Source of the DNA: Venturia oleaginea | Taxonomy: Eukaryota; Ascomycota; Dothideomycetes; Venturiales; Venturiaceae | Assembly: GCA_013176395.1 (NCBI GenBank) | Contig: JABMLP010000003.1 | Coordinates: 186,001 to 250,000, forward strand | Length of the DNA: 64,000 bases | Direction of reading: 5' to 3' | Shown: positions 1 to 64,000 of the stretch, piece after piece | Numbering within the stretch: position 1 is the first letter of the stretch | Layout: every line of letters starts with the position of its first letter | Program-made: the position numbers and the translations under genes | Notes under the pieces: generated by a model | Databases searched by the model: none | What the model saw: the letters and a program-made list of their open reading frames with translations, nothing else | What the model was told of the DNA's origin: nothing

Positions 1-1932
1 TAATCTTTCCGTAGTCATTCGCGACGTCAACAAAATGGTGGACTTTGGAGCGACCCGAAAAAGCCTTGCATTCGAGAGCTATGTGCAACCAGAAATCGAG
101 AACGACTTCAAAGTAATGGGCGATCCGGGAAGACTACGGCAGATTATTCAGAACTTGCTCACCAATGCACTCAAATTCACAACAGAAGGATATCTCAAAC
201 TCTCTGTCATCATACTACAAGAGACGGACGAAGCATACCATGTACAATTCGAAGTGGCAGATACTGGTATTGGCATTGAGGAGGATGTGCGAAAGAAGCT
301 CTTCAAACCATTTAGCCAAGCTGACTCGTCAACGGCCCGACGATTCGGCGGGACGGGTCTTGGTCTGACAATCAGCAAGAACGTAAGTGGACATATCCGA
401 AAATCGATAATCTAGCCGTTACTGACTATTGACAGCTTGTTGAACTCATGCACGGGAGCATCGAGCTCGAATCCAGGCTGGGCTCCGGCACCAAGGCCAG
501 ATTCTGGCTGCCCATGAAGAAGGTTCCCGAGCAAAACGATGGCTCTCCGCTGGTCGATCTTTCCGCCATACCCGATCGACTGCAATCTGAAGTCTCAGTC
601 ACGTACGGGTCGAGTGCAGATATGGAAGTTACCCCTCCAGGAACCCCTCCCACTAGGAGCGGTATGCTTACTAGAGCTGCTTCAATGTCGCGACCAGATG
701 GTACATTGCCAGCTTTATCAACGATACCCGAAACGTACATGATTTTGCCCATGGAAGAAAGAGCGAAGATCCATGTCCTGGTGGTCGAAGATAATCATGT
801 CAATCAACAAATTGCACTGAAGACCATCCAAAAGCTTGGTTTCTCGGTTAATGCAGTCTGGAATGGGCAAGAAGCATTGGATTATTTGCTGAAGGAGCCG
901 TCAAGGGAGAATCCCAAGCCGAAGATTATATTGATGGACGTACAAATGCCCGTCATGGATGGGTACCGAGCAACACACACAATCAGGACGGCAAATCCGT
1001 TCAAGGAGATGATCAACGACATTCCCATCGTCGCCATGACGGCCTCGGCCATTCAAGGCGACAAAGAAAAGTGCAAAAGAGCTGGAATGGATGACTACCT
1101 GTCGAAACCTGTGAAAGGTAAAGTGTTAGAAAGAATGTTGCTCAAGTGGGCTGTTGAGGGGCGGCGGAAGGAGCGACAACTGACCAGAAACGAGAGCATC
1201 AGCTTGGATTCGGAATATAGTATCGAAGGGACAAACGACTATGAGGAAATTACAGGAGCTAAACCCACGCCCACCGACGCGGCGACAACAAAGGCCACTT
1301 CAACACAACCAACCAATGGCACCAGCTCGTCTCGGACACGATCGCAAAGACAACGCACGAATCTGTCGACGGAATTGAGTAGTGATGATTTGGAGGCTGA
1401 GCTGAACCGTCTCGACTACGCAGATGTCAACTCTTTGACCAAAGCCTCGGAAACAACATCCCAACGCCACGACCGGCGACTGAAAATCGAAGAAAAAGCA
1501 TCATCCCTCCGCGACGACAAATTCCTCTCCGTCAGCATATCACCCGAAATGCAACATCAACCCGGCTCATCCAACAGCTCTCTCAGCCCAAGTGACAAGG
1601 AGTCCAAAAGGGCTGTCTACCGAGCCGACCACGCAAGCCACCCCCTCACTCTTGGAAACCTCGAAAAACACAGCAGCCAGCAACGAATCGAAGGTGAAAG
1701 TATGCTCGGTGGCGATTCGAGACATAGGGACAGGGGAAAGAATGGTTCTTTGGGAGCGGAAGGCAGTAGTTCTATGCGGAATGAAGGGAACAGGAGGGAT
1801 CCCAGCTCCGGTCCAACGAAGGAACGTCCCGATTTTCGCGGTATGAGGAAGAACGGAAGTGAATTAACGTTGAAGAATATGTCGACTAATGAGCAGCTGT
1901 CTGCAGAGTCGGGTGATGCGTCTTCGCCTTGA
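1..1932 (+). CDS. Hybrid histidine kinase, C-terminal part (HATPase + receiver)
   Basis: Two-component signalling kinase whose 5' end lies before the window. Exon 1 runs from the edge to 382, intron 383-435 (GTAAGT...GACAG), exon 2 436-1932. Exon 1 holds the ATP-binding domain: N box (NLLTNALKF), G1 box (DTGIG), F box and G2 box (GGTGLGLTISKN); the intron sits right after G2. Exon 2 continues with LVELMHGSIELES, then a receiver domain at about 770-1150 with acidic pocket (VVEDN), phospho-acceptor Asp in LMDVQMP (codon 937-939), Thr in AMTAS and Lys in LSKPV. A Ser/Thr/Lys-rich tail of about 250 residues follows and looks disordered. The family passes phosphate from His to Asp and on to an HPt protein upstream of the HOG pathway. 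The fungal HK group cannot be fixed without the sensor half; a Fos-1/TcsA-like type is possible but unproven. Confidence 0.93.
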
Positions 1933-2484
1933 CGACGTCGGTTGGAGACGATGTTGGACTGTAACGATGTCATGTGGTGGAACCTTGTTGTATGATATGG
2001 ACGGGAAATGGGCTCTGTGTATATATGGGTGGATTTTGTCCTCGTCTTTAGCGATTTGATGCTCTTGGGTTGGGTGGATGGGCATGCTAGCAATTGGTGG
2101 CATTTGTGATCCCAAAAGCGTGCACCTATCGTGCACCTATATATAATAAAGATATGTTATTCATTCAACTCTGTGCTCTTAAGTGAGGTGTCAACAAAAA
2201 GGTCGCTTTTGAATCACGCACGAACTGGTAGGAACCTATGGTTTTGGAAATTGTCGCGAGGTATCGTTGTATCCTGAACAGGAAGTAGCAAAATTTGCGA
2301 CCCACCATACCTTTAAGCGCGAGCGCGACCAGGACAATTCATCAACCACGCATGATAGCGATGCAACACTTGATGGTAGGGGTTGCAAGAAAACGGCCAC
2401 TCCAATAAGCAATTTCAATAAATTAACCCTTAGGACGTTTCTTCTTCGCTCTCCCGTCCGCAAACGAGAGACAGCAATGAAAAA

Positions 2485-2632
2485 AAAATTGTAGCTTCTC
2501 TTTGATTGAGCGTGTCATCCTTAGTGCAGGGGCCATGCTAATCTTCTCTGTATCGTTTCAAATTGACCTGGCTTTCATTAGAGAAAGTCAAAGTTGGAAG
2601 GTTGGGGTGACAAACCAAATGTTCCGAAGAAC
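2485..2632 (-). ncRNA. U6: U6 spliceosomal snRNA, split by an intron
   Basis: On the minus strand the RNA starts at 2632 with the 5' stem-loop GTTCTTCGGAAC and is interrupted after ATTTG (2616). It resumes at 2567 with GTCAATTTGAAACGATACAG. The ACAGAGA box, the AGCATGGCCCCTGC segment that pairs with U4, the AGGATGACACG segment and the 3' region ending CAAAGAGAAGCTACAA are all present, followed by a run of nine T (2480-2488), a Pol III terminator. Joined exons match the conserved U6 core over its full length at about 100 nt. It forms the catalytic core of the spliceosome. No clear TATA box lies at -30. Identity is certain from the invariant motifs; expression is inferred. Confidence 0.96.
2568..2615 (-). 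other. 48-nt GT-AG intron inside U6
   Basis: Read on the minus strand the insertion begins GTTTGTCACC and ends CTCTAATGAAAGCCAG, with a CTAAT branch-like element 10-15 nt before the AG. Its removal restores the unbroken U6 sequence across ATTTG/GTC. Size and signals match the protein-gene introns of this window. It lies between the 5' stem-loop and the ACAGAGA box, outside the catalytic residues. Introns in U6 are known from fission yeast and some other fungi. Confidence 0.9.
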
Positions 2633-3493
2633 TGAAGAAGGGAAGAGGGGAGCAGGAGACGGTCTGCTTAAGTATCAGAATTTGTAGAGCTTGGACCATG
2701 TGATGAGTAAGCTCAAGCGGATACCAATGTGGTCATTGCGGCTTCTGTTGAACACGAGGTTGCTATTGGCTGACTCTGTCAAATATCACGTTATCTGACC
2801 CAGTTTTTACAATTGGCCATGGAATCTTCGAGAAGACAGGGACAGGCCTGAAGTGATGCGTTCCAGGCTTCCAGCCAAGGTCCCAGGAATTTGTTCCGGA
2901 TTTTTGGGAGACCCATCGATACGGAGAAGTCACAACAGTTCCGGAGAAATCTTTTCCGGAAAAGGATACACCTCTGCACATGCGCTCTTCAAATCATCAA
3001 CTTCTGTGGCCTCGATACCTCTATCCATCTTACTTCTAGACCTGGAGGTAGCCGGTTGACAGTTCTTAACATATCGTACAGGCGCCTCACGCAAAGACAG
3101 TTAATCCATCGATTTTTGATTGGGGCCATGAGAAAATCATATCAGCGACAGTTTGGAGGCTGATAAGTTGCAGCTGAGTGTAGTACTTCCACTACCCCTG
3201 ACCTTTGAACTATTATTAACAAGCTGTGGATTGCTCGACCATGTAACCCTGCAATGATCGACCTTTTTCAACGAGGAGATCGACATGTAGTCAATAGATG
3301 CCGAGTAGCATACCCGACATATCTTGTTGTCTTAGCGCATCCGGTATTCGCGATATCAAAGGGGTCTGCAAAGACGTTAGGAAAGGCTGATCAAAAGGGG
3401 TGCTTCCATCGTCTTGCCACATCGTAAGCCTCTTTTCTTTTCATCTCGAGTCCACGCGAGACATTGTCCAACTCAAAAGTCATTCCTTTCATC

Positions 3494-4579
3494 ATGCCAA
3501 CCCTTTCTACCATTTCCAGAGCCTCAGCCATAAGGGTCGTTCTCGCCCTCGTCCTCACATTTACCGTCTTTCTTGTCATCTCCCAAAAGTCAACCATCCA
3601 TTCCTATGCCGAGCATCTCCCTAAGATAGCAGCGCGTCCTCGTCCGATTCCCAATATTGTCCATTTCACACAGCTGCAAAAAACAGAGCATTCCGAGCTG
3701 AGCTTCTCCTTTGAGGCGTTTCTATCTCTATATGGCGCACTGAGGATCCTCAAGCCTGAGAAGATCTACATACACACCAACTTCAATGAGAGCATGCTCG
3801 AAAAAGCTGCGCAGAATGGCTCAAAATGGACACGGATGATGCTCACCACTTTCAAAGAAGTCATGGTCAACCCAGTCCAGGTTCCAGAGCAGGTCAACGG
3901 GATGACGATTAAGAATGTGGAGGCAAAATCGGATCTCGTCAGATGGGAAGAGACATACGACAAGGGCGGTATCTATCTGGATTGGGACGTCCATACTCTC
4001 CGCGACGTCAAGATCCTGCGCGAGGCGGGATTTCAGAATGTTGTAGGACGCCAGCCGGATGGTCCCGTCAACACCGGCTGCTTCATGTCGCAGAAGAAAA
4101 GTGCGATGGCAGGAGTCATGAGACGAGAGCAGTACATCGTCTTCGACAACAGCTGGGGAGCCCATTCCGTCGACCTCCTGACACGCGTCGCTGAAAGACT
4201 GGTAGGATCGCCTGGGGAAGTATTGATTATGGAAGCACCAGCTTTTGCACCATACAATTGGCAGGCCGGCGACATGGATCAACTCATGGGTCCTCATCAT
4301 GAAGCGCCTGTTCCCTCGTTCCCACAGGTCAACGATGTCGCACAAGACCCATATGAGAGGTGGAACAACAAAGCGAGGAGTAGGGATTGGGAGCACGATT
4401 TCAGTAATTCCTATTTCTTGCATGCCTTTAAATTCAGAGGACATGAGATCAAGGGATACAAGGGCGTGACCGTCAAGTACATTTTGGAACGGGACTCCAA
4501 TTTTGCGCTTGCTACTTGGAAGACTGTGAAGATGGGTATTGGAGAAGGCCTGTTCTCGCCTGACGACGACGAAGTGTAA
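3494..4579 (+). CDS. GT32-like glycosyltransferase, type II membrane protein
   Basis: Single-exon protein of 361 residues. The start is the ATG at 3494; the frame is open further upstream but has no earlier suitable ATG. Residues about 12-30 form one hydrophobic segment (VVLALVLTFTVFLVI), typical of a Golgi signal anchor, followed by a luminal domain. That domain has IPNIVHFTQL near the start, a SDLVRWEETYDKGGIYLDWD block with the DXD-type metal-binding motif (Asp163, Asp165), and a later NTGCFMS segment. This pattern fits sugar-binding-region/GT32 enzymes, which use a nucleotide sugar and Mn2+ to extend glycans in the Golgi. Donor and acceptor cannot be told from sequence. The C-terminus ends in an acidic SPDDDEV. 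Confidence 0.85.
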   Translation: MPTLSTISRASAIRVVLALVLTFTVFLVISQKSTIHSYAEHLPKIAARPRPIPNIVHFTQLQKTEHSELSFSFEAFLSLYGALRILKPEKIYIHTNFNESMLEKAAQNGSKWTRMMLTTFKEVMVNPVQVPEQVNGMTIKNVEAKSDLVRWEETYDKGGIYLDWDVHTLRDVKILREAGFQNVVGRQPDGPVNTGCFMSQKKSAMAGVMRREQYIVFDNSWGAHSVDLLTRVAERLVGSPGEVLIMEAPAFAPYNWQAGDMDQLMGPHHEAPVPSFPQVNDVAQDPYERWNNKARSRDWEHDFSNSYFLHAFKFRGHEIKGYKGVTVKYILERDSNFALATWKTVKMGIGEGLFSPDDDEV

Positions 4580-6234
4580 TGTAACAGCGATCTTTTTCTA
4601 TGCCACAGCGGCTTCGAATTTGGACAGGAGAAAGCGTGGGTCGCATCCGCTTCACAGCAGCAATATCCTTGTGAATCCTTGCAACAATCACAATACTTTA
4701 GGCCCGATAGACATTTAACCCCCCTGAGACCACAATAGTAGAAGATGATATAACGTTGGATTAAAAAAAACAAGCTATCAGCATGCTACCCATGACAATC
4801 ACCCACGTTCCATGCGATACATCCATTGGGAATCGATGGCGATTTGAGAATTCCAGCGATGAGGTTATTTCATTTCACCAGAACTTTGATGATATGAATT
4901 GATGCACTTCAAAACAAGGGCGTCTATCTCAGTGACCTGCATTTAAATAGTGTTTCAAGTTCCAATTGTGACAGCCAAGGAAGATCACCATCAGCTAACA
5001 TTAGAGGATTATTATGTTGGCCAAAGCGCAAGTCGATCAACAGGAAGTGTAGCTATCAGTGCACTGATAGATGTAGTAGTAAATGAGGCCGCCAGATACG
5101 TGGTACAGAAGTATAGATGTTACCCCGATCAGCGAAAAGCATTACTTCTTACTACTCGTCGTTGGCCAGGTGATGCAGACGAGGCCTCAAAGGATTTCTT
5201 AATATGTTTCACCATGATACAAGTTGCTGTACCATGTTCTAGACAAGACGAATGAAAACGATGATAAACGACTCAAAAAAGAAGAAGATATGTTTCAAAT
5301 TTTGGTTGTGGGCGCACCCCGGTCTAGACGATTAGATGTTTCCCCTGAGTCCCGAGTGATATGGAAGCTGCAGGCATCGATCTTTATCGCAGGGGATACT
5401 TTTTTTTCTCCTGCAAAGCTACGCGTGTTCGCTTCAATCCATACACCGACTCTTCTGCTGATGATGAGAATCCGTCCCACCGTCCTGATTCCTGGCAAGA
5501 ATGGATGCTCGGCCGAACATGTATCGCGTCACCTCGAAACGTTCCTGTCACGGCAGCAACGGCGGCGTATTGATGCCCGAGCTAATATATCCAGACCGAA
5601 GGCCTATCTCTCCCACATGCACCAGGCAACGCTCAGCAGCGATGGACATGATCAAAGCGGCCGTAGAGGTTGAAGCTCGAAGTGATTGACTACAAAGTTG
5701 TTTGAAAAGACAGACGGGCTCGAACCCCGCTCAGGATGGGATGGAGTTGGGTAGAATGATGAAAGATGCTGGTTTGTGAACCTGGTAGAGATGGCGCAAA
5801 CCTGGTAGATATACCAGTAGAGCGTCAAGGACCCCGCTCCACGCCACAGCCGGGTCGGATAGGGAGGACGGATTCGGGATCTTTTCGCGATGTCGATGGT
5901 GTTGTGACGATGGGTGAGCTAACATGTAGCCGTCACAGCTTGAAGGGACCAATAAAGGCACGTTATCTCTGCCTGTCGGTGTTTTCTTGTGCAGGTGGAG
6001 GTGAGACTTACATCGAACCTCTCCAGGAGCTGCAAGGGGAGGCAAGCAGAGAAAGGAATAGCCCAAACCGTGATTTCTTACTGACATCTCGCAACCATTG
6101 CCATTTCTCCCGCCTCTCCCGCTTCACCCCCATCTCTCTCCATTGTTATTGTTGTTCTCTACAGTGCCTTCCAGACGTTCGTTGCGATACAACTAATCTA
6201 TTTATCTAATCTTTAATCAATCTGGACCCGCATC
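4580..6234. other. Intergenic region before the MFS gene
   Basis: No convincing gene. Open frames of about 100-150 codons at 4950-6209 lack recognisable motifs. A T-arm-like sequence on the minus strand near 5711-5731 has no matching acceptor or anticodon arm. The last 150 nt are CT-rich (about 6095-6165) and look like the leader of the MFS gene. Confidence 0.55.
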
Positions 6235-8455
6235 ATGGATTCGAGCCATGTTCCCGCTTCCCTGTCGCATGAAGCTCTGACACCACAACATCGCCTCCAA
6301 GGAGTATATTTTGAGGCTGACTCGGATGGGACACGGACTGCATTTGGCTCAATCATCAACTTTGCTCCTCCGAAACTGATTCCCTTTCACGATGAAGATT
6401 CCATCGCTACCACGGCTGTGGAAGAGGAGCGCCGGTTCCAACCGCCAGATGCAGAAGCAAGAGCACATCCAGCCCGACCAGAAAGCCCTCCGGAGGCGCA
6501 AAGGAGCAAAGGACGAACTGCTTTGATCATGTCCGCTCTTTGTGTATGTCTGCGTCTTCCCGCGACACAAGAAAATGATAGCTAATGCTGTACTACAGAT
6601 GGCTGTCTTTCTAGCCGCACTTGACACCGTAAATCTACCATCCGCAATCAAAATAAGCTTCTAACATGCCACACAGACAATTGTCACAACGGCGTTGCCT
6701 AGTATCTCAGAACACTTTCATTCTTCTGCAGGTTACACCTGGATTGGATCAGCATATCTACTTGGTGCAGCAGCGTCCACTCCGTTAGTAGTATTTTATC
6801 TACCACTGCATCAAATCGCTAATGTCCGTTAAGATTATGGGGCAAGTTCAGCGACATTTTTGGACGCAAACCAATCCTCCTAATCGCCAACGTGGTGTTC
6901 TTTATTGGCTCTGTGATAGCAGCTACGGCCGTTAGCATACCCATGTTGATCGCTGCAAGAGCTGTTCAAGGGTGTGGTGGCGGAGGCTTAATTGTCTTGG
7001 TCAACATTTGTATTGGTGATCTCTTCAGCATGCGGTATGTCCGCGTTCCTACACGACTATTCCCAACCTCCCCATGTCCCACAAGACTGACATGTTCCTA
7101 GAACACGAGGAGCATACTACGGAATGGTCGGCGGCGTCTGGGCTCTAGCCAGTGCCATCGGTCCATTGCTCGGAGGTATCTTCGCCGAAAAGGTATCCTG
7201 GCGCTGGTGTTTCTACATCAACCTCCCCCTCGACGGCGCCGCCTTCTTCATAATCCTGTTCTTCCTCAACAACCTCCACACACCAAAGACCCCCATCGCC
7301 ACCGGTCTCAAAGCCATAGACTGGGCCGGCTGCCTAACTATCGTCGGCGGAACCCTCATGCTCCTTCTCGGCCTTCAATTCGGCGGAGAAGCCTTCCCTT
7401 GGGACTCTGCCACCGTAATCTGTCTAATAGTCTTCGGAGTCCTAACAATCGCCCTCTTCGTCGTGAACGAATGGCGACTAGCAAAATACCCCATCATCCC
7501 TTTACACATCTTCAGCAAACGCTCCAACATCGCTTGTTTACTAGTCTGTTTCTGCCACGGCTTCGTATTCATAGGCTCATCCTACTACCTTCCCCTCTAC
7601 TTCCAAGCCTGTCTCGGCGCAACACCATTGCTAAGCGGCGTCTACACCCTCGCCATCGCCCTCTCCCTCTCCTTCGCCTCAATGGCAACAGGCGTCTTCA
7701 TCAAAACAACAGGGCAGTACCTTCCCCCCATCTACTTCGGCCTAGCAGTCATGACCCTAGGCGACGGCCTGTTCACAAACTTCGACGCTCATTCTTCCTG
7801 GGCGAAAATAATCCTCTACCAAATTGTCGCTGGGATTGGTACCGGACCGTTATTCCAAGCTCCCCTGATCGCCTTGCAGAGTTTAATCCCACCGAAAGAT
7901 ATCGCGGCGGGAACGGCTACCTTCCAATTCACACGTAACCTTGCCACCTCAATCTCGGTCGTTATAGGTGGCGTCGTATTCCAGAATACCGTCTCCTCCC
8001 AATCTGCCCGTCTAAATACCATCCTCGGTCCCTCCCTTGCTCGCCACCTCAGCGGTTTCAGCGCCGTCGCAAACGTAGCTCTCATCGATTCTTTACCTTC
8101 AGATCAGAAATCGGCAGTACGAGATATTTTCGCGGGTTCACTACACGATCTATGGATCATGTATGTTTGTTTCGCGGGAGTGGGGTTACTGGCTAGTTTC
8201 TTGATTACGAAGCAAGCTCTGAAGAGGGAACATGAGACCACCAAGACTGGACTTGAGGAGGAGGAGATGAAACGTCAGGAGAGAGTTGAGAAGAGGAAGG
8301 TCAAGAAAGCGGGTGTAGGTGGATTGCAGGATATGGAGAAGGTGGAGGCGGGGAGGAGTAAGATTACACTTAAAGATAGTGTGCTTAATTTGCAGAAGGC
8401 CGCTGGTGGCGGTGGTGTTCTTAATGGTGAGAAGGAGGTTCCTCTGGCGAAGTAG
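6235..8455 (+). CDS. MFS drug:H+ antiporter (DHA2/14-TM type)
   Basis: Predicted 666-residue plasma-membrane efflux pump. Exons: 6235-6543, 6599-6628, 6677-6783, 6834-7034, 7102-8455; introns are 48-67 nt with GT-AG ends, and all junctions keep frame. The N-terminal 100 residues are hydrophilic and cytosolic. TM1 carries [18 protein letters not shown]; motif A reads [11 protein letters not shown] between TM2 and TM3; [10 protein letters not shown] and a motif-C-like [12 protein letters not shown] follow, and then [10 protein letters not shown], all typical of the TRI12/multidrug 14-TM family. About 14 hydrophobic stretches are visible. The tail is Lys/Glu-rich ([13 protein letters not shown]). 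The family exports toxins, fungicides or own metabolites using the proton gradient. No biosynthetic cluster adjoins it, so the substrate is unknown. Exon 2 is only 30 nt. Confidence 0.93.
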
Positions 8456-8860
8456 GATATCTGCTTCTGGATTTGGTGTGATTTATGATTTCGAGCATCA
8501 GCGTTTGTTTGGGAGGCAGCGTTTGTTTGGGAAGTACGATATAGACGGAGCATAGGGAACATCATCCCGCTCTTACAAACGAGCGACCAACTTGTCGTTT
8601 TCGGAATCTAATGTTTTGATGTTGTTCATGGTGTCTTATTCTTTGTAGGAACGAACGGGTATCAATATATCTGCTGTCCACCAAAACTACCTCATCCCAC
8701 CGATCATGTCCATACCCCGTATCATAGACATCCTATACAGCCTACAATCTATTCATAATCCATACATTATCCTCCCGCTTGCGGAATGCTATCGCTCGAA
8801 TATCGTCAGAAACGAAAAAGAATCCCAAATGCCAACGTTAATCCATTTGTTTCAAGATTT
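8456..8860. other. Convergent 3' spacer (MFS / penta-EF-hand)
   Basis: About 400 nt between two convergent stop codons. It is AT-rich in part and carries no open frame of note; it presumably holds both polyadenylation regions. Confidence 0.6.
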
Positions 8861-10155
8861 CTAGTACAAACCGGTATCAGTCGTCGCACTGATACTATTC
8901 ATAAGAAAGAGAGCTTGCGCACCTGATAAGAACTCCTCGCTATCACAGAAAAGTCAGCATGTCAATTCAAGAATAGGTAGAAGGAGCGACATCAACTCAC
9001 AAACTCAGCGTAATATACCCGTCCCGATCATCATCATACTTCTTAAATACATCCGTCATCCTCTTCAAACTGATACATGCCTGCACAAAAAGATCGAAAC
9101 TCATTGCACCCTCCCCTCTCCGATCATAGGTCTTGAATAATAGCGAAACAAACCCGCCACTGAGTCTGTATCCGAATGCCACCAGTGCTTCGGTGAACTC
9201 GTTGTAGGAAATATTGCCAGAGCGATCGACATCAAACCGGTCGAAGAGGTTTCGCCAAGCGGCTAGGAACCCCCATAACCCGCAGAACTCGTCGAAATTG
9301 ATCGAGCCGTTCCGGTCAGCATCGAACATTCGAATCATCATTTTCACCGTGTGAGGGTCAAAGGAGGACCAATCGCCGTTTACGAGCGCTGCCTTGAGTT
9401 CGCGTTCGGAGAGTTGGCCGCTTCCTGTTTTGAACGATTTGTTTAGCTTTCTGCCTTGTTCTCTTTCGCTATACATGTAGTAGCAACACGCGTAGGGTGG
9501 TGTATTTACAGGGATAAAGCAACGCAAGTCCTACACGAGGAGCAGTAAATGCGAAAAAGCAACAGGAGGGGCGCCTACCATCTTTATCCACAGCCTTGAA
9601 CAGCGGCCACAACGCATCGCGATCATTCCCATCTCTCGGCGGCGCAGGTGTGGGCGGTGGCCTACTTATAGGTGGTCTCCCATGAGTTCCAGGTGGAGGC
9701 CCTCCACGTCCTTGTCCATAATTCTGTGGTGGAGGGCTGCCAATCTCGTATCTCGGGTCATATCGCGGATCTGGTCGACTGTCATAACGCGGTCCTGGAG
9801 CTGAGGCTTGACCATAGTTGGGAGTAGGAACTCTGCCGTCGTTGTGTCTTTGATCATTGTACCGCGGACTGTTCACTCCACTGTTATTACCACCTGAGCC
9901 TGGGCGCCCAGATGAGTATAATCCATGGTGGGGTTCTTGAGGACGCAGGCTTTGAGGAGGAATTGGAGGTTGGGGTCGTTGCGCTTTGCTCGGTGGTTGA
10001 GGACCTGACGGGCCTGAGTTCATAAGGGCTGCAGCCTGTTGTATATTATTGTTAGCCAGCTGAGCATGTGTATCGGCGCATCAGTCATAGCAAACCTGTT
10101 CTGGCTCGACATGTGCGGGGAGCGCATCGGGATTGTACTTGCGGTGGTAAGCCAT
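8861..10155 (-). CDS. PEF1: Penta-EF-hand calcium-binding protein (PEF1/ALG-2 type)
   Basis: Predicted 339 residues. Exons on the minus strand: 10155-10096, 10035-9579, 9424-9001, 8939-8861. The start MAYHRKYNPDALP is preceded by no other ATG in frame. The first 150 residues are Pro/Gly/Gln-rich and disordered, as in fungal Pef1. The C-terminal half holds five EF-hands. EF1 is DKDGSGQLSERE, whose loop is split by the 154-nt intron; EF2 DADRNGSINFDE and EF3 DVDRSGNISYNE are canonical; EF4 (YDRRGEGAMSFD) is degenerate; EF5 (DDDRDGYITLS, then FEEF after the last intron) contributes to dimerisation. The family acts as a Ca2+ sensor in membrane traffic, ESCRT/Sec31 contact and cation homeostasis. 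The short last exon is inferred from splice signals and completes EF5. Confidence 0.92.
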
Positions 10156-10766
10156 GGTGTGAGAAGTGAGGAAGAGAAGGTGGTAGAGGTTGTAAGGGTG
10201 TTATAGATACTTATGCCAGGCTATGTAGGTGTGATTCATGGAGCTGGCCGGTGGATGATGCAGCACAGCCTTGTTCAATGTTGGGTATGGTTTGCGGCTC
10301 AAGTGCTGATTTCGCCTAGATCTTGTCACAAGGATCAATCAGGCACTGAGCTCGTAAGCTTCACTTTATAATATATGACTAAGAGTCTGCCTTGCGGATT
10401 CAAGGATGATATCATATTCTTCATTTGCTATACAAATGCTCCAAACACCATCCGAAGTGACACGCATAATGCGAGAGATAAATCATAGTACGCCTGCCAA
10501 AAGCTTGAATTGGGCCTCTTTCGAACAGCAGACCAATCGAGACATGGAAAATAAAAGTGGCAGTAAAAGAGACTGAATGGAAAACGAGGGTAGGTACGAC
10601 TCTCTATCGGGTATCCATACAATCAGATAACCTTCAAAGTTTTGAAAAAGAAAGAAAACCCCCCACCGCCAGGATGCCAGAAAGAAGTGAAAACCAGTAC
10701 CGCGCACTCATGAGAACAAACACAACGTAACCTCGTAACAGAACAGATCGCCCAGAAACATGCTTG
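10156..10766. other. Spacer between two minus-strand genes
   Basis: About 610 nt holding the PEF1 promoter side and the 3' side of the RlmA gene. No gene or repeat is seen. Confidence 0.6.
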
Positions 10767-12908
10767 CTAAACCTTCAGCCTCTTTTCAGGCGGCGTATTT
10801 CCATTCTCCCCCTCTCCCTTTCTCTTCTTTTCAGCCGCCGCAATTGCGTCATCATTATCTCTAAAATTGGGTCCGTTCGCTGCTACAGGTGTCGGAAATG
10901 CCAGTGGACTGGGCAGCATATTGTCATCTCGCCCTCCGAATCCCCACTGGGCGTAAAAGCTCGACGGCGAGGGCAAAAGCTGATCAGAAACGAACCGACT
11001 TGGTAGTGCCGACATGGGAGTTTCGAGTTCATTTCTGCTCCCAAACTGTCCATTCACTTGCGGCGGAGGTGGACGTGCAAAAGGATTAGGCGGTCCTGTT
11101 GCGCCCGCGCTCAACAACGTCCCGGCACTCGGCGAGGGAGGAGGTAGCACAACACCAGTGTGGCCTTCTCGTATTGGAGTCATGGTCGCAGCGGCCGTCG
11201 CATGAGGCGAAGATCCGGCCGTTTTTTCATCTCCGGAATCTTCACTCGGAATTTGCACTTTTAGTCGAGGGCGTCGTGGATCAGATTGCATACTAGCCGT
11301 CCTACTTGGCGGTATGGGCGGATGTATACTAGGTGTTAGTGGAGTAGATGCGGTACGCTGTGGTTGACTGGTAGGCGGAGGCGGTTGCGGCGGACCAGAC
11401 AGTACCCCATTCACACTGTTTGGCCGGCCCATAGATGAAGTGTCAATTGATTGCGCGCGCGGTAAGTTCTCCACTTTGATCGTCACTGCAGGCTGTGATG
11501 TCGTGGGTTCTGCCTTACTTGAGCTGCCCCAATGCTGAGCCAATAACGAGCGGCTGTCATCAATGGGCGTAAATATACTGTGGTTCCTCGCTGCAGAGGA
11601 TAGAGGTTTGGGCTGAGGCATGGGAGGGCTATTGAAATGTGAATGTTGTGGTGGAGGCGAGTGCTGAGGCGGTCGTAGCATTTGCTGATCTTGTTGAGCT
11701 TGCTGAGCTTGTTGCTGAGCTTGCTGGTGCTGTTGCTGCTGAGCTTGCTGCTGTCGCTGATGCTCCTGTTGTGCTTGGACTTGAGCTTGAGCTTGTGCCT
11801 GTGCTTGGATTTGCTGTTGCCTTTGATGTTCTTGTTGTTGTGCGTGCTGCTGAGCTTGTTGTTGTTGCTGATGTTGCGGCAGACTTTGTGGATGCTGTGG
11901 TGGAGTTCCTTGAGGTGGGAAACTCGGAGGCATTGATCTATTTTGTTCTTGTTGGTAGACTTGCTGTACTTGAGCGTGTTGTGGAGGATGTTGCTGAGGA
12001 TGTGAGCCAGGGGGATACTGATGCTGTGGAAATGAGGGAGGTTGTGGTTGTCCAGAGTGGGGAGGCTGTCGCATATGCATTCCAGCGGCATTGGGGTTGT
12101 AGATAGGAGGATTGGGCATGTACGTAAAGTTGGAGTGAGGCTGCTGAGGAGGCTGAGAAGCTTGGGCGTGTTGCTGGCCAGGTATTGGAACAGCCAGATT
12201 TGAACTAGGATGCCGTACATGTGCACGCGAATCGGGTCTCGAGATATTGTGCGGTGGTTGCGGAGAAGGGCCTCGGTGAGGATGCTGGAAGCTGCCATTT
12301 CCCATAGGCGGCGAAGCAGATCCCATCGGTTGTCCAAAGTGTGGTCGATTTTGTAGGTGCTTGGCCATCATATGTGGTTGCGGAGGTGAGCGTGATTCTG
12401 GCCTCGGGTCTTCGCCCAAGTCCTCATCGTCGTCGTCGTCGTCGGCGTCTTTCTTGCCCATGAAGTCTTCAGGACCTTTGTGTTCGTGTGCTCCGCCATA
12501 CTGTCATCTCATGTCAGCATTGTTCTGATTAGGGCTCCTCAAGACGTGCCAGACCGATTGCCAACTGTGTGTGGCAAGGGTTGCGCAACTTCGTGAGAAT
12601 ACGTTCTGCCATGAATGCAGTAGTTTTGGACGCGACGTACATATTGATATCTTCCAATCGTCTCGTTTATGTCGCCCGAGGAGAATTCGTACAGCTTCTT
12701 GTTATGGCCGAAGATGATGACGGCCACGTCGACAGAGCAAAGAACGGATAACTCATGCGCCTTCTTGAACAGACCTCCTTTCCTCTTGAGGAACGTCCTA
12801 ACAGCAACTCGGTCAGTATGCAGCAGTGAAGTAGGGCGCGTCGTTGACTTACACGGAGCGATTCCTGTCATCCTTGATGGCCTTGATCTCAATCTTTCTG
12901 CGACCCAT
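10767..12908 (-). CDS. rlmA: MADS-box transcription factor RlmA/Rlm1
   Basis: Predicted 648 residues from three exons: 12908-12853, 12797-12641, 12500-10767. The MADS domain occupies residues 1-58: [18 protein letters not shown], then [20 protein letters not shown] across intron 1, and the [16 protein letters not shown] strand. The [14 protein letters not shown] signature separates it from Mcm1 (which has IEYI...ITFSKRK) and fits the MEF2-like Rlm1 class. After GRYQY and intron 2 come [18 protein letters not shown] and an Asp run. The remaining 500 residues are Gln/Pro/His-rich, including long Gln tracts around 11680-11900, and end in [20 protein letters not shown]. Rlm1 orthologues are activated by the Mpk1/Slt2 kinase of the cell-wall integrity pathway and bind CTA(T/A)4TAG-type sites; SP/TP kinase sites are frequent here. 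Confidence 0.95.
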
Positions 12909-15500
12909 GGTGAAGCAGCGGGCTTCAGGTTCCTACGCGCATGCGTGTCTTGGAAGCTGGCGACTGCAATGTCTGGCACTTGTGGCTCTCTGGTGTCGAT
13001 TGTGGTTATCAGTCTGGTGTAAGACGAGGTTCCTCGGGCGTTTCGGAAGCAGTGCTGTGGTGGGCAAGGGCACGGGGATATATCAACGTGCTCGAGGTGG
13101 TCAACAATGCGTACACTGGTCACAGCGACCTGCGCAAACGAGATTCGCGAGTCTTGAACTCTGGGTCGTGGAGTTGCGATTTTAAATATAGGCAGTGAAG
13201 GTTAGGTCGATGAGCCCACGCTTCTGTGTGGCTGGAAACGGGGGAGAGGCAATCGTCTCATTCTTTCCGGCTAATAATGCCGGCTAACCTCGACTCGGCG
13301 CAATTTGCTGACATTTTCTCTTCAAGCAGTCTATTTTCGGGCCTTTTCTCCCTTTGTGGCTAGCTGAACTTGGCCTGTCGATGATAGATGAATTCATGAG
13401 GGCATTCTCCTCTCTCGTTCGCCGACAGACGGAGCAATTTAGAATTGTGCTACAGACGACGGAAATATTTGTTGCCGGCTTCCATGCGGCTCAATTCAGC
13501 AATGAAGCACAATATGGAGAGTGGCGACTACTTCGAGCTTGTGAGCAGCGCCGTGTAGTTGGGCTGCTTTGGGAGATGCTATACTCCGTACTCCCAAGAA
13601 CCACAGTACAAACACAAAATCGCGTCGGCAGCGACTGTTGCATGACGCTGATCAGAGAGTCTACCAGAACAGAGGCTTGAAGCAAGTAAGGTCGCGTCCT
13701 GCTTCGCAATGGAGAAATTCAATTGTACCGCGGCTCGCGCCGTGTGATAGGTCTGATATCGGCACTGCATGAGTGTGCGTGCAGGTGCCTTGCTGATCTC
13801 TTCGAGCTTTTACTCCGTAGCCGAGCAATATGCACTGTGAGAAACTGCCAGTCTCAGCACGCATTTGAAGACTACTCCGTATTCTCACTGCAGGCGTGCA
13901 CCGAAGGCACCTGGAGAGCTCTTCCTGCATGCGCAAGCTGTTCGTTCCACTTACCAGTTGTTATCCCTTCTGCTTCCCGCGACAGCGCGCTCAACGTGTC
14001 CCAATCGCGCGTCGTGAATGAGGAGATGCGCGCCCTCTTATGGAACTCCAGGTTCGATCGATGGCACTCTGTTGGATTATGGTCTCCAATCGACCCTTCT
14101 CGAAGACGTGCGCGGGGCGGCCTATCTAAAAATACCCGTCTCATGCAAGTGTCCTGGTCTGCCTGCTGCCATGCCTGCCATGCAGCGGCGCAGCCTTTCG
14201 AAGCACGGATCAATATCGCGAATCTGTGGATGGGATGGGCGCGGGAGGCCATCAGTGACTTGGTACGTCTTCCAGAAGACGTTTCATGCTATTTATATAT
14301 TTAGGTTCGGGAAGAACAACGTCGCCTACTGGCTTCGTTGATCACTGATAACCTTGCAGGTGCAGTGGATGCTTGATGAGGCTCCTTGGGCCTGGTTGCA
14401 CTTACAGGAACACTTCTTTATTATCGGAAAGAAGCGCATGAGACCTAAATGGCATGGCAAGGGAGTTCCAAACTCTTAAGAGGTGAACAGGCTGATCAAC
14501 AAATGCCATGCAAGTCTCCATCTCACGTGCCCAGCAACGACTCGTCGCGTTGAAAGCGATCAACTCGACCATCATCACAAAAAGCAAGAATTGAGTGTTA
14601 TAGCCACCACCATCTGGCCAAGGCAGAGTTCCGTCACTGGAAGCAAGGGATGGAGTCTCTTCCGAACCCATTACTTCCAAATCATATCCCACTTCTTCCT
14701 CCTGGCTTCGATCCATCATTGCCATCCTCCTGCGGGTGCTTTGATGCAGTACCCAGATAATCTGTCTGGAGTTGGAATCGATCCTGATTGCGGCTGACTT
14801 TCAGCCTCGATTGGACCATGTCTGTGTCACTGCAGGAATTGGCGGCTTTACCCCAAGCTGGCTGAAGTTCTGGGATAAATCGACTTATGGGCTAGCAGGT
14901 ACCTGACACTGTTCAGGTTGAAAGGCATAAACTTGCTGCTCTCGTAACAGGAAAGCGAAATTCACATCGGCATGCAGGAACGTTCATCGACTAGAATAAC
15001 ACGGAATCTATTGGAGATTATTCATCCAGACTAAGCCTAGATGTTTGTATGCAAAATCAGTAAGCTCTATCAGCTAAAGGGAAAGAAACCCTCGAAGACT
15101 AGAAGAATTTAACGATGATCAAATTTGTTACACTCGATCATTGGCTGAAGCATGTCGTCCCTGGCTTTTGATGTGCAAAAGCTCCTCCTCCTCCAGAAAA
15201 GTGTGTATATCCTGGAAGACAATTACTAGACATGTAGCTACTCTATCTCCGATTCCTAAATAGATTGGGAAGGGAGAGAATGCGAGGCTACGGAGTAAAA
15301 GTATCCTCGTACGTGCCAAACTGCAACTGTAGTCAAACACTTTGCTCTTTCCATCCCAAGCTAGAAATATCAAGTTGATTGTCACCTGTTAACATGCGGA
15401 GATAATCAGACTCCGGAGTGTATACGAAGTAGGTGTTCAATAAAACTGGACCTGGCATGCAAGATTCACGGCCTTACTTCACAGGTTTTCTTAGCAGGTC
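12909..15500. other. Gene-poor region upstream of rlmA
   Basis: The first few hundred bases are the rlmA promoter and leader. From about 13.2 to 15.5 kb open frames are short and overlap on opposite strands, and none shows a domain. The sequence contains several copies of ACTCCGTA or its complement (about 13583, 13812, 13873, 15288). I see no conserved gene. Confidence 0.5.
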
Positions 15501-15932
15501 TTAGCTATTCAGCGGCCCCGCTATTGCTCCTCTTGCCTCGCGATGTACAACATTTGATTCCATTAAACAAGAATCTTCGCTAAAGACTGCGAGGGTGTGA
15601 GGAGTAATTGGTGAAGCTCGTAGTGGATGGCGAAATTCCCTCGTTATACGCTCGCTTCCAACACTCCAGAGGAGTCTGTGTATGGGGAGCTTTCCTCTGG
15701 CTGTGTTCCATGTACAGGTCTGCTCTCTCGTCGAGGAAGTGATCGTAGGATTGCTTTCAAGTAGCGGTGTTTCTGAAGGGTAGGTAGGCTCGAGATCGAT
15801 TTCATGAGATTCGGTGGTTTCTCGAGGTAAAGCGACCGGTCCGATATCTCTTCTGATGCCGCCTATGCTCAACAAGCCTTTGGTTCGGCGAAACTTGGAA
15901 GATGCAATGATTTCCTTCTTGTATCGATCCAT
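15501..15932 (-). CDS. Possible small hypothetical protein
   Basis: An open frame of 143 codons from ATG at 15932 (MDRYKKEIIASSKFRRTKG...). The frame stays open upstream to 16010, and an acceptor-like TAG at about 15961 suggests an upstream exon. The first half is rich in charged residues and looks protein-like (GLLSIGGIRRDIGPV; LEPTYPSETPLLESNP), the second half less so. No domain, signal peptide or membrane segment is evident. It could equally be chance or a decayed gene. Confidence 0.25.
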   Translation of the reverse strand: MDRYKKEIIASSKFRRTKGLLSIGGIRRDIGPVALPRETTESHEIDLEPTYPSETPLLESNPTITSSTREQTCTWNTARGKLPIHRLLWSVGSERITREFRHPLRASPITPHTLAVFSEDSCLMESNVVHREARGAIAGPLNS

Positions 15933-16396
15933 CTCTTCGTGCGTCAAGGGGTGACAGTGCCTATGGTAAGTACAAAGTGAGAGAATATGGCATCGCGCGC
16001 CTTCCTGCATCTTCTCATCCTTCGAGGAGAATGGTAAATTCGGTCAGCTGGTGGAGACTCTGCTCGACAGGTATTCACCACTAAGTTGGAGATGTTGTTC
16101 GCAGTTGGGTGGTGCTCGCCATGAATATTCGGTTGACGTTTTTATTGGTACATGACCCCTACAAAATAGAATATCCTTGATGTGTATTTGCTTCTGCACA
16201 CACTCATTCAATAGCTATCACCTTCCATCAAAGCATCCGACCGGATACAATCAAAAACAATAACACGATCGGTTGGCAGGTTTGTGAAGAGCTCGGGTTT
16301 GGAAAGGCAAGATTATGAACCTTGATATCACACTCCATGACCCCGAAGCAGGCAGCTAACGAAAAACATGTAACATCGATGACCACAGATCAACAT

Positions 16397-17848
16397 CTAC
16401 CCAAGAACTACTCCAATCTTTGAAAGACCCTCCTTCATCCATGCACCAATTACCTCCACATTCTGCTCAACAAGCTTACTACAAACCTCCCTGACAACCT
16501 TCCTCTTCTTCTCATGCTCAGTCCGGCTCATCTGAACAATCCGTTTCACAACATCCATCTCACTCTCCCCTTCTTCCTGTTTCCACACTGCATTCTCTTC
16601 GACATAGGTATAAGCTCCCAAAAGCTCGGTATTGGCAACTAAGGGTGCACCGGCAATCAGTGCCGCCGGAACAGTCGACGAAGCTTTGATATCATAGTAG
16701 TCTTTTGAGGCGAAAGAAGGTAAAAGCGTGAATGTGCGGGAGAGCAGCGTGTAGAAAGTCCTGTAATCGAGGTCTTCATCGAAGGAGACATGAGATTTAA
16801 GATGTTCGGGGACTTCAGGCTTGTTCTCCCCATGACCTATGAGGCGCAGCGTGATGTTGTGAGGTACCGATCGATTGTATCCCACGGAACGAGTCTGCGC
16901 AAGATCTATAATCTCGCCCAGCCCTTCAAAGGTAGAACTGTAGTCTCGCCTTGCAGGATCGTAGTTGCCTTGCAGTGCGAAGGTGAGACCTGTGTCACTC
17001 GCCATTGGTGCCTCGATGTCGACGGGAAAGACGGGATTCAGAGCGTTGACTAAAACAGACACATTTGTATCCCATTTTGGCACGCACTTTGTCCGAATGT
17101 GTTTTGCAGTGTGCTCACCCAGCCCAATCAGATGCACCCTCTCTTTCTCCACCCAAGGCCTAATCTTATCCACAAGTTCCCCTTCAACCCACCGATCGGC
17201 ATGATGTACAACACAAAACAGGAATGTTTTCCCTCCAGAAAGTAAGATATCGTATGCGTTCGCCAATTTCACAATCTCGATTTCACATGTTGCAGCCACC
17301 AAAATATGAGGAAATAGCGAGCCGTCAAGACTTGCTTCGAATGCACCAGATGGCTTGTCTGCTGCGATTGGGGATGAGATATTGAAGCCGTCAATAATGT
17401 CCGCAATTCCGTAGCGTTGGAGGAGTAGGTATGTGCTCATCTCCACGCCTTGTTGTTTCCCAAAAGCATGGATGAGTGCGGCTGTGACTTCATCGTGGCT
17501 GCCGCCTGATTCTGTGATGGCGATTCTTGTGAGCTCTGGTGTAACCGACTCGTCCACCTCTTGCTTCGTTTCATCCGGGCTAGTGTTCACTGCCGAAGCG
17601 GTGGGTAGCTGGGCGGGTATGTCGGTCAATGAGGGCTTATCGATGTGTGTGGGTGTTTCGAGGTCATGTCCAACATGCTTGACCTCGCTGCCGCTCGGTT
17701 TGAACTTCAACGGATGGTTGTCGTTGCTTGGTTCCACGGCGGGATAAGCATATCCCGAAGGTGAGCTACGATAGAAGAAAAGGCAGGTGATTGAGGTGAT
17801 GAGGAAGGCTAAGACCAAGAGGTTATGATATCGGCGCGGAAATGCCAT
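16397..17848 (-). CDS. Putative type II membrane glycosyltransferase (GT-B-like)
   Basis: Single-exon protein of 483 residues. Residues about 8-26 (LLVLAFLITSITCLFFY) form one N-terminal membrane anchor after a short basic tail, followed by a Ser/Thr/Pro-rich stem to about residue 110. The middle has Rossmann-like blocks (FPHILVAATCEIEIVKLANAYDIL; KTFLFCVVHH). The C-terminal third, with ITLRLIGHG, HVSFDEDLDYRTFYTLLSRT, and KASSTVPAALIAGAPLVANTE followed by LLGAYTY, resembles the nucleotide-sugar-binding half of GT-B enzymes. The family of such fungal proteins is poorly studied; Golgi glycan transfer is inferred from topology and fold hints. I do not recognise a named orthologue. Confidence 0.7.
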   Translation of the reverse strand: MAFPRRYHNLLVLAFLITSITCLFFYRSSPSGYAYPAVEPSNDNHPLKFKPSGSEVKHVGHDLETPTHIDKPSLTDIPAQLPTASAVNTSPDETKQEVDESVTPELTRIAITESGGSHDEVTAALIHAFGKQQGVEMSTYLLLQRYGIADIIDGFNISSPIAADKPSGAFEASLDGSLFPHILVAATCEIEIVKLANAYDILLSGGKTFLFCVVHHADRWVEGELVDKIRPWVEKERVHLIGLGEHTAKHIRTKCVPKWDTNVSVLVNALNPVFPVDIEAPMASDTGLTFALQGNYDPARRDYSSTFEGLGEIIDLAQTRSVGYNRSVPHNITLRLIGHGENKPEVPEHLKSHVSFDEDLDYRTFYTLLSRTFTLLPSFASKDYYDIKASSTVPAALIAGAPLVANTELLGAYTYVEENAVWKQEEGESEMDVVKRIVQMSRTEHEKKRKVVREVCSKLVEQNVEVIGAWMKEGLSKIGVVLG

Positions 17849-18257
17849 GGTTGAGAGGCTACATGTTGAGTTCTTGCCGGAGAAGACATGGTGTCAATCT
17901 CTCGAGGTTGTACAAGTGAAGGGCGGGAGGACACTCAACGAATGCATGACAGAAGCAGTAAGACCTAAATATAAGTGGATAGGCAGAAGATTCATCTTGG
18001 CAAGGCTGCGAACCTAATTGGTTGACGAGTAGCACCTATTTGACAACGCCTGCAAGTCCATCTAGCAACCAAAAATTAGTCTGCATATCTCAAAGATTAT
18101 TTTTTTAGCACTGGACTGGATCAAGAGGTTGAATAGTGCTCTAAAAATCTTCCAAAGCGCATTTAGCTTCGGACTACACAAAATAGATGCGCGCCCGCTC
18201 ACCATCTATCATTAACCAACACAAGAGAGCAAAAAGAGAGCATAAAAGAAAACTGAC
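17849..18257. other. Spacer between glycosyltransferase and tRNA-Gly
   Basis: About 400 nt. It includes the promoter side of the glycosyltransferase gene and, on the tRNA side, T-rich Pol III termination signals on the minus strand (TTTT at about 18249-18252). Nothing else is seen. Confidence 0.6.
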
Positions 18258-18292
18258 TGCGCTACCCAGGACTCGAACCTGGATCTCCAGCT

Positions 18293-18317
18293 GTCATTCA
18301 CATCACCTCACGGCTTA
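18293..18317 (-). other. Canonical 25-nt tRNA intron (37/38)
   Basis: Lies directly after the purine at position 37 (A) and before A38, the normal site cut by the tRNA splicing endonuclease. The anticodon stem closes perfectly once it is removed. Confidence 0.8.
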
Positions 18318-18334
18318 TGGAAGGCTGGAATGAT

Positions 18335-18389
18335 CTGCTTTCAGTTAGTTGTAATACTTAGATTCATAGAGAGATAAAGTCTAACGTAC
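18335..18389 (-). other. 55-nt spliceosome-like insertion in the D-loop of tRNA-Gly
   Basis: Begins GTACGT, has ACTAAC 12-17 nt before the end, and ends GAAAGCAG. These are optimal fungal donor, branch and acceptor signals, and the length equals that of nearby mRNA introns. It lies after tRNA position 20, between intact box A and box B. It is not at the canonical tRNA-intron position. Confidence 0.8.
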
Positions 18390-18409
18390 AACCCCTACAC
18401 TAGTAGCGC

Positions 18410-18805
18410 CAAATGGACTGATTCATGATAAAACTGTTACAAGATAAAAATATATATTGTAGCAGCCCCATGTGGGTATTGTGCATGGATGTCGCCCCTA
18501 TCGATACGACATCGCTTTGATGTTCCCTCGGCATGATAATCGAGCACAAGAGGCCATTGCTTGTGATAAATCTGAACGCTTGCTGCACCCTAACACAAAG
18601 AACTCTCGTGCAAGCGACTTGGGATATCCGATCTCTGGTCAACGATTTTATCCATTTTTGGTCAATGTCCAAAGTCAGGCCCTGTCAGGAACTGCGGCGT
18701 CGATCCGGAATACGTGCAAGGCCTCCGAGTGATCTTGACAGAGTAATATCCGAGTTAGAGCAACTCCAGTGTCGCAGAGATTGAGTAGATTGCAGTGTCG
18801 CAGAA
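18410..18805. other. Spacer downstream of the Zn2Cys6 factor
   Basis: About 400 nt, AT-rich near 18420-18470, without a credible gene. It contains the upstream flank of tRNA-Gly and the 3' flank of the transcription factor. Confidence 0.6.
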
Positions 18806-21184
18806 TTACATAATTGGGTTCTCTACTCCAGTATTCGGATCGATGAATGCCTGGTCGAACAGGCTAAGCTCGGCGTAATTTTCAAACTCGCCAATGTAGT
18901 CCGAGAAAAGCTCGTTGAATGCCGGAACGTCACTCCATAGGTCCGTGAGATCAGCCATCATAGTTTGATTATTTTCCCGCACCACGTTGGATTCCTGTTT
19001 CCGCAGCTTGTCAAGAAACTCGCGAGCAAAGTTGGCTGTTTTCATAGCAACTCTACATTCTTTCATCGTTTCGAGGGCATTAAGAGACTGCTCAATGTAC
19101 AGCAACAAGTCGTAGTCCCAACGAGAAGGGAAGGGCTTTTTCAGTTCGTAGACCAGAAGGACCGACATTCCGAAAGACAGGTACACGGTATTGTAGTACC
19201 TGTATGTAGGTTAGCCACGAATCTTAATAATTCCCTGCATTGTAAGCACCTACCAGGTACGCATAGAGAAGTGCATTTGGTATGTGTCATGAATTATCCT
19301 GATTATTTCAACAGCAGATTCCACACATTTCTCGGCTTCCTCAATCAATTCAGGGGAAAGTTTCGATTTGCTACTCGCTTTAGTCGCTAGCTGGAAGAAC
19401 GGATGGAAGAGCACCATTTTGACGTGTAGATACCCTGCGACAAGTCAGCACACAGCCAGTCTCTCTTCGCGGATGTGGGCAAAATGACTGACGTATATTC
19501 AAGACGAAAAGTTGCAGTTTAGTCCATTGTTGATCGTGTCTGAAGCCAGAATTGAGAACGTCTATCCTTGAGTTGGGTCGAATCTTTTGTGGAAGCTGGG
19601 CTAACCAATCATTCAAATTACGTTCCAACTTTCTCGCTTGGCCTAGCCTCTCTACCAGTTTGATGGCATTCTGGTTAACGCCAGCAGTAACATCTCGTAT
19701 GACCATAGACAATTCAAGAGTGACACGAACTATGTCGGTCTCGCTGCCATTCAATTTCGGTACTGGCCTGTTATGGTAAAAATCCGATCCCAAAGTATCG
19801 GGCCTCCCCAATGCAAAACTGAGCTCGACTTCCAGACTATACAGCGCCCACCATGTTCTCGCCACCTGAAGTGTGGCTGAATCTTGGGGGAAATCTTTCA
19901 CCCGAAACACTGTCAGCCGATTGATCCCACAAGTGAGAGCTGCTCGTATTCCCATCCCCAAATAAGTATATGCAAGATTCAAGTCTAGCTGAGCCTGGCA
20001 AACCTTGGCGAGAATGAATAAAGCTTGTACGGTGGTCATATTTGGAAAAGATCCCGGCCGACCAAGGGCTTCTTCAGCTTTTCGGAAAAGCAGGAGAGTC
20101 CATTCGCAGCGGCCTCTTCCACCGAGACTCTCTTCGTTCCAAGTGTGCGTCAGTGCCCCAAGCGCCAGTATGGCGAAGTAAACTGCTTTATGACTCCTCT
20201 CCATAGCCTCACCTTGGCCATCCCAAAGTTTTTGACTTCTAAGAAGAATCTGATCTTTGTCAAAGATGGGATGAATGCAATGGTGTGAGGCGAAGTAAGC
20301 TTCCTGAAATACAGAGGCCTGAAGGGGGTAGAATTCATCGGTGGTGTGTGGCTCGACAATCCATGGTGGAGTTTCCTCGTGGTCGATAAAGGCGTCGTTG
20401 TGGAGTTCTGTGACCAAAGAGCGGTCTGATTCAAGACTTGTGATGGCAGGAGGCGTAGTGCTGACGACTGGAAGACTCGGCTCGATAAACTTTCGCAGAC
20501 GCTCAAGAAATGCTATCGAAGATGTCTGACCGTGGTATTCAAAAGCCATCGTTTTCGTATTAATGTCCATAACCTCGTTATTTATCGTCTCAGCTTCAAT
20601 CATGCCGTGCTCACTCGCCCCGGCGGAGTTCTGGACCGCTTGGTTGGTATTCAAACAGCCAGAGCCAGTATCAAAGCTCTCAGGGGTCTCAAGCTGCTCC
20701 TTCAAACTTGATTTCTTGCTCTTCTGACGATCCGAATCGACACGACATGCTTTGAGATCATCGTTGATGTATAGACCTTGAGAAAGCAGAGCAGCTTCTG
20801 CTGCTACAAGCCGTCTCTCAAGCTTCTTAGCATACCTGACAATGTTCAACACGTGTGATTGCAATCAATGTTCACAAGAAGTCCTTACGCAACAGAATAG
20901 TGGCCAATATCATGCTGCTTCGGTGAACCCTGGTAAACACAATCGACACCTTGCCCTGTTTATTCTCAGTGAGCAGTCCATGCTAAATTACTCAGTGTGC
21001 CTACTTACTTTGGCAATGCACGCAAGGAAGGTCGCCGTCGCACTTGTATTTCTTTGCCCGGCACAAATTGCAAGCTGGCGGTGGTTAGCTGAGATAATGA
21101 GTGATGCTGCGGACAGGAGAGGTGATTACCTTGGACTGCTCTCGGCCTCCTCAGTGGCTTCCGGTCGGCTGCTGAGGATGGCAT
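18806..21184 (-). CDS. Zn2Cys6 transcription factor with fungal_trans domain
   Basis: Predicted 701 residues from six exons: 21184-21130, 21074-21009, 20955-20889, 20835-19493, 19434-19254, 19199-18806. All introns are 50-75 nt and keep frame. The binuclear zinc cluster is at residues 20-46: Cys20, 23, 30, 36, 39 and 46 (ACNLCRAKKYKCDGDLPCVHCQ), with an intron falling inside the cluster. A short coiled linker (YAKKLERRLVAAEAAL) follows. The middle homology region, from about residue 235, includes HHCIHPIFDKDQILLRSQKLW, AVYFAILALGALTH and MTTVQALFILAKVCQAQ, a typical fungal_trans core. It is a nuclear sequence-specific regulator; the target is unknown. It is divergent from the dehydrogenase gene at 21996, sharing an 811-nt promoter region, so that gene is a candidate target. 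Confidence 0.93.
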
Positions 21185-21995
21185 CTTGACTAATCCATTA
21201 TCATGTGGAACTTAGATGCCTCAGAGACGAGGGTATGACAAAGTTCTACTACGGTATCTGCAGTCTGGTGTGTCGAGGTCGAGAATGGCTGGAAATGCTG
21301 TGCTGTCTAGGTTGGTCGGATGAATATATATGAAACACGGCCCACCCCCAGCTTACTGTGTAGCATGCACATCATACTGAAACCCAGACGGCCCGAATTA
21401 AGAATCGCATGACAGTGATTATCGCCTGGAAGTTGTCGTTGTTGAAGTCTTTGATGTTAAAGAGAATCTTGGATAAAGAGAAACAGTTCCATTATTGTTT
21501 AAGATATTACATCTCATTCCCTAGTAAAAGCATATCCCCCATTAAAGCTAACAAGCCTATTGCCCTACCCTGCCTAAGACTATAACACAGTGGAATAACC
21601 ATGTTTCTAGAGATCCCACTACATGATTGAGTTCGAGGAATTTCTGGTAGCTTCCAGAAATTGTTCGCCCTATCAACCACCGGTAACGCTAAAACAACAT
21701 GAGCTTGTTGTCTCGGGCAAAGAAGGGACGGCTTGGTTGTTTTCTGATCCAGAGACATCGAGTTGTTGCGTTCATTGCCAGAGTCTTCCAGAGAGAGCTT
21801 GAGCACAGACTCGAACTGATCAAATCCCCCACCGGACAAAACTTCTCCGCGACGGACAACCACAACCCGATGAAATCTCACGAGACGCGTGTGAGTTCCG
21901 TAGCAAGACAGATGCCTAGAGACTACCTGTCCCTATAAGCGCTTGTGTATTCCCGTTATTAGGAGCCTGTACTCATTTCCATACCAGAATCGAAC
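21185..21995. promoter_or_regulatory. Shared divergent promoter region
   Basis: The 811 nt between the Zn2Cys6 factor (minus) and the dehydrogenase (plus). A minus-strand open frame of about 120 codons at 21507-21881 has no motif and is probably chance. No binding site is identified with confidence. Confidence 0.45.
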
Positions 21996-23061
21996 ATGGT
22001 GTCAATCCAAGATATCAGAGCGCAGCTAACAGGAGTGAAGCGTTATGGCTCTGGCCTTGTGGGCATCTTCGGTAAGTACACTTCGCGCTGAAAGAAGCCT
22101 AAGTTTAAGCTGATGATCATTAGTCGGAGGTACCAGCGGTATTGGAGAGAGCACAGCTCGAGAGTTTGTCCGCTATGCTATCAAACCAAGAATATACCTT
22201 GTAGGACGCAGTCAGGAGCAGGCCGACTTGCTCAAGCAAGAATTCCAATCCCTCAACCCTGAAAGCCAGATCAACTTCATCAAGTCAGATGTGGCACAGC
22301 TTCGGAATGTTGATGCAGTGTGTGAAGAAATCAAGGCAAAGGAGGACAAGATTAACCTGTTGAGTTTGTCTGCCGGCATTATGACCATGAAAGGTCGCGA
22401 TGGTTGGCCCCTCCCTAGCCGCAACGTAGTTTGTTAGTACTGACCATGTGTAGAAACTCCCGAAGGATTGGACAAGAAATTGTCCCTTCATTATTACAGT
22501 CGCTTACGCTTCACTCAAAACCTCCTACCACTCCTCAACAATGCAGCGAAATCGTCCGGAGATACGTCAGCAAAACCACTTGCTCGAGTCCTTTCTGTCT
22601 TGGGGGCTACTCTCGAGTCTCCAGTCAACCTCAAAGATCTCGACCTTAAAACGACCTACTCCCTCAGCAATGCCGCTAACCACGCCATAACGATGACAAC
22701 GTTGTCTTTCCACAAGCTCGCTCAATCAAACCCTGGCGTAACCTTCATCCACTCTCAGCCGGGAGGAGTCAATACCAATCTACTGAGGGGGTTCCCGGGC
22801 TGGGTTAAATTCGCCTTCGACAAAACAGCTTGGATGCTCAAACCATGGATGGTTCCTATCCAGGAGAGTGGCGAGAGACATGTGTGGGCCTCTACAAACG
22901 ATGAATTTGGAAAGGAGAAAGTTGTGCTTGTCTGGCAGGACAGCAAAGCTCATACCAACCCCAAGATCGATAACATGATCAATAAGGGAACCATGGACAA
23001 GGTGTGGGAGCACACCGAGGACGTGTTTGTCAAAGTCTGCAAGGAGGGCGGCAAGTGCTAA
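21996..23061 (+). CDS. Short-chain dehydrogenase/reductase, atypical active site
   Basis: Predicted 320 residues from exons 21996-22071, 22124-22402 and 22454-23061. The Rossmann dinucleotide motif is FVGGTSGIGESTAREF (a GxxxGIG form), with an Arg after strand 2 (LVGRSQEQ) that suggests NADP(H). The conserved strand-4 motif reads LLSLSAG instead of NNAG. The catalytic region has Ser in SVLGATLES and Tyr in TTYSLSNAANHA, but the usual YxxxK lysine is Asn (Y-S-L-S-N). PGGVNTNLLRG matches the PG motif after the active site. The donor of intron 2 is GTTGGC, weaker than others here. The family oxidises or reduces alcohols and carbonyls; such fungal members are often of unknown substrate. The missing Lys makes normal catalysis doubtful. 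Confidence 0.88.
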
Positions 23062-23422
23062 TATTGGCCTGATATACTGCATGATACCCCTAGTCTGTAT
23101 AATCTCTCCTCTTTGGAAGCCAAAATGATCAAAGTTGATCTCCAGTGGCGAAAAACTCCTTCACACCTGCCGTGCTGCCCACACTCAGACCTTCCGTTCC
23201 AAAATGCTAAGCACACGTTCTCTTGAAGACAGCTGCGACTTCCTGTTCGTGGTTCAAGAGCCCATGTGCTTACGACCCTCCTTGTATTTCATTCAACAAC
23301 AACGTCTCTTCCTCCTGCATAACACACACAACAGCCTAATAAATTCTCTGCTACCTCGCATCCGCAATACGAACCTTGAGCCGCGAAAGACCACGAACCA
23401 TCCATCCTAAAAAGCTACACCC
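23062..23422. other. Spacer before the membrane protein gene
   Basis: About 360 nt. The final 100 nt contain CT-rich and CAACAA-rich sequence typical of a leader. No gene is seen. Confidence 0.55.
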
Positions 23423-24873
23423 ATGTATACAATTGAGCAGATCATCCAAGCCTTGGAAGCACTCAACGCCACGGAAACCTCTGAATCCTACATTTCCAAC
23501 TTCGTCAACAGCAGCTCGGAGTATTCTTCTGAGCTTACTAAAAGTGCGTCTGCTCTTCTCCCAGCAGCCACCGCTCTTGCCTGCGTCATCGCTATCTTGG
23601 TTTACTTTTGTGCTCCCAGCAATGGAGAAAGTGAGAAAACTCGCAAGATCCTCGAAAGAAAGCAGACAGGTTTCTTTCGTCCGAAACGCTCTGAGAGTGT
23701 TGTTGACCAAAAACCAACTCGAAAGCTAAGTCAAGCGGAATGTTCCAAGGTCATGGAAGTACTCGCCAACGCCACCGATGAAGATACCGCTTCGGTTGGA
23801 GCGACTGAAGACCAAGCCGACAACGAAGAGCTCCCAGAAGCTGAGGCAGTGGCCACTTTTAAGGAACATTTCGGTCGTGACGAAGGCATCGACTTCTCAA
23901 GCAGCTCAAGCAGCTCAAGCAGTGACCCAAGCGATGATAATACCGCCAAGACCGCCAAGTCTGATGAAGGAGATGGTGACAACGAAAGCACTCCCACCGC
24001 TAGCGGCGCCTCAAACCGAAGTGGGAATATAACATCTGAAGAGTCCGAAAACCCCGAGAGGCCTGCACCACTTTCCACAACTGGCGGCGATGAAGAGCTG
24101 TCTGAAGAATCTGACGATGAACGACTTCACTACCTCGACGATTACATTGGCCAAGACCAGAACGATGAGTCGATCATGAGCGATGATGAGGGATACACAC
24201 GGCCTGTGGGCTTAGAGACGGAACGCGGTGACTCTCCTGCTTCATATGCCATTGCCAACTCGTCAGCCATTCGTCCGCGACGCTCTTCTTGGAACGGTGA
24301 GGGTATGACAATGAACTTCCATTCGTTTTCGAATCCTACTGATCGCACATATAGGCAATGATGCCAAAAATTCACAGTCGTTGAACCGTACCAAATTCGA
24401 CGAGTTCAACGCCAGGCGGAAGCCAACCTTGGATTTCCCTGATGAGGAAAAGCGACAAGGTACCTCGATGCACCTACCCAGATTATGTTTGATAACAAAC
24501 TAACGACCACGAAGCAGAAGCCATTCCATCACCACCGGCACGTCGCACAGCCAACAAGAAAGCCGACAAGACCATACATAGACCGCCCATGAAGAAAGCA
24601 AATAGCAGAGTGCCAACATTTGGAGCAGAGGGTATTGTTCCTTTCCGACGCACTAACACCAAGAAAACCGAGGCTGCAGCCACTACAGCCGAAGCCACTG
24701 CAGCGGATCCTGAAGCGTCCAAAGGACCTGGATCAACACATGGAATGATGCAAGCGATGGCTCAATATGCTGCTCAGAAACAGGAGGAAGGACACACAAG
24801 TCCGGAAGTTCGATATAGGAGACCTCAGCGTGTCTATCGTTCATACAGGAGCGCCAACAGGAGGCGATATTGA
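23423..24873 (+). CDS. Single-pass membrane protein, Ser/acid-rich, unknown function
   Basis: Predicted 446 residues from exons 23423-24302, 24355-24459 and 24518-24873 (introns 52 and 58 nt). Residues about 45-64 (SALLPAATALACVIAILVYF) are the only membrane segment. The N-terminal 40 residues carry possible N-glycosylation sites (NATE, NSSS), so a luminal or outer N-terminus is likely. The long C-terminal part is acidic and Ser-rich, with a run of nine Ser near residue 160, EELSEESDDERLHYLDDY, and then becomes very basic (ARRTANKKADKTIHRPPMKK; RRPQRVYRSYRSANRRRY at the end). The opposite charge of the two halves is notable. I recognise no domain; localisation is inferred from topology only. 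Confidence 0.75.
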
Positions 24874-25101
24874 GGGTGTGTCGGCGGTGGTGAAGCTGAA
24901 GATTGAAAAGCTGTGAGGGTCTAAATTGATTGCGTTTGACTTTATGTATTCTTAGTGTTGGATAATCCTAGGAGGCATTGAAGCTCGCGAGGAGTATTTT
25001 TCATATATGCTCTGCCATGTACACTACTCGTGCCTAGCGGTTTGGTCTTACCACAAGTTCAATCATTAAAATTTCATGTCTTGCCTTGCATTCGTACTCA
25101 C

Positions 25102-25690
25102 TTAATTGGTACCAGCGAATCCTCCTGTGCTTCCGAAGCCACCAGCTCCCCTCACACTGGCCTCCAACTTCTCAACCACGACGACTTCGGGTGTATATAT
25201 TCTCTCAATGACTAGCTGTGCGATGCGATCACCTTCCTCGATTGCAAAATCGGTGTCGCTCAAGTTGAAGAGGATGACTTTCACTTCGCCTCTGTAGTCT
25301 GCGTCAATTACGCCGGCGCCTGTGTCGATGCTGTGTTTTGCTGCCAGACCGGAGCGGGGGGCTACGCGGCCGTCTGAAGTCCTAGGCGTTAGCTCTCAGA
25401 TTCTGATCGGCTTACTCACGCAGGGAGGGTGAGAGAAGTGGTGGTGAATGGAGAAGGTAGTGAATTGGAAAAGGTGGAATACATGTTCCTGCTGGTACGG
25501 CAATGGATATACTGGTTGATACCATTGCCTTTCCTCTTGCTGGGACTGTGGTGTCTTCTGAACTGTATAGATCGTATCCTGCTGCGAAGGCGGAGCCTCG
25601 CGTTGGTGCTTTTGCTTTTGAAGAGAGGAGTTGGACTTGCAGCGGTGGAGGGGCTTCGTTTGTTGTGAGGGATGGTGATTCTGCTGCCAT
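25102..25690 (-). CDS. DUT1: dUTP pyrophosphatase (dUTPase)
   Basis: Predicted 159 residues from exons 25690-25483 and 25373-25102, the normal length for a trimeric dUTPase. All five family motifs are present in order: motif 1 AGYDLYS, motif 2 PRSGLA (start of exon 2), motif 3 [11 protein letters not shown] with the catalytic Asp, motif 4 RIAQLV, and motif 5 [10 protein letters not shown], the C-terminal arm that closes over the nucleotide. The enzyme splits dUTP to dUMP and PPi, keeping uracil out of DNA and feeding dTMP synthesis. The intron ends in GACTTCAG and has a GCTAAC branch. It is divergent from the gene at 26082, about 390 nt apart. Confidence 0.97.
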
Positions 25691-26081
25691 TTTCGGAGGA
25701 GGGGATTTGAATAGTTCGGCTGGTTTGATTTTTTTTAGTTAGGTGTGGTGTGATGAGGGATTGTAGAGGAGTAGTTACCGGCAATATGTGATACTACTGG
25801 GACGGGACTGAGCACTTTTGTTCGTTTGTGCTCTGGTGTTGGTGGGAGAGATGGCGGTTCGTGGATGAGGTTGGGTGTTGGAGTTTGTGATCCTTCTGCC
25901 ATGTTGGACATTTGTGGAGAGTTGGCGACGCGTCGACGCGTTTCGATATCAATTGGATTATGAGTACGTTGTAGCAATTAGAGTCCATTCTAAGATCTCG
26001 GGCGTTTATCTCCATCTCCTTCTTCTTCTCTCCGCCTTGATTCAGATCCCGTCTTTCAACACCAACAAGCAAACCGGCAAT
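25691..26081. promoter_or_regulatory. Divergent promoter region (dUTPase / LPxE protein)
   Basis: About 390 nt between divergent start codons. A palindromic ACGCGTCGACGCGT-like segment at about 25928-25941 contains two ACGCGT (MCB-type) hexamers, which in fungi can mark S-phase genes such as dUTPase. The element is visible in the sequence; its role is inference. Confidence 0.5.
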
Positions 26082-27287
26082 ATGGGTTGCAACTACCTTG
26101 ATCAGTATATCTCTGGGCTGAGGTTGCTCGACCCTCCACCTCCATCACGAATATTGCCTCCGTCTCAGCTTGCGCGAAACTACAGATCTCAGTCCACAGC
26201 CATTGAATATCGAGCCCACTTGTGGAAGCACAACAATATAGAACGGTTGCTCAATATCCATTCATTTCGTATGCGCGACAACGAAAGTGAAGAAATGAAT
26301 TCTGCTTTCTGGGAGCGCTTTGCAAGACTACCAGGCGAAGGTTGGTTTCTCTTGACTAGAAAACCCTCTTCGATTGCTTAGTACCACCGAGCATCGTAAC
26401 TGATCATTCGATAAGTTCGAAACCAGGTGTACGACGAGATTCTCCGACCAAGCACCACCTGGGAGGATGAGCATCCGACAGAAGCTCTTCATCATGACCC
26501 TGCAGACCTTAGCCCCAGAGATCTATTCACCAAATGCATTGGCAGTTATATTAGTAAATCGTACCATGCAGAGGCAGTCTACGCTGGTGATCATCAGCTT
26601 CCTCGGTTTGCGCTTCGCCAAAAGAACCTCGGATCCGACCTTGTCAATGAGATTGTTGATCGCTGGTGCTCTGCCGTCAGGTTCCAGCTTGTTGAAAGCT
26701 TTGAACTTGATATCAGGCGACCTTGGCTTGGTCTTCGAGGAACTGTTCCCAAGTGCTCCTCTCCTCATCTCGGACGATATCTCGATCCTGCGACATGTCA
26801 CATCATTCCAGAACTCAATACAGTCGCCTGGTTTCCTCGCATGCGCAAATGCTACCTGAAATTAAACCTCTTCTGCCTGAGATCTCTACTGAAAAATGGA
26901 AAAGATGGGCGAGAGAATTTCGAATCTTGCATGGCGGAGATTGCCGGCGTATTGAACCGCGCGACCATGTTGACGGATTTGCGAATCGATGTCATTCTGT
27001 GGCCTCAAAAGATGCCAAGCAGAAAGGAGAGGGAGAGGCTCAAGTTCATCAACACGGATGATCTGAACTACAGATGGGAAACGTCGGAGAAAGACAATTT
27101 CGCAAGCCATTTGAACACTTGCTTTGGTCCTTTAAACGAAACCCCAGGGATTCAAACAATTCGAGTCTATGGAGGGAGTCTAATTGATGCTTGGTGGAAC
27201 GTGGAAGAGCCCGACAATTTTCAATTTCGAATCCCCTCGCTTTTGTCAACATCGTCCTCACAAAGGCATTTTATACCCGCGTTGTAG
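26082..27287 (+). CDS. Hypothetical protein with LPxE-type F-box-like motif
   Basis: Predicted 376 residues from exons 26082-26340 and 26416-27287. The 75-nt intron uses GTTGGT and an acceptor at 26415; only this acceptor keeps frame. The junction creates RLPGEVRNQVYDEIL, a good match to the LPxEIRxxIYxxL motif found at the start of many fungal F-box-like or DUF proteins. No leucine-rich repeats are evident. Charged and aromatic residues dominate the second half (KMPSRKERERLKFINTDD). Such proteins are common in filamentous ascomycetes and poorly characterised; a role in substrate recognition for SCF ligases is possible but unproven. Confidence 0.75.
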
Positions 27288-27450
27288 CAAGGCACAAAGG
27301 CATTATTTTCTATGTGCTCACACTACTCTTTCTTCGATCTAGTGGATGACCGGCGAATGACAACAAAGACAGATGAGGTTCACATGAACGGATCCGGCAT
27401 AAAGGGATACTGTATAAGTACCACCTTTTGTCGGAAGAGCATATTCTCGA

Positions 27451-27482
27451 CACCGATACCGATACCGATACTGACACCGACA
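27451..27482. repeat. ACCGAT microsatellite-like repeat
   Basis: Three to four copies of the hexamer ACCGAT, with degenerate ACTGAC/ACCGAC copies at the end, in the leader of the next gene. Confidence 0.7.
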
Positions 27483-27530
27483 ACTCAGTACCACCACTTT
27501 CGTCACACCAAAGGCAAGTTTATTTTTAAA

Positions 27531-28073
27531 ATGGACAATCAAATAAACGATCAACACGTGGACAACCCACGAGACACCATTCCTTGTCTTCAAACTTCGG
27601 TATCATCATTGCCCATTCGTCGCAACAACCCTGATCTCAAACGCAAAATAAACGACATGCGCATAGTACTCTGCCCCATTCGCCGGCTCCCCCACGGCGA
27701 AATCCATCCTTCATTACCCAGAATGGTGCTCAAGTACTGGCTCTTGACCGAAGACGAAATAGACTGCATCGCACATTTTTATCATCAAATTGATCCATCA
27801 AATGAGTGGTTCCATCAGTATCCTGGCCAGATGAATTGGGATAGCCAATGGCTGAGGAGACCGGATGGGACGGAAAGCCCCAGGGAATTGAAGCAGTTGC
27901 CGACGGATGAGGAAAGGCTTTCGATGAAGAGGAGGAGGGTGGGGAAATTTATTGGGTTGAGGGGGTGCCAGACACCGGCTTATGAGGTTACGAAGAGATT
28001 TGAATGGTTAGAAGGACGTCTGGAGAGGTCGATTGAGAGAGAGATGGAGGAATTTGGTCGGAAAGGGCTTTAG
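27531..28073 (+). CDS. Hypothetical protein, 180 aa
   Basis: Start chosen at ATG 27531 (AAAATGG context); the frame is open further upstream but that part reads as leader and runs through the ACCGAT repeat. The protein is hydrophilic and charged. A central block, MVLKYWLLTEDEIDCIAHFY, is followed by WFHQYPGQMNWD, and the C-terminus is basic then coiled-coil-like (FEWLEGRLERSIEREMEEF). A KRRR stretch could act as a nuclear signal. I recognise no family. It lies downstream of and parallel to the LPxE gene. Confidence 0.6.
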   Translation: MDNQINDQHVDNPRDTIPCLQTSVSSLPIRRNNPDLKRKINDMRIVLCPIRRLPHGEIHPSLPRMVLKYWLLTEDEIDCIAHFYHQIDPSNEWFHQYPGQMNWDSQWLRRPDGTESPRELKQLPTDEERLSMKRRRVGKFIGLRGCQTPAYEVTKRFEWLEGRLERSIEREMEEFGRKGL

Positions 28074-28367
28074 TCTCTGTCCGTTCGCCTTTTTTTCTTT
28101 ATTTACATACACACAAACATATTGCCAACATGTATAAAATTAGCTCATATTCGATCTCACTGGTTATTCCAACAGAAAGAAAAGGGATTCCATACCCATA
28201 GTCTACTGCCTTAATCGCGATCTTGAGCACTCTCCAAAGTCAATTCCAACCCACGCACCTACTCCTCGGATCTTGAAAGCTGGAACGTCACAGTGGAGCC
28301 ACTACTTGATGTCGTCTGTGTCTTTCTGGACGTCGACTCAGTCAGGATGTACAAGGTCTGTCAAATT

Positions 28368-29569
28368 ATGATCACCATCGATAAAGTTCTGGCAAGTTTA
28401 GTGGAAAAGACTGCCAGGAATTCAACGAGGACAAAATATTTAGGCTTTTCGAAAGGACCATTGTCAATATATTCTCGACCTCAACTCGCGAGGATTTGCG
28501 CCCCGGCTGTGTGAGGTGGCAGATATGGCGGATAAACTACTGGGTATACGCGGTGGAGAGCCAGTAGGCAAAAACTGGGCTGAGAGATTCGTAACGCGCT
28601 CAGATGGGCTCAAAATAGCCTTCAATCGAGCAAAGGATAGGCAGAGGATACTACAGGAAGATCCAGAGATTATTGGCGCGTGGTTCAAGCTCGTTGCAGA
28701 CACTAAGGCAAAGTACGGCGTCCACGATGAGGATACGCACAACTTTGACGAGATTGGCTTCCAGATGGGCGTTATTGGGTCAATGAAGGTCGTTACAGCC
28801 TCTGAAAGACGTACAAGGTCTGGACTCATCCAGCCGGGCGATCTCGAATGGGTTACGGTTATTCAGAGCATCTGCGCAGCTGGGTATGCGACCCCGCCAT
28901 TCATTATCTATAAAGGACGCGTTCACATCTCTGCGTGGTATGAGGAGGCAGATATACCACGGAATTGGAAGCTCTCAGTCTCTGAGAACGGCTGGACAAA
29001 CAACGCGCTTGGTCTTGGGTGGTTGAAGCATTTTGACGCGTATACAAAGGCGCGGCAGGTGGGGGGGGTACAAGCTGCTTATCTTGGACGGCCATGAGAG
29101 CCATCTCAGCCAGGATTTCAAGGACTACTGCCTCGAAAATAAGAAGACTCCAAGCAATACTCATGGATTTGGATCCCAATCCAAGCTCGTAAGCGAGTCT
29201 TTTACTCGGTCACCAGTTACTGCGCAGGCAGGCTTTTCACAGCTTGTTAAAGGCGCTGAATTGATGCTGCACCAGAACGCCCTACTTGTTGCACGAAACC
29301 ACGAGCTTGAAGAGCAATCGGCAGTAATGACGAAGCGAAAATGGCGTAAAAGAAAGCTGATCCAGCAAGGTGGTACTATGGAGTATGGGACTGCAGCAGC
29401 GCGGGTAGCTGCTGAGGCGTCTGTTGCGCCTCAGGGATCAAAGAATGCTCGTAGTAGTAGTGGTCAAGAAACAGCGTGACCAACTCAAAGGCGCTGTGGG
29501 AACTGCGGCGCGACTGGGCACAATGCGCGAACGTGTAAAAAGAATATTGAGATATCTTCTGAATCATGA
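28368..29569 (+). pseudogene. Decayed pogo-type DNA transposon (CENP-B HTH / DDE transposase)
   Basis: Remnant of a Tc1-mariner superfamily, pogo/Fot-like transposase. Visible parts: an N-terminal start (about 28368), CENP-B-type DNA-binding region (RGFAPRLCEVADMADKLL near 28475-28540), the DDE domain with first Asp (THNFDEIGFQMG) and second Asp (LLILDGHESHL), and a C-terminal zinc knuckle CGNCGATGHNARTC ending at TGA 29567-29569. Breaks: frame shifts before and around 28450, a shift at a run of eight G (about 29061-29068), loss of the region around the third catalytic Asp (junction near 29150) and an in-frame TGA at 29477-29479. Not functional. I could not define terminal inverted repeats, so element ends are unknown. 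Confidence 0.88.
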
Positions 29570-30330
29570 GTTGGTCGTGCCAAGAGATTTTGGCGGGTTG
29601 GGTGGTGGAATACGTTAATTAGTATTGGTATTACTTAGGTAATAATAAAATAACGTGAACGTATGGAAAAATAAGGTGAGAACTAAGTATGGTAGATATA
29701 TCATCTATCTTCTGAGTACATATTGTCCGATTCCTGATTTCTACCTCCGCCAAGAAATCACGTGATATAAACATATATTTTGGTCAGTAGTTCGATATCT
29801 GGAGAAGATTTTCGCTCACGCAAACAACGTAAGTAACACATCGTTATTCCACAATACGCTGGGTTCCTTTCTCCTATGTCTCAACTTCTAAATCCAAACA
29901 CAACGTTCCGATTACTCCACTTACCAAGATGATCATATTGCCGAATCTTTTCCATTTCCGTAGGTAACATCTCTTGTGAAGTGATGGCGAGGTGATTTCT
30001 CTGCTTTGGGATAAAGAAGGCGAATGGTAGCAGCGTGCAACACAACAGCACTTGATCAAGTCAGAAGCACTTGAAAAATTCATGGTAGCTATGGACGAAA
30101 CGCCAATGATCTTTCTCTGCCTCTCTCTAATACACTTTTCTACATGCTACTACTATCATTTGTCCGAGTTCTCCACCAACCTTCTCATATTATAAACGAT
30201 ATTACAGAATTATAAGAGCCTCAGTCCCATCGCCGCTACCTGCGCGTTCGAAATGAGAGAAAGAAAGTAAATTATGCCGGGGTATTTATTAGAAAAAGAG
30301 AGGCAGGCCACAGGGAACCAAGTGTGTGTG
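29570..30330. other. Spacer after the transposon remnant
   Basis: AT-rich DNA of about 760 nt between the dead transposase and the S53 protease stop. It may still hold the 3' flank of the element. No gene is seen. Confidence 0.55.
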
Positions 30331-32615
30331 TCAAGGTAAACTCATAAACAGATCTAACATCTTGGGATAAATCGGCGTCCCAAGACCAGTGGCTAGAAAC
30401 GAGAACGTTAGTAGATTATAATTTTGTGTGAAGCTTGGTAGGTTGGTAGGTGATAGACGTACCAGGATCCCATCCTTCCACTGCTGAGAAACCGGGGGTA
30501 CCGCATCCACTGTTTCCACCTTGTGTGACGTCTCTCATGACCCTGAAAGAATTAGTAATTAGGTGGTCAGCAGGGAGGCGAGAACTTACTCGGGGTGTTC
30601 ATAAAGCACTGGATTGATGAAACCTACACTTTTCTTCCCCTTCTTAAACCTCTCTTCGTTGATTAGAGTGATCATGCTACCAAATGTAGGCGCACTGGCA
30701 CTTGTTCCATATACTAATGTGAAATTTCCATCCACATTGACGATGTAATTCGCTCCATTGGCAGAGACATCCGGAAAACCACGCGTCTTCTGTGAATTGT
30801 TGAAGAGATCAGCATCGTATGGTGGTGGATGCTCTTGCCACCACGTCGCGACGGATTTCTTCTGATAATCTGGCATATCGAAGACATTACTGAAGCCACC
30901 TCCAGAGCGAATGACGGTTTCACAGGCCATCTCGGGCTGAGTGGAACTGGCAAGGGAGCGAACGATATTGGTGTTGTTGGGAACTTGAGTTGCGCCGACG
31001 GAGGTCACCCAGGGACAACCGCTTGGGAAACTGGGATTGAATTTTCCACTCATGGCGTCGGTTTTGGTCAGATTTCCAGTCTTAGGGTCCATACATCGTC
31101 CTTCGTTACCAGCGACACCATAGTCACCGGATGAGTAAAGGACAGTTATGCCTTGGAGGGCGAGCTTCATGTATTCTGCACATTGTCGTTGAGCATACTT
31201 CGCCGTCAGATCAGCCTCATTATATCCAAATGAAGTAGAAATGACCTTGGTCGCCGCGTAGCCTCCGCAATTAGCAGGACCAATGTAGCCATCGGGGTTG
31301 TCAGGGTAGACAGCGTCTTGGTTGGGATCGTCCCCCCCCTCAAACGTGCAGTAAGAACCATCGATCGCATCGAGGAAGTTGTTGAAGGATGCACCTTGCT
31401 TTGTTTCCCCGACCTGGTAGAGAGTGATCTTGATAGGATAGATCAAGGGCATAGCAATCTGGAGATCAAGATCTGCCTCTCCATTCATGTCGAAACTTTG
31501 ATTGGTCTTGACGATCTGGCCTCCATCGATGGACTGTAGAATCGGTCGCTCTCCAACCATTTTGGCTGAGAAATTAGCGAAGAACTTGTCAAGATCGGTT
31601 TCAACGTAAGATTGAGGAGCATATTCGACGATTCTGCAGAAAATTAGATCCTGAATCATGATGAAGCGTACAATGACTTACCCGAGCGTGTTCTGCGGGT
31701 TTGAACTTTCTCCAGGCCCAAACTGGTAGAGCGCACGAACGCAGTTTGGCGTGATAGTTCGGTCACAGCTTTCCAGCTGTTGAGCATCCACGCCATCGTT
31801 TTCACCAAGAACGGCCCCTTGCTTTGGAAGAGACCCCAAGCGCATGCCAACACTAGCAGCCTCTCCTGGTCGTATCTTTTCGATCTGCCGGTTGGCATCC
31901 GCGGCATTTATGGCCTTGATCTCCCGTTTCAACTCTTTCTTTGCCGAAGTAGGCACCATATGAGATGGGAGCTTTCGCATGTGTCGCTTCGGATCCTCGT
32001 GCTGACCAACTTTGGCATCGAAATGGACGGTAGGCGTTACAAAGTCGACCAGATTTGATATGTGGGCGGGAAGGTGATACTCATGGCAAGCTATGTGAGG
32101 CGTTTTGGTCTGCATGTGTTCGAAGATGAAATACTGTGTTTTGAACAGCCTTTCTACTTCGGATATTGTGGCGTCAAATTGGAGCCAATTCAAGCCTTGT
32201 GATAGCTTGACCCTGTTCTTCTCTATTCCAGCATCGTGGAGCCAATTCCTAACAGCATGCATATCTTCCGTGCTTGTGGAAAGTTAGTATTCAAGCAACA
32301 GAAGCGTTTAAAGAGACAAAAGTACCTGGGTGCAAATGCTTCCGCAATTTCTTTCGGCGTCCAATGCTGACCGTATTTCAGGGACTTTGGATGAGAGACA
32401 TCGTGTATGAAATCCTCCGCTCTGTAAAGATTCCTCTGGTTCAATGCAATCCTAACCGGAACCACGGTCCTCGTATCCAACCTCGACCTTTTCACCCACT
32501 GCGGCGGCGCCGAATGTCGCTTTTCATGTAAAATATGATGTACAGCGGGATGAGGAGAAGAAACGACAGTGCTGGCAAAAGACGATAACAAAAGCACAGA
32601 AATAAAGGACAGCAT
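30331..32615 (-). CDS. Secreted sedolisin / tripeptidyl peptidase (S53)
   Basis: Predicted 688 residues from exons 32615-32326, 32272-31682, 31633-30590, 30542-30463 and 30392-30331. A signal peptide (MLSFISVLLLSSFASTVVSS) precedes a pro-kumamolisin domain to about residue 200 and a linker. The catalytic domain has Glu346 and Asp350 (GEADLDLQ, spacing E-x3-D), the oxyanion Asp464 (YSSGDYGV) and nucleophile Ser605 (YGTSASAP). The C-terminal calcium site is complete: DVTQGG, then FSAVEGWDPATGLGTP across the last intron. The family is active at acid pH, removes tripeptides or acts as an endopeptidase, and in fungi serves extracellular protein feeding. Several N-glycosylation sites (NQSF, NFTL) are present. 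No defect is seen. Confidence 0.95.
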
Positions 32616-33640
32616 ATTGAAGAGAAAGAAGAGAAATAAGAGAAGGGAGGTACCGTCCAGACAGCCCACACCGTTGGACAACCAGGGTCCTAGCCATAGT
32701 TTTGTACAAACGTCTTTGAGGTTTAACGCTAATCTCTCGGGAATAGCAACGTTCTGCTGAAGCCTGGAAACGCAGGCAGTAAAACCTTGCATGTATCGAA
32801 GATCTGATGAGAAAACATGTTGAGCTCGGGTAGTAGATCGAACAGGAGATCAAAAAGTCCAATAGAGTGAGAGAATCTGTCCAAACATAAGGGAATTGTT
32901 TACGTTGCTACGGTAAGCGATCCAAGACCAAGACGAACCATTGCCCGTGCAGATAAAACTTGGTTATGGGGTTTCCTTTGGGAAAGAGGTGCGGGAGTCC
33001 TGATCTGTTTCAATGTGTACCAACCAGAACGCTTCTGATGTGAATAGTGTCACGTCCTCGCCCGTGCATGGTCCGGGCCCAGCAGACAGAAGCCCATGGA
33101 GATTGTCGATTATCCATGCTGGAAGATAGGGGCCCTAGAATTCACAGGTAGGAAGGGTGCTTTTGCAGATGAAGGGTGGAGGACTTAGGATACGAGGCAA
33201 GAGTCCGCCATAGGAGGCTTGTTGAATCGCATCGTTTCACTCGGGGAACATTCTGGGAAGCCTTTCCGCCTTGGCAAGCGGGTCACGGGAAAATGCCCAG
33301 CGTCGCCGCCATCAGACCTCCTCATCCCGGCAATCCCCATCAACCTGATTTCCTCCACATGCAGTTGTTTGAGCGGCTTGATTGCCAATATGGACAAAGA
33401 TTCAAAAGTCCTCCTCCAACCTTGGCCAGGCTCGGCAAGACCGTCCCAGGACCTCGTCGCGCTTACGAGGCAGAAACGGTTTCGGACTTGATTATACGTC
33501 AATGCCACTATCATGGCATTCGACCTCGAGTTTCATGGGAACCCACGCAAAAAGTGATTTAAAGAGGCGGCACTACGACTGAAGAAGATAAAGACGAAGA
33601 AAGATCGATTGGATATCTCTATTTAACCATACACGACACG
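32616..33640. other. Promoter side of the S53 protease
   Basis: About 1 kb between the protease start and the stop of the next minus-strand gene. An open frame of 128 codons at 33176-33562 (plus) has no motif and overlaps others; I do not call it. Confidence 0.5.
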
Positions 33641-35549
33641 CTAAAAATTCCTCGAAGGACTACCTTTACTCTCGATATTGCTACTGGCTGTGCCCCACAT
33701 GCTGCCAACCGTCAAATCCGGACCTCTGTCAATAGGCCCTAAGCGCATTGTTCTATTATTACTCCGTGCCAGCGATTGTTGTTGTTGTTGCTGCGGCTGC
33801 GGCTGCGGCTGTTGTGGAGATTGATGCAGCGGATGTGCTGTATCCGGTGCCATCCAGTTCGTCGGTGAAGGTCGCTCTCTCAGCGATCCTGTTGATGGTT
33901 TTCTCGATGGCGACTTGCCATATGGTGATGGTGATGAGGGTGCAACGGGTACGTTGGGCTCTCTGGTTGCAAATGGTGGACGACGATCAGGGCCAGAAAC
34001 CATCGGCGCTGATCGATTCCAATTCGGTGTGTTCATTACTGGATTATGGCCTGGTGCATATCTGTTGATTCCGCTGACGGACCGACTGCGTCGGTTTCTT
34101 TGCATTCCTCTCATCGGCCCCCTCGTTGCCATTGGATTGGTGGGATAGCGTCGCATTGGCGTGAGAGGAGCACTCTTATACCTCTCTTGACCATTCCCTA
34201 AGTTCGTATTCGGCGGCATCCACACACCCGGAGGGTTCGCCTGCGGCGATGGTCTCCAGGCGCCTGGCTGAGGTTCTTGTCCCGAGCCGGGAGATTGACT
34301 ACGATCGTGGTTTAGTAGTCTTGCACGTTCGGGAGACTCAACGATCTGGTCTGGAAGATCTACGGATGGCAGCGTAGGCTGCAAGCGGTCGACCTCATTT
34401 TTGTCATCAAATGGATCCGTACCAGCAAATCCAATTTTCTTGGTGACGTCTGTCGATCCACGTTCGGACAGCTCTTCGATGCTGTCAATGGGCCTAAGGA
34501 GCATTTTTCCGCTATCGACTGCTGGCTGGAAGTATCTGGTCCTCGGAGGGGGTATGTAACCATGTTTCTCAGCTAGAGCTTATTAGTCACACCACATGGC
34601 AAGGTCAGTTTGGTAAAGTAGAACACTCACCCATGGGCTCAACAGTGAGAGATTCATCTTCTGGTCTAGGAACAGACGCGACCAAAACATTGCCAGTGCT
34701 AGCATCGATTCCATTGCCACAAGGACCAAATGAGAGGCGCTCTTTAGCCCGCGCGATTCGGCGGGCCCGCCATTTCCAGAGCAAGAACAGGAGTACTCCC
34801 AGTAATGCTACAGCGGCCAATCCCCCTACAACACCGCCAATAGTTGAACCATTGCCTTTTGAAGCTTTGGGTGGTGCTTTCCCATTGGAGGAGAGGTCGA
34901 ATGGAGATGACGCGATGACACCTGATCCTTTGCTGGCAGTAGATTCCGGTGTATTTGACGAGGAAGACTTTGTTGCTAGAGCAGTCGAGGTTATGGTTGT
35001 TTTAGCTCCCCCAGTAGATGTTGGTGAGTTTGTGACAGTCTTAAAGGTAGTGTAGTCTTCTTGCTTGGTCGGAGATGCTCGAGGATCAGGGTATGAGCTC
35101 GTCGACACGGGCGGCGGCGGCGGCGGCGGTGGTTTCGGTTTTGAGCTTGGGATTGGATCAGGCGATTTGTTTGCAGGTATCGAGGAGGGAGAGAGGTTCT
35201 GCGATGGAGGTTGTGAAGTTGCTTTTGGAGCGTCTGGTGCTGCCTGCAAAGTAGCACTTTCGAGCGGTGGACTATTAACAGAAAGAGGCGGAGGAGGAGG
35301 CGCTGCAACTGGAGTTTCGACAACGGGCGGGGCGACTGGCGGGACGACTGGCGGTTGGATCGATGAACCGGCTTTTGTCCCTGTAGGTTTGGCAGCGGGC
35401 TCGGAAGTCGACAGCTGCGGTGGTACAGGCTCAGGCGATGAGAGAACTGAACTGGTTGGAGGTGACGAGGGAGCGCTTTGTGAAGCAACGCTGGGGATCG
35501 CTAGTGGCACAATCGATTCAGGCGCAATGTCAGGCGGGGTTTGAGGCAT
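33641..35549 (-). CDS. Pro/Ser-rich single-TM protein (Mid2/WSC-like topology)
   Basis: Predicted 618 residues from exons 35549-34631 and 34578-33641. The ATG at 35549 (MPQTPPDIAPES) is the first in frame with good coverage; further upstream codons are open but only GTG, and no cleavable signal peptide is visible, so a 5' exon may be missing. Residues 1-220 are Pro/Ser/Thr/Ala-rich, mucin-like, with a run of nine Pro. A transmembrane helix (STIGGVVGGLAAVALLGVLLFLLWKW) is followed by a basic stop-transfer RARRIARAKERL. The cytosolic tail of about 330 residues has SP/TP sites, Arg-rich patches (MQRNRRSRSVS) and a Gln run. The topology resembles cell-wall stress sensors, but no Cys-rich WSC domain is present; function is inferred. 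Confidence 0.75.
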
Positions 35550-37982
35550 CGCGTTCACTGTGATCTTGTCTGCGGTGCTATGTCCCGTGAAGCATTTCAC
35601 GACCACCTCAGTTGCAGCAGCGTCCGCGAGGTCCAGAAATGGGAAGCAGCATATAATAACCCGCACTGAGCGAGTTCCCACGTTGGCGTGTCATTGCACT
35701 CGTTGTCGCCTTTTAGTTAGTTCGAATTAGCAGCGAGATTAGACCAGGGTGTCCGCCAGCCGTGATTTATATTGAGCGATATAACCGCGAACGCAAGGTT
35801 GAAATTGTGCGCCTGCCAAATCCGTGTCTACAGTAGAATAATGACAGGGATGGAGAGCAGACCTCGGAATCTTGAGCTGTGGGCGTGATTAGATTGTGGC
35901 AGAAATCCTGATCCTCCTCGTGGAGTGAACGCATAGCCTGTTTTAATCTACGGTGTTTCAAACACGGCACCATCTAAGTGAGGGTCACGAGTGTGGCTTT
36001 GGCAAAAAGCAGGGAACAAGAGCAAACTTAAAGCGCCGGATGCCTTCGATTGTTGTGTCGGAGCTGGTGGAGGTAAACGTGGAAAAACAATCGATGTATT
36101 TGTCCCAAATAAGTAAATTTTTCATCATCACCTGACCTTAGACAGCCACGACAGCTACTCACTCCATCGATCCTGCATCTGTGCCCCACGCAAACGTGTG
36201 CTGCTTCCATGCTGTAAGATCCTGCTCATTAAGGTCCGTCTTCTGACGCTGCGAGCAAAGCTCTTGAACCGAGTCGTGGTCTGATCAAAGGCAATGTCGA
36301 AAAGTTGGCTAAGGTCGTGTGAGCGATGACGAGCGCCACAAGCTACAGATTTCTATGGGCTCCGATAGCAAGCAAGGTGCAACAAAGCTTCGGAGGCTAC
36401 CCAGCAACCTACTTGTCCAGCTTTACCAACATTGTAGAGCCTGATCGAAGTAACGAGTGCGAGACGTTTGCTCATTCAACGACGACATTTTCACTGCCCA
36501 AACAGGGACAGTCCAATGTCATGCCTGCCCGCCATGGAGATGAATACAATGACAATATACGGACCTGACGGAGACAGCATCTCTCAGTAAGCATGTTCAG
36601 AAACAAGAGCACTAGTCATGTCTCTCTGTTTCATACCGGTCTTCCGTCCAGGGACATTGCTGTTTGCTCATAAGCATGAGCATCTAAGCAAGGATTCACA
36701 GATCGTAGCAGGCACTGCCCGCCCCGATCCGCGCCTGTTGCAATTATTTTTTTAAGGCTGGCTTTTAGTGTGTTTGTGCATACCGTACGGTTAGAAGAAT
36801 CTTCTCCATCAGTTCCTGAAATGCCTTCTCATAGACGAGCTGTGTTATACCAGTCCAACTTCGCCAAACCGAGACACCCTGTAACATTAAAAAGTGAATG
36901 ATGGGGAGCGTCCGATGAAGATCCCGGAAGAGTGAAAATATTGGTCTCGCGGAATGACCCGGGATGTTTGTTTTATTGTCACAAACATCGTTGTTGGAGG
37001 CTCCCAAATTGACGTCGAAAATCGTAGTTTCGCGCGAGTTCAGGAGTTGAGAGGGCAAAGGCCAGAATGACGTGGCCGACAGAAGCATAAGAGATCGAGA
37101 GGCTCCGGTGAGTCGGTGACTGCGGTTGCACGGACTTAACATGAAAGATATCAAGCTTCCAGATCAAGAAGAGAGGTGCTCAGGGAAGCCGAGGTGGAGG
37201 GAGGAGTATACCTAGCTTGGAATAACTGACAAGTTCTCGAGGGATCCTGGTGAAGGAGCAGCTTAAGCAGGCCATGATTCAGCTTCCAAATGTGGCGTGG
37301 GAGATACCGTCCATGACCCTGAAAATCAGCTACTACACCAAGACCCTTGACATCCTCTTGATGGAGCTGGTAACCGTCGAGCGTATTTAGTGGTCCTCAT
37401 CCTTGGCAGAACAATCGTAAACCAACCTCAACGAAAACAGGGTTAGGGATTGGAATAGGGTAGTTCAAGCCCAGACTGAGAGCCAGCAAGGCTGGCGAAG
37501 AGCTGGCATCAGACCAACAGTGATGCTGACGGTGTACCTTCGTTTTGACTGCCATATGGTTGAGTTTGCCTCCCTGACATGGAGATTATTCTAATGATTA
37601 TATCGTCCCTGGCTTGGATTTTATGTGGTCTGATCTGATAAGGAAGGTCCACGGGTGCAATGGCCACCGAATCGGGCATCGGAGGACGGAAGGACGAAGA
37701 CGATGTTGATTACTCGCCACCTGTTTGAGTGCTCTCGTGCTTCAGACGAAGTGGGTTTGGTGGAGGCATAGAATCCGTGGCAGTGGGAAATCGAGGGGCA
37801 CGTTAGTCATTGGCCAGTTCCATTTCGAGTCGATGAGGTCGATGTTGTTGGAAGAACGAGGTGGATATCGCGCTCAAGGTGTAGATCGCCATTAAGCGCG
37901 CTCTTATTCTACCGCAGATCAGATCGTGAAGACGAAGCTTCACACCGGCGACTTCCATTCCTCCTACCACAACCCATCCAAA
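35550..37982. other. 2.4-kb divergent spacer without clear gene
   Basis: Lies between the Pro/Ser-rich membrane protein (minus) and mL54 (plus). A minus-strand open frame at 36765-37154 (start not ATG; internal ATGs only) shows no domain and I do not call it. No tandem repeat or RNA gene is recognised. Confidence 0.5.
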
Positions 37983-38760
37983 ATGATCTGCCGACGCTGC
38001 CTCCTCCGCGCATCTCGCTCCTCCAAAATCCCCCCTCCGCCACGCCGCTATCTAACCCAATCGTCCACAACCTCATCCCCAGCACCCACCTCGCCCTCCA
38101 AAGCAACCGAACCCTTTACAACACCAATTTCCATCTCCCCCGTCGGCCATGGCCTTAAACCCACCGACCCCTCGAAAAAGACAGACTCGCCTGTAGTCCT
38201 CTCCTCAATGCCAGCAGGCAGACCATTAAAAGGCTTGAACTTTTTAAAGGCAAAGACAGATCCGGTGGCTATGGAGGACTGGGAGTATCCGTCTTGGTTA
38301 TGGGATATTCTGAAGCCGAAAGAGAAGACCGAGGATGAGAATCTGGCGGCGGATTTATATTGTAAGATCTCCTTGCCCCTCCCATCACCCCATAAAGACA
38401 GCACCTACGGCTGTAGAATCAAGATATCTCGAGCCCCCACGTACCATCCCCAAATATACAACCTCCATTTCTCCCCAAACAAACCAAACTATAATTTCCT
38501 TAAAACTAACCCTTCGTTTCACAGCAAAATCAAAAGCCAAACGCACCGCCGCAAAGAAAGCCCTCAAAGCCGGAAAATTAGACCTACAAGGTTCCCAAAA
38601 AATCCCAATCTACGAACAATCCCTCGATCTACCGACAGGAGACGGAACGCCGCAAGGCGCCATCGAGGCGGCCAAGGCAAGGATGGTGTTGACAAAGGTT
38701 ATGAGGGAGAAGAGGAGGAGTAGTATCAAGGAGAAGAATTTTTTGAAGACGATGGGGTAG
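37983..38760 (+). CDS. MRPL37: Mitochondrial large-subunit ribosomal protein mL54 (MRPL37)
   Basis: Predicted 204 residues from exons 37983-38361 and 38525-38760; the 162-nt intron ends TTTCACAG and has an ACTAAC branch. The ATG at 37983 opens a mitochondrial targeting sequence rich in Arg and Ser (MICRRCLLRASRSSKI). The conserved core is FLKAKTDPVAMEDWEYPSWLW with DIL, the diagnostic D-P-x-A-x-x-D-x-E-Y-P-x-W-L-W-x-L block of the L37/L54 family, and the C-terminus is basic and helical (REKRRSSIKEKNFLKTMG). It is a structural component of the mitoribosome. Length is normal for filamentous fungi. Confidence 0.9.
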
Positions 38761-39329
38761 TTGGAGGGAGCTGGGAAGATGATGTAGGATTTCATGGGTT
38801 GGGATGTATGGGAACTCTGGATGGATGAGTTGATGAGTAAAGGGGTATGTATATCACAATGTAAGAGCCACTTTTCAATATGAGAGAGGTAGATCCTTCT
38901 CATCAAGGCATTTGCAGCGCCTCTGGCATTCTGTCACCTTGAGCACAGATAAGCATGAGCCATGTATGTTCTCAACCAGAGACGAGCTCGGTACTAAGTG
39001 CACAAAATGTATAACTTTACCATGAACAGGGTAATACTTTCTGATCGCAGGTTGCAGATGGATTATACTAAGTTCTATTAGAAATTATTTACATGAAGTT
39101 TTTAGAGCAAATCTCTTTCCCCGACCTGCAGGCCATCGTTGAGTCTGGGTGTATAATCATTACACCAAGTTTTGAGCTAAACGCCGTCCTCGAATCGCAG
39201 GCCGACTGGACCCGCATGCTTGAAACCAGAGTAACTATTCTATTGGTGTCGGCAAAAAATGGATGTTTGTCGTAGGTAGTTGATGTTGGTCGATCACTGA
39301 CTTCCCAATTTCTTTCTCATCCTCAGCTT
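38761..39329. other. Convergent spacer (mL54 / S8 protease)
   Basis: About 570 nt between convergent stop codons, AT-rich in places. No gene is seen. Confidence 0.6.
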
Positions 39330-40839
39330 TCAATTCCTAGAGCTAGAGATGAAGCCTTCACCAACAATACCATTGTTGACCATCAGCAGAGGATCACCCA
39401 CTGGCGCCTCCATCCAAGTCGGAAGCTTGACCATCTTCTTCAAAGAAGTATCAAGCAAGTACTTCTTCATCGCCTCTGGACTCTTCGCCAACTCCGGCTT
39501 CAGCACCATCAAGTACGCGACGATCCCAGAGACATGAGGAGCTGACATCGAGGTTCCGGACTCATGCCAGATCGTCATGGGGCCGCCAATCCACGTAGAC
39601 ACGATGTCTTCACCTGGGGCGTAGATATCGGTGCACGCTCCTGTGTTTGAGAATGACGACAGTTCGTTCTTCATGCCGATGCTTCCAACAGAGATGGCGC
39701 GGCCTTTCGCTCCACCACTGGCGGCAGGATCGGTTAGGCAAGAATCAATGCCATCATTTCCCGAGGCGACGACGACGTGCACTCCTGCGTCTAGGGCAGT
39801 GTTGAGGGCAAATTCCATCGCGGTTGTTTCTTGGTTGAAGCCGTTCTGTCGAATCATGCTTAAAGAAAGACTCATTACGCTGCCAACGAATCCCGGCTGC
39901 GTGGATCTAGTTCTGTGGGTTTTAATGGCGAAATTGATGGCGTCGATCATTGTGGCTGTTTGGCCGAGACCGTTTTTGTCCAACGCTTTGAGTCCCAAGA
40001 GATTGGCTCCGAATGCAACGCCGAACTGTTTAGCGCCTGCGGTACCTGCCGTATGAGTTCCGTGGCTGGAACCTAGTTAGCAAAATTGGACCTAAAAAGG
40101 AAACAGGAGATACTGTACCCCATATCATCACCCGTGGAGTTTGGCCAGATCATCTTGGCACGGCCCTCGAAAGCGGAATGCTCAGTGTTGATGCCTGTGT
40201 CAATGAGGTAAATGTCTGCGCCAGCTCCAGGAAAAGCCTTGGTGTTGGCAGCGTCGTATGAGTAAGTGTAATTCAGGCCCGTTGGACTGCCAATGATGTC
40301 TCCAGCGGTTGAGATACGAGCAAGTCCCCATGGTGACCCTGCTTTGATCTGCGTCCTTGAGACTGAGATGGCCTGAGACTTCTCTACAATGGCGACATCA
40401 TCCATTCCATTGAGAGCATTGATACAGTGAGATTGCATGTTGGCACAGAAGCCGCGCAATTGTGAGCCATTCCAGACCATGTGAACGTCCTCATGGTCAG
40501 AGTGAAGATCGACGCGAGATAGGACATCAGAGACACTGGCTGCTGATGGGTGAGAGTTGTTGAAGAGAACAATATACGTGTCTCCACCAGATACGTGAGC
40601 GTCAAGTGTCTGGCCTGCTGATACGATTTAGAATTTCATGGTAATCTCAAGACTGGTGGAGGAGCTGTCGGCCAGGTCCGCGTGACTGGCGGCTCGAAGA
40701 TCACCGTCGATATCAGGCAACCCGTCTTCTGACTGATAAATGAAAAGAGTGAAGACTTACCACCTGGCGCAATCGGCGAAGAGGTGACGATGGAGCAGAG
40801 GACGAGCACACACGCGGCGGTCACTGAGGATACTTTCAT
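39330..40839 (-). CDS. Secreted subtilisin-like protease (S8A, proteinase K type)
   Basis: Predicted 437 residues from exons 40839-40761, 40617-40119 and 40065-39330. A signal peptide (MKVSSVTAACVLVLCSIVTSS) leads to an I9 inhibitor propeptide (TYIVLFNNS to about residue 125). The catalytic triad is Asp166 (YLIDTGIN), His194 (GHGTHTAG, split by the last intron) and Ser365 (GTSMSAPH); the oxyanion Asn is in VVASGNDG. The family is made as a zymogen, self-processed and secreted for extracellular protein digestion at neutral to alkaline pH. Intron 1 (143 nt) ends in CAGCAG, so either of two acceptors adds or drops one Ala. Confidence 0.95.
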
Positions 40840-42248
40840 TTTGAGTGATTGTGGGTGCGGATGACTGGAGAAGGTAATGATGAAGTGACTGTGTGTAGCG
40901 ACTGTCGAGTCCTAGTGAAGGCAAAGAGAGCACAGCTCTGAGATTTAAGGAACTACTTAGCGAACATGGTTAGCAGATTACTTGAGTAATGAGGTGTGCC
41001 TTGCAGGGAGAGTAGAGGTGTTAAAAAACTTACAGTGTTGCAGACCTCGGTGAACGAATGAGATGGTGAAGAGAAGGAAGGAAAGGAAAGGAGAGGAAGG
41101 AAAGGCTTCCGACTCAAAGCGCGGAAGTGAGGTGAAATCGTTCAATGATGGGAAAAAGACGAACGATATCCTCGTGACACTTAACAACTACTAGTACTAC
41201 TACGATGACGAGTTAAAGACGACTGTGGCTACCCAGAAATAATACTCCTTAAATCCCCACAATCTGAGTTCGTAAGAAAAACAGTCGGAGTTCGTAGGAA
41301 ACACAATCTGAGTTCGTAAGACAAACAAGACAAACAATCTGAGTTCGTAAGACAAACAATCTGAGTTTGTAAGACAATGTTGCTATTCGCGTGCCCCTCT
41401 CCCAAGTCTGCCAACTGCTTCATCCATTGAAACACGCATCTTCCAGGTCACTCTCGACACGCCAAGCCATATCATCGCGGAAGTCACAGAGCCGCAATCC
41501 TGAATTCAGCACGCTCCTGTGAATAACCACTTACATCTTGGGTCCTGGGCAACCCATTGGAGATGAAGCACTCCTCCCATTTTCATGAGGAGAAGGAAAG
41601 CCTCAAGAAGCGTCGCGACGAAGTGCAACGGCTCGGCAGTTTCAGGGGATGGGGACGTTTACTGCAGGACCAACCAAGCAAATAGGTTCTGACTGCGGCC
41701 ACACCACTCTGCAACCCGGCGCCAATACGTCAAACTTGCATTGATCTCATTTTCTGGTGTGTTTGGAGGTCGAGAAGGGGAACTCTGGTATAAACGGACA
41801 CTACCTCGTCGCGAGGCCTGGCGCGGCATCTTGAGAGGTTGGCGGATGCCTTTTGCTTGCTCTTTTGGCGGTGCAAGCGATCATCAGATTAAAAAGCGTG
41901 TCCTGAGATGAATGTTGATCATCTCGTTGGGGTTCAAGTGAAGTAGGCAGGCAAAAAGGAGAAATTGCAAGGTTGGTCGGGACGGATTGTCCTGAGAGGC
42001 TGGTTGGTTGGTTCGCACGTGCATAATGTTCTTCAACTATCGAAAAGCTTACATGTCTCACTGCATCAGAATCCTGACCATTGCCGTGAGATTGCTGGTG
42101 GGATATGCATTGCAATCGTGTATTCATTCCTTCACCCCAACCTCGTCCCCACGACAGTAATACTGCGCAGGTTCCTGAACATGAACTTGCTGCTGATCCT
42201 ACTCTATCTAGTCCAGAATTCTTTTATTAATTTTCTCTATTTATACCC
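40840..42248. other. Promoter side of the S8 gene with minisatellite
   Basis: About 1.4 kb holding the protease promoter, a minisatellite at 41260-41376 and the 3' flank of the glutaredoxin gene. Open frames are short and unremarkable. Confidence 0.55.
41260..41376. repeat. Minisatellite, unit about 20-24 nt, five copies
   Basis: Five degenerate copies of CAATCTGAGTTCGTAAGACA, separated by AAA/ACA-rich linkers (copies near 41260, 41282, 41303, 41334, 41358). Copies three to five are nearly identical; copy two has GTCGGAGTTCGTAGG. It lies about 420 nt upstream of the S8 protease start. Confidence 0.85.
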
Positions 42249-43168
42249 TCACGCAGCTGTTGATGGGGCTGCTTTTTGGACTGCATATTCCATGAGAAAG
42301 TCTGGGTTGTTCTCAAATTCTTCCTTGACCTGGAGGGCGTGTGTCAGCACGAGAATATATGTGAAGCCCAGGCTAGACTTACAATGTCCAAACCGCCAAC
42401 AAGCTCTCCGTCAGCGTACAACTGCGGGAACGTAGGCCAATCTGAGAACTCCTTGAGTCCCTGCCTCACCTCGTCGTCTGCCAGAATGTTGAAGAAACCG
42501 TATCGAATGCTTCGCTCCCTTAACAATGCCACTGTCTGCCTGCTGAATCCACACTGGGGCGCGCTTGGAGTTCCCTTCATGAACAGCATGACGGGTGCTG
42601 CTTTCACCAGCTCTGATAACCTCTTATTCAACTCTTCTTTTGGCGGGCCTGATGTGTACTCGGGCGCAGTTGCCGGCTCGTTCGGGGATGGCACGTAGGA
42701 ACTCAAGTCCTTTGTACTGCTAGCTCCGTTCTCTGGTACTGGCGCCTCTCCAGCTGGTTTCGTGATTTGTTGCGCTGGAGGTAATCCAAGCTTGCCTGGG
42801 TTCCCACTCTTGCCTGCATGCTTCTCCACTGCTGCCCTCACTTTCGACGCATCGCTTCCTGAGATTGTGTCCAAGGTCTTGCCATCCTTTTGCAGAACAA
42901 TGTATGGCACGGCTGTGACATCGTTCTTCTCCGATATCTCGGGTAGCTCTTCTGCGTCCAGAGACACGAAGCCGATTGTGGGTGGGTTCGAGGCAGTGTA
43001 TGTGCTAGCGAGGGCTTCGAGGATGGTGGACATTTGCTTGCATGGTTCTGCCCACGGTGCGTGGAAGTAGACTACTAGGAGGGCAGAGGATGGGAAAGAG
43101 GAGGTGAGCTGGTTGAAATCGGCGTCATTCGTGATGGCAATGACCTTCACAGGTTCGGAGGATGCCAT
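42249..43168 (-). CDS. GRX4: Monothiol glutaredoxin Grx3/Grx4 (thioredoxin-glutaredoxin)
   Basis: Predicted 288 residues from exons 43168-42383 and 42329-42249. The N-terminal thioredoxin-like domain (residues 1-115) has WAEPC in place of WCGPC, as usual for this class. A Pro/Ser-rich linker leads to the glutaredoxin domain (about 175-288) with VMLFMKGTP, the CGFS active site (Cys206), WPTFPQLY and GELVGGLDI; the last exon adds VKEEFENNPDF. The protein binds a bridging [2Fe-2S] cluster with glutathione, delivers iron in the cytosol and nucleus, and in filamentous ascomycetes signals iron status to HapX. It is divergent from RPF2 with 316 nt between start codons. Confidence 0.96.
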
Positions 43169-43484
43169 AGTGGGCTGTTTGTATTGTGAGGTGAAAATGT
43201 GAAGTATGCGGGTTGGTCTTGCAGTTTGTATTTATGTATCGGCCTCAGTGTTGTTATATTTGATGTCCTCGGAAGTGTGTCTTTTCCCGACTAGTTATGA
43301 TGCCTTGATGTTATGATGCCCAATCGCAGAAGAAAAGTGCAGAGGCGGAGTGCGTGAGAGATGGCGCGGGATGGGCCTGATCGAGAGAGTGGGGCGACTG
43401 AAGAGGCGAGTCAGGTCCGCTCTAAGAAAAAGTTGGTGGTCTGCAAAAGCTCGAACAAAGGTGATCGCAATCCAAACCACAACC
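43169..43484. promoter_or_regulatory. Divergent promoter region (GRX4 / RPF2)
   Basis: Only 316 nt separate the two divergent start codons, so promoter elements are probably shared. No specific site is identified. Confidence 0.5.
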
Positions 43485-44509
43485 ATGTTGAAAGCAGCGT
43501 ACGTACACAATCTCTATTGCAATCGCTGAATACTCACCAATACAGCGCCCCCAAAACTGCTCGCACCAAGCGTGCAGTAGAGAAGAAAGCTCCTCAGCTC
43601 GTCGAAAACGCAAAGACAACCCTAATACTCCGCGGTGAAAAGTGCAGCCAAGTCGTCCAGCTCGCCCTCGCCGATCTCAACTCCCTCAAGCGCCCTCTCT
43701 CGATCAAATTCACAAAGAAAAATGGCATCCACCCCTTCGAAGACCCTTCCTCCCTCGAGTTCTTCTCCGAGAAGAACGATGCCTCCCTCCTCATTTACGG
43801 ATTGACGAGCAAAAAGCGTCCTCACGCTCTGACTTTCGTGCGAACATACCAATACAAGATTCTTGATATGCTAGAGCTATATCTTGACCCAGAGACATTT
43901 CGAACACTCAGTCAATTCAAGAACGCCAAATGCGCTGTCGGACTGAAACCAATGCTTTCGTTCTCGGGCACTCTATTTGACAGCCCCATCCCAAATGCGT
44001 ACACACTCGCCAAATCCCTCTTCACTGACCTCTTCCGCGGCTCAGACGTCACAGAAATCGACGTGGAGGGTTTACAATACATGATCCACATTTCCTGCGG
44101 CGAAGAAGTTGAAGGCCAACCCGCTCCCCAAATCCACATCCGCAACTACCGCATCGTCACCAAGAAATCAGGCCAGAAGCTGCCACGCGTGGAAGTTGAA
44201 GAGATTGGACCTAGAATGGACTTCAGGGTTGGAAGGATACAAGCAGCGGATGAGCAAATCATGCGCGAGGCACTCAAGAAACCCAAGCAATTGGAGCCGA
44301 GGACGAAGAAGAATATCGGCATGGATTCTATGGGTGATAAAATCGGTAAGATTCATGTTGGAAAACAGGATCTGTCGACGCTGCAGACGAGGAAGATGAA
44401 GGGACTGAAGAGGACGAGGGAGGATAGAGAGGAGGACGCTGGTGATCTCGAGATGGAAGATATGATGGTTGATGATGAGGAAAGGCTTGATGTGAAGAGG
44501 CCGAGGTAG
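43485..44509 (+). CDS. RPF2: Ribosome production factor 2 (Brix domain)
   Basis: Predicted 325 residues. The first exon is only 14 nt (43485-43498, ATGTTGAAAGCAGC), then a 47-nt intron (GTACGT...ATACAG) and exon 2 43546-44509. This start gives MLKAAAPKTARTKRAVEKK, the normal N-terminus of Rpf2; the open frame continues upstream through the intron but that reading is atypical. The Brix domain runs from about residue 25 to 240 with KTTLILRGEKCS, LKRPLSIKFTKKN and HPFEDPSSLEFFSEKND, and GLTSKKRPHALTFVR. The C-terminus is Lys/Asp/Glu-rich. With Rrs1 it brings 5S RNP (5S rRNA, uL18, uL5) to the nucleolar pre-60S particle. Confidence 0.96.
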
Positions 44510-44726
44510 ACAGACCCGACTACTTGCTTGCATCACTTCAAAAGGCGTTCTTGGTGTTAAAAAACGCGAGCAGCTTGTGGAATTTCTTTGAGATTTTCAT
44601 GTTTGGAGTTGTGGCGCTTTTGTCGTTGCGGGTATGTAGAAAGCCTTATGGGCTGTAAGGATATTTTCCTACGCAATCTAAATGTTCTCAAGAATCCGCC
44701 CCTCCTTCTCCGTACTACTCCACTGC

Positions 44727-46051
44727 TCAAGACGAGGTTGTTGGGGCGATGTTCTCCTTTGCAGTCTCCTGCGTCTCGGTACTGGCTACACCATTCGTGG
44801 TCCTATTGGCCTCCAACTCGCCTGCCGTCACGTCGGCTCGATTGTTGACGATTCGCTATTAAAACCAGTAAGCATCCACTCACCCAACACCTCAAAACTT
44901 CATTCCTAAGAAAACAGGAGAGCGGGAATTAACTCACCAACAAATTCCTCAACAACACAACAATCGTCATCTTCCCGATCGCCGGTATATAAATACTAGC
45001 TTTCTCCTTAACTGCGGGAGTCTCAAAATTCTTCTCACTGGAAAAATTAATGCAAACAGCTCCGTCCCTTAACAACTCCAATGGGACCTTGAATTCATCG
45101 CCGGGAACACCGCTGATAACTATATCGCTGATGGGGAGACAATCTTTCATCGTCCAGCCTACCTTCTCAACAGCTTCGTGCCGACGTTTTCGTAGACCTT
45201 CGCCACGCGAGAATTCTTGGACGTCTTTGATGTCAACGCTGTAGACGCGGGCGCCGTCGTTTGCGAGGATGGCGGCGAGGGGGCGGCCGACGACTTCGGA
45301 TCTGTTGATTACGGTGATTGTGCGGCCGTGTAATCTATTCTGCTCCGGGAGGATGGTGTTGTAGATTTGCAAGTATTCCAAGATTTTGATGATGGCCAAG
45401 GGTGTGCAGGGCAGGATTGATTTCTTGGTGTTTGCGTCGTCGAGGAATCGGATGTTTTGGTACATGTTGAAGATGTATTTGTGACTCAGGCCTTCGACGT
45501 CTTTTGATATGTCGACGATTTGTTGGAGGTATTGGTCTTGTCTGTCGCCGAAGATTGGGTAGTAGACCATTATTCCGTCGACGGAGGGGTCGGTGTTTGC
45601 TTTTAGGATATGTTCTTCTAGTTCTTCGCGTGGGACTTCTCGGAGCTCAAAGGAGAAGCCGCTGATGGGTGGGGTTAGTTTTGGTTGATAGAGTATTGGG
45701 AGATGATGGGTTTACTATCTTCAGCTTACGATACATCTCGTATCGATAAGTCTCGAGGGCTCGATCTGAAGCTGAAGGCAGTAGACTCGATCTAGTCATT
45801 CATCGTTTGAAGAGGAAGCGAGAGAACGAGCGTAGGTCTTACTTCTCACGGGCTGTCTTCGCGGTCCATTCTGCATAGACACGAGCCGGTGGATCTGAAC
45901 TCGACAGGAATCCAACCAAAAGAGGAGCTCTCTTCAACTTGGCTACACCCTCTGTGACCTCGGAAAGGAGCTTTTTGGACAGCGTCCCCGCAAGAAGGAC
46001 TTTGCAACTGGCCGCCATTTGGTCTTCGTCTAAATATTCGAGTGAGCCCAT
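44727..46051 (-). CDS. MTD1: NAD-dependent methylenetetrahydrofolate dehydrogenase
   Basis: Predicted 353 residues from exons 46051-45843, 45661-44938 and 44855-44727. The start is the first ATG in frame (MGSLEYLDEDQMAASCKVLL); the next Met, nearer the yeast start, is an alternative. Exon 1 gives the substrate domain (RAPLLVGFLSSSDPPARVYAEW). Exon 2 opens with NGFSFELREVPREELEEHI and includes DGIMVYYPIFGD. The Rossmann domain has INRSEVVGRPLAAILANDGA and VISGVPGDEF; the last exon (RIVNNRADVTAGELEANR) is a plausible tail. The monofunctional cytosolic enzyme oxidises 5,10-methylene-THF to methenyl-THF with NAD+ and serves one-carbon and purine metabolism. It is divergent from MMS19. Confidence 0.94.
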
Positions 46052-46659
46052 GATTTTCTGCACAACGACTTTGAGGTTTCACAATGGGCGGGCTGATTCT
46101 GTTCCCCTCTTCAAAGACTAGCATGGACAATAACCGCTTAAGTATCCATCGATAACGATAAACTCGTAGAATTTTTTGCTTGAGAAGTTCCAGAATTGTA
46201 GCCATATCGATACCAAGTTGGCAAGTGAGGGCAAAATAAAGCAAATAGTGATATGGCAAGAGACAAGAAGATAATGATTCCAACTCGAAGAAAACACTGA
46301 CAAGGCTGTGGGCATACCTTTTAAAGCCTGGTACAAAAATCGTTGGGTAACACCACTCAACTACTTTGTCTCTCAAGCCTTCTTGCGTCTAAGCCGGATG
46401 GATAGATGATGTCTTCACAATCTTAAAGTCGTAGCTCTTCGTCGGAACGTAGTGCTTTGTTGGTACCCGTCCAATTGAAGATGGAAAAGTCATGGTGTTT
46501 CAATTTTGCGTGTCGAGAAGACATGATTTTTTGCAGGGGTCCACGCTAGAACTATGACGCTAAACCGAAATCGGGCTGCAGGTTCTATCTCGACGCTCGA
46601 CGCTCGATATCTCAAATGTTTTGTTTCTCCGTCATCCTCCTTGAAGAAATACACGAACC
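46052..46659. promoter_or_regulatory. Divergent promoter region (MTD1 / MMS19)
   Basis: About 610 nt between the divergent start codons of MTD1 and MMS19. A longer open frame overlapping MTD1 exon 1 on the same strand extends to 46376 but has no motif. Confidence 0.5.
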
Positions 46660-49600
46660 ATGTCTGATATTCAGTTATACCTGGTGGAATTTGATAAGAA
46701 TAGGAAAGAGGCCACTGCCATCGCGGCTCAATCAGCACAGAGTAATTTTTGCCTCCTTGAGCATGCTGCGTCGAATCAACACAGGCTCATTTGTCACGCA
46801 GGATTACAATCGAAGGAGTTGAAATTATCGAATTTGATCGAGTCGCTGGCCGAATACATCAACCATGAGGAATCTGCGACAAGAGCAAAGAGTAGACGAG
46901 ACCTACCTGGACTTGAAAATAGGCAGATATGCTAACCGTCTCCAGCGATGTCCTACGTGGCAGATGTCCTTCAATCAGTACCGCCAAAAGTTTTGACTGG
47001 ACAGCATAGTACGAGTCCCATATGCGCATTCCACGTTATCGACGAGCCGATCCTTCTTCAAGGATCGTCGTTGAGGCCATTGGCTAACAAACCTAGGAAA
47101 CCTCCTGTGCGACTTCGTCCTTGGTCGAGTATCAGGTGATACTGAGGGCATAGGGGCTTGTGCGAAAGCTCTTTTGGCACTAGATTCACTTGGACTATGG
47201 GATCAAAAACGTGCTTCAGAAGTCATGACGACGTGAGCTAGTCTGTCAGGATTGATGTCCGAGGAGATCTAATAGAATCCCAGGATCTTGGAACATACCT
47301 AACCCCTAGAACAGTACAAGGACAAAAATGAAAGATATCCTCTAGTATTGCTTGTAGACTTGCTTCTGGCTAAGTATCGGGCAGGTATGACTGATTCTCA
47401 AGCCACGACGTACGATCAATTGCTAACGCTTAGTAGCAATTCATGCCCTGCATGAGGAATCTCCGAATTTCACCTCTCGGCTTGTCTCATATTTTGATGG
47501 CGAGAAGGACCCTCGGAATTTGATGGTTGTTTTCTCCATTTTGAGGGTTGCTGGAACAGAGTGGGACATGTCTGCGCATGCTCAAGTAAGCTTTCTTCCC
47601 TTCTGGTCGTTTTATATTGTGCTGGTAATACATGTTGGCAACTAACTCAATACAGGAAATGTTTGATGCTTCGTTCAACTACTTCCCAATCACATTCAGG
47701 CCGCCTCCAGATGATCCATATGGCATCACTTCGCAGGATTTGAAAGACCGTCTGCGAGCTTGCATTGCGTCTTCCTCGTATTTTGCACCATACGCATTTC
47801 CGGCTCTTCTGGACAAGCTAGATTCGGCGTCTGCAAATACCAAGGTTAGACAATCCCGTTCCATGTCAGAATTGGCGCTAAGAAAAGATAGCGTGATGTT
47901 CTTCAAGCTTTGTTGAGTTGCGTGCAAAATTATGGCCCAAGAACAGTGAACCTGTACTCGATCACGCTGTGGGACGCCCTCAAGTTCGAAGTCCTCTCGG
48001 TTCAGGAGGAAGACTTGGCAGAGAAGTCTCTCGATGTGCTCGAAGAAATTGCTCGCCAATTATCCCGTGGCTCTCACGATTCTATGGTTCTATACCTTAA
48101 ACCTGTTGCAAAAGAATGCAACGAACATCTTGAGGATGCGCCAACAAAGCAATCCCAAGGCGCAACCCGGATCCTTTACGCTGCCTGCAAATCGTGCGCA
48201 CCAGCCTCAAACTTTCTCATCACTGCCATCCTACCTCATATATTTGTCCTCTATCAGAATTCGCAGGATATGAGCAAACGAAGAGCGCTCATAGAGACAC
48301 TTACGCAGATAGTGAAGGCCAATTCCGAAGTGTTCGGTGAATGGCGCAGAACAGAACTGCCGCACTCCGAAGATTCGAAGGATATCACACCAGAGAAATA
48401 CAACATCAACGGTCTCACGCCTTTCCGCAACCAAGTTCTAGAGACCCTCACTGGCGCTTTCAATGCCGCCACAATCAAGCAAGTATCCTACAGACTCATT
48501 CTATTGGACGCCCTGGTCCAGGTCTCAAAGGTTAGGGCACTGCTTAACGATGAGCAAATTTCGGCCATCATCAAGCTGTTTGACGATGTCGTTCTCTCCG
48601 AGGAATCGTACGGCAAGGACGATATGAAAACAGCTGCAATCAACGGACTCGTTGAAATTGCACATCAGAAGCCTCAGCCTGTCATTGACAACTCATTCCC
48701 AGCCTTCCTAGCACGATTGCCTGATAAAGACAATCAAGGACCAGAAACTTATGTTCCAATTTTGGAAGCATTTGCGAAGCTTGGAAGCGAACAGACGGTT
48801 TTCAACACGGTCGTGATTCGGCTGAAGAGTAAGCTGAATAGCGCGATCCAGCAGAAGGCATCTGCTACCTATCTACATGCAATACTGTCGGCACTTTTGT
48901 ACGCATTCTCTCAAGAATCGTGCAAGTTTGAGAGAAGCGCATACTTCGAGGACCCTATCTTGCCTTTTGTGGAGAAAGCATGTCTGGAGACCGACGATGA
49001 GCAACAGGACGACACAACCATGTATCTAGTTGGAAGACTGGCCAACGTCATTCTACGAGGTCAGTCGTCCCACGTCCAGCTGGACGCGCAATTGCCAGAT
49101 GAGATATACAAGCTGTACTCTAGTGGTACCATCGGAGAGATGCTGGCCCCTGTCACTGCCGATACTCCCCAAGTCGCGTCTCGCTGTTTGATCCTTTCCA
49201 CCTACCTCCTGGCCGCGCAAAGAAAAGATGCTCCACTATCATCCGAGCCAAGTGTACTCCTCAAGGCTCTAATTGCATCCGCGTCAACGGAAAACTTGAC
49301 GATCGGAACTCGAATTGCAATCCTCCAACAAATTTCCCTAATCTGCAATAAATTCATACCAACCTCAGCTCTGAAGGAAACCCTCGACCCGATCTTCCAC
49401 GACCCGCAAAATCCCCTTTCAACCACAACATTGACGCCAACATCAATACGGATCATCTTCGCCATTTTGAAAGCCCTCGTCCTCCGCAACGCACCCCGTC
49501 TCACAGAAATATTCACGTTCCTAACCACCGCCCTCTCCTCACCCCAAAACGGCAAAAACATAGCCCACGGCTTCGCAACCCTCCTCCAACCCGACGAAAT

Positions 49601-50171
49601 CCTCACCAAAGAAAATCACTGCACCATTTCTCCCTTGCACAAACAGAAGACGTTCGCTATCCTCGCGCCAGACATCGCCAAAGGCATCAAAGACGTAGAT
49701 TCAGACTTGAAGGGCAATTATCTCATCGCGTTGGCAGGGATAATAAGGACAATCCCTTTTACAGTCTTGGAACCACAATTACCAACTCTGACACCGTTGC
49801 TTTTACAAACGCTCGACTTACCTTCTTCCGCCGATATCAAGGCTGGGACGATCGATACCATCTCCACTATTTTAACGCAGAACGCTGTGGCGATCGAGGA
49901 ACATACATCCAGTCTCATCTCGCGCTTACTAAATTGTGCGGTCGGGAAGGTGGAGAATGGGAATTCGGCTGTGGTGAGGGCGAAGGCATTGCAGTGTTTG
50001 TTATTGGTTTGTGGGAAGGTGAGGACGGAGCTGGTGATTCCTTTTAGGAGATCTGTGGTGAAGAAGTTGATTGTTGCTTGTGATGATGGGAAGAGGAGGG
50101 TTAGGAGTGAGGCTGTTAGGTGTAGGGCGAAATGGATTGAGATGGATGAGGCGGGGGATGAGGATGAGTGA
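46660..50171 (+). CDS. MMS19: MMS19 / Met18, cytosolic Fe-S targeting factor, with in-frame TAA
   Basis: HEAT-repeat protein of about 1029 codons in eight exons: 46660-46741, 46802-46891, 46946-47008, 47097-47232, 47284-47384, 47437-47585, 47656-47844, 47892-50171. Recognised by SKELKLSNLIESLAEYINHE, ADVLQSVPPKVLTGQ, LLCDFVLGRVSGDTEG, YFDGEKDPRNLMVVF, SYFAPYAFPALLDKL and SCVQNYGP. The long last exon is alpha-helical HEAT-like. In yeast and human MMS19 works in the CIA targeting complex, passing Fe-S clusters to DNA polymerases, helicases (XPD) and others. Exon 5 reads ILEHT, then TAA (47300-47302, codon 130), then PLEQYKDKNERYP in the same frame, with no splice choice at the strong donor 47233 that avoids it and keeps frame. 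So it is a nonsense allele, uses an unusual splice, or has a sequencing error. Confidence 0.9.
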
Positions 50172-52860
50172 AGTGGTAGAGGTTCTTGATGATGTCGCGA
50201 TGATGGAAGGTATGTATCTGGATACCCGGTTTGAAAGGTGGGAGGTATATATTTTTTGCTGTAGGCATTGCATGTTTGCGCTTATGATTTATTGGGTACC
50301 GTCGATTCAGTGTATTTCGAGGACGAATTACTACTTCCAACTCAACTCCCTCTGCTCGATACGCAAGTTCTCCAAATGCCATCTCAAAGCCGATCGGACA
50401 AATGGATGGATCAAAGTCTATCGAAAATTTCCTATTGGAGATTGTCCTTTCCTACCCCCAGCAATAACTACTCGGATCCCTCTAGCTCAACATCTCTAAA
50501 AAGCCCGCTACAACACTCAAATCAGAATAATCATCACAACTCAAGCTCAACATCAACCCATTTCCAGCAGACCAATCCCATAAAATCGTCAGAAAATCAT
50601 CGATATCAATCTTGAGCTTGACGTATCTTAGTACCAAGCTAACATGGTAGTTGCTCGAGTACCTGAATCGATGAGGTAATTGTAGGATATCAATATAGCA
50701 AATGGCATTCGCACCTAGACGCTACAATATCCAGTCGATAGATTAGATAACATGTATATTCATAGAACACGGAGTAGTGGGAAGCCATTTATTGCCATGG
50801 AAGCTTGTTCTCTACAAGGATGACGTTTCAAGATTGTCTTTGTAGTTTGAAGACTCGTTCAAGCACTGCTGATACGGTGACAATGAGGACAGAACTTGAA
50901 AATCCATTGTTCAATTTGAGCTGTGTCTAATTTATCTCATCTATTCAAGGAGAGACGTTAAAAGTAAGCAATAGCTGCCCTAAGAATTTCATGCTCATGG
51001 CGAGGCATTTGGAAAGAAATGTTGCAAATTCGGTGGCGCAAACAGGGCGCAGTGACAGAGAAGTCGACGTCTTGCGGAGAAGCTAAAAGGACAGTCGGTA
51101 ACGATCGATGTATCGCTACTCCATCGATCCTTTACCGACTATTGGGTTCGCGGCGGAGTGAAGTCGGTTCGATGATGCAAGGGGAAAACATTTTTGGCGG
51201 CAGAGAAGAGTCCCCATCCTTGAGGCCGGGTTTCCCTTTCTTCGATAACGGTGAGGGTGGCTGGCTGATGAAGTTGTTCTGCAATATGATGGTTGGTTGG
51301 TTGGTTGAAGCAAGGGCGAACTCTTTTGACGATTGGTCGCCGACGAGGCTGTTCGGTCCGTTAAGGCTGACTATTTTGGGATGACCTATTTGTATCAGTT
51401 GTTTGTCTGGATAAGGTTGCGAGTGCCGTATTTTGGAGGAGACGGGATGTTCTGCTTGGTGTTAGATCGAGGGAGTAGGTGGACGCAGAAAATTGGATGG
51501 CACGTGTCTTGGGGATGCTTTTTTGCATGTTGTACCAGTCCTGTCTGCAAGGCAAAGAGACGCAAGTGAGGGATGCGCCAGTGGTGCTGAGATGGACCAG
51601 TAAGCGCCCAGATTCGAATTTGTCCCTGGAGATGGAATTCGAAGTTTTTGATGTCACGGAAATGTGGTAGATGGCCCTGCTCTCCCACGCAGCTCTTACG
51701 AGTCTAGGACACCAACATGATCGGAGGAAACCAGTTGTCTCTGATTTGTCACAAGTGATCAAGGCGTCTTTATTCCGTCATTGCATATTGCTTTTGGATG
51801 GAAGCGACGAAGATTTCAGCGATCCCGAGTGCGCGGGACGCAGGAGCACAACAGAAAGTGATTGCGATGGCAGTGTTTGCGCATGCCATTCGCGCCTCAC
51901 CTTGAAAATCATCGATAGTGCAGAAATGGACGAGTCTGGAATTGTACAATCATCCGCGTCCTGGCGCACAATCCATCGACTTGCCGCCTTCACGATGAAG
52001 CCAAGGCAACGGACCGGCGGCGTGAATGGACGGATCAGGACAATGCTACCGACGAATGCTGGATTTCATGTTGTGCGACGAGAAGTCGTCCAGCTGGGAC
52101 GTGCCGTGTGGCAGCTGTCTGCAGCAAACACGAGCACGAGATTCCCGCAATGGTCCGACTTCGTGGCATCGCGAATGTCGTGATGAAAACTCCCGAGCAT
52201 GGTAGATTGCGGATAGATGAAGCTGAGATGGTGCTCTGCAGCGGTTTGCATTGGGTCCGCTTCGACCACTCTAGATCAGCAGACGGCCTGAGTTTGCCCG
52301 ACAAGTAAATTTCGACTTTTATTATCATCTGTAACTTAAGATCGAGTAGGTATCCATCTGACTCTATCGGTACCGTACATAGCCGCCTGGGTGGCCAATC
52401 AAACAAAGGTATCGGTGATGAAACGAGAAAAGTCGGAGATGTGTGGCCAATGGAAGTGCCGAGGAGGCATAACGAAATCTTATAGGGCGGCTAAGACAGC
52501 CTTGCCATCGGGAATCACATTCAACGTGGCTATGGTACTCGGTATGGCACGCCTGTCGGCAGAGCAGACAGACGAAAGGCAGTTGCCCGAAGTCATGATA
52601 AACATCCGGATTGTGAGACCTGTCGGGGGCTGATCAGGGACAAGCAAGAGAGCAATATCGAGGGAGTCAATCGCTCGTCTCATGCTGCGCCCAATAAAAA
52701 CGCGATAGCGGTGGCCGTTTTTCTTTTGGAGGCGACAAGGCGGCTACAGTTGGCTAGAATAGGAACTACTAGGTACAGAGATAGGGATAGCCTTGGTGCC
52801 TCTGTAGGCAATGTGAGGCTTTCACCGTGGAGAACTACAAGCTTACACAGGGGAAAATTA

Positions 52861-52919
52861 CAGGCTTCCACAGTGCAGGCTTCAGGCTTCCACAGTGCAG
52901 GCGTCAGGCTTCCACAAGG
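52861..52919. repeat. 22-nt tandem repeat, 2.7 copies
   Basis: Unit CAGGCTTCCACAGTGCAGGC plus two bases (TT or GT), copies starting at 52861, 52883 and 52905; a degraded copy may precede it at about 52839. Confidence 0.8.
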
Positions 52920-53403
52920 AAGAATACTCGTACTATGCTAGGAGTATGGGGCAGTCTCGATGGTCAAGAGAGAGAGAAAGACGGCAGCGTTTGAATTGAC
53001 TGTTGACCCAGTACCTATTCTCGTAGTGATGGAATGAATGAATCAGTCATCGTCACTCTCTCACAAACACGCTCCCGCGTCTGTCCGCTTAGCTCCACGG
53101 TTACGGGGGGTCCAACAGCTGAGATCACATCCTGCCTGTTGTGCCGAGGAAAGTGGAGACGTACCCAAGCGCAGCGAGTATATCACCCCAACCGTCTCCT
53201 CGCTGCGCAGCCATTGGCCCCGAAAATCTTCATTTCATTTCATTGGACCTGCCCAACCTTTCACGTTGAATCGTGAAAGATCCTCACAAGCAGAGCCGCT
53301 GGATAAACGGAGAACGTGACTGGTTGCATCTGCGGTCACCAGTTTGTGCGTAAGTCCAATCCATTCACACCGTCGACGAGCCCTTCAGCCTCCGCAGCTC
53401 CGC

Positions 53404-53465
53404 ACGCCTGCCCGTACGCCTGCCCGTACGCCTGCCCGTACTCCTGCCCACCACGCCTGCCCACC
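53404..53465. repeat. 12-nt tandem repeat, about five copies
   Basis: Unit ACGCCTGCCCGT repeated from 53404, with the fourth copy ACTCCTGCCCAC and a fifth after two extra bases. Read on the plus strand it gives a run of R-T-P-A in one open frame, but I do not think that frame is a gene. Confidence 0.8.
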
Positions 53466-54574
53466 TGTAGAGGCTGACTACAAGGCCACATCATGTGCCA
53501 GTGCCGGTGCCGGTGCCTGTGCTTGCGTCGCTGCTAGGCACTGCGAACTGCGCCCAAGTACAAACGTCGGCGAGCGTCTCACTCGCCAGCAAACAGCTGC
53601 TCGCAGCTTCATGATGCGCAAATGCTTGCTGTCCCGGTCTGGTTGGGCAATGGGCAGCCTGCCCCCGACGCCTCATCAGCGTAGGCCGACGGACTCACCC
53701 GCTCTGTGCGCGCACGCTCGGTGCCATGGCACAAACTCTTCTTCTATACCCTGTCTGCATCGCTTCTGTGCTCTTGCTCTTGCTCTCGCTCGCACTAAAT
53801 CCAATCTCAGTTTCACCTATACCGCCGCATCCCTTCCACCACGTCTGCTATTCTTATTGCAACTCCGGGTATGTGTTTCACTCTGCGTCTTCACACATCT
53901 TCTCACATCTTCACACACACTCCTTCGGTTGGCGCATCCCGACCTCCGTCCTCAGACCCCTCTCCGCTCCAGCTTGCTTCCCAATCCCAAATATCGCCTA
54001 AGCCCCAGACACTCGAGGCCGCGACTAGATTGAAAGCAATCTGCAACCACTCTCTATTGCGCCCGAACCTCTCGCTTCCGAGTGCCAGATCCACTTCGCT
54101 GACGTGGATACGCTGGCACGCTTGACCGACTACGCTTCTATCTAATCCACCCTGTCCATGCATGCTGCCTGCATTGCCAACTCATCAAATCCAATCGACG
54201 TCTCGAGCTCCCTCCGCCAGCACATACCCTTCTCTCCCGCACCCAATTGTTTCCTCTGCTTCACCTCTGTGCGCGGATCATACTAACAATAATTGGCCTT
54301 TCCTCTAGGTCCAAAGACAAAGATATCCATTCCCAACCCGCTCCATCCTGTTCCCGCAGCTAGGGCCTTTTTTGCAAGAACGAGAGGCGCAGCACCGAGC
54401 ACCGCCTCAAACACCACAACGCGACAGGATTCCCACCGGTGATACCGCTGCTTGCTATATCGACTACCTGCTGCCAACGAAGCCCAATCGATCCAGACTG
54501 TCACATAAAGACGCGTCTCTTTGCGCCATCTGCTACACCACTCCCCGCCAACGCGTCAAGATATTGTCGCTACC

Positions 54575-55564
54575 ATGGAATCAGCAACTTATAGCTACCA
54601 ACAGACGCAGCCGCATAGCGCGCACCACCCACAATCTCACATGCAAGGTCCCTATCCATCTGCGCCCAATGGCGCAACAATACCATCGCCGAATCAGCAA
54701 TCGATGCAACCACCTTCGCAAACCTCACCTCTCATGACCCAAGGCAATCTCTATGGTCAGCAACATCCCGCCGGGCAGCATCAGTCCATGCCATATAACC
54801 CAGCCTACGGTGTGCAGCAAATGTCCCAAAACATGTCGGTGTCGCAAGCCGCGATGATGGCGAATGCAGCTGCCTCTGGACCTCAATATTACCCGATGCC
54901 AGGTCATGGCTTCCCAATGAACCAACCCCAAGAGCGAGATCCGCGAGGAAGGCGTCAAACCCCACCTCAAGGCGGCATGGCCCAGCAACTCCCACCACGT
55001 CGCATGAGCCAACATCTTGGAAGTCCGGGCGTACAACACCCACAGCCAGTCATGAATGCGGCTCGACCATCCACAGCCAATCAACTACCGCCTCAGCCTA
55101 CCGCCGTCCAAGCACACCCACACTCGCCTGAGATAGGTGGCGCAACTGAAGAGGCACCCCTCTATGTCAATGCGAAGCAATTCCATAGAATCTTGAAGCG
55201 CAGAATGGCAAGACAAAAACTGGAGGAACAACTGCGATTGACTTCCAAGGCGCGCAAGCCATATCTACACGAATCTCGGCACAATCACGCGATGCGCCGG
55301 CCCCGCGGCCCTGGCGGTCGGTTCCTCACGTCGGACGAAGTTGCTGAAATGGAGCGCAAAAAGGCGGCAGGCATCGAATTCACCATGGATGATTTCAAGA
55401 CCGAGAAGGATATCGCTCGAGAGAATGCGCGTGCGGAGAAGAGCGCAAAGCGCAAGGCTCAAGCGGGACTTAGCTCGACGGCTAAAAAGGCTAAAAGCGG
55501 TGGCCCTGTCAAGCTACCAAGCCCGGAAGAAGAAGAAGAAGAAGACGACGAAGATGATGGTTGA
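54575..55564 (+). CDS. hapB: CCAAT-binding complex subunit HapB (NF-YA)
   Basis: Single-exon protein of 329 residues; ATG at 54575 in good context (CTACCATGG). The first 190 residues are Gln/Pro/Met-rich. The NF-YA core spans about residues 192-252: the subunit-contact helix [20 protein letters not shown], a short linker, then the DNA-contact segment [20 protein letters not shown] with PGGRF. All hallmark residues are present. The C-terminus has [16 protein letters not shown], a probable nuclear signal that in Aspergillus HapB carries HapC/HapE into the nucleus by piggyback, and ends in an acidic [11 protein letters not shown] run. The heterotrimer binds CCAAT boxes and, with HapX, controls iron, nitrogen and redox genes. 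Confidence 0.97.
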
Positions 55565-57339
55565 TTGATTCTGCTCGCACCATTTCATTCTGCCTTCCTC
55601 CTTTTTATAAGGCTTTTGTTGTTCGTTGCGACTCAAGACTGTTATGATGTTATGAAGAGCAAAGCGAAGTTTCGGTTGGATTTTTGGTTTCTGTGTTGCT
55701 ATTGGTTCTTGTTCGATATCCCCTGGTTTCCTCCCCATTCCACAGAACCAATAAGAGAAGGATGACTGAACGTTTCTGATCGACCTTTAGCCTCAACAAG
55801 GAAGAGGTTTCATTCTTATCATAGACCGTGCTTTACCTCCTTCCCGCACCCTACATTGAATGACGGGGCGACCAATCACTCGCTACACACTTTTTCTTTT
55901 TTCTATTTGGGACTCTTTGGATGTCTGCGGTTATTACTTTGCGCCCCTCGCGGATGTATATGGATGGGTACTACCCCCACATGTTCTTTGAAATTATACT
56001 GCATGGGACGGATGGGATGGACAACATGGCTGGACACATGAAATGATAGGTATTCTCCAATTGCGTGGTATTAGCGGGGACAGGGCAGGGATGAGGCATT
56101 CAAGGTTATTGACTGGAAGTAAGGGATGGGATATGGGAGAAACGTTTAGACCATAACATGCCGGGACGTGGATGGAATAGGATGGATGGGAGGTCAAGAG
56201 GAGGTGTTTCCTTTGTATCTTTGATTGAAATGGGAGACGGGCTTCTCTCTCTCTCTCACTCTTTCTCTCTATACGGTTACTTCCCGACTACAGTGCTCTG
56301 GCTGCTGTTGTTCATTCGGATAAATTCATTTTACGTCTCTACTTGAACTTCTGTTGACTGTTTTCTTTTTCTTCCATCTTCTTTCACGGTGGTCTGTTTC
56401 TTCGCTTCGTGCCTCGCTCCAGCTCCGTGCGTAACAACAATCGGTCGTTCAGACAGTGTTCTTTGGATTCAAGATCGATATCGATAAGTTCCTACTACTA
56501 TCGTGGAAGAGGATCGCTGGGAAGTCATCGATATCCATCTTTCCTTTTTTCTTTTCCTCTTTTTTTCCCTTTTTTTTCCCCTTCTTTTTTTGAGGAAAAT
56601 GATGTTCAATTAAATTCATTCCTAGGGGATGTGAACTGACGAACGGGATGGATTAGAAAGCGGATAGATGGATATTGTGTACGTTGATTTTCGTTATCGT
56701 GACTGGGGTTAGGATTGGGATTTATTCATGGAAGAATTGTATGTATGAGAGAGTGAGCGAGCGAGTACAAATAATGTCTAGCCATGTCGTATCTATCATA
56801 TGCGAGAATCACCAAACAGAGTAGGTCGTAATGTTATGATATTTTGGTGAGTCAATAAGTGGAGCCGAGAGGATTACTACCTCATTCCTTTCCCTCCCCT
56901 TTTCCGTACCCTCCGCAGTACGATCGTGTCGCGCTGATGGACATTACCATCGCACGCGCACACGTGGACGACTCAACAGGGGAGCCATGTGCTGCTCCCA
57001 ATGACGCCAAAGCTTGATCCCACCACAGAAATTATACATTTCCCGTTCCATACTATACGCATGGATCGTCATATATCAGGGTCCGTTAACCACGTTCCCC
57101 GCTCTCAACTCTGCGTGAACCATGGGGAGCATTTCCCGAACCGTCTCTAGCCTCGTCTCTAAGGACACCCCGCCGGTACGAAAAAACCTTCGTGGGACTT
57201 GCCCAACCTAATTTATGCCCTGCTATCTCCCTCCCAAGAAAGGGCATGCTTGGGCGGTTCCTTGCCTGCGGACGCATATGCATATGCCGTGTTCACCATC
57301 TCGTTCTCCTTTTTCCTCTTGTGACTTTGATTCTGTCAT
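55565..57339. other. 1.8-kb spacer with low-complexity tracts
   Basis: Region between convergent hapB and the Zn2Cys6 gene. It holds a CT microsatellite (about 56246-56270) and T-rich tracts (about 56536-56592). Open frames are short and without motifs. No gene is seen. Confidence 0.55.
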
Positions 57340-60279
57340 TCACATCATGGAATTGCGAGGCGGTGTACTGACACCCATGAAGACATTGCCGCCCATTGAG
57401 AAGCCATTCACAGGACCTGCCGAAGATGTTTGTTGCCCATTTTGAGCTTGCGAAGAGCCATCGATGCCATCAACAAGTTGGCCAGGAGAGGGAACATCCA
57501 TATTCATGCCCCCGGGCCATAGGAGATTGGAGGTATTCGTATCAACAGTCGAGGTTTGGACGTAGGAATCCCACGCATCCTATTCATATTGTTAGCAATT
57601 TTCCAGTGCAGAAGCGCGAGGAAGGCAGAGATTTCATACCCAATCAATACTGTTGCCCGGCACCTCCATACCCAAAAAGCCTTGGTTCCCAAAGAATGAG
57701 AATGGACTAGGTGCAGAAAGAGGTCCGTTATCCACGGAACTCGAAAACTGCTGAGGCTGTGGTGTCAGACCGGTGGACATTGGGATTCCACTCATCGCAG
57801 TCGCTGGGCTAGGATACTGTGCAAACACATTCGTTGCATCAGGTGTCAAAGCACCAGTACTCAACATGCCCAGAGTCATTGCCGCAGAGTGTTCAGGCGC
57901 AAGCTTTGTATCATCACCGTTAACACCATTCTGTGAGAACCGAGAAGGTGGTGTGAAGCCTTGAGAGATTTGTTGTCGGATTTGAGCCTCGTGTTCTTGC
58001 AGTCTAGTCAGCATAGCTGTAAGAAGACCGTTTGCTTTGAGAGCCTCAAGACTCTGATCCGACAAGGACTCCCAGATACTTCGTGACAGTTCGAGTGCTG
58101 CGAGCATGCTGGCTCGGCGTTCGTGTGTCCAATCATACACATCATTCGAGGATCTACGTCCTGTGCGCTCAATTTCGGCGGAGTGGTGAAGATCGAGCGC
58201 CACGATCATTGCGGCAAGGAGGAAGTCGTTGGAGGTGAGAGATGAGATAAACCACTTAACGTTGCTTAAACGGCCACCAGGTCGCGACTCATTATGTAAA
58301 GTGGCTTGATGTCGAAGCATTTCCATCGCATTGTCGACGGAAGTGCGGCGTGAGTAGACGTATCGCGTTGATTCGCGCGAAGGGCAGATGAACTTTCGAT
58401 GCAAAACACATTGAATCTTGAGAAATAAGAGATCAAGAATATAACGCTGCATCACCAACGCCGCGGGATCGCGTAGAGATTCTTCGATAGGACGCATCTT
58501 GAACACGTTTGGGATATTGCTGTGGATTTCTCGAAGTTTGTGATCAAGCTTCATGGCCTCTTCATAAGATGTTGGATGTAGCGTCTGCACAGACTCCACA
58601 ATCTCGGAGAAAAGATTAATCAGCTGGGCCTTGTAGATGACATATGTCATGGGCGTTGTCTCATTGATTGGCCGCGCCGTAGGCAAGACCTTCATTTCCT
58701 CTGTCAGCTCGTCGTCGTAGATGTTGAGGGGAAGTGCAGTATTTGTGTCATTGGGCCGAATCATGGGAGGCAATCCAACTTGATTCGAGAAGAGAATGTC
58801 CGATTGTCGTATCACTGACCATATCCGTCGTCGCATCTGTTGTCAATGTTAGGTTTGTCAGCTACTTGAACTGTTCGAGCGAACGCACCTCTCCGTTGAA
58901 CGATGTGATAGCAGGATAGTCCTTCGAATCTCTGTGGTAGCCCATCCTCATTGCAAGGCGTACAATGATGCTCACGCCCAGCAAGACATTACCTTCCGCA
59001 TCTCGACTCCTCCCAAATTCTGCAATGACATACAGAAGTAGAGTTTCCAACATATAGTTGATGGGCTGTGTAACGTCTGCCAGGACTAGACATTGTGCCA
59101 CCAAACGTCGATAATCAGCCAGCATTTTTTCGGTGTGGCCTCTGTATTCTGGAGGTTCGTCCTGTGATCTCTGGTAAGATTGAACTGCGATGACCATCAT
59201 CGCAAAGGACATGGCAAGCCACACGACTGGGGTCTCGGTCGGGTTTGCCCAATGCTGATCGTACTGTTTCTGATAAGTCGGCCCATGGATAATGTGGAAT
59301 GCCGGATCATAATTGTAGGTATTGAAGAACCGCGAGATCAGGACATCTGTTGTGACCTTGGCAGGAAATTCTGCTTGGATTTCCGCGAGCGTCGCAGGTT
59401 TCACAATCTGGAAGAGGAGCCCAGAAGAGCCCCCATTCAGCTGCTCTGTATTCTGCTTCACCTTTTTGTACTGCACTTCAAACTGCTTTTTGTGGTCTTG
59501 AAAGTATGTCTTGACCTCTGAAATTTCTGCATCCATGTCAGTCTTATCTACCAAACTGAAGACAGAGCATGGGCTGACCTGCGAGGATCGAGTACCAATG
59601 GGCTTCAGATGCGAAGATATGCCTCCCACTGTCCACTTTCATGATGCCGATAGAGTTCGTGACCTGATCAACCTCACTCTCATTGCCCTCGGGCTCCTCT
59701 TGTATACTGTCCACGTCGCGCGGGAATCCTTGAGAGCTCCCACTCATGCTGCCTCCAGCTCCTGCAATGGCTGCCGAAGCAGCAGCAGGTCCTGCTGATT
59801 GTGCACCATTGGTCATCAATGACAAAACCAGTCCCTCCAGTCTGTCTATCCTGTTTTGCATCTCATCTGGTGTTCCAGCAGCGCCATTTGGCGTGCCGCT
59901 CTTCTTTCGTGCTCCCGGCGCAGCATAGGAGCAGGAATCGAGGTCACCGCGTTTTGTGCAATTGTCGCAAGGGTGTCCACGGTTACATTTGAGCCTATGC
60001 TTAGGTCAGTATAAATGAAGTCACAGAACAGCTAATTGGCGATCCCGCTGTCAGATTCCCCAGAGAGAAACAGGTATAGGTCCCGACTTCTGATACAGAT
60101 GTTTGCAAACATAAATTTCTTCTAGCCCATGACAGTGGAAACAGATGAAGTGCTCACTTTCTATGCCTACATGGCCCACACGAAAGAGGGATACGATTCC
60201 TCTTGCGCACAACTCTGAATTGTCCGTCTGGAGACTGTCCAGTGTTCGAAGAGGTCGAGGAAGGAGGAGTGGGCGTCAT
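57340..60279 (-). CDS. Zn2Cys6 transcription factor, large
   Basis: Predicted 870 residues from exons 60279-60158, 59994-59579, 59526-58889, 58836-57640 and 57579-57340. The zinc cluster is Cys34, 37, 44, 50, 53 and 62 (LSCGPCRHRK/LKCNRGHPCDNC), split by the 163-nt first intron after CRHRK, and is followed by an Arg/Lys stretch and a coiled-coil linker (MQNRIDRLEGLVLSL). The fungal_trans domain begins near residue 230 (LISRFFNTYNYDPAFHIIHGPTY) and includes WLAMSFAMMVIAVQS and the RMGYHRDS motif. The tail is Ser/Pro/Gly/Asn-rich and ends in VSTPPRNSMM. It is a nuclear activator or repressor; target genes are unknown. All junctions keep frame and the domain is complete. Confidence 0.93.
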
Positions 60280-61134
60280 TTTGACAATTGGCTTTTCTCG
60301 TCCAGAGTTTCGTTGCTCTGCGTGTTCTTACGCGCCAGACGAGCGCGCAACCGAAAGGCACAGGCTCAGTCCGAGTCGCGCTCGATTATGGACGCGTTTT
60401 GTTTTCGAAGCTTGGAAGGGTCTATATATCAATTTCCTGGCGGCTATGGGGTGCTATAGCCTGATCTTCCGGCTGACGTAGATCTGGACAGCTTTCGCGA
60501 GCGCAATCGTGGTGATGATGCAGGGCGAGCGTGAGGAAATGGATCGAAGCTCGAAGTTTGGTTTTCAAGGGTTTTGCGCGAGAGTAGAGGGAAAACAGAT
60601 GTTGGGCGTACGGTATCAGGCGCTTTATCTGGCGAAGTTGGCTATCTCGTCGACGAGGGGCTCAAACGCAAGTCATAAAACGACACGATCAGCGACGTGA
60701 AATCCACTGTTGGCACGAGGAAAAGAATGCATCAGCTCTGCTATTGACGAAGATGTTTGGAGTAGGAGGGGATTGATCTTGATGCCGCTGACGTGCTGGC
60801 TACCTATAGAATATCTCAACGCGCACTAAACAGCTTCAGGCCAAACCTTCTTCGAGCTAAATGTCCTTCCTGCAACCTTCGACCCTCGTATCCCGAAAGC
60901 AAATCTCTGATCACCGTGTCATATACAAACGAGACATGAGTATGCGGCTATGAGTCACCACCTATACAAGCATCTGGCACTGAGTCTGCCTCTGCCTTCG
61001 TCATCTTCTCACTTCGCGCTCGACGGAGTTAAGGGGGATTACCGGAGTAAGACCGTGGAAGGAGTAAACCTTAGGCATCAAATCTGCTTTCTGCTTATCA
61101 ATTTTCCTTCAATTCTACAGCCAATCGCTAGTTG
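60280..61134. other. Promoter side of the Zn2Cys6 factor
   Basis: About 850 nt between two minus-strand genes; short open frames only, no motif. Confidence 0.55.
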
Positions 61135-62103
61135 CTAACCCTGGTTGATGCTGCTTTCCACCTCCCGCTCAACCATCTCCTTCCTAACCTCATCCCAAAC
61201 ATACACACCGCCCTGTCCGACATTATACCGATAATAATTATCCGTTCCCCCTCTCACCATCGCCCTCCGAAACGTGATATTGATTCTCCCCTTTCCAGCC
61301 TCTTCCCCCTTCCTCTTCGGAATACTATGATGCCAACAACTCTGCGTCTTCCCCATCATCAACACCATATCCCCACTCCCAAGCGGCAACTTCAATAACT
61401 TCCCCACAGCCATCTCTTTTCCCTCCGCATTCTTGACCGGTTTATGCTTTATCAGAAAATCGCGCTTGGCACCGAGTGAGAAGGAAGCGATGGCAGGATC
61501 AGGACCGAGGAACGATTCGTCGTCGGAATGATAGGAAATACTATCATCACCATTCGCATAATAATTCACCAAGCAAAAATTGTATTCTTCGCCCGTCGTA
61601 CCTTCAGTGATTTTTCGGAGGTGATCAAGACATCCCGGTATCGGTCGCGGTGTACTCTTATATCTCTCCCTCGGAATCTCTTTCTGCGTTCCAGAATCAA
61701 CAAGCCTCCCTTCATCCCCTTTGAACCGGGATGTGTCGTCCACCCCAAAGACAGTCGTGAAACGTGGCGTGTTGATCTGCTGTTCAACCCCATTCCGCCT
61801 GATCTGGTATTTGACTCTGTAAAAGAACAATTCCTTCCTCAAGAACTCGAATAATCCCTTCTCAATACCCTTGGGGATATAAGGTTGAAAATAGAGTAAA
61901 TCCAATTCGGGTTGATCGTTGATTCTTCTCCCCTCTGTCGCCGGTACGAAGCCAAGGCCATCAACAATATCTGGTGGGAATTGAGGGACCGGGAAAGGGT
62001 AGGTGGAATGGTTCGACGGTGCTTCTGTCGATTCGAGTCGTGGTTTTTTGCTTGGTTGAGCTTTGGGAGCGAAGAAGTTATCGAGAGTTCGTTTCTTGGA
62101 CAT
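61135..62103 (-). CDS. AlkB-like Fe(II)/2-oxoglutarate dioxygenase (ALKBH2 type)
   Basis: Single-exon protein of 322 residues. The N-terminus KKRTLDNFF resembles a PCNA-interacting (PIP) box, lacking the first Gln. The double-stranded beta-helix carries the iron ligands His192 and Asp194 (SYHSDDE) and His259 (CWHHSIPK), and the 2-oxoglutarate arginines Arg273 and Arg279 (RINITFR). NFCLVNYYANGDDSI and GDMVLMMGKTQ fit the AlkB fold. Family members remove methyl or etheno adducts from DNA or RNA bases; the PIP-like motif and ALKBH2-like layout suggest repair behind the fork, which is inference. Confidence 0.93.
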   Translation of the reverse strand: MSKKRTLDNFFAPKAQPSKKPRLESTEAPSNHSTYPFPVPQFPPDIVDGLGFVPATEGRRINDQPELDLLYFQPYIPKGIEKGLFEFLRKELFFYRVKYQIRRNGVEQQINTPRFTTVFGVDDTSRFKGDEGRLVDSGTQKEIPRERYKSTPRPIPGCLDHLRKITEGTTGEEYNFCLVNYYANGDDSISYHSDDESFLGPDPAIASFSLGAKRDFLIKHKPVKNAEGKEMAVGKLLKLPLGSGDMVLMMGKTQSCWHHSIPKRKGEEAGKGRINITFRRAMVRGGTDNYYRYNVGQGGVYVWDEVRKEMVEREVESSINQG

Positions 62104-62659
62104 TTCGTGCGGATGATCTTGAGTTTGATACGTGCTTTGAATCCTTGTATTTGAAAGGAACTGAGATGGCCCACGTTCGACGCGTCAAAGTTCGCGTTCT
62201 TCGATGATATCATTCCGAAATCCAGCCGACTCCTTTTTTAGACTAGCTTACCGTATTCGGTTAAGAAGTGCTAAAAACTCCGATTGGCGAATATAACGGA
62301 CTTCTCGGCCCGGCCATAGGTTTGATGATTCCGAGCCTCTGAGCTCTTCGGTCTAAGAACTATCAAAGCCAATTGATAGTCCGAATGGAAGCCATATATC
62401 TTCAAGAAAGGAAGTTTTCATGCAATTCTGGCCATTAAAACCGATTGGACGACTGCCAGCATGTCCATTCTCTCTATCGACCTGGGAGGGTCATATTCAT
62501 GGGGATATCAATACATTAGTAGATCCGCCTCAAACGCCAACCATAATCTGTCACCCAGAAGTATACGCCAACCTTTCGTTGGAAAACTCCCTCGCTATGT
62601 CTATAAATGTTTACTACTCAAAATGCAATTGTCTTCCTTCCCGGGCCCTTTTGCACCTA
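62104..62659. other. Spacer between AlkB and RdRP genes
   Basis: About 550 nt between two minus-strand genes. No gene or repeat is seen. Confidence 0.6.
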
Positions 62660-64000
62660 TTACTCATCCGAACCATATAGTGCTGCCAATTTGCTCAACC
62701 CTGCAGGCTTAGAAACAGAGGCAGTGTTCATGTCGACTTCGAACAATTTAACCTCATCACCAGTCTCCACAGCAAAACCGGCATCTTTTGATTCGGCTTG
62801 TATGGGCAACTCTTCATCTTCGACCTCAACATTCTCATTCTCGTCCGAGTCCGATTCATACAGCGCTGCTAATTTATTCAATCCAGAGGGCTTGGAGCTA
62901 GAGTTGATATCGATTTCGGCCAGTGTATTCTCCTCACCAGTCTCAGAAGCAGGATCAACGTCTTGTGAACCAAGAGTGACGGAAGCCTCTTCACCTTCAC
63001 TCGGGGTCAAATCCTCATCCTCTTCGGCGCTTCCATCATGTTCATCCTCATCTACGTCATGTATGAGGAGATCTTCATAATTGTCTGGAATCTCCTTGGT
63101 AGGACGCGCAGGCTTCTTGATGTACTCGGAATCATGGCGACGATATTCGATAGCAGCTTCGATCCTCTTCGCCTGCTCAGTATCTTCTTGAGGACGAATG
63201 GGTGATGGCAAGCTGTTGTCCATGTGTTTGTCTTTCTGGAAGAAGTCAATGAGCTCTCCTTTTGGCACCACTCCGTCAGCTGTCTCGATGGCGTCGGGAT
63301 TATCGGCCCCAGCGGCGCCAGCTCGCTTCGTGGTGCGCTTTTGAGCTCCCTGCTGTCTCACGACACTCTCTGAAGAATGGAAGATACCGCTAGCAATCAT
63401 ACCGAGCTCGCGATCGAAGATCCATGGAAAGGACATGAGCGGCATATTTTTGGAGTCCATATTTCTGACTGGGACCTCCATGCCACCGACAAGCTTCGTC
63501 GTCCTACACTCGTCCAAGGCAGCCCGCATTTGGCGCTCTGTAGTCTTGTACATGGCAGTGACAAAGGGCTGGAGTGTTCCAAAGGAATCTCCGCCAGCGG
63601 CGGTGGTACAGATTTCCCTGTACTTACTCTTGATAGAATTGACGATCTGACCCAGCTCTTCAGCAAGAGAGTAGTCTCGCTTCTCTCCATTGTGTGACAT
63701 GACAAACGTGGACCAAACCTCGAATTCAGTATCGATGTCATGCTGGGCCATGATTCTGCGAATGTCGGTGTCGTATTGCTCCTTAAACTCCACTATTCGT
63801 TGGAGCGTCTCTCCGCTAATTTCATGTGCTTGAAGGACGCGTTCATCGAAAGGAGCAGCATAGTCGGGAACGAAGTCGACAAGTTTGACCATGTCATAAA
63901 GCTGGCCCAGAATCTTTCCAGAGTGATATTGGTTCTTCGCATATCTCTTCTCCATGAAATGAGGCCATGTCTTCGGTCTCAAGTCCTGTGGCATCTTAGC
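62660..64000 (-). CDS. Cellular RNA-dependent RNA polymerase (RNA silencing), C-terminal part
   Basis: The frame is open to the right edge, so the N-terminal part including the catalytic DbDGD motif lies outside. It begins AKMPQDLRPKTWPHFMEKRY and continues KNQYHSGKILGQLYDMVKLVDFVPDYAAPFDERVL. This block, directly after the catalytic domain, is characteristic of eukaryotic RdRPs of the QDE-1/SAD-1/Rdp1 family. A long helical region follows (GDSFGTLQPFVTAMYKTTE; LMSFPWIFDRELGMIASG), and the last 150 residues are acidic and Ser-rich with a duplicated motif near the end (SKPSGLNKLAALYESD and SKPAGLSKLAALYGSD). These enzymes make double-stranded RNA for Dicer in quelling or meiotic silencing. Which paralogue this is cannot be told. 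Confidence 0.92.
   Translation of the reverse strand, partial: AKMPQDLRPKTWPHFMEKRYAKNQYHSGKILGQLYDMVKLVDFVPDYAAPFDERVLQAHEISGETLQRIVEFKEQYDTDIRRIMAQHDIDTEFEVWSTFVMSHNGEKRDYSLAEELGQIVNSIKSKYREICTTAAGGDSFGTLQPFVTAMYKTTERQMRAALDECRTTKLVGGMEVPVRNMDSKNMPLMSFPWIFDRELGMIASGIFHSSESVVRQQGAQKRTTKRAGAAGADNPDAIETADGVVPKGELIDFFQKDKHMDNSLPSPIRPQEDTEQAKRIEAAIEYRRHDSEYIKKPARPTKEIPDNYEDLLIHDVDEDEHDGSAEEDEDLTPSEGEEASVTLGSQDVDPASETGEENTLAEIDINSSSKPSGLNKLAALYESDSDENENVEVEDEELPIQAESKDAGFAVETGDEVKLFEVDMNTASVSKPAGLSKLAALYGSDE

Follow-up and report, generated by a model that had tools for sequence, protein, structure and literature searches.

Within the 64,000-nucleotide stretch of Venturia oleaginea DNA that was analysed (the window), a tRNA-Gly(UCC) gene interrupted by two inserts, as the original prediction had proposed, lies on the minus strand. 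The gene was read base by base alongside L004 (C13:391003-391087), a Gly(UCC) gene whose only insert is a 13-nt intron at position 37/38; here L-numbers denote the tRNA loci read in the genome and C-numbers the contigs of the same assembly. After removal of both inserts, the window gene and the mature sequence of L004 are identical at 72 of 72 positions. The gene has the following parts.

18258..18409, minus strand: tRNA-Gly(UCC) gene, 152 nt, two inserts, spliced product identical to L004
18390..18409, minus strand: exon 1 (20 nt), from the 5' strand of the acceptor stem into the D loop, by base-by-base reading
18392-18402, minus strand: box A-like TAGTGTAGGGG, inside exon 1
18335..18389, minus strand: putative spliceosome-type intron of 55 nt in the D loop, after mature nt 20, assigned from a single motif-blind placement with GT..AG borders and from its signals
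18384..18389, minus strand: candidate 5' splice site GTACGT
18344..18349, minus strand: ACTAAC as branch-point motif; its presumed branch A (18345) is 10 nt away from the 3' end of the intron
18335..18338, minus strand: candidate 3' splice site GCAG
18318..18334, minus strand: exon 2 (17 nt), with the remaining D arm, the 5' strand of the anticodon stem and the anticodon TCC
18293..18317, minus strand: canonical 37/38 intron of 25 nt, at the same position as the 13-nt intron of L004
18258..18292, minus strand: exon 3 (35 nt), with the 3' strand of the anticodon stem, the T arm, the 3' strand of the acceptor stem and A73
18269-18279, minus strand: box B GGTTCGAGTCC, inside exon 3
18244..18252, minus strand: TTTTCTTTT just 3' of the gene, a possible Pol III stop, with four Ts starting 5 nt behind the gene

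The spliced 72-nt product has a 7-bp acceptor stem and 5-bp anticodon and T stems, all without mismatch, just as predicted; in an energy fold of the bare product the D arm is left open. The A and B boxes are each contiguous in the DNA when judged by a simple consensus. The features that define a nuclear tRNA-Gly(UCC) gene are thus all found here: a cloverleaf with TCC after removal of the inserts, both boxes and a T run. The 55-nt insert likewise has two hallmarks of a U2-type intron, namely GT..AG borders and, close to the 3' end, a branch-point motif. A tRNA pseudogene is recognized by broken stems or by the loss of signals; such defects are seen in the paralogue L003 and are absent from the window gene. 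Conventional tools did not recover the gene properly: it was missed by ARAGORN run without introns and by Rfam at the gathering score, and ARAGORN with introns allowed found the interval and named it Lys(ttt). Since standard tRNA finders miss or misname such genes, further cases elsewhere may have gone unnoticed. The window also contains, at a distance of about 16 kb, a complete U6 snRNA gene without insert (2483-2587, minus strand, 85.8 bits, model positions 1-105). It further encodes a Brix/RPF2 protein (43361-44506), whose best named match is a protein of Venturia effusa (93% identity, 84% of the query covered); a metagenomic-type record has a higher score (89% identity, 99% covered).

The borders of the D-loop insert could be placed without reference to splice motifs. 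A 55-nt removal was slid along the gene and scored by identity to L004 alone, which gave one best placement, with GT..AG ends; the predicted insert at 18335-18389 is thereby upheld. Four GT-AG choices and several choices with decoy dinucleotides at the window gene also fold as a tRNA, so that structure alone is insufficient for setting the borders, and it is the paralogue that fixes them. When GT..CTRAY..AG excisions on both window strands were tried, 4 of 836 yielded a tRNA, all four at the window gene, as compared with 0 of 1379 in the reversed sequence; a chance origin of the pattern was rejected on these counts.

The other Gly(UCC) copies that a search of the genome brought up are L004, which lacks the D-loop insert, and L002 (C12) and L003 (C25), which have an insert at the same D-loop position as the window gene and a second one in the T loop, between GGTT and CGAGTCC. 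All four insert placements in L002 and L003 are single, three of them GT..AG and one, in L003, GA..AG; L003 is visibly decayed, with this GA donor and broken stems. Further intron-less paralogues allowed the same kind of comparison. Ser(AGA) L053 without its intron matches the intron-less L017 at 81 of 81 positions, with GT..AG among 6 tied placements, and Arg(UCG) L061 matches the intron-less L103 at 72 of 72, with GT..AG among 3 tied placements. Agreement is lower for Ser(AGA) L058 against L037 (78/81) and reaches only 72-73/81 for the Ser(GCU) pairs. Glu(UUC) L097 matches L020 at 57 positions with 5 tied placements, where the L020 reading has 74 nt, one more than that of the script; this comparison is given no weight. 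In genes without a compared intron-less paralogue, the borders were set jointly by the splice signal and the cloverleaf.

Across the assembly (46.08 Mb in 61 contigs), 19 of 76 readable nuclear tRNA genes carry 22 such introns, and these genes are spread over 15 contigs. An assembly error at one locus was rejected on this distribution. The intron-bearing genes comprise Gly(UCC) (three), Gly(CCC), Ser(AGA) (two), Ser(GCU) (two), Arg(UCU) (two), Arg(CCG), Arg(UCG), Leu(UAG), Glu(UUC), Glu(CUC) (three), Ala(CGC) and Ile(UAU). Of the remaining 57 genes, which are free of such an intron, 50 were read by script (53 rows, from which three intron loci that had been misread were subtracted); ARAGORN supplied six Met(CAU) genes, and a single Ser(CGA) gene was read by eye. 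Genes were gathered by an Rfam tRNA search, by generic box-B patterns and by homology. None of the intron-bearing genes required a splice motif for its discovery, and three of them also came up in a motif pattern. The box-B patterns exceeded their reversed controls modestly (37 vs 24, 36 vs 26 and 31 vs 19), so that rows were counted only where a tRNA could be read; patterns with CTAA or CTGA before box B showed no excess over reversed-pattern controls (10 vs 18 and 11 vs 16). The figure of 19 is a lower bound, because scoring in the Rfam search covered 63 of 1697 candidates and later patterns added genes that it had missed. Introns in the T loop are under-sampled, as the patterns need a whole box B.

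Outside the 76 stand L056, L057, L088, L090, L093, L098, L104, L106 and L122, a truncated Leu copy at C23:763715, an Arg(UCG) match at C59:1415715, as well as everything on C38 and C58, two contigs with tRNAs that appear to be mitochondrial. L056 (at the end of C19) and L057 (C60) are Ile(GAU)-like, score 35.7 bits and have near-identical flanks; one of them lies about 240 nt from a contig end. L090 (C7:1013900-1014400, minus strand) has good acceptor, D and T arms and a long anticodon-loop insert that starts before the anticodon and is not readable as a standard 37/38 intron. The truncated Leu copy, a 3' part, is found about 130 nt downstream of Leu(UAG) L105 (C23:763500-764200, minus strand), which has a T-arm intron; the copy seemingly has a related one.

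The 22 introns are 51-89 nt long, with a GT donor in 21 and an AG acceptor in all 22. A CTRAY motif whose A lies 8-20 nt before the intron end is present in 19 of 22, as compared with 6.7% in shuffled introns; the exceptions are the D-loop intron of L003 (the one with the GA donor), L116 (CTAAA) and the second intron of L118 (CTAAA). The insertion sites are scattered over the tRNA. On the D-arm side they follow mature nt 9 (Ile), 13 (Ala), 15 (Glu(CUC)), 17 (Arg(CCG)), 18 (Glu(UUC)) and 20 (Gly(UCC)); Glu(CUC) L118 has its variable arm interrupted after nt 46; and T-arm introns come after nt 51 (Gly(CCC)), 52 (Arg(UCU)), 54 (Gly(UCC) L002 and L003), 58 (Arg(UCG) and Leu) and 60 or 65 (Ser). 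Within the Glu(CUC) family (L116, L117, L118 and L119), three genes share the D-loop site, one of these three has the second intron in the variable arm, and the fourth gene has neither. In L053, L055 and L058 (Ser(AGA) and Ser(GCU)) the introns follow the same mature position, 60, and the last G of the intron completes box B; these introns may have a common origin or may stem from repeated insertion.

The original prediction had also likened GTACGT, ACTAAC and GCAG to the signals of mRNA introns in the window. All three are present in the 55-nt insert, and their layout agrees with that of 10 candidate mRNA introns, which came from a simple open-frame search that gave 2 in the reversed sequence. 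These candidates are 46-91 nt long and have GT..YAG borders, and in 9 of 10 a CTRAY lies 8-15 nt from the end, the search having required CTRAY within the last 45 nt. In length and layout, the putative introns of the tRNA genes match the candidate mRNA introns of the window.

Signals for transcription by RNA polymerase III surround most of the intron-bearing genes. Four consecutive Ts occur no more than 45 nt behind 14 of 16 such genes, as compared with 15.2% of window positions, and three further Glu(CUC) genes have them 8, 25 and 27 nt behind; for Arg(UCU) L052 the nearest run is 79 nt behind. Both promoter boxes are contiguous in 10 of 19 genes, including the window gene, while box A is split in five and box B in four. 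The notion that the introns always spare the boxes was dropped, since 9 of 19 genes have one of the two interrupted. Taken together, the T runs and boxes point to Pol III for most, though not all, of the intron-bearing genes. Avoidance of TTTT inside the introns was not significant (1 of 18 against 3.3 expected, with 13% of shuffles as low), and the intron of L116, beyond the 18 counted, also contains TTTT.

Between paralogues with an intron at the same site, 92-99% of the exon positions are identical, and their GT-AG introns align about as well as shuffled sequences do (z from -0.8 to 2.0). The window gene and L002 agree at 70 of 72 exon positions (z = 0.9 for the D-loop introns), the window gene and L003 at 68 of 72 (z = 0.4), L002 and L003 at 66 of 72 (z = 0.2 in the D loop, 2.0 in the T loop), and the Arg(UCU) genes L052 and L108 at 71 of 72 (z = -0.8). 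The divergence is not uniform: in comparisons among the Gly genes, the 37/38 introns (z 2.0-4.9) and, to some extent, the 5' flanks (z 1.5-3.0) are more alike than the GT-AG introns. Gene conversion may have contributed to the exon identity; a conversion tract across the gene, however, would equalize the introns too. A whole-genome search with a 281-nt query including the window intron matched only itself and three Gly genes. The window intron has no other match in the genome and lacks the many near-identical copies that characterize introners, and a recent introner copy was rejected on this ground and on the shuffle-like alignment of the paralogue introns. Group I and group II self-splicing introns are far longer than 51-89 nt, and an origin of this kind was rejected because of that size.

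For two tRNAs, no copy free of the intron was found. When the genome was searched with the spliced Arg(UCU) sequence of 72 nt, two copies came up, each interrupted in the T arm by an intron (51 and 55 nt); the corresponding search with spliced Ile(UAU) brought up a single gene, which has a 54-nt GT-AG intron. Such DNA searches detect close copies only. A pattern for the Ile(UAU) anticodon arm with up to 3 mismatches had the known gene as its only exact match, and no other was recognized among 27 rows. As read, Ile(UAU) has a mismatch in the acceptor stem and another in the anticodon stem, and L108 (Arg(UCU)) has A at position 33. The codons in question are in use: in five window ORFs with Pfam matches, AGA occurs 26 times and AUA 31 times among 2566 codons. 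To our knowledge, no other nuclear tRNA reads AGA or AUA under the standard decoding rules. The cell would therefore need the introns to be removed, unless a divergent or unassembled copy exists.

Judged from the DNA, the inserts are probably U2-type spliceosomal introns that are removed from Pol III pre-tRNAs. In the scheme that is proposed, the window gene would be transcribed by RNA polymerase III and its pre-tRNA would pass two splicing machines. The spliceosome would remove the D-loop intron as a lariat, using GTACGT, ACTAAC and GCAG, and the 37/38 intron would be removed by the tRNA endonuclease and a ligase; the transcription, the splicing, the lariat and the order of steps are all inferred. 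Introns of this type would have been inserted into D, variable and T arms in roughly one in four of the readable nuclear tRNA genes, a fraction that applies to the sample of 76 only. Action of the spliceosome on a Pol III transcript was among the alternatives of the original prediction, and it is the one that gains support, from the 22 introns in 19 genes, the mRNA-like signals, the conservation confined to exons, and the Arg(UCU) and Ile(UAU) genes. The interruption of tRNA genes is real and recurs across the genome, and it is very probably spliceosomal in nature.

The same prediction had allowed that the copy is not functional. The window gene is intact, yet L004 supplies the same tRNA, and the window copy, taken by itself, may have lost its function. 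Extended to all loci, the explanation would be that the introns landed in redundant genes, which are now dead and make no tRNA. Dead copies are what the review by Yoshihisa (PMC4090602) supposes where the D or T arm is interrupted in one of many synonymous genes. The redundancy of the window copy, the broken stems and GA donor of L003, a T-stem mismatch in Ser(GCU) L062 and the splitting of one promoter box in nearly half of the genes would fit, and apart from the L062 mismatch these observations also weigh against the main reading, as do the distant T run behind L052, the A at position 33 of L108, the two stem mismatches of Ile(UAU) and the uneven divergence among the Gly genes. Dead genes, however, would not be expected to keep donor, branch site and acceptor, and 15 of the 22 introns lie in genes with at most one stem mismatch when spliced (by script or by eye). 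Also against it are exons 97-99% identical (the window gene and L002; the Arg(UCU) pair) around introns that are no more alike than shuffles, and the lack of an intron-free copy among the Arg(UCU) and Ile(UAU) genes found. Wholesale death of these copies is an improbable account.

Action of the spliceosome is normally tied to capped Pol II transcripts. It could thus be argued that the genes are spliced as proposed and transcribed by Pol II, alone or within longer transcripts, and the split A or B boxes agree with that. Pointing the other way are the T runs close behind 14 of 16 genes and the uninterrupted A- and B-like boxes that 10 of 19, including the window gene, possess; and the fission yeast U6 RNA, a Pol III transcript with an mRNA-type intron, is spliced (PMC10484740). 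Transcription by Pol II is for these reasons very unlikely. The chance is smaller still that the tRNA-splicing endonuclease cuts out the 55-nt piece, as an ectopic second tRNA intron. Ectopic introns in the D and T arms do exist in nucleomorphs and in Cyanidioschyzon merolae, and junctions 20/21 and 59/60 are known there for permuted genes (PMC4090602, PMC3978253). In the minimum-energy fold of the window precursor, by contrast, the borders of the 55-nt piece do not lie in two opposed bulges, and GT..CTRAY..AG borders are not known as a part of endonuclease recognition. The same fold has the 5' splice site paired inside a hairpin, which weighs against the spliceosomal reading. Our own scoring of the bulge-helix-bulge (BHB) motif tells in neither direction, since it gave no separation from shuffles even for the 37/38 introns used as controls.

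Removal by the spliceosome thus being the preferred reading, it is fairly likely, if less so than the splicing itself, that tRNA maturation in this fungus depends on two machines, that AGA and AUA could not be read without the spliceosome, and that splicing and decoding capacity are directly coupled. Nuclear tRNA introns are taught as separate from mRNA introns, with one position, one endonuclease and one ligase. The present data suggest that, in Venturia oleaginea, the apparatus for mRNA splicing takes part in tRNA production as well. If this is true, the spliceosome can process short, folded and presumably uncapped Pol III transcripts, and intron gain reaches beyond protein genes. These genes would also offer a natural test bed for intron gain, as they encode small RNAs of known structure, some with intron-less paralogues in which the exact site is visible.

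No report of spliceosomal introns in nuclear tRNA genes was found among the open-access papers listed in the searches. A contrast is offered by the window gene itself, where the 25-nt intron (18293-18317) is of the canonical 37/38 kind, whereas the 55-nt piece interrupts the D loop and has other signals. Among known systems, the nucleomorph of Guillardia theta and Cyanidioschyzon merolae are alike in having introns in the D and T arms, sometimes several per gene (PMC4090602, PMC3978253). According to the same texts, the ectopic introns of Guillardia are 3-24 nt long, whereas those described here have 51-89 nt with GT, CTRAY and AG; and those of C. merolae are linked to BHB motifs and the tRNA endonuclease, in contrast to the GT, CTRAY and AG signals found here. 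PMC2586383 cites spliceosomal introns from the rDNA of ascomycetes (Bhattacharya et al. 2000) and from the U2 gene of Rhodotorula (Takahashi et al. 1993); these resemble the present case as spliceosomal introns in fungal noncoding RNA genes, but the genes are not tRNA genes. The U6 snRNA gene of fission yeast contains an mRNA-type intron (Tani and Ohshima 1989, 1991, cited in PMC10484740). The likeness is that a small RNA made by Pol III is interrupted by a short intron of mRNA type, while in Venturia oleaginea another class of RNA would be concerned, in many genes and at many positions, and beside an intron of the tRNA endonuclease.
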